Positions 1 through 64,000 of a stretch of DNA of 64,000 nt are shown one piece after another. Both the position numbers and the translations under genes were made by a program. The stretch is taken from assembly GCF_040712315.1 (NCBI RefSeq), contig NC_134013.1, positions 34,011,001 to 34,075,000 on the forward strand. Reading direction: 5' to 3'. The notes beneath the pieces were generated by a model. It worked only from the letters and a program-made list of their open reading frames with translations, searched no databases and was not told the DNA's origin. Source of the DNA: Castanea sativa (Eukaryota; Streptophyta; Magnoliopsida; Fagales; Fagaceae). The first letter of the stretch is position 1. Every line of letters starts with the position of its first letter.

Positions 1-711
1 TTTCCATCTATCCCTCTCTTCCTTTTGTAAACCCATTTAAAACCAACAGGTTTAATGCCGTTAGGCGCCTTTACAAGATCCCATACATGATTGGAATCCA
101 TAGAATCCAATTCAAATTTCATAGCTTGGACCCAATGATGTGCATCTATATCACTCATTGCTTCATCATAAGTGTAAGGATCCGATTCAGCCTCTTCTGA
201 GATAGCTTTATAAGTTTCTCCCAAACCTATGAATCTTATAGGAGGCCGAACAATTCTTTCACTGCGACGAGGCACCTGTGTATTAGACATCTCATGAGTA
301 ATATCTTGTGGTGTATCTAATACAGTCACATCATCCCTAATTTCATCCATTGGTTGTTCAACTATCGGTTCATTCATTTCAGTCAAGACAACTCTACTTC
401 TAGGAGTAAAATTATTCATATAGTCATTTTCCAAGAATTTGGCATTTGTGCTAACAAACACTTTATTATCCTTATGACTATAGAATAAACCTCCAATTGT
501 TCCTTTTGGATACCCTACAAAAAATACCACTTCTGTTTTAGACTGTAACTTGTCAGACTTTCCTTTCAACACATGTGTTGGACAACCCCAAATGTGGAGA
601 TGTCTCATACTAGGCTTACGCCCATTCCACAACTCTACAAGTGTTTTAGGAATAGACTTCGAAGGTACTAAATTCAGAAGATACATTGCAGTATTTAAGG
701 CATATCCCAAA
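1..711 (-). pseudogene. copia pol: integrase C-terminal part, linker and start of RT
   Basis: After the frameshift near 712-720 the minus strand stays open to the window edge. It encodes the end of the integrase region (ELWNGRKPSMRHLHIWGCP, typical of copia), an acidic linker, then the opening of RVT_2 (HHWVQAMKFELDSMDSNHVW, then GFKWVYKRKRG). The RT catalytic box lies left of the window and cannot be judged. This second half shows no in-frame stop, unlike gag. Confidence 0.88.
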
Positions 712-1750
712 AAAAAATTGGTAGAGTCGAATAACTTAACATAGACCTAACCATATCTAAAAGAGTCCTATTCCTTCTTTCTGCTACACTATTTTGTTGT
801 GGAGTTCCAGGTGCAGTCAACTGGGATATAATCCCATTTTCAGTCAAGTAATCCTTGAAATCACCAAGAAGGTATTCGCCACCTCGATCAGATCGAATGG
901 CCTTTATGTGTTTACCCAATTGATTCTCAACTTCAGCCCTAAACTCTTTGAACTTTTTAAAGGCTTCGGACTTCCGTTTCATTAGGTACACATAACCAAA
1001 TCTAGAGTAATCATTAGTGAAAGTAATGAAATACTCATAGCCACCTCTTGCTTGGATTGACAAAGGACCACATACATCTGAATGTACTAGTTCTAGCAAA
1101 TCTTGGGCTCTTCTACCCTTTGCATTAAAAGGTCGTTTGGTCATTTTACCTTCCAAACAAGATTCGCAAACTGGAAAACCATCAAAGTCCATGGGCTGTA
1201 AAAGTCCATCTTTGATTAGTCTTTGAATCCTACTTGAATTAATATGACCTAAACGCAAGTGCCATAGATATGCATCACTAGTAGAAGGAAACTTTCTCTT
1301 TAATGATTTCACATGAGAGTTACTATCTAATTCAGAATTGTATAATTCATGCTTATCAGGAGTTAAAATATAAAGACCATCTACAATATTGCCGTAACGT
1401 ATAAACACTTTATCCTTCTTTATTACAACATTGTCTTTCAGGATAACACAATATCCATGTTTACCTAAGTAAGTTGCAGAAATTAAATTCCTACGAACAT
1501 TAGGTACATACAAACAGTCTTCCAATATTAAAACTCTAGACTTAAAACACAAATTAAACACTCCAACAGCTTCAACCGGAATCTTGCTCCCATAAGCCAA
1601 AGTAAGAAATAATTCTCCCTCATTCAACTTTTTGGTCTCCTGGAACCCCTGCAAAGAATTGCAGATATGATTAGTACAACCTGAATCCACACACCAGGAA
1701 TCTGTTGGATTCTGTACCAAACATATTTCAAGAAGAAATGAACTTTTCAT
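712..1750 (-). pseudogene. copia protease, GAG-pre-integrase and integrase core
   Basis: The open frame (about 351 residues from an internal Met) begins next to the aspartic protease motif WCVDSGCTNHIC (D-S-G active site). It continues with the GAG-pre-integrase zinc region (LWHLRLGH then CESCLEGK, an HHCC pattern) and the integrase core with all three catalytic acids visible: HSDVCGP, RSDRGGEY and the Glu of VAERRNRTL. The reading stops early because a run of T (712-720 on the plus strand) shifts the frame in front of the conserved GYALNTAMYLLN block. The domain set and order are those of a copia polyprotein. Confidence 0.92.
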
Positions 1751-2568
1751 ACCCTTATTCTTGGCAGCCTTGAATATTGGACAATTCCTCTTCTAATGTC
1801 CTTTCTCACCACAATGGAAACACTTTCCTTTGGTTTTCTTTCCTTTGTTGGCAACTCCTAAGGCGATTTGTTTACCATCTTTCTTAGTGAAGTCCTTCTT
1901 CTTCTTACCCTTGCCTTTCGACTTAGGTTGAGAAGTAGAAGCTTCACCCACATTGGCTTCAACACTAGAAGTACCAAGAATGCCTTCCGCCGCCACTAAC
2001 TCATTCATTAATTCAGACAAAGAATAAATCTTTTTGTTCATATTATAATTAAGTCTAAATTCCTTGAATGATTCTGGTAGGGACTAGAGTATCATATCCA
2101 CTTGGGATTCTCCATCAATGTCGGCACTTAAAACTTCTAATGTGTTCAGATTAGCAATCATCCTAAGACAATGCTCTTTCACTGAACTTCCTGCAGCCAT
2201 TTTGGTATTATAAATTTGCCTCATGGTTTCTTGCCTTGCAGAACGGCCTTGCTCACCAAACATCTCCTTCAGACTATGCATTATGTCCGAAGCAAGTTCT
2301 ACATCCTGCATTTGATGCTGTAGAACATTTGAGATAGATGCTAGGATGTAGACTTGGCCATCTCATTAGATTTCTGCCAACGATCATATCGCTGTTTTTC
2401 CTCAAGAAGAGCATCTAATGAAGGAAAGTTAGGACATGGTTGAGTAAGCACATATTTGTGCTCTTCAGCAGTAAGAACAATGTCCAAATTTCTTTTCCAG
2501 TCAACATAGTTGGATCCAGTCAGTTTGTTTTAGTTAAGAATAGAAACAAGTGGGCTAAATGATGCCAT
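1751..2568 (-). pseudogene. copia gag, broken by several stops and a frameshift
   Basis: Gag begins with an ATG whose complement is 2566-2568 (MASFSPLVSILN). It runs through the gag core (YVDWKRNLDIVLTAEEHKYV, then AKQETMRQIYNTKM-like text) to a CCHC zinc knuckle (CFHCGEKGH, with KRNC after a stop). Four lesions are visible: TAA in place of CAA after SILN, a one-base loss near 2355, TAG in place of CAG near 2083, and TAG in place of TGG inside the knuckle near 1795. Gag would form the particle that packages element RNA. This copy cannot make it. Confidence 0.85.
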
Positions 2569-3873
2569 GACAAAATCTGAAAATAATAAATAGGAATATA
2601 ATAAGTAAACTGGACATTATCAATTTAGCATATAAGCATATAATATGGAAACTTAATAAAACCATAAAATAATATATACAACGACAACCCAATCTCATAT
2701 TCAATATCCCTCAGCATAGAGTGAACATAAAATACTATAATTGATTGAAAACTATTCTCATTATTAGTGCTATCATGATAACTTTTATCAAACACTAATA
2801 ATATGCCGTTTTACATTTAGCCTCTAAGTAATAATATTAAGAACTCAGCATAGAGGATACTATAATACTTATTCTAGTGTATACCATTGTCTAGAATCAT
2901 GTGTAACCACATTTCATCCCTTTAACAGGCTTTTTTTGTAGTACCATGATAAAACACCCTCCGCATGGAATGCAAAGCTCGAAATTAAGACAAGGTGTTT
3001 ATCAAACCACTATAAACCAGGAAATTCAATCTTGTAGGACCATGAAATAAATACTCTCCGCATGGAATGCTAAGCTCGAGGCAAAGACAAAGTATCTATT
3101 TCACACTACAATGAATCAACAATGGAGGCCGTGAGATCCAACTCTTGTATCTCTCTCCCACTAGATATTTTAAATTAAAGGTTTTTAAGGTCAAGAACCA
3201 TAATAATTCTAGACACGTTGAAAAAATAATCCTAATCTAATTAGGAATAAATTTCTTAATCCTAGCATTAACGTATATAAATATATATAACGTAATAAAA
3301 ACCCCTATTATATATAAAAATTTATATTATATTATATATAATATAATATACAAATTAATATATATAATATATAATTATTACATTATATATATATATATAT
3401 ATATATATAACTTATATAGAGTTGAATCCACGGATTCAATTTTTCTAAGGCATGCAAAATGGCCAAGCCATGCAAAGAAAACCAATCCACGTAACCATAT
3501 TCAACCATGCAATCCATGCATTAAGTCCAATCCGTGCAATTAAGAATTCAAGCAGTACAAAAAAACTGAAGCAGTTATATCCAAGCATGAATAACTACCA
3601 AAAGGCATTGCAATCCGTGGGCCATGAAACAAAAAAAAACTTCCAACCCGAAACAGTGATTTTACAAACAATTGCTTTATAATTTCCATTCAATCTCACT
3701 TGCAATCCGTGCACTATTGGTGTCATGCAAAATAATATATCACATATATTGATCAATGCACACAAGGTTTATGGAATAATATCTTTATGCAAAAATTTGA
3801 AAACACAAAGATAACAGTTTTTCTTAAATTCTAAAATTTAATCATATATTATACAATCATGATATGAAAACCT
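2569..3873 (-). other. copia 5' untranslated leader, AT-rich, no gene
   Basis: Untranslated stretch between primer site and gag start. It holds two imperfect copies of a motif containing CTCCGCATGGAATGC (near 2958 and 3056), each followed by AAGCTCGA and a short spacer, and an AT-rich block with a TA run at about 3385-3410. No open frame with recognisable content was seen on either strand. Confidence 0.6.
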
Positions 3874-3886
3874 GGCTCTGATACCA
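3874..3886 (-). other. primer binding site (initiator Met tRNA type)
   Basis: On the minus strand the bases read TGGTATCAGAGCC, the complement of the 3' end of plant initiator-Met tRNA. They lie two bases inside the LTR end, where a copia primer site belongs. This fixes the strand of the element and the inner LTR border. Confidence 0.93.
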
Positions 3887-3888
3887 AT

Positions 3889-4470
3889 TGAAGGAAAAAT
3901 TCTGGTTTTGTATCTCATACAAAACCCACAGCGAAAGCAACGAATTATGATCTATTTCATTCATGATTGATAACGTGCACAATGTAAATTTCAGAATTTA
4001 ATAACAAGATAGCGTACCTTGGTGTGGAGAAATTCAAAACAAAAATTAGAAGCACTTGGGAACACTTTTAATCTTCACTCCAATTCCACTTTACGCCCAA
4101 GATGTGTGGTCTCTCAATCAGTTTTTCAAAGGGAGAATGAAAGTGTGTCTCACACTCTCTCACACACCGTTTTTTATTTCTCTTTTTCACTTATAAAAAT
4201 TCTATATGTTTCTCCCTTTATAACTAACTGATTATCTAATTGGGCTGGCCTATTAGGCCTTTCCAATTGGGCTTTAGTGTGTGGTTTGGAGTGGGACCAA
4301 AAGGGACCAATAAGACACTAGCTCCAATGGGCCTTGGGCTTTTCCGTCAACTCTTGACAAGTCCAAAGTTACCATTAATTATATTTAATACCACTATATA
4401 AATATAATTGCACTCTAGGCCTTATTAATAAATTATATCCCAAGACTTTATTATACATGCAACTCCTTCA
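3889..4470 (-). repeat. 5' LTR of the copia element
   Basis: The segment has 7-bp inverted ends (TGAAGGA and TCCTTCA) and abuts the primer site. It contains a promoter-like region and transcript-leader text rich in GTGTGAGAGAG. The inner border at 3889 is firm. The outer border is less so: the AT-rich text continues to about 4572, where another CA occurs just before the sequence turns GC-rich at about 4580, so the LTR may be about 100 bp longer. The other LTR is outside the window. Confidence 0.75.
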
Positions 4471-4589
4471 TAAAATATTCGTAGTAACATAAAGTCATAA
4501 ATGTAGACTGCCACTTTGTAAATTACTACATCTTATCCTTGAGTACCCGGTTTAATTCTTTAAAGTTATTCATCTAAAGAGTCCGAGCC

Positions 4590-5800
4590 CCAAAAAGGGG
4601 CCAAAATTGCAAGGGGAGCACAAACGAGGTCTTGTAGTTGTGGAGAGAGGACATGACCATCGCCCCAAGGTCCAAAGCTGGAGTCCCCCCTAGTGTTGAA
4701 TGGAGCTCCACTTCCCCTAGATTCCTCTATAAGGGACTTCTAGAAGGGGAAGGCGGGTTATGTGGCCAATGCCTTGGAGAAGCCACTGTTTCTTTCTCAA
4801 GACATGGCTGACCTGAGGTCGCTGAAGAAACACGAAGTGTTTCTAACCTTGAAAAGGGACTTGGCATTGGTAAGTTTTTTTTTCTCTCCCCCCTTTTTCG
4901 TTTTTTACTAAGTGTTCCAATCATTTCATCTTATATATATATTTTTTTAACAAATGCAATTCAAGCTGCGCACTTGGCCAAGGAATTGGTGAGCACCTCC
5001 CACAAACAAATGAAAGAGGATGAGGGACGACACATAGTTGTCGTGGAGTCCTTCACATTGGCTGAACAGAGGATCAAGGACCTCAACACTAAGCTAACCA
5101 AGGCCAACAGGGAGAGAAAGAGTGCCGAAGCTACTTTAGAGGGAGCTAGCACCAACAACTGCACTAGATTGAGGACCAACTTACTATAGCCAATGAGCAA
5201 ATAGGGGCTCTAAAGAAGAAGCTGGAAGAGGCAGAGGAGGCTATAGACAAAGCTGAGTAGTTTGGGTATAAGGTCGAGGTAGTAGAGACAGAGGAACACT
5301 TGAGGGCCCAGGTCGCTGGGGTGTGTAGAGGCTACTGCTTCCAAGTGTGGAATGAAGCATTAAACCAAGCTGGGGTGGATGCTTCTTCCCCACTTAGGAG
5401 GGTAGAAAATGCCTTCTATCCCTCAGCCCTTCGCATAGCAAGTCCCCCGAGCACCCAGACTGAGGCCGTTCCCAAAGCCCTTGAGTCTAACTAGGCTACC
5501 TCCGCTAATGCTGCTCCTTCCTCTACTGTTCCCCCCAAGGAGGCTGAGCAAGCCGATGCTGTGGAGAAAGAAAAAGAGCCAGCCAAAGAGACAACCCTTG
5601 AGCCAACAATGCTTCCACCTACATCCAAAGATTCTTCTAAGGAGAAAGGAGCTTCTTAGAGCCAGGAACTGGTATAGGTCACCCACCCTTCACTGCCAAG
5701 GAGGATCCAAAGGGTAAAGGTATAGCCCAAGTAGCTATGCCTAGGACAACTGCCAAAGTAGCTGCAAAGACCAATCCTCCCTCCAAAACCAAATAGAACC
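4590..5800 (+). pseudogene. antisense extra ORF of the Tat element, spliced and degenerate
   Basis: On the plus strand, opposite to pol, coding text runs before and after an intron-like gap. The first part reads LRSLKKHEVFLTLKRDLAL, ends at 4869 and is followed by GTAAG. Coding resumes near 4956 (AIQAAHLAKEL). It continues with a charged coiled-coil-like stretch, KKKLEEAEEAIDKAE, CFQVWNEALNQAGVDASS, and a Pro/Lys/Glu-rich tail. The resumption point lacks a clean AG acceptor. Stops at AE*FGY, ESN*ATS and GAS*SQ look like CAG to TAG, and there is a frameshift near 5145. Antisense ORFs in this location are known in Tat elements; their function is unsettled. The N-terminal part is lost at the copia insertion. 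Confidence 0.72.
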
Positions 5801-6235
5801 TTAGTTATATTTTGTGGTTGTAGTTTTTTATTTTTATTTTTTATACGTAGTTCTTTTTATGTGTATTTGTTATTTGTGTTCTTAAGCATGTACTTTCTTT
5901 GCCTTTTCAAGGCCTTACTTAATGAAAAGCATTAAATTCTTTTATTATTCAGTGTGTTTAGATAAAACAAAACATTATGTCCTTCCTGATCAGTGTTTTA
6001 CTGATATAAGCATAACTTATAGCCTCTTTTGATTAAGATATATCTTCATTCTTAACTTTGACAAACGTTTATGCAAGTTGTAATCTGAATGTTACATTTC
6101 ATGTAATCAGTAGTGCAATAGACTAACCTTTCCAAGCCTATGACATTTAATAACTTGTAATTTAACTTAAAAGCATACTTTGTGTACCTGAGATTGGTAG
6201 CTCAAAAGATTATGTGTACTTCAAGATTCCCTTCT
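5801..6235. other. non-coding tail beyond the antisense ORF
   Basis: AT-rich text after the antisense ORF, with pyrimidine-rich plus-strand sequence and candidate polyadenylation-like words near 5920-5945. No gene is visible on either strand. Confidence 0.4.
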
Positions 6236-7090
6236 TAATTTTAAACAAAGGTGAAGCACCTGTCCATCCAAGGCATATGATTCGAGGAGACTAGCATATC
6301 CAAGACTTCACTTAACACTCCACTTAGTAGTAGGTTCAGATAGTAGTAGGTGTTAATTTACTCAAGGCAAAATGTTCGAGGAACACGACCCCACGAAAGC
6401 AGGTTTATTACCCAAGAACATTTCATGGATATACTTGCAAATGCTTTAAGTGATGCTCATGGGCATTTCTTCAGTTAAGTTATTATGACAAGAGTCTTGG
6501 TTGTCCATTGCAGATAGATTAAGTACTAACTTACCCAAGGTATGTCGTCCGAGGAGCCAAGCATGACCAAAGTTTTGTTTAATACTTAGTTTAGTAGACA
6601 GACATTAATTTACCCAAGGCATGTGGTCCGAGGAACCAGGCATAACTGAGGTTCTGTTTAACGCTCTGATAACTAGAGAAGAATTAATTTACCCGAGGTA
6701 TGTGGTCCAAGAAACCAGACATGACCAAGGTTCTCTTTAGCACTTAAAGGAACAAGAAGCATTAATTTACCCAAGGTATGTAGTCCAAAGAACTAGGCAT
6801 GACCAATGTTCTATTTAACACTTAGGCAAATAATAAGCATTAATTTACCCAATGTATGGGGTCTGAGAAACCAGGTATGACCAAGATTTTGTTTAACACT
6901 TAGATGAATAAGAAATATTAATTTACCCAAGGTATGTGGTTCGAGGAACTAGACATGATCAACGTTTTGTTTAACACTTGGATGAATGAGAAGTATTAAT
7001 TTACCCAAGGTATGTGGTCCGAGAAACCAGGCATGACCAATATTTTTTTTAACAATTGGATGAACAAGAAGTACAGTATATAACAATAGA
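6236..7090. repeat. 78-bp tandem repeat array in the Tat 3' region
   Basis: The word TTAATTTACCC recurs at about 6605, 6684, 6762, 6840, 6918 and 6996, a spacing of 78-79 bp. Each unit also has a GGTATGTGGTCCGAGGAACC-like core and a TGTTTAACACTT-like end. Copies before 6600 are longer and more diverged. It lies between integrase and the antisense ORF, the place where Tat/Ogre elements are known to grow hypervariable tandem repeats. Confidence 0.88.
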
Positions 7091-7990
7091 AACAAAAATA
7101 TGGCAGGAATGCCTTTCATTAATAATAGTACCTTCATAGTTTATTTACATTCCACGGGCGTGATATAACATTTTCATCTAAGTCTTCCAAAAAGTAAGCA
7201 CCTGTGCCAGCTACTGAGGTGATGCGGTATAGCCCTTCCCAATTGGGTCCCAGCTTCCCACAAGAAGGGTTCTTTGCAGTACCCACGACCTTTCTCAATA
7301 CCAAGTCTCTTGGGGCTAAGGGCCTTTCCCTCACTTTCGTATCATATCCTTGCCTAAGTTTCTGCTGATAACATGCCAGTTGGATCATAACTGCTTCCTT
7401 TCTTTCATCAACCAAATTTAAGCTTCTCCCCAGTAACTTACCATTGCTGTCAGGGGTGAACATGCTCATCCTCAATGTTGGGAACCTCGTCTCTAAAGGG
7501 ATCATTTCATCAATTTTGTAGGTCATTGAGAAGGGTGTCACCCCCGTTGACTGACGATGAGTAGTCCGATATGTCTAGAGAACATGTGGCAGCTCTTCTA
7601 CCTATCTACCCTTTGCCTCATCCAATCTCTTCTTAATTCCATTCCAACGTCCACATATTTTGTGAAATAATAAGTTCCGACCAGAAACCATCTTCGATTT
7701 CCTACAGCTTTAGGAAATGGTCCTACAATTTTCAAGCCCCATTGAGCAAATGGCCATGGACTAGATAGAGGATTGAGGATTCCCTTTGGCTGATGAATGT
7801 TCGAAGCAAATCTTTGGCATTGATCACACTTCTTCACATATTCCTATGCTTCTTTCTGTATACTTGGCCACTAATACCCTTGGGTGAGGGCCTTATGGGA
7901 TAGTGACCTGCCCCTTTTTATGACTTCCACAGATCCCCTCATGTAACTCCTCCAGAAGTAACTCCATTGCTTAAGGATAGACATGGAGCA
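7091..7990 (-). pseudogene. gypsy integrase with most of the catalytic core deleted
   Basis: The minus strand encodes the zinc-binding N-terminal end (MKKCDQCQRFASNIHQP), the start of the core (WPFAQWGLKIVGPFPKAVG, then TYYFTKYVDV) and then jumps to text usually found after the core (KKRLDEAKG, VEELPHVL, YRTTHRQSTGVTPFSMTY). The C-terminal part (ERKEAVMIQLACYQQK through LEDLDENV) follows. Roughly 80 residues, including the second catalytic Asp and the Glu, are absent. Two Trp codons before and after VEELPHVL are TAG. This integrase cannot work. Confidence 0.85.
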
Positions 7991-8039
7991 AGTATGGTCC
8001 AGAAAAGGAATGTCTGTACAACTTTTGCTCCTTGAACAA

Positions 8040-8740
8040 CTAGAAATGAGGAGCTTTCCTCCGTACCTTATCTGCCTCTCCTTTCTCATCAGGCAGAGTG
8101 CCTTCCTTGAGAAACAGGACCAAAGGATCCATCCAGTTAGGATCGACCATGATTTGATGAACTTGGACCTTCTCCTTCTTCTCGTTAGTAGGTTTATGCA
8201 AATCTTCAACGAGTATAACTCGTGGTAAGCCTTGTCTAGAAGAGGTTACCAAAGTAGCCAGAGAGTTAACATGAGTATTTCTGCTCCTCGAGATTTTTTG
8301 CAAAGTAAAAAACTCAAAACTTGACTGCAAGCGCTTAGTTTTATTCAAATATCCTTGCATTCTCAAATCCCTAGCTTCTAACTCTCCCTTCACTTGGCCT
8401 ACCACCAACCTCGAGTCCAAGAACACTTTCACTACCTTTCCTCCCATTTTCTAAACCATGGTCATCCCTACCAACGAAGCTTCATACTCGACTTCATTGT
8501 TCGTGGCCGAGAAACCCAATCTTTAAGATTTCTCAATAGTGATCTTGTATAGGGATACCACCACTAGCCCCACCCTAGATCCTCTATGATTAGCTGCACC
8601 TTCAACATACAATTTCCAAGATAAGGGTCGTTGTAGAGAAATTGTACCAACTGGTTTTCCTCCTAAGTTTTGCTCCTCATCCTCCATCTCTACTGGAGAC
8701 TCAGTAAATTCTGCCACTAAATCTGCAAGAACTTGGCCCT
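8040..8740 (-). pseudogene. second (plant-type) RNase H of the Tat element
   Basis: An RVT_3-like RNase H is readable on the minus strand: WKLYVEGAANHRGS, then NEVEYEASLVGM, VFLDSRLVVGQVKGE and HVNSLATLV. A stop sits after TIEKS. The family normally has Asp at the first and last of these sites (YVDGA, HADALA); here they are Glu and Asn, so the active site is damaged as well as the frame. This extra RNase H next to the ordinary one is the diagnostic Tat-lineage feature. Confidence 0.8.
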
Positions 8741-10148
8741 TAATAGAGGGCTAAGACATATACTTAATGTCAAAGGCCCTTAAAATTTTTCCCCACTTGG
8801 CAATTCTCCTTGTATAATTAGCCTTTCGAAGTAATGACTGAAGATGAAGTTATGTTAAAACCACAACTGTGTGAGCTTGGAAATAATGAGGGAGCTTCCG
8901 TGTAGCATGCACCACAGCCAAAATAGCCTTCTCTAGAGGGAAATAATGAACCTCTGCTTCGTGTAGTGACTTGTTCACGTAATAGACTAGCCGTTGTACT
9001 CCATTGTCTACCCTTACCAGTACTAGGCTAACTGCATGGAAAGCCACAACAATATAAGCGAAAAGAACCTCTTCCTCCTTAGGTCTGGACATAATGGGTA
9101 GCCGAGAAAGGTAATCCTACAACTACTGAAAGGCCAAAGCACATTCTTCTGTCCACTCAAATCCTTTCCATTTTGCAACAATTGGAAGAAAGACCTATAT
9201 CTGTATGCGGACAGAGAGATGAATTGGTTCAGGGCTACCGTCATTCCTGTCAACTTCTGGACTTCCTTAGGATTCCGAGGAGGTTGTAAATTATTGATTG
9301 CCTTAATTTGATCTGGAATAACTTAAATTCCATGATAAGTGAGCATATAATGCAGAAATTTGCCTGAATTGACGCCAAAAGAACACTTAGAAGCATTAAG
9401 GCATAGCTTGTACTTTCTCAACACTTCAAAAATACTTCCGAGGTCCTTCACATGCTCGAACTCTACCTTAATTTTACCACCATATCATTTATGTAGACTT
9501 CAATATTTTTGCAAGGTTGAGGTTCAAACATCCTACTCATCATTCAGTTCATAGGGCATCACTTTGTAATGGTAATTCCCAGTGGGCGTAACAAAAACAG
9601 TCTTCTCCTGATCATCCAGAGCCAATGGTATTTGATGGTAACCCTAAAAGGTATCCAAAAAGCTCATCCGAGGATGACCAACTATTGCATCCACCAACTG
9701 GTCTATCTGAGGTATCGAGAAGGGATCTTTGGGGCAGGCCTTGTTGATCTGTGAAGTCCATACATACTCGCCATTTCCCATTCTTTTTCTTTACCACCAT
9801 CTTGGTGGCCAGCCACTTAGGGTAAAACACTTATTTTATTGCTCTTACCCTCTTAAGTTTGATCACCTCCTCTTTAACAGAATCAGAATGTTCCTTGGAA
9901 GAGCGCTGAGGTGGTTGCTTCTTAGGAGTGATAGATGGACTAATGTTTAGATGATGACAGATAAAATTTGGATCCACATCGGGAGCTTCATAAGCACTCC
10001 ATGCGAACACATCAATGTTCTTCTTGAGGAAAACAACCAGTTCTTCCTTCTCTTGAGAAGGCAACTGAACTCCCACTTGGAAAAACTTCTCCTTATCATT
10101 ATCAATGCTGATTTTCTCTAACTCTTCACATCTGGCCCCTTTTACCAC
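8741..10148 (-). pseudogene. gypsy reverse transcriptase and first RNase H, broken
   Basis: The N-terminal RT part is open (FLKKNIDVFAWSAYEAPDVD, then the HHLNISPSITP block). Frame changes and stops follow through VKKKNGKWRVCMDFTD to the catalytic box near 9485, which reads EVYINDMVVK: the YIDD/YVDD box has become YIND. The first RNase H is readable at 8850-9092 (VYYVNKSLHEAEVHYFPLEK, AILAVVHATRKLPHYFQAH). The order RT then RNase H ahead of integrase is Ty3/gypsy. No activity is possible. Confidence 0.85.
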
Positions 10149-10830
10149 AACATTCGAGCACAGTGCGGTTTTCCTTAATTGCTATAAATCCCTCTCTGTA
10201 GAGGCCAAAGATTCACCTCCAGACTGATGTCTAATTGCAGCCACCAAACACTGTCTGGCCATAGATTGACTACCAATCAACTCCTCAACTTGGTCCCTTG
10301 AAGAATACTTCACTTTTAAGTGCAAGGTGGAAGAAACAACCCTATGGCATGAAGCCAAGGTCATCTACCACAATAAAGTCTACTTTCACAACCTTCAACC
10401 TTGCCTGAACAAGTAATCTAATCTGGCCCCTTGGGATGAATGTCTTCCCATCAAACCCCACCAAAGGAGAATCATAGCAGGCCAGGTCCTCAGGCTTCAG
10501 CTTGAGCCCCTTGTATAGGTTAGGCTACATGATTTCTGCGCCACTGCCTTGATCTACCAAAACCCTCTTCACTTCATACTCTTCAATCTTGAGGGTAACC
10601 ACTAAGGCATCATCATGTGGTTGCAGGGTTCCCACCTTATCCTCATTAGAAAAGTTTAGAGTTGGTTGGACTTTGATTCTACCGCTCTTAGAATCAGGAG
10701 TCAAGTCCTCAGCATGTGGGCGGACTATAGACATCACTCTAGATGGATAGGAACCAGCCCTACTTGGGGCAGCAAGAATAACACTAATCGTCCCCAAGGA
10801 TGGTCATGAAGAAGCATCCCTCTAATGTGC
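10149..10830 (-). pseudogene. gypsy aspartic protease region
   Basis: The minus strand encodes a retropepsin-like segment: VVTLKIEEYEVKRVLVDQGSGAEIM, shown here only by its core VLVDQGSGAEI, where D-x-G-S/A is the active-site loop. After one stop it continues LYKGLKLKPEDLACYDSP and FDGKTFIPRGQIRLLVQ. This protease would process Gag-Pol. Further stops occur toward RT. Confidence 0.8.
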
Positions 10831-11778
10831 TGACCCTGCCTGGCTCCCCTGTCCATTGGGCTGATATAAGAATTGCCTCAGTTTCCCAATTTTGACTAGC
10901 TACTCTATGTGATCCCATAAAGTCCTACACTCTTCTGTAGTGTGTCCTCGGTCCTGGTGGTACTGGCAATGAAGACTTTGGTTATGCTTTGTAGGGTCTC
11001 CTCCTATCTTATTTGTCTACTTGAAGTATGACTCATTTTTTATTTTCTTCAAGATTTGGTGCACAGGCTCCCTAAACACAGTACTAACTACCTGGGTAGT
11101 TTCAGGTCTAGTAACCAGCAAAATCTCTCTTGGGCCGATTGTTGTTGTACCTCTCTGATCTGAAATCTCTTCGGTCTTGGAGAACTACTTTAGCCTTCCC
11201 CTATCCTTGTTGTTGATCCTCCTCGACCCGTTTATACTCATCAACTCAATCCATGAGCTAACATACGCTTCTGGCAGGCTTTCTTGTCAAAGACTTCCTT
11301 AAATCATGCTCGGCAGACAGGCCGACCTTGAAAGTCCTTATTGCTACGTCATCAAAATTTCCATCTATTTCATTAAACATCTCTCAGTACTTGTCTGAAT
11401 ATGTCTTCAGGGTTTTTCCCTCTTGCATGGCCATATACAACAGGGAATTCAAGGGACGAGAAACCCTACTACAAGTAACAAAATGGGCTCCAAAAGCCCT
11501 GGTAAGCTCCTGAACGAAATTGATTGATCCTTCCTCCAATCTATCAAACCATATCATCGCTACTAGCCTCAAGCTAGATGGGAACACCTTGCACATTAAT
11601 TCTGCATTCTTTGAGTGAACAACCATTCTTTGATTGAAGTGGCTAACTGCTACACAGGATCTGTCCTACCATCATACATGGTGAATGTTGGCTGAGTAAA
11701 CCGCCGAGGAAGCTTTCCTCCCTCAATCCTCCATGTAAACGGTGATTTGGGTCAAATTTGGTTCTGGTTATAGTTAGT
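10831..11778 (-). pseudogene. Tat gag, N-terminal part deleted
   Basis: Typical Tat gag text is readable on the minus strand: KLPRRFTQPTFTMYDGRTDP, then MCKVFPSSLRLVAMIWFDRL, INFVQELTRAFGAHFVTCSR and GKTLKTYSDKY. Stops interrupt it before the first block (TDPV*) and later. Upstream of about SPFTWRIEGG the gag sequence ends and runs directly into 5' LTR text (after removal of later insertions), so the primer site, leader and N-terminal gag are missing. No CCHC knuckle was read with confidence; the region toward 10840 is frame-broken. Confidence 0.8.
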
Positions 11779-11789
11779 GTAAGGACCAA

Positions 11790-12802
11790 TATAGGCCAAA
11801 AATGTATTGACCCCTTATGATGAATTAACCAATTAATTATCCAAGTGAATTAATTAGATTCAATTACATGCAATGAGCGTGGTAGCACAAACAAATCACC
11901 AAATAACTAAATGCAGCGGAAATTAAATTTGACACAGTGATTTGTTTACGAATAGGGAAAACCTCAGCGACAAAAACCCTACCAGGTGATTTTAAGGTCA
12001 CCACTCCTGAGAATCCACTATTATTAAAACAAGCGGTTACAAGTAAAGGAATCCCAGTACTTTATACCAACTTACAATTCAACCCTTACCCTAATACCCA
12101 ATTGGACTTGTTCTGTAATGGCAATCTCTCCCTTGTATTGCATGGCTCCTAATACGTGACTAACCAATTGCGTGGATCCTAGTATGCGACTTCAATCACC
12201 AACTTGAAAAGGATGTTGGCTGCAAAGTTCTTCTGCCCTTCAAGAAATGAAGATTGTGAAGTTGCTGGGTCATAAAACCCTATGGCGTACAAACACATCA
12301 GCTTCTTCAAGAATTAGGGCAAACTAGGTTTCCGGTCGCACTTCTGGAATTATGCTCCTGTGCAATTGTGCTCTCAGCTGGGTAACCTGATATGACCCTT
12401 AAAATAATCCTTATATATGTTTAGGGTTGTGAGAAAAGAAAGCCCAAACACATAATCACGGATTAGATGAAAAACAATCCAAAAAAACTGAGTTTCATAA
12501 ATGTCGACGGATACCCTAGCTGTCGAGTTGTTGTTGAGCCACGGGCTAGAACAGCTCTTTAAATCTCGATAGATGCTAGCTGTCAAGATAGCTGTCGAGC
12601 TTTAATGAATAACACTTTTCACACTTTAATCTTGGACAGACTTGCATGGCTTCAATACTTGAACTTGAACTCTTGTTCCTTGAAGTATTAGACACATCCT
12701 AGATCTACCCAATTACAAGTAAAGTGTGTTTTTTCAAAGAATTAGCCAATTACATAAAATGTTGACATATGTTCTTAACATCCAATCACATATGTCCTAA
12801 CA
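11790..12802 (-). repeat. solo LTR (same family as 15250-16289)
   Basis: The 1013-bp segment aligns along its length with the LTR at 15250-16289. On the minus strand it begins TGTTAGGACATATGTG. It is flanked on both sides by the 5-bp duplication ACCAA (11785-11789 and 12803-12807), and no internal element sequence is attached, so it is a solo LTR left by LTR-LTR recombination. One base of the terminal CA-side motif is lost (TATAGG against TGATAGG on the plus strand). It sits three bases inside the MITE at 12805-13350. Confidence 0.9.
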
Positions 12803-12804
12803 AC

Positions 12805-13350
12805 CAAGGTTTTGAAAATCGGTACGGTGAAAGAAACAAAAAAAGGAACTAATTACGGGTTTTATGGTTGGACCGGGCTCCGACTGATAGTCGAACCGGT
12901 GACGTCATAAATAATCAAATTATTATTTATTTAAATTATATAAATAATTAATAATTTTTTAATATACTAAAACTAACAAACCAATAGTAATAAATATGTT
13001 TCCTAAAATAAATAAATATATATATATATATATAACATCTTTTTAAAGAATTTAACATAATAACATTACAAAACAATCATCCTTAACATAATAAACTTAA
13101 ATATTATGTTTTTAGGTTCTTGTCCAAAACGACGTAGTTTTAGGCTGGGAAAAAGTAAAAAAACGGGGTAGTTTTAAGTTTTCAACCCAACCGGTCATAA
13201 CTGGTTCGACCACGCCGGTTCCCAGTTTTCCAATTGAACCGGCCCGTTTTCAAATTTTTTCGGTTTTTGCCCATAACCAAACTGGATTGAAGGCCGATTC
13301 TCGGTTGAACTAGTTGAATCGGCTAGTTCAGTCCTGTTTTTAAAACATAG
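12805..13350. mobile_element. hAT-type MITE with 8-bp TSD
   Basis: Once the solo LTR is taken out, the element starts CAAGGTTTTGAAAATCGG (its first three bases are at 11787-11789) and ends with a sequence whose reverse complement is CTATGTTTTAAAAACAGG: 13 of 18 terminal bases match. It is flanked by a perfect 8-bp direct repeat GTAAGGAC at 11779-11786 and 13351-13358. Eight-base TSDs with short imperfect inverted ends fit hAT transposons. The interior is non-coding, with AACCGGTTCGGT-like inverted segments near both ends and an AT-rich centre. Confidence 0.82.
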
Positions 13351-13564
13351 GTAAGGACACGATTTGCTCCCAAAGCCCAAAGAGCCCAAAACAATGAATT
13401 TGTTAGAGAGTGGGGTTAAAGATGAATTTTCAATAAATTAAGTGGATAGTAGTCACAGTAGGTTGGTTATCGTTAGGAAGAATAAAACAAACAGTTTTGA
13501 TCAAGAAAAGTTCTCCTCAGCCAAATCCGATGATGGTTTGTTCTTATATATATATATATATATA

Positions 13565-13599
<35 letters not shown>

Positions 13600-14176
13600 C
13601 TTATACAAAATTACAGTTCTTGAGTCTACAGTGATTTTTCCTTAGATTTTCCAATGATTTTTCCTGTGATGGGGTTTCTCTCCTTTATATTCCCCTTCCT
13701 TCCCTCATCTTAGCCCCCCCATGTGTAGATCAGATTGCTGGCTTTAATACTTGTCCCATTAGCACATTCCTGAAGTCTTTGTGGGTAGCTGTAAGGCTGA
13801 ATGTTACTGTTCAGGTATAACCTCCACATTAATGTGGCCAGGGGATTAGTTGCAGAGCATTCAATGTAGAGGTCGCAGCTTTCTTCTCAGATATTTCCCA
13901 ACTCTCTCTTGTTTTATCCCTATCTAATGTTTATCCTTGCTAGCACGATTGCCTGTTGTCTTATTCTTAATGAAGGGTCGGACCTTTGATCTCTTCTTTG
14001 TTTAGCCAAGGAAGTACTTCTCCTCGGACAACATTTCTAGCTCCTTATGACTAGACTTCTTCCATGGCCCATCAACCCATAGGCCTTCATTAGTATTTAC
14101 CTGTTTTCAAGCTATTTGATGTCCTTGGCACGACCCACGGTCCAATACCTATATCTGGACCCTCTATCCCTATAGT
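13351..14176 (-). repeat. 5' LTR of the Tat gypsy element
   Basis: Minus-strand LTR with a TATA-like word (GGGGAATATAAAGG, complement near 13690-13703) and the end CAAATCGTGTCCTTAC at 13351-13374, directly joined to gag once the MITE is removed. It contains a (TA)n(TC)n microsatellite at 13545-13595. The outer border near 14176 is estimated from where the text changes to a plus-strand gypsy LTR tail. No second LTR is in the window to confirm the ends. Confidence 0.6.
13545..13595. repeat. (TA)n(TC)n compound microsatellite
   Basis: About eleven TA units run straight into about fourteen TC units, inside the Tat 5' LTR. Confidence 0.95.
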
Positions 14177-15249
14177 TAGGTATGAAATTATTTTAGAATA
14201 TATTTTCTTGTTTGTCAAGTTTTATGGAGCCCTTGAATAGGCCCCAAAGTTTGTACATGTTTTTCAACAATTATTCAATCAATAAAATTCAGAATTTTAT
14301 CTTTCTATTCTTTGGTGGATTCAAGATCCTTTCTCCTAGTGGATTCAAGGAACCCTCGTGGATTCGAGGTTACTTTTCAAAAACAAATGTGTTTTGTTTA
14401 TTGTTTTCTAGAGGTAGACGTGTTCTGCTTCTTGATACTTATGCATCTCGCATCAGTTAGTATTAGAGCCTTGACTTATCCTGGTCTAGTGGCTGATGTA
14501 TGAGCCGGTAGCAATTCCAGTAACAAAAACTGAGCAAGTATTACATGACGTACAACTAGGACTCATAAATATCTTTGTTAGAATGCCGTTGTTGGAGCAT
14601 AGAAACAATATGGATAACTGTCGCGGAGACATAACTCACGAGCAACTTATTGGTAAGTAAATTTCATATAAACCTTATAGAAGAATTGCAAATTTTTAAT
14701 GGTTATTTTTATAAAGAAGATTTTCTTGATTAGTTACTTGATCTAGAGAATTTGTTTGATTTTGAGAATATTTGTGATGAGAGAAAAGTTAAACTTGCTT
14801 TATATAAACTTAGAGAGTATGCCTTACGTGGGAACGAATACAGATTGATAGAATTCGACAAGGTAAAGACAAAATTCGTTCATGGCCAATGATGAAAAAG
14901 ATGCTTGTTATCAAATTTTATCCTTTGGATTTTGATGGACTTTTGTCGTGTACAAAACAAAATTATTATTGGCCAAAAAGTTCATATTTGAATTATTTTG
15001 AAAAGCCATATATTCAACCATTAAAATGAAAAATTGCATGTTGAAAAAGAAATTGTTCTTGAAGATTATGTAGAAGTCAAAGAACAAAATATAGTGATTT
15101 TTGAGGAAATTAATGGACGTCTTGTTATAGAAAAAGAACCTAAAATCAAGATTGTGGAGGAGATTAATGAAGACCCTATTATAGAGAATGATCTTGAGGT
15201 CGAGATAGTAGAGACTATTAAAGAAGAAATTATAAAGGAAGTTGTCAAC
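14177..15249 (+). mobile_element. gypsy remnant: LTR tail, primer site and gag fragment
   Basis: Plus-strand LTR end text (repeated GTGGATTCAAG/GTGGATTCGAGG words, ending GCATCA at 14455) is followed by TAGTATTAGAGCC at 14458-14470, a mutated form of the initiator-Met primer site. Gag-like sequence follows, with many stops (KVKLALYKLREYALR, then an acidic tail rich in VEIVEEIN-like text up to 15251). Such a gag and LTR organisation occurs in several gypsy clades. The fragment ends where the next LTR is inserted at 15250. Confidence 0.6.
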
Positions 15250-16289
15250 TGATAGGCCAAGAATGTATTGATCCCTTATGATGAATTAACCAATTAATTA
15301 GCTAAGTTGATTAATTAATTAGATTAACATACAATATACGTGGCAGCACAAAAAAATCACCAACTAAAATAAAATGCAATAGAGAATAAATTTAAAATAG
15401 TGATTTGTTTATGAATGTGGAAAACCTCCAAGGCAAAAACCCCATCGGGTGATTTTAAAGTCACCACTCTCGAGAATTCACTATTATCACAACAAGCGGT
15501 TACAAGTAAAGGAATCCCAGTATCTTATACCAACCTACAATTGAACCCTTACCCCAATACCCAATTGGACTTGTTTTGTAGTGACAATCTCTCCTTTTAA
15601 TGCACGGCTCCTAATACATGACTAACCAATAGATGTGCGGATCTCAGTATGCAATTTAATCACCAACTTGAGAAATATGTTGGTTGCAAAGTTCTTCAGT
15701 TCATCAACACGATGAAGATCACGAAGTTGATCGGTCACAAAACCCAATGGCATACAAACGCAGTAGCTTCTTCAAGAGAAAGAAGAACTAGGGCAAATTA
15801 GGTTTCCAGTCACAATTTGCATGAACAACACTTTACTTCACACTTGTGTAACTATGCCACCTTTTACAGCCCTTAAAATAATCCTTATACATGTTTAGGG
15901 TTGTGAGAAAAGAAAACCTAAGCATGTATTCACAAATTAGATGAAAATCAGAACTGAAAATTTGTTTTTCATAAATCTTAATAGATAGCTTATCTATCGA
16001 GCAGCTGTCGAGTTTCAGGCTAAAACAGCTTTTTAAACCTCGATAGATACTAGTTGTTAAGATAGATACTAGTTGTCAAGATAGCTGTTGAGCTTTGAAA
16101 TCCAACACTTCATCACTTGATTCTTGGACAGACTTGCATGGCTTTAACACTTGATCTTGAATCCTGGTTCCTTGAAGTATTAAACACATCCTAAATCTAC
16201 TAAATTACAAGTAAAGTGTGTTTTGTCAAAAAGATTAGCCAATTCTAAATTGACATATGTTCCTAACATAAATCACATATGTCCTAACA
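15250..16289 (-). repeat. 3' LTR of the SIRE-like element
   Basis: A 1040-bp LTR with perfect TG and CA ends (TGATAGGCC and CCTAACA on the plus strand). It is collinear with the solo LTR at 11790-12802 but differs at many positions and small indels, so the two are not a pair from one insertion. It has transcript-leader text and TCGATAGATA-rich segments on the minus-strand U3 side. Confidence 0.88.
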
Positions 16290-16303
16290 ATCTTCCCCTT
16301 TGG
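16290..16303 (-). other. polypurine tract next to the 3' LTR
   Basis: The minus strand reads CCAAAGGGGAAGAT immediately before the LTR start TGTTAGG. A purine run abutting the 3' LTR is the plus-strand priming site of LTR elements. Confidence 0.8.
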
Positions 16304-16863
16304 CAATCTGTGACAAAACCACAACAAACAAATGAGCATATGAGAGAAGTCATAAATCACTCAACTTATACTTACTTGTTGAATACAATAAAATCTATCC
16401 TAACACAAACTCTTGAAAAACTTTGCAAGAAGAAAGTTCATGGCAAGGAAGACTTTGACAACCTGTATTTCTGAAACACTTTAAACAAAACTCATCACGA
16501 CATCTTAGTGTGAAACAGAAATAAAAAGATTGCATACAAATAATAAGATGCATGTGCATAAATAGAGAAAAGAAACAAAACATGAAGAAATAGGTGAAAA
16601 TGTAACAACAACCTCAATATATATATATCAACAATAAGTACAAGGTTTGCTATCACAAAGTGGTCAAAAGACCAAAGGTACATGAACTAAGTATCTAAAA
16701 GACAAAGAAAAGAAAAGATACATAGGTCCTCACTACATCCTTCAAAGTATAGACACTCCCCCTAAAAAAAAATCTCCTATCCTAATTCTCCCCTTAAATA
16801 CATGACTACTCTTATCCTAAAACTACTTCCCCTTTTTGTCATGAATGACAAAGGGTAAGTAAC

Positions 16864-18029
16864 TCAAGCAGTCATCTCATCAGCACTGGAAGAGCTAGCA
16901 TCCTTATCCTCAGCACCATCATCATCAGAGTCACCATTATCATCCTTGTCCTTAGATGCCTCTAGAGAAGAAGAGGGAGACTCGATGAAGCCACCAAGGC
17001 GAGTCTGTTGTCGTGTAATATGACCGACACGGGTGTTCACCTGACACAACTCATCACTAAGAGTGTCAAGGTGAGCATCCATGCGCTGAAGCTGCACCAT
17101 GATCGCATTAAGAGTCACACCGCTCACAGAAGAGGAAGGAGCGAAAGTTGATGGAGCTAAAAAAGCCAGAGGAGTCGTCGTTCCGGTTTGTGTCTGCCTC
17201 GGTCGAAAATGTGTCTCGCTTTGTTTAACGGTAGCAGCGTTTATGGCACACATAACAAAGAAGTGGTCCGACTCGGGATAGGAGACAGAAAAATGACGAA
17301 TGACCCGCATGATAGTCGAAGGAAAAATGAGCTTATCACGGGTCGCTATATCCCTATAGACATCTATGAGGGATAGAATAAAGTGAGAAGGGATGTCAAT
17401 TGAAATGTGCTCTAAGAGGGATAACAAAAATTGAGCACGAGGCTCTGTGATAGAGTTATAGTGAGACAGTGGATGGAGAACGAATGTCATCACCATGTTA
17501 AGGAATCTCGAACCTTTAGCAAAGGTCGAGCAATGGGTGTTTTGACGATCACCCCAAGAACAAGGTGTCTCACAAATTAGAGACATGAGTTCGTCTTTGG
17601 ACAAGGTCCTAAGACCATCACAGCCGGGGTAGTTAGGATGCGCTACCCTCAGGACATGTAGCACCTCAGATATAAGATCCGAAATGACTATAATGCGCGT
17701 ACCTCGAACACGAGTGATAAAATGAGGTACATAATAGTCAAATCCGTGCATATTGGAGTAAAACTCCTGTATGATCATGGAAGGGCACATGACCGGGATG
17801 CCACACAGTGACTCCTAACCCTTATTGTAGATGACAGTGGGAAGGTTAGTATTGGAAAAATCCGATAGGATGACTTGGCGTTTGAATGAATGCCTCGTCG
17901 AGAAAAGTTCTCTGAAAAGGCCTTACGGGCTTTCTCATCACGGAACTGAAGATGAGGAGTAGAATCAGAGGAAGGTGCCCCGAAACGAAGAGGATTCTGA
18001 GACGGAGCAGATTTTCGCTTAGGTGCCAT
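16864..18029 (-). pseudogene. putative plant transposon protein (PF20167-like), broken
   Basis: The minus-strand ORF starts MAPKRKSAPSQNPLRFG (ATG complement 18027-18029) and ends SSSSADEMTA. The central block holds CPSMIIQEFYSNMHGFDYYV, TRVRGTRIIVISDLI, SKDELMSLICETPCSWG, GSRFLNMVMTFVLHPLSHYN and DVYRDIATRDKLIFPS. A tail rich in Ser, Thr, Asp and Glu follows. I recognise this as the family carried inside plant retroelements and annotated as putative plant transposon protein; its role is not established. About 388 residues are implied. Two lesions break it: a one-base loss near 17885 (after GIHS) and TAG for the expected TGG near 17815. The N-terminal basic segment could be a nuclear signal. 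Confidence 0.78.
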
Positions 18030-18562
18030 AGAGCAACTAACAAAAGAAAGGAGAGAGAGAGAAAGAAACACACAGAAAAGCACCAACACAGATCAATATC
18101 AAAATAGAGATAGATGAAGGTACGTACGCTTGAAAAATGCATGAACATGTGACATGCAAAAGTAAAAACATCCTAGGCTCAGCCTAATCCAATTCTACTA
18201 GCACACATGTATTCAACACATATAGCACACATCTATAATGTATGAAACATTGTTATAGTGCAAATGTGATGCAATGCACAAACAATTAGGATCATTTAAA
18301 CAAAACCCATCCTAAGAATTTTGCAAAAACCTTATCAATTTGGAAAAATCCCAAAAATTGCAAAAACCCCAAAAGTTAGGTCAAAAGATATGAAATGCAT
18401 GATTAATGAGAGAAAAGGAATCATACCAGAGGAAGAAAGTGATCTTGAGATCGAAGATTGAGTGGGGAAGAGGTTTAGAGTGATTAAGAGGTTTTTGGGA
18501 AGGTGACGAGACAATAGGAGTCGAGAGAGATTGAGATAAATGAGAAAGAATTCGCACTGACC

Positions 18563-18571
18563 CTTTATATA
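18563..18571 (-). promoter_or_regulatory. possible TATA box of the transposon ORF
   Basis: TATATAAAG on the minus strand, about 535 bp upstream of the ORF start at 18029. It could drive a separate transcript. No other promoter evidence is visible. Confidence 0.3.
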
Positions 18572-18972
18572 GAAATCCATAATTCTCGACAGATTGAGAG
18601 GTGTTGAGTTTTAAACTTTGACAGATACAACTATTGAGGAGCTATCGAGAGGTGTTCACAGCAAAATGGGCTTGATGGATCGAGAAGTTATCGAGGAGAC
18701 CGAAACTTTCTCGATGGATCGAGAAGCTATTGAGATTGCGGTAAAAACAAGCTGAAGAGCTCGATAGATAGCCTAGCTATTGAGAGGTGTCTAGCAGCTG
18801 TCGAGATTGCTTAAAAACATTTTTTCAAGAAGAGAAAAACATAGATATGAATGCAATCAAGCATGCTACACAACCAAGGATCCAAAAAACATTTTAAGCT
18901 CTCAAAATCATCTCTCAACAAAAAAATGTTAAGCACATAGATCCAAAAACACACACACACACACACACACAC

Positions 18973-20836
18973 TGTTGACACCCTATTTTGCAACCCGCAT
19001 TTCACCTCACATGGAGGGTAAAAGGGTAATTTTACCTTGGAAATATGCATCTTGATTCTGGTCATTAGATCCTTAATCTCATTTTTCCAAAATGATCTTG
19101 ATGTTGTAACGATCAAATCGGCTGGTCATAAGCCCTAATCGGACCACCAGATTGAAAGTTATCATCAAATCAAGTTTTAATGACTGAGATGCACTATCAC
19201 AAATTGAGTTCGACCATATGTGATTATGAACAATTGATTTCAATTAGTTATATGTATAATCAATTTGAGATCAATGACGTGTCATAATTTGATTGGTTAG
19301 GACTGCATTTTATGGTATGGTTGCACACACCTAATTAACTAGATACTTAAACATTAATTTTTCAATGAGTAATTTGTGTAATTATCTTTTAATTAGAGTA
19401 AATTTGGAATCAATTAAGGCTGAAATGGGAGTGATTGGAGCCATTTAATGTTAATTGAGAGCTAATTTGGGATCTATTAATGTTAATTGTGCTGAAACCA
19501 TTTTTCAACAAATGACCTCTGCTCACTATTTCATTGATATCTCTCAGAATATTTTGAATCTATGAATGAAGTTAATTTTTCCAGAAACTATACATCCAGG
19601 GCTTCAGTTTGAGCATAAGAACGAGACAATTCCGATCAGAATTAAGTCATATATGATTTTTCAAAGTTGGCTCTACAGGCTGTTACAGCAGCTACGGGAA
19701 AACCGAATTTTGGCTTGCTCCTCACTCCTACAAATCTCTACGTTTAATACTCCAGATTTTTCCTAATGCTAAAATGAGGTCTAGGTTCATGATTACTTGT
19801 CAACCCTCATTAATGGCCTTCCATTCATATTTCCTCCACCACTACTATATAAAGCCCCTTCTCATTCATTTTAGGACACACAGAAAAACCCCCTCTCTTC
19901 TCCTCTCTTGAGTTCTAGGAAGTTGAATAGTCTTGTCATATCTTAGTCTTCTTGAGACTCAAGGTATTGAGTGAGACTCACTCTTCCTTTTCTAACTCTT
20001 CTTTTCCTCCACCCTTAGGACCTTCCTCAAGAGTCTCCTCATCCACCATATGGATCTTGCATGAAGGTATAATCCCTTTCTCTAATTGTTTTTTTTGTGT
20101 TGCCATGATGAGAGTTTAAGATTAAAGCATGATAGTAATCATTTAAATTCCCTTGAATATGTTTGAATGTTCTTAATTGTTCTTATATGTTCTTATATGT
20201 TCTTCACATGTTCTTATTTGTTCATCACATGTTCATGCATAACACTAGTTTTAATCTTAAATCCACATCAAAAATATGAAAAATATGTTTGTTTCATAAT
20301 TCTTTCAAATCCTTGAATCTAGGATATCACCATGCACACACATTAAATTCAACATCCAAATTGATTGACATATTGGATGATGTGATATGAATGTTGACCA
20401 CCATAGTTTAGAAGACCGGTTTCACCGGACAAGGTGGGTGCCTAACACCTTCCCACCTTGTAACATAGCCTCTGAACTTAGATCAAGGGTTAGTAGATCA
20501 AATGCTTATCCATGTAATTTTCAATTTTTAGATTGTAAGTAGGAAACAAAGCCATGTACTTTATCTTAGATTGTATCTAGGACCAAAGCCATGTAATTTC
20601 CTATTATCAATGTAAATTCAATTGAAAATTAATAATATGAGAAATTTTTCAATTTTGGTTTTCTTATTTTTTCAATAATTAAATAAGTGGCGACTCCATT
20701 GTAAAACCTTTAATCTAAAGGGGAAAATATAATCAGTCAAATCTCCATTTTGAGAGGCAATAACACGACTCCACCCATTCAATGGGTTTGACCCAACACT
20801 CTATAAAAAAAGGGGCCGGGGGTGCAGTCTCTCACA
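18973..20836 (+). repeat. 5' LTR of the Ogre-like element
   Basis: Direct repeat of 26196-28037. A TATA box (TATATAAAG, 19846-19854) is followed by AGCCCCTTCTCATTC, the likely transcript start region. Against the right LTR it carries a 16-bp extra segment near 19357 and scattered substitutions, so the insertion is not very recent. Near 20693 the LTR itself contains GTGGCGACTCCA, the same core as the primer site that follows the LTR. Confidence 0.93.
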
Positions 20837-20837
20837 G

Positions 20838-20855
20838 TGGCGACTCCACTGGGGA
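20838..20855 (+). other. primer-binding-site-like sequence
   Basis: TGGCGACTCCACTGGGGA lies one base after the LTR end. Primer sites of this type are used by Ogre/Tat elements; which tRNA pairs with it was not checked. Confidence 0.75.
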
Positions 20856-20913
20856 TATTGAGGGCTAAACTTCAATTAGGTTATGGTGGCCAACCATGTC
20901 ATTGTTTGTTTAT

Positions 20914-20918
<5 letters not shown>

Positions 20919-20964
<46 letters not shown>
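20919..20964. repeat. (TA)n microsatellite
   Basis: About 23 TA units within the interior of the Ogre-like element. Confidence 0.95.
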
Positions 20965-20968
<4 letters not shown>

Positions 20969-21761
20969 GTCTAATATGTCATTATATTGCATGTCATGCA
21001 TCATTTGCTTGAATGAAATTTATTTTATTTGTGTGCTAGCCCGGAAGCTCGGTATTATTAGCCGTGGATTGTGGTCTTCCTGAGACTCACATACCTAGCG
21101 GTGAACCTACCACCCACCGCTACAAGGATCATCATGGTTATGCCATGGTGGTTCATAGGGACAAACTATACCATTCGGACCAATGCGGCGCTCCTGGTGT
21201 CATAAGTTGGGAGGTACGACGTCCTAGCTTGTGGGAACCTTTAACCTACCTTCTACCCATTTTGTAAAGGCCCATAGAACCTACCTTTAGGTCGGTCCAT
21301 GTAAATTGCATTGCATTATGCATGTGTTTGGCCATTGTTTGAACCATGATGAGCCCAAGTCCAATGCTTGAGCCCATCATAATTGTTTGAACCTTGTATG
21401 TTATGAATGAACTGAAGCCCCAAAACCTATGATTGAATTCTACTTGGCATGGAAGCCCAAAATTGTTTCTTGAATGAGTCTAAGCCCAACATTTGAGCCC
21501 ATTGAAGGTGTATAGACATGGTCAACATCAAAGGCCAAAAGCTCATAAGGTTCAAGCCTTCCAAGTGTAAGCCCAAGCCATTTCATCATAATTAAGGTTC
21601 AAGCATACAAAGTCTCAAGCATCCTAAATGGACCAAGAAGAAGCAAGCGGCCCAACTTTGCCTCACTACACATCTGGTTTGCAACATCATGGTTAAGCTT
21701 AAAGTATTCCATGTTTCTATGTTTCTTTGAATTCTAAAAATCCATTTGATGTACTTTGTTC

Positions 21762-21763
<2 letters not shown>

Positions 21764-21828
<65 letters not shown>
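21764..21828. repeat. (TA)n microsatellite
   Basis: About 32 TA units within the interior of the Ogre-like element. Confidence 0.95.
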
Positions 21829-21830
<2 letters not shown>

Positions 21831-24411
21831 AAATTTCAAAAAAAAAATCAAGATTCCCAAATCTTTCAAAAAAGAAGAAAAAGAAAAAGTTTCAAGTGAG
21901 AAAGTGTTTGGACTAGGGGCATTAGGCCTTTGAGTCATTTAAAAAAACAAAAATCTTTGAACTAGGGCCATTGAACTTCCTAGTGACTTTTTCAAAAAGA
22001 TCCAATTTTTTTTTTCTTTCAAGATTAGAAAAAAAAAAGTTTCCTTTTCAAAATGGTACATGAGGATCCCATGGACAAACCATTTTCTAAATCTTAATGT
22101 TTAAAGGCTTGAGCATTCTACTTGTACTAAGGAATGATTAATTTCATTTGATCCATGTAAAGACTTTTGCTACTTGACTTAGAATATAAGAAGAAATGGT
22201 CTTAAAAGGCAATCAAAAAGAATCCCATCCATCGGAAATTCTTAAGAATCCATGTACTCGATCCAATTTTCAAAGGTCTTTTGTTTCACAACATTAGAGC
22301 ATTCATACTTTTTCCTTTAAGATGAATTTATTAAAAGAGCTTAGGTCACTGTGCCTACAAGCAAGCATTACTAGGGATAGGAGGCCATCTTTGGTTAACC
22401 AAATTATTTCCTCTTACCTAGAATGTTCATTATCCATTGCTAGCCCATTTGAGCCTTCAAACATTTAGCCTTTTTTTTGCTTGAACCCACTAAAATCTAA
22501 ACCTAGGGTGGGAAAAATCAAGATATGCATACTTAAATCTCATGTTGAAGAGGACTTAACCTGGTAGCTTTGAAGCTAATTGATAAATCTCCCCTAGAAG
22601 ACATGAAAGACAAGTGGAGAATTCATTAGGCTAAAGACAAGAGATCATCAAAGAAAAAAAAGGTTTCACACAATCAAGGAAAAAGAAATGAAATTCTAGT
22701 GTGCATCAAGTTCGAAGAGCTTAGAATTCATCATGCCAAGAGGAATACAAGGTTCATCCAAAAGAGAGTTCATCAAGGAAAAGATTCATCAAGCACAAAA
22801 AAGTGCAAGTGCATTGAGGAAGAAAGAAGTCTAGAGAGTGCCTCAAAAATGACCAAAAATCATTGAGTTGAGAAAAAGAAGGCAAAAGGTCCCCAAAAGT
22901 TCATTCAATCAAAAAAAAAAAAAAAAAAAAAACTGCTAGGTTGAAAACTCAAAAGGGCAATCTAGGCAAAAGTTAGGGCAAAAAAAAAAAAAAAAGAAAG
23001 CCCGCTAGGCTGAAAACCCAAAAGGGCAGTCTGGGCAAAAGTTAGGGCCAAAGAAAAGAAGAAGAAGAAAAGAAAAAATTGGAGAATCCTACCAAGTTGG
23101 AAACTTGAGGATGCAACCTAAAAAGGGAAGATTTTTACAAGATGAAAGTCTAGAGTTATGATTCAAGAGGAATGAGCATAAAACCAAATGTTGATACAAG
23201 TGACCAATGAAGACTAGTGAGAAGATGATAAAGAAGAAATGGAGAAACTCCTCCAATACTTGATTTTTGAGTAATGCATATTTGGGGGAAACATCATTGG
23301 GAATTTTGAACCTTTTATATCTTTCATTTCATAACCCAAACCCGGCCTACATTACAACCCATGAATAAGACCTCCTTGAAGTCTTGCTATTTGTAGGCGC
23401 ATCTTAAACTTTAATAATATTTTCTCTTGAATTAAAAAGGAAAAATGCTTAAAATTGTCAAACTCCACAGGATGATATGTCCAAGGAAAAAATTTCTCAA
23501 ATTCTCAAATCCTCAAAATAACTCAAAAGGACTTCCAAAATTGGAGCACTCTCCTTGTTTGCACCCAACAATGTGATTCATAAATATAATTACATTTCAT
23601 TTCTTGATTGCCTTTGGAGACTTGATCTGACGATGTTCCAAAGGAAGAAGCAAATTTGACTACATGAGTTTAATGATCTTGATCCTTCCTAATTAAAGAG
23701 ATTTGTTTGATTCTTAAACACTTTGATTTGCCAAAATATTTGTTCAAAGGATCACCTCTTGTTCACAAAAAAAAAAGAGAGAGAGAGAGAGAAGAAGAAA
23801 GAAAGAGAAATCTCATTTCCACAAAAAAAAAAACATTCTTTTTCAAAATTCAGTGCTTCTTGAACTATGTCTTGACCTGATCCTCTATGAGAGAGATACG
23901 TAGGTAGCCTTGCAGAGGCCCGGTCCCAATCACCCAAACAACCATAAAAAACAAAGTCAAAACAATGTGACAAAATTGTTTGGGTGCATGTTAGGTTAAG
24001 CCCATTTATTTGCATTAAGCATGTTTAAACTTGGAGCATTGGCCTATTTATATTGAGTGCAAATATGTTCTTCTTGTATGGAAGTATGTTTTCATTTGAG
24101 GCATTAATCCATTTGTTTGCAAGCATGTCCACACTAAGGATATAGGCAAAAAATGTTTTCATGATAATTGGTTTTTAATAAGCTAGAGAAAGAAAACCTT
24201 TTTGCAGGAACCAAGGATGGCGAACCATGATCTTCTTTCAAGTTCTCCAATGGTCACAACATCAAATGAATTCAGCTTCAATCTAAGCATGGAATATGCC
24301 CCAAACTAGGGGCATTGGGAATAAAAGTGAAGGATCCTTTATCTCATTCAACACAAGTTATCTCAGATATGCACCCTCATATAGCTAGATAATAGCATGA
24401 CTTATACCATG

Positions 24412-25460
24412 TAGGATCGACAATAGCTCTTCTACCTTCAAGGGATCGACCTTAGTTCTCCCGAAACCCATAGGATCGACCTTAGTTCTCCTATACACTG
24501 TAGGATCGACAGTAGCTTTCCTACCTTCAAGGGATCGACCTTAGTTCTCCCGAAACCCATAGGATCGACCTTAGTTCTCCTATACAATGTAGGATCAATA
24601 GTAGCTCTCCTACCTTCAAGGGATCGACCTTAGTTCTCCCAAAACCCATAGGATCGACCTTAGTTCTCCTATGCACTATAGGATCGACAGTAGCTCTCCT
24701 ACATTTAAGGGATCGACCTTAGTTCTCCCAAAACCCATAGGATCGATCTTAGCTCTCCTATACGTTGTATGATCGACAGTAGCTCTCCTACATTCAAGGG
24801 ATCGACCTTAGTTCTCCTGAAACTCATAGGATTGACCTTAGTTCTCCTATGCATTGTAGGATCGACAGTAGCTCTCCTACATTCAAGGGATTGACCTTAG
24901 TTCTCCCGAAACCCATAGGATCAACCTTAGTTCTCCTATGCACTGTAGGATCGACAGTAGCTCTCCTACAGTCAAGGGATCGACCTTAGTTCTCCCGAAA
25001 CTTATAGGATTGACTTTAGCTCTCCTATACATTGTAGGATCAACAGTAGCTCTCCTACCTTTAAGAGATCGACTTTAGTTCTCCCAAAACCCATAGGATC
25101 GATCTTAGCTCTCCTATACACTGTAGGATCGACAGTAGCTCTCCTACATTCAAGGGATCGACTTTAGTTTTCCTGAAACTTATAGGATCGACTTTAGCTC
25201 TCCTATACACTATAGGATCGATAGTAGCTCTCCAACCTTTAAGGGATCGACTTTAGTTCTCCCAAAACTCATAGGATCAATCTTAGCTCTCCTATACACT
25301 GTAGGATCGACAGTAGTCTCCTACATACAAGGGATCGACCTTAGTTCTCCCAAAACCTATAGGATCGACCTTAGTTCTCCTATACAATGTGGGATCGACA
25401 GTAGATCTTCTACCTTTAAGGGATCGACCATAGTTCTCCCAAAACCCATAGGATTGAATT
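24412..25460. repeat. 89-bp higher-order tandem array, about 12 copies
   Basis: TAGGATCGACAGTAGCTCTC-type units recur at 24412, 24501 and 24590, an exact 89-bp step that continues to about 25450. Each unit is itself three related subunits of 29, 30 and 30 bp, each starting GGATCGA and ending in a CTCC pyrimidine tract, so the array is a trimer-of-30-mers. The copies differ by scattered single bases. It lies upstream of the 3' LTR, where Ogre-group elements carry hypervariable repeats. Confidence 0.93.
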
Positions 25461-25855
25461 TTCCATGGACCTTTGGGAAGCACGTCCAAAATTCAATTCC
25501 TTCGGAACTTTGGGAAGCACGTCCAAAATTCAAATCCATTGGACCTTTGGGAAGCACGTCCAAATCCAATTTCAATGGACCTCTGGGAAGCACGTCCAAA
25601 ATTCAATTTCATTGGACCTCTAGGAAGCACGTCCAAACTACAATCCATCGGACCTCTGGGAAGCATGTCCAAACTTCAAATCCATCTGACCTCTGGAAAG
25701 CACGTCCAAAATTCAATCCATCAGACCTCTGGGAAGCACGTCCAAATCCATTGGACCTCTGGGAAGCACGTCCAAACTTCAATTCCATCGGACCGCTGGG
25801 AAAAATGTCCAAACTTCAATCCATCGGACCTCTGGGAAGCATGTCCAAAATTCAA
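25461..25855. repeat. tandem array of about 37-bp units, about 11 copies
   Basis: The core GGACCTCTGGGAAGCACGTCC recurs at steps of 37, 37 and 36 bp, with a few shorter units (about 28-34 bp). The spacer varies (AAAATTCAATTCCATC and shorter forms). It directly follows the 89-bp array but is unrelated in sequence. Several frames stay open through it only because the unit lacks stop words. Confidence 0.9.
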
Positions 25856-26195
25856 GATCACGACTGAAATCCTCATTTTGTCGTGACCACTAGTAAGCAT
25901 GTCTTCTACTCATTTTTTTCAAAAAAAAAAAAAAAACAAAAAAAAAAAAAACAAAAAAACAAATAACAGAAAAAATGCTGCATGTATGAACTACGTTTGG
26001 ACCTGATCCTCTCACTAAGAGGTGCGTAGGCAATCTCCCCGGAGATTCGGTGCACATTTTGATCCACTACATGATGGTTTGCATTCTTATCTACATGCAT
26101 CATACATTCACCACGGTTAAATGCCGATTGCAAAGTTAGGTGTCTCTTTCATACATTGACATTCGCTTTTCTAGCTCTACCAATGAGGAGCATTC
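25856..26195. other. short non-coding spacer before the 3' LTR
   Basis: It has A-runs at 25918-25970, a TGCGTAGGCAATCTCC word near 26023 and a purine-rich GAGGAGCA just before the LTR (26186-26193) that could be the polypurine tract. Confidence 0.5.
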
Positions 26196-28037
26196 TGTTG
26201 GCACCCCATTTTGCAACCCGCATTTAACCTCACATGGAGGGTAAAAGGGTAATTTTACCTTAGAAATATGCATCTTGATTCCGGTCATTAGATCCTTAAT
26301 CTCATTTCGCCAAAATGATCTTGATGTTGTAACGATCAAATCGGCTGGTCATAAGCCCTAATCGGACCACCAGATTGAAAGTTATCATCAAATCAAGTTT
26401 TAACGACTGAGATGCACTATCACAAATTGAGTCCGACCATATGTGATTATGAACAATTGATTTCAATTGGTTATATGTATAATCAATTTGAGATCAATGA
26501 CGTGTCATAATTTGATTGGTTAGGACTGCATTTTATGGTATGGTTGCACACACCTAATTAACTAGATACTTAAACATTAATTGTGTAATTATCTTTTAAT
26601 TAGAGTAAATTTGGAATCAATTAAGGCTGAAATGGGAGTGATTGGAGCCATTTAATGTTAATTGAGAGCTAATTTGGGATCTATTAATGTTAATTGTGCT
26701 GAAATCATTTTCTAACAAATGACCTCTTCTTACTATTTCATCGATATCTCTCAGAATATTTCGAATCTGTGAATGAGGTTAATTTTTTCAGAAACTAGAC
26801 ATCCAAGGCTTCAATTTGAGCATAATAACGAGACAATTCCGATCAGAATTGAGTTAGATATGATTTTTCGAAGTTGGCTCTACAGGCTGTTACAGCAGCT
26901 ACGGGAAAACCGAATTTTGGCTTGCTCCTCACTCCTACAAATCTCTACATTTAATACTTCAGATTTTCCCCAAGGCTAAAATGAGGTCTAGGTTCATGAT
27001 TCCTCGTCAACCCTCATTAATGGTCTTCCATTCATATTTCCTCCACCACTACTATATAAACCCTCTTTTCCTTTATTCCAGAACACACAAAAAAACCCCA
27101 TCTCTTCTCCTCTCTTGAGTTCTAGGAAGTTGAGTAGTCTTGTCATATCTTGGTCTTCTTGAGACTCAAGGTATTGAGTGAGACTCACTCTTCCTCTTCT
27201 AACTCTTCTTTTCCTCCACCCTTAGAACCTCCCTCAAGAGTCTCCTCATCCACCATATGGATCTTGCATGAAGGTATAATCCCTTTCCCTAATTGTTTTT
27301 TTTTTTTTTGTTGCCATGATGAGAGTTTAAGATTAAAGCATGATAGTAATCATTTAAATTCCCTTGAATATGTTTGAATGTTCTTAATTGTTCTTATATG
27401 TTCTTCACATGTTCTTATTTGTTCATCACATGTTCATGCATAACACTAGTTTTAATCTTAAATCCACATCAAAAATATGAAAAATATGTCTGTTTCATAA
27501 TTCTCTCAAATCCTTGAATCTAGGATATCACCATGCACACACATTAAATTCAATATCCAAATTGATTGACATGTTGGATGATGTGATATGAATGTTGGCC
27601 ACCATAGTCTAAAAGACCGGTTTCATCGGGCAAGGTGGGTGCCTAACACTTTCCCACCTTGTAACATAGCCTCCGAACTTAGATCAAGGGTTAGTAGATC
27701 AAATGCTTATCCATGTAATTTTCAATTTTTAGATTGTAAGTAGGAAACAAAGCCATGTACTTTATCTTAGATTGTATCTAGGACCAAAGCCATGTAATTT
27801 CCTATTATCAATGTAAATTCAATTGAAAATTAATAATATGAGAAATTTTTCAATTTTGGTTTTCATATTTTTTCAATAATTAAATAAGTGGCGACTTCAT
27901 TGTAAAACCCTTAATCTAAAGCGGAAAATATAATCAGTCGAATCTCCATTTTGAGAGGCAATAACACGACTCCACCCATTCAATGGGTTTGGCCTAACAC
28001 TCTATAAAAAAACGGGCCAGGGGCGCAGTCTCTCACA
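26196..28037 (+). repeat. 3' LTR of the Ogre-like element
   Basis: Direct repeat of 18973-20836 with the same ends, a TATA box at 27052-27059 and a 16-bp deletion relative to the left copy. The TSD CACAC follows directly at 28038-28042. Confidence 0.93.
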
Positions 28038-28250
28038 CACACACACACACTAAACAAGTCTAACCAATTTTATATTTCAAAAACAAGTCAAGATAGTTAG
28101 GGAGCATACATTAGCACATGCAAAATTTGTGATGGCTAAATCACATTGTACCTGCACATGTGTGTGAAAAACATCACAAGATTGCATAAGCGTCTACATG
28201 TTATGACGATTTGAGATATGAGCAAATCCATTTTACTCACTGGAAGCTCA

Positions 28251-30677
28251 GATTTGTGTTAAAAACACAAGAGCTGTTCATACCTCAAATTAATAGATTA
28301 CTGCTCGGTTGATTTTACTCTAACTTAAACTAAGTGCGGAATAAAGTAAATGCGATTGTACAAGTAATAAAACTACTCTAAGCCATATTCATTAAATCAC
28401 AGTAGTAAAATGAAAGCTAAAAGAGGAGGGAAGAGAAATGCAAACATTAGATAACACGCCGATGTGTTATCTAAGAGTAAACCAAAGAACTTGGCGAAAA
28501 ACTTCTCCGTCGCCCTTCAAGCGGTAAATCAATCCACTAGACAATAAGTTGGGATATACGAATAGCAAGAGACCCTTCAAGCCTAATCTACCCTAAGCCC
28601 TTCAAGCGCTTACTCCAATAAGGCTTCTCGGAACCATGTCTTGTCTAGCTTTCCAGATCCTGCAATGCGCCCGATTACATCTGCCAAAGCTTGACTTCTT
28701 CCAATGCTTCCCAGCAGCACCAAAACCTCACATGACACTCAAAATGGGTGTGGTAAGTGTTTGGACTATCAACCTTTTAAGGATTTGGATATGGAGAGGT
28801 AGCAGTTGAGACCACAATGGATTGTGTAGATGATTGTGGGTATGACAATCTCTATCTCTCAGGGGTTATGGCTAGGGTTTTCTTGTGTTTGATTTTCTAG
28901 GTTTGTGCTTGAAATTTTTGGGTTTGTGTTAATTTTCTGGGTTTGTATTCTTTGGATTTTGAAAATTTGGGTGCTCAATCTGGGTTTTTTCTCACATCTC
29001 ACATTAGATTTTTAAAAAATATTTTTTTTAACTAATCTATGGTATTTTTGGGCTTTGGCTAATCGTGTATGTTTCGGCTAATATTGTGTTTGGTTGTCAA
29101 CAAAACAATGACTGGGTCTGTGTTCTTGTCTGTTCTTACTCAAAATAAAACTAGATCTCAATTTATATTATTTTTGGTTTTTATTTTTGTTTTTTCCTTT
29201 ATTTCATTTAGTTAAAATTCGTAAATTAATTTTTTTGTTTTTAAAAGATGACGTGGCATTTTTAAAATGCTAAATAATATATTATATTATTATTTTAATG
29301 CTGACGTCAGCATTTAGTATGCTAGCGATGCACTCCGTCTGCCACTTAGGACTTTGCCGTTAGGGCACTGACAGAAAGGACTAAAATAGATGGCGTTTTT
29401 CTAAATAGGGACTAAAAACAGTGAAAATAAAAGATAGAAATCAAAGTGAGAATCGCGTGAAAATATAAGGACGAAAATGTGGTTTTCGCCAATAAAAAAT
29501 GAAAACTATCACACTTGGCTCTAACGATTACCTCTAACTGCCTAGACAAACATGATCGACCATCAAATCAATAATGGGGCTTCTTTTTGAACCTATCATA
29601 TCAATCTGACTGGTAATGGTTTGTAACACTGGAAGTCATAAGGATTCTAAAGGGCTGTTAATTTGGTATAGGAGTTTAAATACATGTTTTCAGTTTTCAA
29701 ATAATATTACACGTATTTTCAAAAAATACAAACAACGTTATTAAAAGAAACCAAATGGTCCTTAAGTTTGGCTGCCTCATATTAACCGGAAAAAATGCAA
29801 TTTTTTTTCCTTAAATCAATGCCCTTGAAGTATTGTTAATAATAAAAAAAAAAACCATAAAAAAAGCGACCATGAGCACGATCATGTGAATTTTCTTTCT
29901 CTCAAAGTTTATTTATTTATTTTTGGTTAACATATCATTAATTCAATGCATCTGAAAATATTAGGTGGAGTAATTAGAAAAGTTAAAAAGGAGATTAGGT
30001 ATAACTATAAGAAGACAAGGAGAGAACATCCATGAGTTAATACCTGTCGTCTGACATCCTTGCTCGGGAGTAGGTAGCATAGCTGTTATGGCTCTTTAAT
30101 TATGTATTTACTATCATCTTCATCTACACTCAACATTACTCTATTGCCCTCAGGATTGACTCATACTCTCTCTCTCTCTCATATAGTCATATCATTTTAA
30201 TTTCCACTTGTATAAAAACTATGATCTTTTAATGGAGAATGATCTAAAATTAATAGTGAAGTTGGTGTGCCCTTCTGCTTATGAAACAAGCACAACATTG
30301 CCTTGGCCTCAACCCCAACAACTGTGAACAGTATTAGCGAAACCACAGATTAGACAAAACGAGTCTATGTCCATAAAATATAAAAATGTCCATAAAATAT
30401 AAAAATGCTCTTGATTTTGAAAGCAATATAAAAAAAAAAGTCATATTCCTGGATCAGAATGGATTTAGGTTGCTTAATTAATTAGTTGGAATATATATAT
30501 AGCATTAGCAGGTGGAGAAATTGCGTTGGATGGAGGTGATGATCCCCAAACGTGGATGGCAGTTCTCTTAATGGTAATCACATACTTTAGTCTTGTATGA
30601 GTCTGCCAATAATTATGTAACAATCCAAAAGATTGTTCTGGTTTTCTTTTTTAAGGCAAACTTACTCCTATTGGAAA
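28251..30677. other. gene-free stretch with repeat-like remnants
   Basis: No open frame with recognisable content. 28260-28700 looks like a fragment of a minus-strand LTR tail (CCCTTCAAGCGGTAAATC and similar words, three CCCTTCAAGC copies). 29220-29500 has a palindrome-like TTTAAAATGCTAAATAATAT with AATGCTGACGTCAGCATT and the phrase GGACTAAAAACAGTGAAAAT, typical of dispersed plant repeats. A short CT run lies at 30170-30181. Confidence 0.45.
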
Positions 30678-31719
30678 TAGGCATATCTGTTACAGTGAAT
30701 AGATATGTCCACGCCAAAAGATTTGTACGTTTTAGACCTCTTAAAATACCAGTTGTTTAACCTAGTTATTTAGCCAAATGATTACTTAGATAAATTATTC
30801 AGATCTAGGTTAAAACAAACCAATCACAAATATTAAATACAATGATATGATAAACCAAGAAAACCAAACCGGTAAAAAACTTGAGAAGGATTTAACCTAG
30901 CTATCCTCAAGGTAAAATAGATCCATTATGAAAGAATTGAAGTTTTACAATAGCGATTTAGATCATTAACATCCTATTGTTACCTCGAGTAGTAAACTTG
31001 CTACCTCGAGTAGAAAACTTACTACCACGATCACTTGGCAGCTTCGAGTCCACGACCTACTTCTTTCTCAGATCCACAGTATCCACAATTATACCACTTG
31101 TTTTTCTTTAAGCTCTTTATGCAGCAACTGAAATGATCACCAAACTCTTAACATCAATCTTGATCTTGATAATCCTAAGTGTGTATGAAGGCAAATACCT
31201 CTAGATCTCACAAAAGATTCACACACACAACATAAACAACAACCTCAAAACGTGGCTATAGTTTTTCCTTTTATACTTAAGGCAAAACATAAAACTCTAC
31301 ACGTCATATGAGTTTGGGTTGAGTTGGAAAATTCTGCACAAAAACATTCTGCACGAGCTTCAATCGATTAAGTCTAATTTTCTATCGATTGAGCTTTGCA
31401 AAAATTAAATAGTAATTTTCTGCAATTACTTGATTCCAACTTTACATATATATCACTTTGAGCAGCCTAAATCTAGATTAAACGTTTTGAATATAGTTTG
31501 CTAACATATACAAATTGAAATTCTAATATATTAGTTCCTAATTTCTTAGAACCCAACAAGATCGATACAACTTTACACACAAACTGAATCCTATCTAACG
31601 TAACAATTCCAAAGCTTGTGCAGTAATACAATACCGTCCATCAAATATAGTTTATTGCACATGTAGATTAAACTGCACTGTAATAAGGTGTGATCATCTA
31701 TTATAATCATACACTAACA
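30678..31719 (-). repeat. solo LTR with TSD GGAAA
   Basis: On the minus strand it starts TGTTAGTGTATGATTATAAT. A TATA box (GTATAAAAGG, complement near 31278-31288) is followed by leader-like text with TGTGTGTGTGAATC. Flanking 5-bp repeats GGAAA are at 30673-30677 and 31720-31724. The inner end reads CCTA instead of a canonical CA, so it may have decayed. No internal sequence is attached. It ends about 400 bp upstream of the PROPEP start codon. Confidence 0.6.
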
Positions 31720-31857
31720 GGAAATGGACAAGTATACTTAAAAACTTTTTTGGTTTTTCAAAGCTGGCAGTAGCTCGAAATTTGTTTTAGCCAAGAATGT
31801 ATGAAGCAATGACATTTTGCGACACCACTACAAAATGCTGGCCCAAGGGTTTTTTTT

Positions 31858-32038
31858 GGTCAAACAGGAAATAATCAAACCATAACATAAAACTAGAACA
31901 TGTGCCTTGGTCAAAGTGAACAACCCATGCCACTGCCATGCATGCGTGGTGTAATAGAATATAGAAGACAGATAGGAGGATAACATTGTACTTTCGCCCA
32001 AGCGGAAGAACATAGTACATTTAAGAGCAAAGTTGACT
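31858..32038 (+). promoter_or_regulatory. three W-boxes upstream of the PROPEP gene
   Basis: WRKY-factor sites TTGAC(C/T): GGTCAA at 31858-31863 and 31909-31914 (reverse orientation) and TTGACT at 32033-32038, that is about 266, 215 and 91 bases before the start codon. PROPEP genes are known to be wound- and elicitor-induced, and WRKY factors are known to act on some of them, so the cluster is plausible. The motif is short and chance hits are possible. Confidence 0.5.
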
Positions 32039-32123
32039 ACCAAGCAATTTAATTAAAGAGCTATCTATTGCATGTGGTCGGTTAAGTTATAGGGGAAGAT
32101 CTAGAAAGCTTAAGGACCCAAAA

Positions 32124-32438
32124 ATGGAGTCAACATCATCATCATCAGCAGCAGCTAAGGACGTCAACAAAGAAACAGTTGTGTACTCTGCCTACAATCC
32201 ATGCCATGTTCTTGAAGAAGCTCTAAGGGCTATTTTGAAGTGTTTGGGTGTTGATACTAAAGAACAAGAGGAATCTTCAAGTTCAGACCAAAAAGATGAG
32301 AACATCAATGGAACAAATACCCAAGACCCTTCTTCAACCACTGAAGAGGTTTCAGAAATTCCCTCATCAACGGACCCTGATCCTCCATCTTCAACAACAG
32401 ACCCTGAAGCTGATCCTCCTTCAAGCACAGCAACCACT

Positions 32439-32481
<43 letters not shown>

Positions 32482-32887
32482 TCTTCTCTTTCTTTTCAGG
32501 GGCTTTAATTGTTTCAAATCTAATAGTATTCACACTCTTTCACATGTAAAATTTAGATTCTTGGTGTGAAAGTGTAAACAATTTTATATGAAACATCTCA
32601 CATAATTAAGAGACTGTAAAATAATAAGAATAAAAACTGTTACAGACACCCTATTAAATACTCAATTTTTTATATTTAAATCCTATTTTCAACTTACGAT
32701 TTTAATTAAAAAAATTAAGTGTAACTTAGTGTGGGTAACAAACACTATCCAAACAATAATTAGCCTTTATTTTAAGAATATTGGTTTAATGTGTCTGTAT
32801 GTGCAGGAAGTTGCAGCGAGTACAATTGCTGTGAGAGCGCCTCCAAGGCCACCATTAAGCACTGGGAGTGGTCCTCAAATTAATTAG
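32124..32887 (+). CDS. PROPEP: plant elicitor peptide precursor (PROPEP family), two exons
   Basis: Exon 1 is 32124-32438 and exon 2 is 32807-32887, joined in phase 0 (donor GTAAGT, acceptor GTGCAG), giving 131 residues. Residues about 24-43 (YNPCHVLEEALRAILKCLGV) match the conserved N-terminal helix block of PROPEPs. The middle is Ser/Pro/Glu/Asp-rich, and the last exon encodes the elicitor itself, ending PPLSTGSGPQIN. C-terminal Gly-rich text ending in Asn is the Pep signature recognised by the PEPR receptor kinases. There is no signal peptide, as in known PROPEPs, which are released on damage and cut by metacaspases after a basic residue; VRAPPR offers Arg sites. Length is within the family range (about 90-150). 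The start is the first ATG in frame. The gene has no stops or frameshifts and stands alone between repeats. Confidence 0.88.
32443..32477 (+). repeat. (CT)n run just inside the PROPEP intron
   Basis: About 17 CT units begin right after the donor GTAAGT of the 368-bp intron. Unspliced, the run reads on as a Ser-Leu stretch, which explains the apparent longer first-exon ORF. Confidence 0.9.
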
Positions 32888-33613
32888 GTTATGTTCTCCC
32901 CTCAACGTAACCTTCTTAATTTAAAAGATCGATCTGTGGGTCAAAAAGCTAGCTAGAATCTACAATGGCTACCTCCATTATTTCTCTTTATGTTTGCTTT
33001 GAATTTCCCTTTATTTGGCTTTGCTTATGTAAGATAGAGAGTGAAAAAGAGACACAGTAAGTAAAAATGTAGGAGCTGCCATCCATGGTTGTATGCATGG
33101 CTTGCAAATCTGAAACCAATAGCAAATGAATTATGTTGATTATGTAATTCTTAGTACTTGCGTTGAGATATATACTCAATAGATCTGTCATCTACGCTTG
33201 TATTGTAACTGACTAAAAACAATCCGGAAGAAATTAATTATACTAATTAAGGTTTACAACATCTTGATAGACTTGAAGCTTTTCACTGTTAAACAGTTAA
33301 AAAAAATTGCAACTAATTCTCTAATTAAAAAAGGTTGATTACTCTAATTTAAGATTTAGAGAAATATTACCAAGTCTGTTTGTTTCTACGTTAGCATTTT
33401 CTAGAAAATAAATAATTTTTCAAAAATATTTTCTAAAAAAATTATTTCATTTTCTTATATTTAGTAGCATTTTTAAAATGAGATGAAAAACTATAATTTT
33501 ACTTTCCTTATTTAGTTTGGTGTGAAATAGAATAATTTTCTAAAATTTTTTAGTGAAAAATAACACTATTTCACACAAACTAAATAAAAGAAGTTAAGAA
33601 ATAGTTTTCTTTT

Positions 33614-33669
<56 letters not shown>

Positions 33670-33924
33670 TTCTAATATGTAAGGATGTGTTCCCTTCCAA
33701 TCTCAACATGTCATATTATTTTATTACATATTTAAGAATAAACACACTCAATAAATTTTAATACCCATATATAAATCCAATCAAATTAAGAGTTTAGTGA
33801 GATATTATTAGGTGTGGTAGGATGTATTGAATTTAAGTAAAATGTTGATGTGAAAGTCTCTTATTAGATAGTGTAAAACATGAGTTTTAGACCCAATCTT
33901 TATCAAATTCGGACTATATATATA
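32888..33924. other. PROPEP 3' flank, no further gene
   Basis: The 3' UTR and downstream flank are AT-rich, with a TA microsatellite at 33617-33665. No second ORF with content was seen. No convincing AATAAA signal lies close to the stop codon. Confidence 0.5.
33617..33665. repeat. (TA)n microsatellite
   Basis: About 24 TA units between the PROPEP gene and the first MITE. Confidence 0.95.
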
Positions 33925-34356
33925 GGCGAAAATTGGCAAATGCCCATTTCGCACAAAAAAAAAAAAAAACAAATGCCCCATTTCCCAAACTAATTAAGGA
34001 AATGAGAAAATCGAGTTTCAAAAAAAAATTTCTAGAGCCTTATAGCAACGTTTTAAGGAGCCTATAGTGATGTTTTAAGGACCTATAGCAGCATTTTGTA
34101 ACTTGACCTCCATGAAATTGAGTTACATGCAAGTTTTTTTTTTTACCTATAACTCGATTTCATGAAGCTCGAGTTACAAAACGCCGCTATAGGTCATTAA
34201 AACGTTACTATAGGCTTCTTAAAACGTTGCTATAGGGCTTAGCTCGATTTTGAGAAAATAGAGTTTCAAAAAATAGGTATTTCCCTAATTAGTTTGGAAA
34301 ATGGGGTAACATGCTGATTTTTTTTTTCGCGAAAAGGGCAAAAGTCCATTTTGGCC
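33925..34356. mobile_element. fold-back MITE, 432 bp, TA target
   Basis: The two halves are near mirror images. Left end GGCGAAAATTGGCAAATGCC; right end, as reverse complement, GGCCAAAATGGACTTTTGCC. Inside, both arms carry two or three copies of a CCTATAGCAACGTTTTAAGG-like word, and the centre joins two GAAATTGAGTTA/TAACTCGATTTC segments. TA flanks both ends (33923-33924, 34357-34358). The RNA or DNA strand would form a long hairpin. The superfamily is not certain. Confidence 0.8.
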
Positions 34357-34391
34357 TATGTGTGTGTGTGTGTGTATGTGTGTGTGTGTGA
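34357..34391. repeat. (GT)n microsatellite between two MITEs
   Basis: About 16 GT units with one TA interruption, lying between the two fold-back elements. Confidence 0.93.
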
Positions 34392-34394
34392 GTA

Positions 34395-34786
34395 GGGTTC
34401 AAGTTACACTTGATGTAACTTTAAGCAATGTTACATCACCCAATAACTTGTTATAGAATTCATATTTTGAGAATCTTACCGTTGAATTATATGTTCTATA
34501 TTTTCTTAACATGCATGCCAATTTTCATACCAATCGGATGTAATTTACCATTCAATCCATAAATTCATTTTTTATATATTATTTTAAACTACAAAAATTT
34601 GAATTTAAACAATTAATTGATGACATGGCCATTGATTATTGATCATCTTTAGATTCTGCAAGCATGAAAAATATATGAAGATAATGTAATCTAACGGTAG
34701 AATTGTCAAAATTTGCATCTAATTAAAAAATATTGAGTGGTGTAACATTATTTAAAGTTACACTAGGTGTAACTTGAACCCAACCC
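34395..34786. mobile_element. second MITE, about 50-bp inverted ends
   Basis: Left end GGGTTCAAGTTACACTTGAT continuing GTAACTTTAAGCAATGTTAC; the right end carries the same text inverted (GGGTTCAAGTTACACCTAGT, then GTAACTTTAAATAATGTTAC). TA abuts both ends (34393-34394, 34787-34788). The interior of about 290 bp has no ORF. A TCTA repeat follows at 34787-34808. Confidence 0.8.
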
Positions 34787-34931
34787 TATCTATCTATCTA
34801 TCTATCTATGTATATTATCAACAACAAGAAAACAAGGAAAATTATATTTATATAAAGTTTTCAAAAAATCAAAAAGATAAGTTTAAATTAAATAATATTA
34901 CATTATTCAATAATTTTTTTTATTAGATGTG

Positions 34932-35818
34932 TGTACAACACACTAGTCAAGGCATGGGGAATGTTGACATGGCTGGATCCGGACTCTACACGTGGAATGA
35001 CTGTGAGTAAAGAAAAGGAATGTTGGTTGGAAGAAGGGATCTTTGGTCCATACCAATGGCGTGACTATCTTGGGGAAGAGTGAGATTTGCACCTGACATG
35101 GATACCCAGCTCTCACAAAAGGGAGATAGTTACCTTCTGTGGTTAGAGGTTATGAAATCCTTCCCTCCTATTGGTTGTGCTTGTGTTGGACCACTGTTGG
35201 GGACATGTGAATTACTCTCAATGCCCCTGATGTCCATTTCCTTTTCCAAGGATTAAACCTAATGTAGTGTCAAGGTCACCTTTCACGCTGTTATACTAAC
35301 CTCGATGTGCTCACTCTCTCTCCTCCAGCCACTATATGGTACAGTAGCTGTATTAGGGTTCAAATGGGGGAATCACAGTGTGACATCTGTATTGTGTACC
35401 TAGCAACATTCCTCGGACTATAAGAGGAGCATGTTGCTGGACTATTAGGGCAAGAACCAAGATAGAACAATAAAGAAAATGGTTGAAAGTTTGTAAGGAA
35501 GTGAGGTAGAGAAAATGCTTCCTTTTTAGTAAGAACACTACTAATGTACAAAGGAAACCTCCATTTTTAGATAATAGAAAGCTTGACAGAGCAAGAGACA
35601 TTCACCCTTGCTCACCTGTGATTTTTCATTCCTTTCAAAGGGTTTTCCACATACATCCCATTGTTATCTTTACTTTTCTTGCACTACTTTCTTTTTCTCT
35701 CGATGTTATGATGTTAAAGCTTCCATTTTTATAGTTTTTTAGCTTTTTCATCAAAATGTACTGTTAGATATCTCATACAATTTTCATACGAGTATTACAA
35801 ATCTAAATTGCATGTACA
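34932..35818 (+). repeat. 5' LTR of the truncated gypsy element
   Basis: An 887-bp segment from TGTACAACACACTAG to TTGCATGTACA, with TGTACA at both ends. It is followed by four T and then the primer site. Its two ends are similar to those of the 173-bp insertion at 41080-41252. Confidence 0.75.
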
Positions 35819-35822
35819 TTTT

Positions 35823-35840
35823 TGGTGACTCTGCTGGAGA
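35823..35840 (+). other. primer binding site of the truncated gypsy
   Basis: TGGTGACTCTGCTGGAGA, close to TGGCGACTCCACTGGGGA at 20838 (four differences), placed just after the LTR as required. Confidence 0.7.
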
Positions 35841-37395
35841 GAATCTCTGGTTATCCTTCCTTTTAGTTGTATACCATCTATTCTCCTACATTCTTGTTTT
35901 CAATTATCTTCCCTTTGAGTTATTCGATGCCTCTAAGGAAGAAAAATGTAGGGGCACTGCTGGTTCAAGAGAGATTCAACAAGCAGAAGTGAATCTAGAG
36001 TATGTCTCTATGCACACTGAGGGCTTAGAATCATCTGAAAAGGTCAGACAGCCAGATATAGAGACATCATGGAGGCCATTAAGAACCTCTAACGTTCTCA
36101 GGCCTTCATGTGGGAGAAGCTCCAATCTTTACACTAGAGGACAGCTACTCCTCAGACCCCACAAGGTGGCTGACCTAAGGGAGAGATCGAAAGATCACAT
36201 CTAGAGCCTCTTCTCAACCAAAGGGTGCCCTCACAGCCCAAAAGGCCTCAAGCATCTCCTTATCTAGCTAGGGAAGACATTGCAGCCATCCTGCTCGAGG
36301 CCAGAAAAGCAGAGAGCTCTGCTTACATCGACACAAGGCCACTTTATCTAGAAGAGATAGCTAGGAAGCCTTATCCTATCAACTACACACCTCCCATTTA
36401 TCCATGTATGATGGCGTGGAGGGGAATGCCAAAGAGCATATCAGGAGGTACGTGGATGCCTTGACAACTCATTTTTATGACCACGAGCTAAGGCTCAGGG
36501 AGTTTTCTAAGTTTGGAAGGTCGTGCTTTTACCTAGTACACCAGCCTTTTACTAGGGTTAGTTTTGAGCTAGAATGACATGGCTACCCAGTTCATGAAGA
36601 AGTTATTTTCCTTAGATGAGAAGCTTATTTTACCAAATCTGCAGTAGGAAAGGCAGAGGGTATCCAAAGGGCTGTTGGACTGCATCCTTAAGTTCAGAGC
36701 CTCTCCTTAATGTGCTATGATCTTGTGGAGGAAGAAAGATTGGTGGACATTTGCATTGTTGGCATGCTGTTTGAGTATTGGCCTTACTTGGATAATTTAT
36801 AGATCTCAAGCTTCACAAGGTTGGTAGAAGCATTCAGGAGAATGAGCGTGTCAGTGAAGAAACCATCCAAAGGTTTGACTTCACAAACCACAAGTGCTCC
36901 TAGACAACCTTGGAACTGAGAGCAAAAAGGTAGAGGTAGTTGTGGTAGAAGAGCTTAAGAAGGCCCTCAAAGGCAGAAAGAGAGAGAGAAGTGGTATTCC
37001 TCCTCCCTTTTCTGTTTCAACTGAGGAGTTATACAATATCCTTAAAGCCTGGGTGAAGGATGGCAAGGTGGTTCTGCCTAAGTGTAAGTGTGAACCAGCA
37101 AAAGAAGAAAAGCGAGGTGCACTTTATAGTCAGTATCACAGGAGGAGCGATCACCACACCATGGACTGTTATGCTTTAAGAAACATATTCCACGAGAAGG
37201 TGGCCAAGGGTGATTTGGTCATCAAGAATGGAAAGTGTGTAGATCAAAGAATGTGTAGACCTGAAGTGGCAATGACTTTCTTCATAGGATGTGATGACCC
37301 TATTGAAGAAGAGGCTGAGAATATAGCTAGTAGCATCGTTGCACCTGCGCCATTGCAAGATAAAAAAAATGACGCTACGAATTCAACAAGATGAT
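35841..37395 (+). pseudogene. gypsy gag, degenerate
   Basis: Fragments of Tat/Ogre gag are spread over changing frames: EGNAKEHIRRYVDALTTHFY near 36420, then from 36894 an open C-terminal part with STEELYNILKAWVKDGKVVL, a Cys pair (KCKCEP) and YHRRSDHHTMDCYALRN with VAKGDLVIKNGK, a zinc-binding-like end of gag. Several stops lie between 36480 and 36890. Confidence 0.72.
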
Positions 37396-38340
37396 AAAGT
37401 GCATGCCTTTCTTGAATGGATGGGCCTCATGCCATTAGCTAGAAGAGAGGCAGCTCAAGCCCTAACTTGAGTAATGAAGAGGAGCCAGGGAGCAGCTGCC
37501 TCCCAGGGAAGTGAGCTGCAGGTGGCATACCAAGAAACCAAGGAATCAGTGACCTTCTCTCTCAGAGATTTAGCCAACAGGGTCGTGGATGGCGAGAGGC
37601 CCTTGTATGTTACAACTTTCCTGGGAGCTTCTCAGAATTAGAGGGCCTTAATAGACACTGATGTTTCCACCAACATTCGACCCCTCCTAACATTGGATGC
37701 ATTGGGCATTCCATGAGAAAGAATCATTCGAGAGCCATTCCATGTGGCAGGGATAGGGTCATTGCAACAGTATACCCTGGGACATATGTCCTTGGACCTA
37801 AATGTAGGACCTATCAGAGCTCGTACTCTCATGCACATGATGGATGGTGATACTTTGTATCATGTTATTTTGTGTTGCCCTTGGCTCAAGTACATAGAAC
37901 AGTGGCTTCCACATATCACCAATGTGTGAAAGTCATTTGGGGAGGAAGGCCAGTGACCATTGAAGCCACTAGGACGCCTTTTGATAGGGCAGAGCTCCAC
38001 TATGCTGAGGTAACCTTGTATCAGGAGTTCAAACCTGAAGGAGAAAACATGGTTCTTCCTTTCAATGCCACTGTTTTAGAGTAGGATGATGATGGTAATG
38101 GGGAAGTCATAGAGTCTGAAAGACCTCTTAAGATTAAGAGGATCACCAAGCCTGATGGCAAGGTGGTCTACGAATTCTAACGGCTAAAGGAAGGGGGTTG
38201 AGAGAATGGTGGGCCTGACCCCTTTTTCCCTTAATAGCTAGGAAGGGAATGCATGGTTGAAGAACCTATCAAGGAAGCCCCTGAGTTTATGAATGATATC
38301 GTGAAGAATGTTTAGGGAGAACTTGTTGAAGTCAATCTCA
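37396..38340 (+). pseudogene. gypsy protease region
   Basis: FSLRDLANRVVDGERPLYVT precedes a retropepsin-like ALIDTDVSTNI, in which the D-S/T-G triad has become D-T-D, so the active site is lost. LNVGPIRARTLMHMMDG and YHVILCCPWLKY follow. Stops interrupt it near 37642 and 37717. Confidence 0.7.
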
Positions 38341-39606
38341 ACGAAGGAGGAAAAGAGAGGATGGTCAAGAAAATTAAAGGTTTACCAGAAGAGAAAAAGA
38401 GGAAATTGATAGTTTTGTTAAAGGAAGACAAAGATGTCTTTGCTTGGGACTACGAGGAAATGCTTAGATTGGATCCAAAGGTGGTCACACATAAGCTGAA
38501 TGTTGACCCCAAAGCCAGGTCTGTAAAGCAGCCAACGAAAAAAAATATCGTTTGGATGTTGAGGAAAAGATCAAAGCTAAAGTGAACAAACTTTTGAAAG
38601 CAGGGTTCATAGAAGGGATCAAATGTCCAGAATGGTTGTGCAACATAGTTTCTATAAAGAAGAAAGGTGGGCAGATAAGAATTTGTGTGGACTTTAGGGA
38701 TCTTAATAAGGCATGCCCTAAAGATGAATTCTCACTACCCAACGTTGATATTCTAGTAGATGTAGTTGTTGGACATAAGCATTTTTCCTTTATGGATGGT
38801 TACAGTGATTACAATTAGATCTTCGTGGAGCCATTAGATGCTTAAAAAACTACCTTTAGGGCACTTTTTGGGAATTTCTACTATAAGATGATGTCTTTCG
38901 GATTGAAGAATGCTGGTGCAACATATTAGAAGACCATGACTCTGATCTTTGGTGACATGCTGCACAAGCAAGTGGACTTTGGGGTGTCCTCAAGGAAGTT
39001 TTTAGGATTTCGTGTCCATCGACGAGGGATTGATTTAGATCCCATGAAAGCTAAGCCAATAGCTGCTCTTACTTCACCAGAAACTTTAAAAGAGTTGAGA
39101 AGTTTTGTGGGAAAGGTGTCTTATTTGATGAGATTTATCCCCAGTTTAGCTGAGATCTTGAAGCCTTTGGTTGAACAAACCAAGAAGGGAGTGGCCTTTG
39201 TGTGGTGTGTTCAATATGAGAAGGAAATTAAGAAGATACAAACAATTATGACAAATCCTCTTAGCATGGTGGCTCCATTACTTGAAAAGCCTCTCTTTTT
39301 GTGTATAACAAATACAAAGCAATCACTGGGGGCTTTATTATCTCACAAACAAGGAGGCATGGAGGGGCTAGTATACTACATTAGTAGGCTTATGAAAGGA
39401 CCAGAATTGAGATATTCCATAGCTGAAAAGGGATGCCTTTCCTTAGCTTTTGCTGTGTCAAAGTTTAGTCGCTACTTTCTAGGGCATCATGTACAGTTGG
39501 TGACCAAAAGCAATTATCTGAAGTATTTCCTAACCTGCCCTCAATTGTGTAAGAGAATGGCTCAGTGGGCCATCCTAATAGCGTGTCATGATATCGAGTG
39601 CATAAG
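38341..39606 (+). pseudogene. gypsy RT and RNase H with YVDD box deleted
   Basis: RT opens with EDKDVFAWDYEEMLRLDP and continues through GFIEGIKCPEWLCNIVSIKK, RICVDFRDLNKACPKDEFSL and FSFMDGYSDYN to MMSFGLKNAGATY. After LIFGDMLHKQ the sequence jumps straight to DFGVSSRKFLGFRVHRRGID. The YVDD catalytic box and about 35 residues after it are missing. RNase H text follows (QSLGALLSHKQGGMEGLVYY, RYSIAEKGCLSLAFAVSK). Stops sit at SDYN*, DA*KTT and ATY*. Confidence 0.88.
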
Positions 39607-39795
39607 GTCGTCTACCATAAGTTGCTACTTATGATTATGATGAAACTTTTTCTTATGAAAAATAAAAGTCGTCGGATAAAATAGATTTTTCGTCAAATTC
39701 GTTGGAAATTGTTTGTCAAAATTTTGAAACATTTTCTATCCCCTAAAGAAAAAAAAAAAAACTATCTCAAATACTTATAATATTTTTTGTCGAAA

Positions 39796-39837
<42 letters not shown>

Positions 39838-40640
39838 ATTATTATTATTATTTAATTTTATAAAGTATTTTCCCATACATTTTTTTTGAATAACTTCAAA
39901 TATTTTTTTTTAAAAAAGTACTATTTACCAAGAAAAATTCTACCAAAAAACCTTACCAAGGAAAATAAAATGACTGTCGGAAATATTAAACCTTATGAAA
40001 GTTTTTGACTATCAAAAAAAAAAAAAAAAAAAAAAAATTTTCCATTGCTTGGTATTTGCCACAAACGTTCTTACATCATAAATAGTTAAAATTTCTTTAA
40101 ATTTTTTTTTTTAGCAATGGAACCAAAATCTGATGCAATAAAAATTATTTCCAACAGACATTTAGAGGTAAAAAAAATGTTATTAATATTATTATTTAAA
40201 ATCTGTACTTAGTTTCACATTTTATGCCTGTTTTATTTCCTTGCGCGTACGCGCACACACACACATATATAAACATTTTTATTGTCTTAAATACTTATTC
40301 ATTTCAAAGAAAATAACATATTAGAGACAAATAATTATGATTGAGGTTGGGTTTGTATACTAGGAAATTTCCAAAATGATTGAAGTACCTCTTAATCTAT
40401 AAAATGACCAAAATAACATTGAAATGTCCAAAAAGAAATTCCTAAAGAGTTCTACTAAGACTAAAATACCCCTAAAACTAAACATAACTCTAAAATCATC
40501 GAATTAACTTAAGATAACTCATCCAAAATGACTGCATTATGCCTTAAAATTTATGGAATTTCCCTCAATTTTTAAAAACCACACAAAAATATCTCCTAGG
40601 ATCCTCAAGCTAATTAAGGGGTATGTTATTTATTTTAAAG
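39607..40640. other. gene-free stretch
   Basis: AT-rich with homopolymers, a CT run at about 39798-39835, an A/T-run near 40014-40040 and an AC run at 40252-40264. No coding sequence was recognised. Confidence 0.5.
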
Positions 40641-41340
40641 GTATAGTGGTATTTTGATCATTTTGAAGTTTTGAGGAGCACATGGGTCATTGTTGGGGGG
40701 TGGGGTATTTTTGTCACTTTAGAAGTTAATAAGTATCTCAATCATTTTAGAGCTTCATATTTTGGTCATTTGAAGCTTCGAGGGGCACTTGGGTAATTGT
40801 TGGGGGTATTTTGGTTACTTTAGAAGTTTATAAGTATTTTAGTCATGTTAGAACTTCCATAATGTATTTCAGTCACTTTGGAGGTTTCGAAAGTCATTTA
40901 CTGTCATTTGGTGATATGAAGGATTTTTCAATCATCTTGGAGGTTGAAGTTATTTTAATCATTTTGGAGTTTCAAGAGTATTTAAGTCAATTTAGATATT
41001 TTCCATGGGTATTTGGGAGTTTTCAAAAATATTTTGATAATTTTAGGTATTTAGGGATATGTTCATCACTTTAGAGGTTTGTACATTACACCACCAAGGC
41101 ATGAGAGAATGCATATGTGGTTGGATCTAGACCCTAGTCTTTGTCACGTAAAACCTTGTCATTTTGTCATTCTTAGGCTTTTTCATGTAGATGTACTATT
41201 AGATAATTTATTTTAGTTCCTTACAAAAGCTCAAATCTAACTTGCACGTACAAGGTTTAAAGGCACTTCAATCATTTTTGGAGCTTTTAACAGTGTATTT
41301 ATCATTTTAGAGGTTTTGGGAGAATGTAAATGATTCTGAG
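40640..41340. repeat. degenerate minisatellite
   Basis: Words such as ATTTTGGTCATTT, AGAAGTTTATAAGTATTTTAG and CATTTTGGAGGTTTCGAGGG recur every 30-50 bp. A clearer duplication links about 40655-40745 and 40755-40845 (AGGGGCACTTGGGTAATTGT and its partner). The array is interrupted at 41080 by a short insertion and resumes after it. Confidence 0.65.
41080..41252 (+). mobile_element. 173-bp miniature LTR-like insertion with TSD AGGTT
   Basis: Starts TGTACATTACACCACCAAGG and ends CTAACTTGCACGTACA. The direct repeat AGGTT lies on both sides (41075-41079, 41253-41257). Both ends resemble those of the LTR at 34932-35818 (TGTACAACACACTAGTCAAG at the start, CATGTACA at the end), with about 700 bp of middle missing. 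It may be a deleted solo LTR of that family. Confidence 0.7.
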
Positions 41341-43313
41341 GTTAAGTATTACTGGCAAATGGTGTTCCAATGTGATAATGAGTTGTGATCGTTTGAATTT
41401 CTATATTTTGGTGCAATTGAGATAGTCAAATTTTCTCTAAAAGTGAGTGTCTTTTATTTCAATTTTGAAAATGATGATGGTGAGTGTGATTATCTTATGT
41501 AGCACGAATATTGTCTTACACCCCTATTTGGCTAATTACTATATGAACGACTTGATTTTTTCTTCATGGCACAATTGAGCTTGTTGCAATAGACACTCGT
41601 AAATAAGGTCGTTTTAAGAAAAACTTTAAAAATTTCTATCTTAAAGCAAATAGGAAACAAAAATTTCAGCGCAGATCGAGACATGGATTGGTATGTATAG
41701 CTGAAGTTGTCGTTCACAACATGGTTGTGGGTTGTATCCCTAAACCACGATATCTGGACCGATTATGGTACTGATGTTGTTTTCTTGAAAGACAATGAAT
41801 TGGAAGTCATCCAGTATTCTACAAAAGTAGTATATGACAAAAGATGCAACAAGTATGAGGTGACAAAAATGTGTAGACAAATTGGCCAAGATCACACATA
41901 TATGCCGATCTATGGGTGTCATAGAAGAGCATTAGCATGACGCAAAACCATGGGAACCATGATGCATATCGACTAGAGTTAACAGCATGAATTAGTGTAT
42001 GGTCGAGTTGGAGATATCAGTGTACGGTTGTGATGGGTGATTGCACCATAATCTGACGCACTCTCGTATATCCAATTACCCCACCACCAATATGGTCCAC
42101 CCTCACACATCCATTAACCCCATTTGGTTTCTCATTAACGGGTGCAAAACTCTTTTGGTGCACCCTCACGCATCCAATAAACCAGTTTTCACTAACAAAT
42201 ATGTCTATATTGCCATGGGATGCATGCATGCTTACCAATAAATTTCAGGACCCTCATTTGTATTCTCATAAATTTATTCACTCTACGGATACAAGGCTTA
42301 TTGTTTATGACCACCAGTTAGACGAGATTGCCAACCATAGGGACCAACAAAATATTATCGCCCCCCCCACCCCCCCCGGGGGGTGGAAATACCTAAATAA
42401 ATAATAGTTCTTACATGCTTTTCTTCCATAAAAAAACTAATCTTGTTTAGTTCCCGATCACATGTATATAATCTTAATTGTAAAGAGATGAACAGCAGGA
42501 ATTTAGAGACCAAACAGTTCGAGTAATATCAAATAAATCCCAAAGAGGGCTGGTTGAGACATTTTCTGACCTGGCTGCCTAGATAAATACCATATCAGGT
42601 AAGTCTTTATCTCTGACCATATGACAAACCAGTTGAGTAGTTCTCCCTCTTATCGAACCTATATCAAAGAGGGCTACAGGAATCAAGAGGTAAAATAGAT
42701 AAAATCTTCGGCCTGCACAAAGATTCCTCACATTTTCAATCAACAGACTGATATCAATAGTTAGATTTTATTATTATTATTTTTAAAAAATCTCCAATCT
42801 AAACCTGATTTCATGCCTTGTGAGGTCAAAAAACAGTTGCAACAAAAGAAAACCTGGTGAACCTATGTAGCTCATGAATCTTGATAACATAATCCAGCAC
42901 TTATTCTAGATGCAAACTCCAGGCATAAAATTTTCTTTCCGCCTTTGATTGAGCTCTTTAGAGAAGCTTTGGAATAGGAAGTAAATGTAAGAATATCGTT
43001 GCAAGTAATTTAATAAACTTTATACAACTTGAATTTCATTTATCAGAGAGAGAGAGAGAGAGAGAGAACAGCATGTGCACAAGATAGCAAAGACTCTTCG
43101 CCATTAATAAAAAATAAAAATTAATACAAATGTAACCTTTCCTTAAAAGAAAAAAAAATTAACAGCTCTATAAAACAAACGCCATTGACTTTTTTTATAC
43201 AAAGCCTCTTCACTATTTATAAAAGCAATACCCTTCCATCACAAAGAGATCAAAGGTCTATACAACTAATAGCATGGTCATCCGATCCAAGCAAGGGTAT
43301 TGAAATTGCATTA
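41341..43313. other. gene-free stretch before SEC6
   Basis: No recognisable gene. A 77-codon plus-strand frame at 41707-41940 has no family resemblance I can name. A C/G-rich palindrome-like run is at 42361-42386 and a GA run at 43047-43066. 42900-43313 should hold the SEC6 3' UTR, reading leftward. Confidence 0.45.
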
Positions 43314-56438
<13,125 letters not shown>

Positions 56439-56867
56439 CTATCATCAATGCAGAATTTAAATATTAGTTCTAAACATCTATTTCAAACACATTAACCCAT
56501 CAGAATTTACAATGTATGCTAACAGCACATATAACAACTTTATCGAGCACGAGGAAATACACTTGGGCCAGTTTAGGATTGAACTGATCCAAATGGATAC
56601 TACAAAAAATTATAGTTGCATTTCAAATCTAGTACATTGGCCGAGTACAAGGCCATGGCACATATTTCATGTGAGCATATTTGGATTAAGTTCCTTCTCA
56701 TGGAATTAGGTTTGATGTGCAATTGCCTATGGCCCTATAGCCATATATTGTGACAATCAAGTAGCAATTCACATTAATTCTAAGCATGTGTTTCATGAGC
56801 AGACAAAGCATATACAGGTTTATTGTCAACTTGTTTGAGAAAGAGTGGAAGGTGGAGTAATTCGCAA

Positions 56868-56869
<2 letters not shown>

Positions 56870-56919
<50 letters not shown>
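56870..56919. repeat. (TA)n microsatellite at a LINE 3' end
   Basis: About 25 TA units directly beside the 3' end of the LINE at 56921-58330, in the position of its tail. Confidence 0.93.
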
Positions 56920-56920
<1 letters not shown>

Positions 56921-56921
<1 letters not shown>

Positions 56922-58330
56922 TGAACTAAAAAAAGAGTCACCCAGGAATCCAGGAAGTATACCATAATGACCAATACAACCAAACACGCAAATTAGAAAA
57001 ATCCATCAAATCACAAATCAAACAAAGATAATGACTTCCTACAATTGACATCCAATCCAACAAAGTTTTAAAGAAAAAAAAGTATAAAATCCAGTAAAGT
57101 CCTCTCAGAGTCCTAAAGCTCTGATTATTCCTCTCCCTCCAAAAACAAACCACATCAAACAATGAGGGATAGGCTTCCAAATAACACCATTGCGATGATG
57201 CCCAAATTGCCCCTGCCAACAAGCTAGTAGATCAACCAGAGTCTTCAGCATAACCCAAAAAACTCCAAACATACCGAACATCATAGACCACACGATGCAG
57301 GACATGTTAAATGAGTAACAAAAAGGATAAACAAAACAAATCCTAAGCTTCACCATGTAGAATCTGCCTAGAAACCTTAGGTATCACCACCTAAGGGTGT
57401 CTGGCATCACCACCAAACAAAAGTGGAGCTCATTCTCAACTCATTAAATTCTTATTCCAAAATATATTGTCTTTCACCATTACAATAGCCTAGATTTATA
57501 GGGTTCGAGGATTACATCAAGAAAGACATGCTAAAACAAAATTGCCGCACATCAAGCTGCAAAATCACCACACATCAAGCTTGCTTTGAAAAACAAATCA
57601 ACAATTTCAGCTAAGCATGCATGTACCATGCATGCTTCCAAATTAAAATCAAACATAAATGCTCTTTTGACTTTGGGGCTCCTTGCATCACCACAACTTA
57701 GTAGCAATAGGGTGATGAAGTAAAAGATGGTCTACTAATTCTCCGTTACTTTTGCACATATAACACCAATCCAAAATCCAAACATTCATTTCCAGTAAAT
57801 TATCAATCATCAAAATTTTCCCCAATGCGGCAATCTAGACACACACACACACACAAATCTCTAGAAGGGATCTTTGGCTTCCATCATCTGCTTTTCCAAG
57901 GTAAAAAGTGATCACTACAAGTCCAAACCCAAAAATAGCCACTAGCCTCGGAAGCCCTTCTCTTATCTGACTTCCAACACATCTTATCCTCCCAACCTCT
58001 CATAGAAATGCCATAAATAATATCCATAAAATTGGAGAAAGACTTCAGCCCCCAATCCTGAATAACTCTCATTAAATTCAGATTGCAATAAAAAACCCTA
58101 TTAAAGAACTTCATAAGATCTGCCACAAAAGCCTCCTAATCTCGGCTGATCTTGAATAACTCTGGAAAACACATATTTAGAGGGTTCTCCCCACAGCGAA
58201 AATCTTGCCAAAACTTCACTCTAGACCCATCCCCAACCTCAAACGAAATGTAGTGTGAAAAGTAAGGCCAACTCCGATATGTCACAAGATATATTATAAG
58301 ACATAACATACATTTTAAGCTATTCAATAT
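56921..58330 (-). mobile_element. 5'-truncated LINE split by a solo LTR
   Basis: The minus strand encodes EVGDGSRVKFWQDFRCGENP (near 58200), the zf-RVT region with CWKSDKRRASEASGYFWVW, and [12 protein letters not shown] before the break at 57691. After the break it resumes as WSMMFGMFGVFWVMLKTLVD, LLACWQGQFGHHRNGVIW. Stops are present. It is in the first large SEC6 intron. Confidence 0.85.
57293..57690 (-). repeat. 398-bp solo LTR with TSD CCACA
   Basis: On the minus strand it starts TGATGCAAGGAGCC and ends GTCCTGCATCG, with a TATA-like CTATAAATC inside. The 5-bp repeat CCACA lies at 57288-57292 and 57691-57695. Removing the LTR joins the two LINE halves in frame. Confidence 0.75.
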
Positions 58331-58619
58331 GCCATCAAGTACAATTCACAAGTTTAATGATAAAGCATTTAAGTTTTGTTAAAGTATCATGTTTATGTCA
58401 ATGTAATGGCCTAAGAGGCCCAGTTATGGTGTAACCTGATGTTGGGCTAACCCTAGCTTCTAGTCTCTCTATATATCCTATTAAGGGTGCAGTGTAATAG
58501 TTTACTTGAGTATACTATAAAAATGTAGCTGCTAGGGCTTTATCTTGTGGCTGTAGGCCGTTGGCCAAACCACATAATCCCTTGTGTTCTTCTCTCTTTC
58601 TGACTTCCGCTTCTCTATA
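58331..58619 (+). other. possible LTR fragment, otherwise nothing
   Basis: Plus-strand text with TATATATCC, AAGGGTGCAGTGTAATAG and ATCCCTTGTGTTCTTCTCTC resembles the promoter and leader part of a plant copia LTR. It is cut by the LINE tail at 58620. No ends or TSD were found. Confidence 0.35.
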
Positions 58620-58650
58620 TTTTTTTTTTTTTGATAAGTAATAAAGAAAT

Positions 58651-61600
58651 TTATTGAAAAAAGAGAGTCACCCAAGTACACAGGAAGTATACAAGGGAGA
58701 ACAAATCAAAGACGAACATTACAAAAAACAAGGAAATCCAAAATAGAAAGAAAAGGAAGGTTTCTCCACACGGAGAACCAATCAAGTAAGGTTCGGAAAA
58801 AAAGAGACTTAAGAACAGGCATGGAACTCTCGATGTCTTCAAAACATCTACTATTTCTCTCCTTCCAAATACACCACAACAAGCAATGAGGAACGGCCTT
58901 CCAAATATCTCCATTACGATGGCGACCAAAACGACCTTGCCAGCAAGCCAAAAGCCCCACAACAGACCTTGGCATAACCCAGTAAACTCCAAATAAACCG
59001 AAGACCATGTCCCACAATTCCATGGCAACCGGGCAGTGAAGAAAGAGATGGTCAACACTTTCACAATTGCACTTGCACATATAACACCAATCCAAAGATG
59101 CAAATCTTTCTTTTTCTTAAATTGTCTACGGACATTTTCCCAAAGCCGCAAATTCAAACAAGGAAAGCTATCTAGAGGGGATCTTCTCTTCCAAATGCTT
59201 TTCCAAGGGAAAATTTGCTCCTTATGGCCAACAAGAAGATGGTAGTAAGAACTAACCGTGAACCCCTTACTCTTACAGGCAGCCAACAGACTTGTCCTCC
59301 CCAATCCCCCTTACGGGAGTGCTATAAATGGAATTGATGAAGCTCCCGAAAGCTTCCAATTCACGATTCTGCACATCTCTACAAAACTGAAACTCCCAAT
59401 GGAGGACTCCATTGGTGTACCTCAAAAGATCCGCCACAGTAGCCTCTTTTCTACGACAAATCCTAAATAATTCCGGATAGCGAACGGCAAGAGAAGAAGT
59501 ACCACACCAATGATCTAGCCAGAACAGCACCTTTGATCCATCTCCAATATCAAACATAATTAAACGAGATAAGGAGTGCCACCCCCGTCTGATGTTTTTC
59601 CACAAACTGACACCATAAGGACCAGAGAAAGAGGTAGAACACCAGCCACCCCAATCACAACCATACTTCACCGCAATCACTTGACGCCAAAGAGCATCCC
59701 TTTCTTGCCCAAATCTCCATAACCACTTCCCTAATAAGGCAATATTGAAGGTTCTCAGATTCCTAATCCCCAGCCCACCTGAAGAGAGGGGAGAACACAC
59801 CGAAGACCAATCAACCAGATGAAATTTGGGCTCATCTCCTAGACCACCCCAAAGAAAGTCACGTTGAAGTCTAGCAATTCGGTTGGCCACAGAAGCAGGA
59901 ATAGGGAATAAGGAAAGGAAATAAGTAGGAAGATTGGAGAGAGTGCTTTTAATTAAAGTGACTCTACCTCCCTTGGATAAATATAATTTTTTCCAACCTG
60001 CTAATTTTCTTTCCATCCTTTCAAGAATAGGAATCCAAATAGACTTGTCCTTAAATTTTGCCCCCAAAGGAAGACCCAAGTATTTCATAGGGAGGGACCC
60101 ATGATTGCAACCTAAGACAGCCACTAAAAGATCCATATCTTGCACTGACCCCACAGCCACCAGCTCAGACTTACCCAAATTAACCTTCGGACCCGACACA
60201 CTTCAAACCAAATGAGCACCATACGGAGAGTCGGCAGTGATCAATGTTAGCATCACAAAAAAATAAGAGTATCATCACGAAAAAGGAGATGGGAAACCAT
60301 CAAAGGATTACCATCGTAAACACCAACTCTAAAGCCGGATAAACGGCCTTCAAGGGCAAATTTTTATCCAACATTCTACTAATGGCTTCCATAACCAAAA
60401 CAAATAACAAGGGGACAAAGGATCACCTTGCCGCAACCCCCAGCTTCCAAAAAACCCATGAGGAGTACCATTAATGAGGATAGAGAAACGAACCGTTGAT
60501 ACACGAAGGAAATCCAACGTCTCCACTTATGCGAAAAACCGCAACGCTCAAGCAAGTAATTAAGGAATCTCCAATTCACATGATCGAAGGCTTTTTCTAT
60601 GTCCACTTACATAACAACCCCCGTCGAATTTTCGGACTTTAATCTACTATCAAGACATTCATTGGCGTAAAAGAATGAATCAAGGATTCGCCTATTAAGA
60701 ACAAAGGCATTCGAGGAGCTGAGATGATCTCTCCTAAAACCATGCGAAGACGATTAGCCAAAGCTTTGGCAAGAATTTTATAAATCCCCCCAACAAGGCT
60801 AATAGGACGGAAGTCCTTTACTTCCACTGCTGCAACTTTTTTGGGAATGAGAGCAATGAAAGTTGCATTCAAGCTTTTTTCAAATTGGCTAGTATCATGG
60901 AAGTGGTGGAACACTGCCATGATGTCTGATTTGAGAATCCCCCAGCAAGAAGATTGAAAGAAAGCCATCGAAAAACCGTCGATGCCCAGGAGATTTATCC
61001 CCATTAAACTCCATGATGACATCAAAAATCTCGAATCCTCGAAAGGTCTCTCTAACCAATCCACATTATCCCTAGAAATCCTAGGAAAATCCAAAACATC
61101 TGAAAGGGTCTTTGCTCTTGTCGCTCCGAGTAAAGGTTCAAATAGAATTGTTCAATATGGTCAGCAATTCTATCCTGGTTGGAAGACAAAACCCCATCGA
61201 TGATAAGGTTTTCAATACAATTACTTCTTCTATTAGAATTCGCCATCCTATGAAAAAACCTCGTATTGGAATCTCCCTCCTTTAAAAACAACACTTTGGA
61301 CTTTTGCCTCCAGCTAATCTCCTCTAACAAGGCTGCCTTCTCAAGATCGACACGAAGGGAAGCTTTTTCCAACATTTCTTGATCTGAAAGAGGTTGAGTG
61401 TCCGCTTTGACATCAAGAGAATTCAACTTGCTCCATAACAACTTTTTCTTAACTGAGATATTGCCAAAATCTGATTCATTCCACTGCTTAAGGTCAGATT
61501 TTAGGGCAGTCAATTTCTTGGCAAGAATGAAACTAGGGGACCCTTGAAAATGGTAATTACCCCACCAAGACTGCACCTTATCAAGAAACCCATCTGCCTT

Positions 61601-62362
61601 CAACCACATATTCTCAAAACGAAAGGGGGTTCGCCCTCTGCGAAGATTCCCACTCTCCAAAAGAATAGGAAAATGATCGGATAACACTCTAGGAAGCCTT
61701 TTTTGAGAGAAATGAGAGAAGTGATCTGCCCAAGCCGGAGAAAAGAGGAACCGATCAATTCTAGAGGCCGAGGAAGAGTTAGACCATGTGAAAAGGCCTC
61801 CCTCCAAAGGGTTATCCATTAGCCCATGAAGAGAAATAAAATCTGAAAAATCAGTCATGCAGCGGGTGAATCTTCCCGCCCCTAACCTCTCCGAAGGAAA
61901 GCGGGTGACATTGAAATCCCCTCCCAAACACCAAGGTAAATTCCACCAACTAATCAAGCCAGCCAATTCTCCTACAAATATTGACGCTCTCTATAAAAAT
62001 TAGGGCCATAGGTACCTGTGAAGGCCCACTCAAAGTGGTCACTAACGTTTTTAAACCTACACGAAATTGAGAAACACCCCACTGCTTCTTCAATTTTTTC
62101 AACCACCCTTCTATCCCACAAGAGCAGAATACCACCTAAGCTCCTCGTAACCCAAGTAAAGCCAATCTATGAAAGGACAACTCCATATACTTCTAACAAG
62201 GCCTCTTGTAATCCATTCCAGTTTTGTCTCTTGCAAACACACTATATCAGCCTTCCAAGAGCGTAAAAGATTACGAACCTTGAGTCGTGTTTTCGTGCCA
62301 TTCAGACCGCTGACAGTACAAGATATAATCGTCACATTAATTGTGAAATAAAAAGAGCCCAA
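58651..62362 (-). pseudogene. LINE ORF2: endonuclease, reverse transcriptase, zf-RVT
   Basis: The endonuclease part (62362 to 61550) has [40 protein letters not shown] and [10 protein letters not shown], the L1 apurinic-type catalytic blocks, with stops between 61966 and 62110. RT follows: [42 protein letters not shown]. The catalytic box near 60290 reads FRDD in place of the usual FADD. The thumb and connection ([40 protein letters not shown]) lead to zf-RVT ([34 protein letters not shown]). Frame breaks occur near 60200, 60600 and 61060. Confidence 0.92.
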
Positions 62363-64000
62363 TACTTACCAATATAAAAGCGCCTATAAGAGGCTGGACC
62401 ATAATTGACAGAGCTAAACAAACCCCTCAATTCCCTAATCCCTTTCCTCCCTGAGCTCTTCAATGCTTTATCAGAATGAACCTTAAAATCCCTTTGCTGT
62501 AACTCAGCTTCCACAGCCAACAGGAATTTGGTAACTGGCTCTTCCAAACCTTTGAGGGATGTCCCAAGAAAATCATCAAAGCCACTGAATTTTTCCTGAA
62601 ACCACACTGAGTACTTGCCCTTTCCCAACAAATTATCCACCAAAGTTGTTGACCCTTCAGGAATATCCCTGACACCCGTAGGTAAGGAGACGGCCAGGGG
62701 TTCAACATTGAGAGGAGCCGAAAAATCAGAGAATTGGGAAACATCCTCTGAACCAATATCTGAAACCCAATCCTCCACACTAACCTCAACCCCATTATCC
62801 AGATCAGAATTAATCTCCCTAGGTTCCGATGACTCCTCTGGAACCAACACCAACTGGTTCGACTCATTCGTTCCAACAACCGCAGCATCCGATGGCAAAG
62901 AAATAAGAATCGGGACAGCCACTCTCTTACCGTCTCGTAATTCAAGAACCCATTGCTCAGAATTACCCCATTTCCTGATGGCTTTGTCTGTGTGCTCATG
63001 GATGATCCGTTGGATGTCACGATGCAAGTCCACTTCAGTATCCGAGCACAGGGACTCATCCAAAACATTATCGGAGCACAGGGACCCAACCGCTTCATTA
63101 TCGGAACACAGGGACTCACCCCCATCATTATCGGAGCACAGGGACACCTCCACCGAGGCATCGGAGCAGCGTGGGACTCATTCACGGAGGCTTCGAAGAT
63201 ATCGCACCGAGAGACTTCTCGGTGCACGTTGGTTCCAAGCGCGATGTGCTCCGAGAAGAGACAGCACGCCGACGGCTTAGCGTAACCCGTAATTGCGCGC
63301 CGACGAAACAAGGTGGGAGCGAGGGCTTGCGAGGAGAAGAAAGCCAAGTGGGTGGGTCGAGACTTAAACACGAGGGGCTTGGAAGGTTTGGGTTTCCATT
63401 TAAAGGTACGGTTTTCGGGGTTTGGAGTGTTTTGGGTTTGGGTTTGGAGTTAGGCCCACGGGTTTGGGTTTGGAGTTAGGCAGGAAGGATGTGTTTTGGG
63501 CTTTGGAGTTAGGCCCACGGGTAGGACAGATTGCGGTGGGTTTGGGTTAGGAAAGGGCTTTGGGTTAGAGGCTTGAGATGGTAATGGGTTTGGAATATGG
63601 TTAAACAGGAGGAGCTGGGCTTAAAGAAAAGGTGGGCTTGAAGTTAGAAGCTAGGCCCATAGAAGGAACCACCTCCCTTGACATTGGACCCAGATCTCCC
63701 ACTTACCACCGGGCCCACTGGACTGGCTTAAAAGAGAGTTCCAAACTCATCCCATCATCACTTTCTTACCGAAAAGATCTTCTCTCGTCAGAGAATCCAC
63801 CTTCCCAAGACTTTCCCTCGAGAATCCCGGGTCCGAGAATTCAGATTTGCAAAGTTGGACTTTCGAGGGTCCAACATTAAATGAGTTGGATTCGCAACAC
63901 GGGATCTCGGGACGAGAGGAGGATTCGCCGCCACGACCTCGCCAGAAAGTAAGGGGTTCATTACAACAGCCTTGCTCCACAAATGGCCGCAAAGGATTTG
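62363..64000 (-). pseudogene. LINE ORF1 region, 5' end outside window
   Basis: The open part 62332-63153 encodes an acidic protein. It includes four 10-residue repeats beginning SLCSDN (63040-63153), KWGNSEQWVLELRDGKRVAV and, near its end, KYSVWFQEKFSGFDDFLG. Right of 63280 the frame is lost through G-rich text, with GTTTGGGTTTGGAGTTAGGC copies at 63434-63520, and a further short frame is readable at 63788-63982. ORF1 proteins of L1 elements bind element RNA. The usual N-terminal domain is not in the window. Confidence 0.65.

Follow-up and report, generated by a model that had tools for sequence, protein, structure and literature searches.

Within the window, by which the whole 64,000-nucleotide stretch of DNA analysed is meant, a two-exon gene was identified that is very probably an intact, protein-coding Fagaceae PROPEP, whose product would be cleaved by a metacaspase upon wounding to yield a Pep sensed via PEPR. 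The analysis delivered its gene structure, its family membership, the conservation of its tail and a second two-exon copy elsewhere in the genome. Exon 1 (32124-32438, + strand) comprises 315 nt and 105 codons, and exon 2 (32807-32887, + strand) consists of 26 codons followed by a stop; between them lies a phase-0 GT-AG intron of 368 nt on the same strand (32439-32806; GTAAGT...TGTGCAG, 71% A+T), and the spliced product has 131 residues. The first exon encodes the N-terminal conserved block, NPCHVLEEALRAILKCLG, and then an acidic Ser/Thr/Pro-rich spacer, and the second the entire Pep-like C-terminus, EVAASTIAVRAPPRPPLSTGSGPQIN, which ends in GSGPQIN. Inspection by eye found the first 25 residues to be Ser-rich and devoid of a long hydrophobic core, and no signal peptide was apparent in this way. 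The first-pass annotation had given the same coordinates, the 32438/32807 junction, the 131-residue length and the GSGPQIN end, all of which proved exact to the base.

The product matched the Pfam family PF17232, "Elicitor peptide 1-7" (Pep1_7), with 43.2 bits and an E value of 5.6e-11 (hmmscan), well above the curated cut-off of 26.2 bits. Exon 1 alone and the unspliced open reading frame scored 37.9 and 36.7 bits, respectively, and exon 2 alone (26 amino acids) had no Pfam match. None of four shuffled products matched PF17232, two of them showing weak, below-cut-off matches to unrelated families. A database search returned 20 proteins at E values up to 10, PF17232 being present in 16 of them, with relatives from Morella (59% identity), Rosa, Shorea, Gossypium, Diospyros and others. 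A profile search, in which scoring was confined to the 7984 candidates with the most shared words, yielded at least 40 proteins at E values up to 0.01 and added Theobroma, Lupinus (one protein named 'Putative elicitor peptide'), Corylus, which belongs to Fagales, Eucalyptus and others; PF17232 was found in 27 of these 40 rows, and Morella was absent from them. Among solved structures, a single match was obtained (E 0.94), to an unrelated protein.

The exon arrangement was further examined with a profile built from 12 of the 20 database hits, taken as non-oak by name or, for unnamed rows, by low identity; P0001 to P0004, P0006, P0007, P0018 and P0019 were left out as oak-like, read-through, truncated or doubtful. 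When 2807 six-frame pieces from the window were searched with it, the best hit was the exon 1 frame (E 1.8e-20), followed by the exon 2 frame (E 4.7e-6), which was matched through the last profile position; the third-ranked piece reached only E 1.2. The exon 1 match ends and the exon 2 match begins at one and the same profile position, 88. Since the spliced product was the query by which the profile relatives had been found, this result supports the join as a test that is not wholly independent. Sequence and profile thus agree that the Pep-like tail and the N-terminal part lie in separate exons, the splicing itself being predicted. Chance resemblance to PROPEPs was ruled out by the shuffles and the six-frame background. 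A second PROPEP copy within the window was also considered and rejected, as no frame besides the two exons reached E 1 in the profile search. The earlier PROPEP identification is accordingly supported by the Pfam match, homology across dicots and a C-terminus fitting Pep-like tails; it was to fall if the C-terminus failed to group with Pep sequences, a test that left it standing. The locus is a real, ordinary member of the known PROPEP family.

A (TC)n microsatellite lies in the intron directly 3' of the donor, and without splicing the exon 1 frame runs into it and gives a 141-residue open reading frame; this unspliced frame with its Ser-Leu tail, also described in the first-pass annotation, is indeed present in the window. 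The reading that it represents the real product would draw on P0002, P0003 and P0004, which are such read-through forms deposited in the protein database. However, the (TC)n-encoded tail varies in length among these three proteins, with the frame of P0003 shifting after it, whereas only few residues separate their exon 1 parts. All three are nameless and look like intronless gene calls, and it is the spliced tail that matches relatives across dicots, so that translation of the unspliced form was rejected as having practically no likelihood.

The closest relative, found among 5.8 billion proteins searched, was Quercus rubra RGQ29_010923 (P0001), a "hypothetical protein" of 131 residues with 97% identity and a precomputed PF17232 assignment. 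It shares with the window product its length and family and is continuous over the exon join used here; only four of the 131 residues differ (from Q. rubra to the window: S4T, V105T, A111T and A112I), three of them at or just past the exon join and upstream of R115. It was from this 97% match that the source tree was taken as probably an oak. For the orthologue, the existing annotation already gives a spliced model of equal length, so that it was not overlooked in that species; this qualifies the earlier remark that small PROPEP genes often escape gene finders. A near-identical red oak counterpart is thus already public. The present gene leaves knowledge of the PROPEP family unchanged; what it supplies for the study of wound-induced immunity in an oak-like tree is a clean gene model and a peptide that can be tested. 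Literature searches pairing PROPEP or elicitor peptide with oak, Quercus or Fagaceae found no paper on oak PROPEPs among those listed, and a Quercus-related mention of 'propep' was discarded, the text concerning propeptides of storage proteins.

In the window product, S123, G125 and N131 fit SxGxxxxxN, a pattern reported to be strictly conserved in each of the eight AtPeps, with S, G and N being critical in Arabidopsis (PMC4526913). The same source states the rule for Arabidopsis Peps and reports Pep motifs to vary among plant families. By pattern count, SxGxxxxxN occurs near the end of 20 of 46 database proteins (22 of 48 when the window product and its paralogue, described below, are included), and the exact GSGPQIN in 12 of the 46 (13 of 48 with the window product counted). 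A more relaxed rule, requiring within the last eight residues an N or H that follows a G at a distance of six places, recognised a tail in 38 of the 48 sequences; nine of the remaining ten look unspliced or truncated, and P0041 ends in D. In Rosaceae PROPEPs, the Pep and the N-terminal part are reported to lie in two exons (PMC5782389); a Pep in its own exon and the conserved C-terminal G and N are features shared with the window gene. The Rosaceae Pep sequence differs in being family-specific, the Rosa and Fragaria rows having G at the S position.

The window gene is not the sole PROPEP locus of the genome (716 Mb, 13 contigs), in which 14 candidates, all scored, gave three matches and hence at least three PF17232 loci: the window itself on contig C1 (34011001-34075000) and two loci about 32 kb apart on contig C2, at 32.916 and 32.884 Mb. 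The first of the latter, the apparently intact paralogue L001 (C2:32914364-32917519, exons at 1465-1671 and 1787-1891 plus stop), encodes 104 residues. Like the window gene it has two exons, the tail exon being preceded by a phase-0 intron; this intron also begins with a (TC)n stretch, GTAAATCTCTC, but measures only 115 nt. Its C-terminal end, ISSGGGPQINKASS, contains the tail ISSGGGPQIN and differs from that of the window product by a KASS extension after the Pep asparagine and by Lys-Pro in place of Arg-Ala. The other C2 locus, L003 (C2:32882277-32885423), carries around 1501-1647 a frame that resembles exon 1, has no preceding ATG and soon reaches a stop. No tail exon for it was found in L003 or in L004 to L006 (C2:32884000-32912500), and from its sequence it looks like a truncated PROPEP relic.

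For the Q. rubra orthologue, AlphaFold, given an alignment (A2) of 19 rows that included read-through forms, predicted a helix at residues 26-40, a short helix at 18-21 and no other element. Mean pLDDT was 88 across residues 31-40, the best-supported part of the helix, against 66 across 21-30, and the whole model had a mean pLDDT of 59.6 and a pTM of 0.21. A precursor that is leaderless and cytosolic, its C-terminal tail being accessible, would be in line with this prediction. The literature describes PEP precursors as lacking a signal peptide, and Propep1 as predicted to be largely unstructured and resident at the tonoplast (PMC13157962). With Arabidopsis PROPEP1/AtPep1 the window gene would share a precursor predicted to be largely unstructured, SxGxxxxxN and a basic residue placed before the Pep core (PMC4526913, PMC7206013, PMC13157962).

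Expression, cleavage, release and perception are carried over here by analogy with Arabidopsis. Translation of the spliced mRNA would give a cytosolic precursor of 131 residues that has no leader and, apart from one N-terminal helix, is disordered; upon wounding, calcium would activate a type-II metacaspase, whose cut would fall behind a basic residue, R115 being the likeliest; and the freed Pep would be sensed by a PEPR-type receptor kinase, starting or amplifying immune signalling. In Arabidopsis, AtMC4 is reported to cut Propep1 at Arg69 under calcium (PMC7206013), although not all PROPEPs are described as AtMC4 substrates in vitro and metacaspase specificity is reported to differ between PROPEPs (PMC12629630). 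The only basic residues after K57 in the window product are R115 and R119, and R115 is followed by Ala, likewise in Q. rubra and Morella. Because no basic residue lies between K57 and R115, the likely cut would yield 16 residues rather than the 23 of AtPep1. The putative peptide freed after R115, APPRPPLSTGSGPQIN, would be close in length to the 15-residue core that is reported to suffice for AtPep1 activity (PMC4526913), its own core differing from that of AtPep1 in being Pro-rich. Against a cut at R115 stand the shortness of the peptide relative to AtPep1 and the rarity of Arg-Ala at this place, which occurs in seven of the 36 database rows whose tail was recognised (any Arg: 13 of 36) and is missing in Corylus, where no Arg is found there at all. 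The proposal that in oaks the Pep is freed at Arg-Ala in exon 2 as a short proline-rich 16-mer instead of a peptide of about 23 residues, with the two copies emitting distinguishable peptides, is accordingly put forward as a tentative and rather doubtful one, its probability having been set somewhat lower because Corylus and the paralogue are without Arg-Ala.

Three W-box-like sites (TTGACY on either strand) lie in the 300 bp that precede the ATG, with starts at 31858, 31909 and 32033 (span 31858..32038). At least three such sites were present in 0.8% of the window's 300-bp stretches, these included, and as many were held by 26 of 5000 letter shuffles of the upstream stretch, figures that apply to a motif picked after the gene was seen. 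The corresponding 300 bp upstream of the ATG of paralogue L001 contain no W-box-like site. PROPEP3 is reported as a WRKY33 target, but the test in question concerned a newly found motif and not the W-box, so that the cluster is only suggestive of a possible WRKY-responsive promoter.

The surroundings of the gene contain transposon remnants on both sides. The window holds 52 stop-to-stop open reading frames of at least 100 amino acids, 20 of which were scanned against Pfam: six gave transposon-type matches above the cut-off, two below the cut-off only, and 12 had no match at E 0.001. No host gene was found among these 20 of the 52 frames, a survey that could overlook a host gene composed of small exons; the first-pass description of the locus as the only complete host gene in the window thus holds for the scanned frames. 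Neither a tRNA nor an Rfam family reaching its gathering score was detected in the window. Between the ATG and the end of the nearest LTR element found on the upstream side lie 4087 bp, and 'stranded' in the first-pass description says no more than that transposon remnants are neighbours of the gene. This LTR retroelement (18972-28037) has terminal repeats at 18972-20836 and 26195-28037 with 94.4% identity, and an 89-bp minisatellite of about 12 copies (24403-25454) lies inside it.

A recently silenced PROPEP, with an intact frame whose expression was lost through the surrounding transposons, would be in keeping with the remnants on both sides and with the truncated family relic L003 in the same genome. 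Yet neither the frame nor the splice sites are damaged, the tail retains each of its three critical residues, divergence from Q. rubra is confined to the four substitutions listed above, and some 4.1 kb separate the ATG from the nearest upstream LTR element found, all of which makes silencing very improbable and leaves an intact, protein-coding PROPEP as the preferred reading. No sign of a transposon carrying the gene was found between 28 and 37 kb for repeats of at least 40 nt, a limit below which short target-site repeats fall. One direct pair of 42 nt flanks the gene (29228-29269 and 33439-33480; 71% alike, A+T-rich); it is weak and may have arisen by chance. Nothing found makes the transposon setting of this PROPEP remarkable.

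Several further repeats were observed in the window. Downstream of the gene, two hairpin-like inverted repeats (34036-34239 and 34392-34784), with arms 86% and 74% complementary, respectively, are possibly MITE remnants. A direct repeat of about 1 kb (11791-12803 and 15252-16290; 78.5% identity) perhaps represents the terminal repeats of an old element. Finally, a 30-bp tandem repeat (63029-63195) lies within an open frame on the - strand (62332-63153) with SLCSDN-type repeats, beside LINE-like ORFs.
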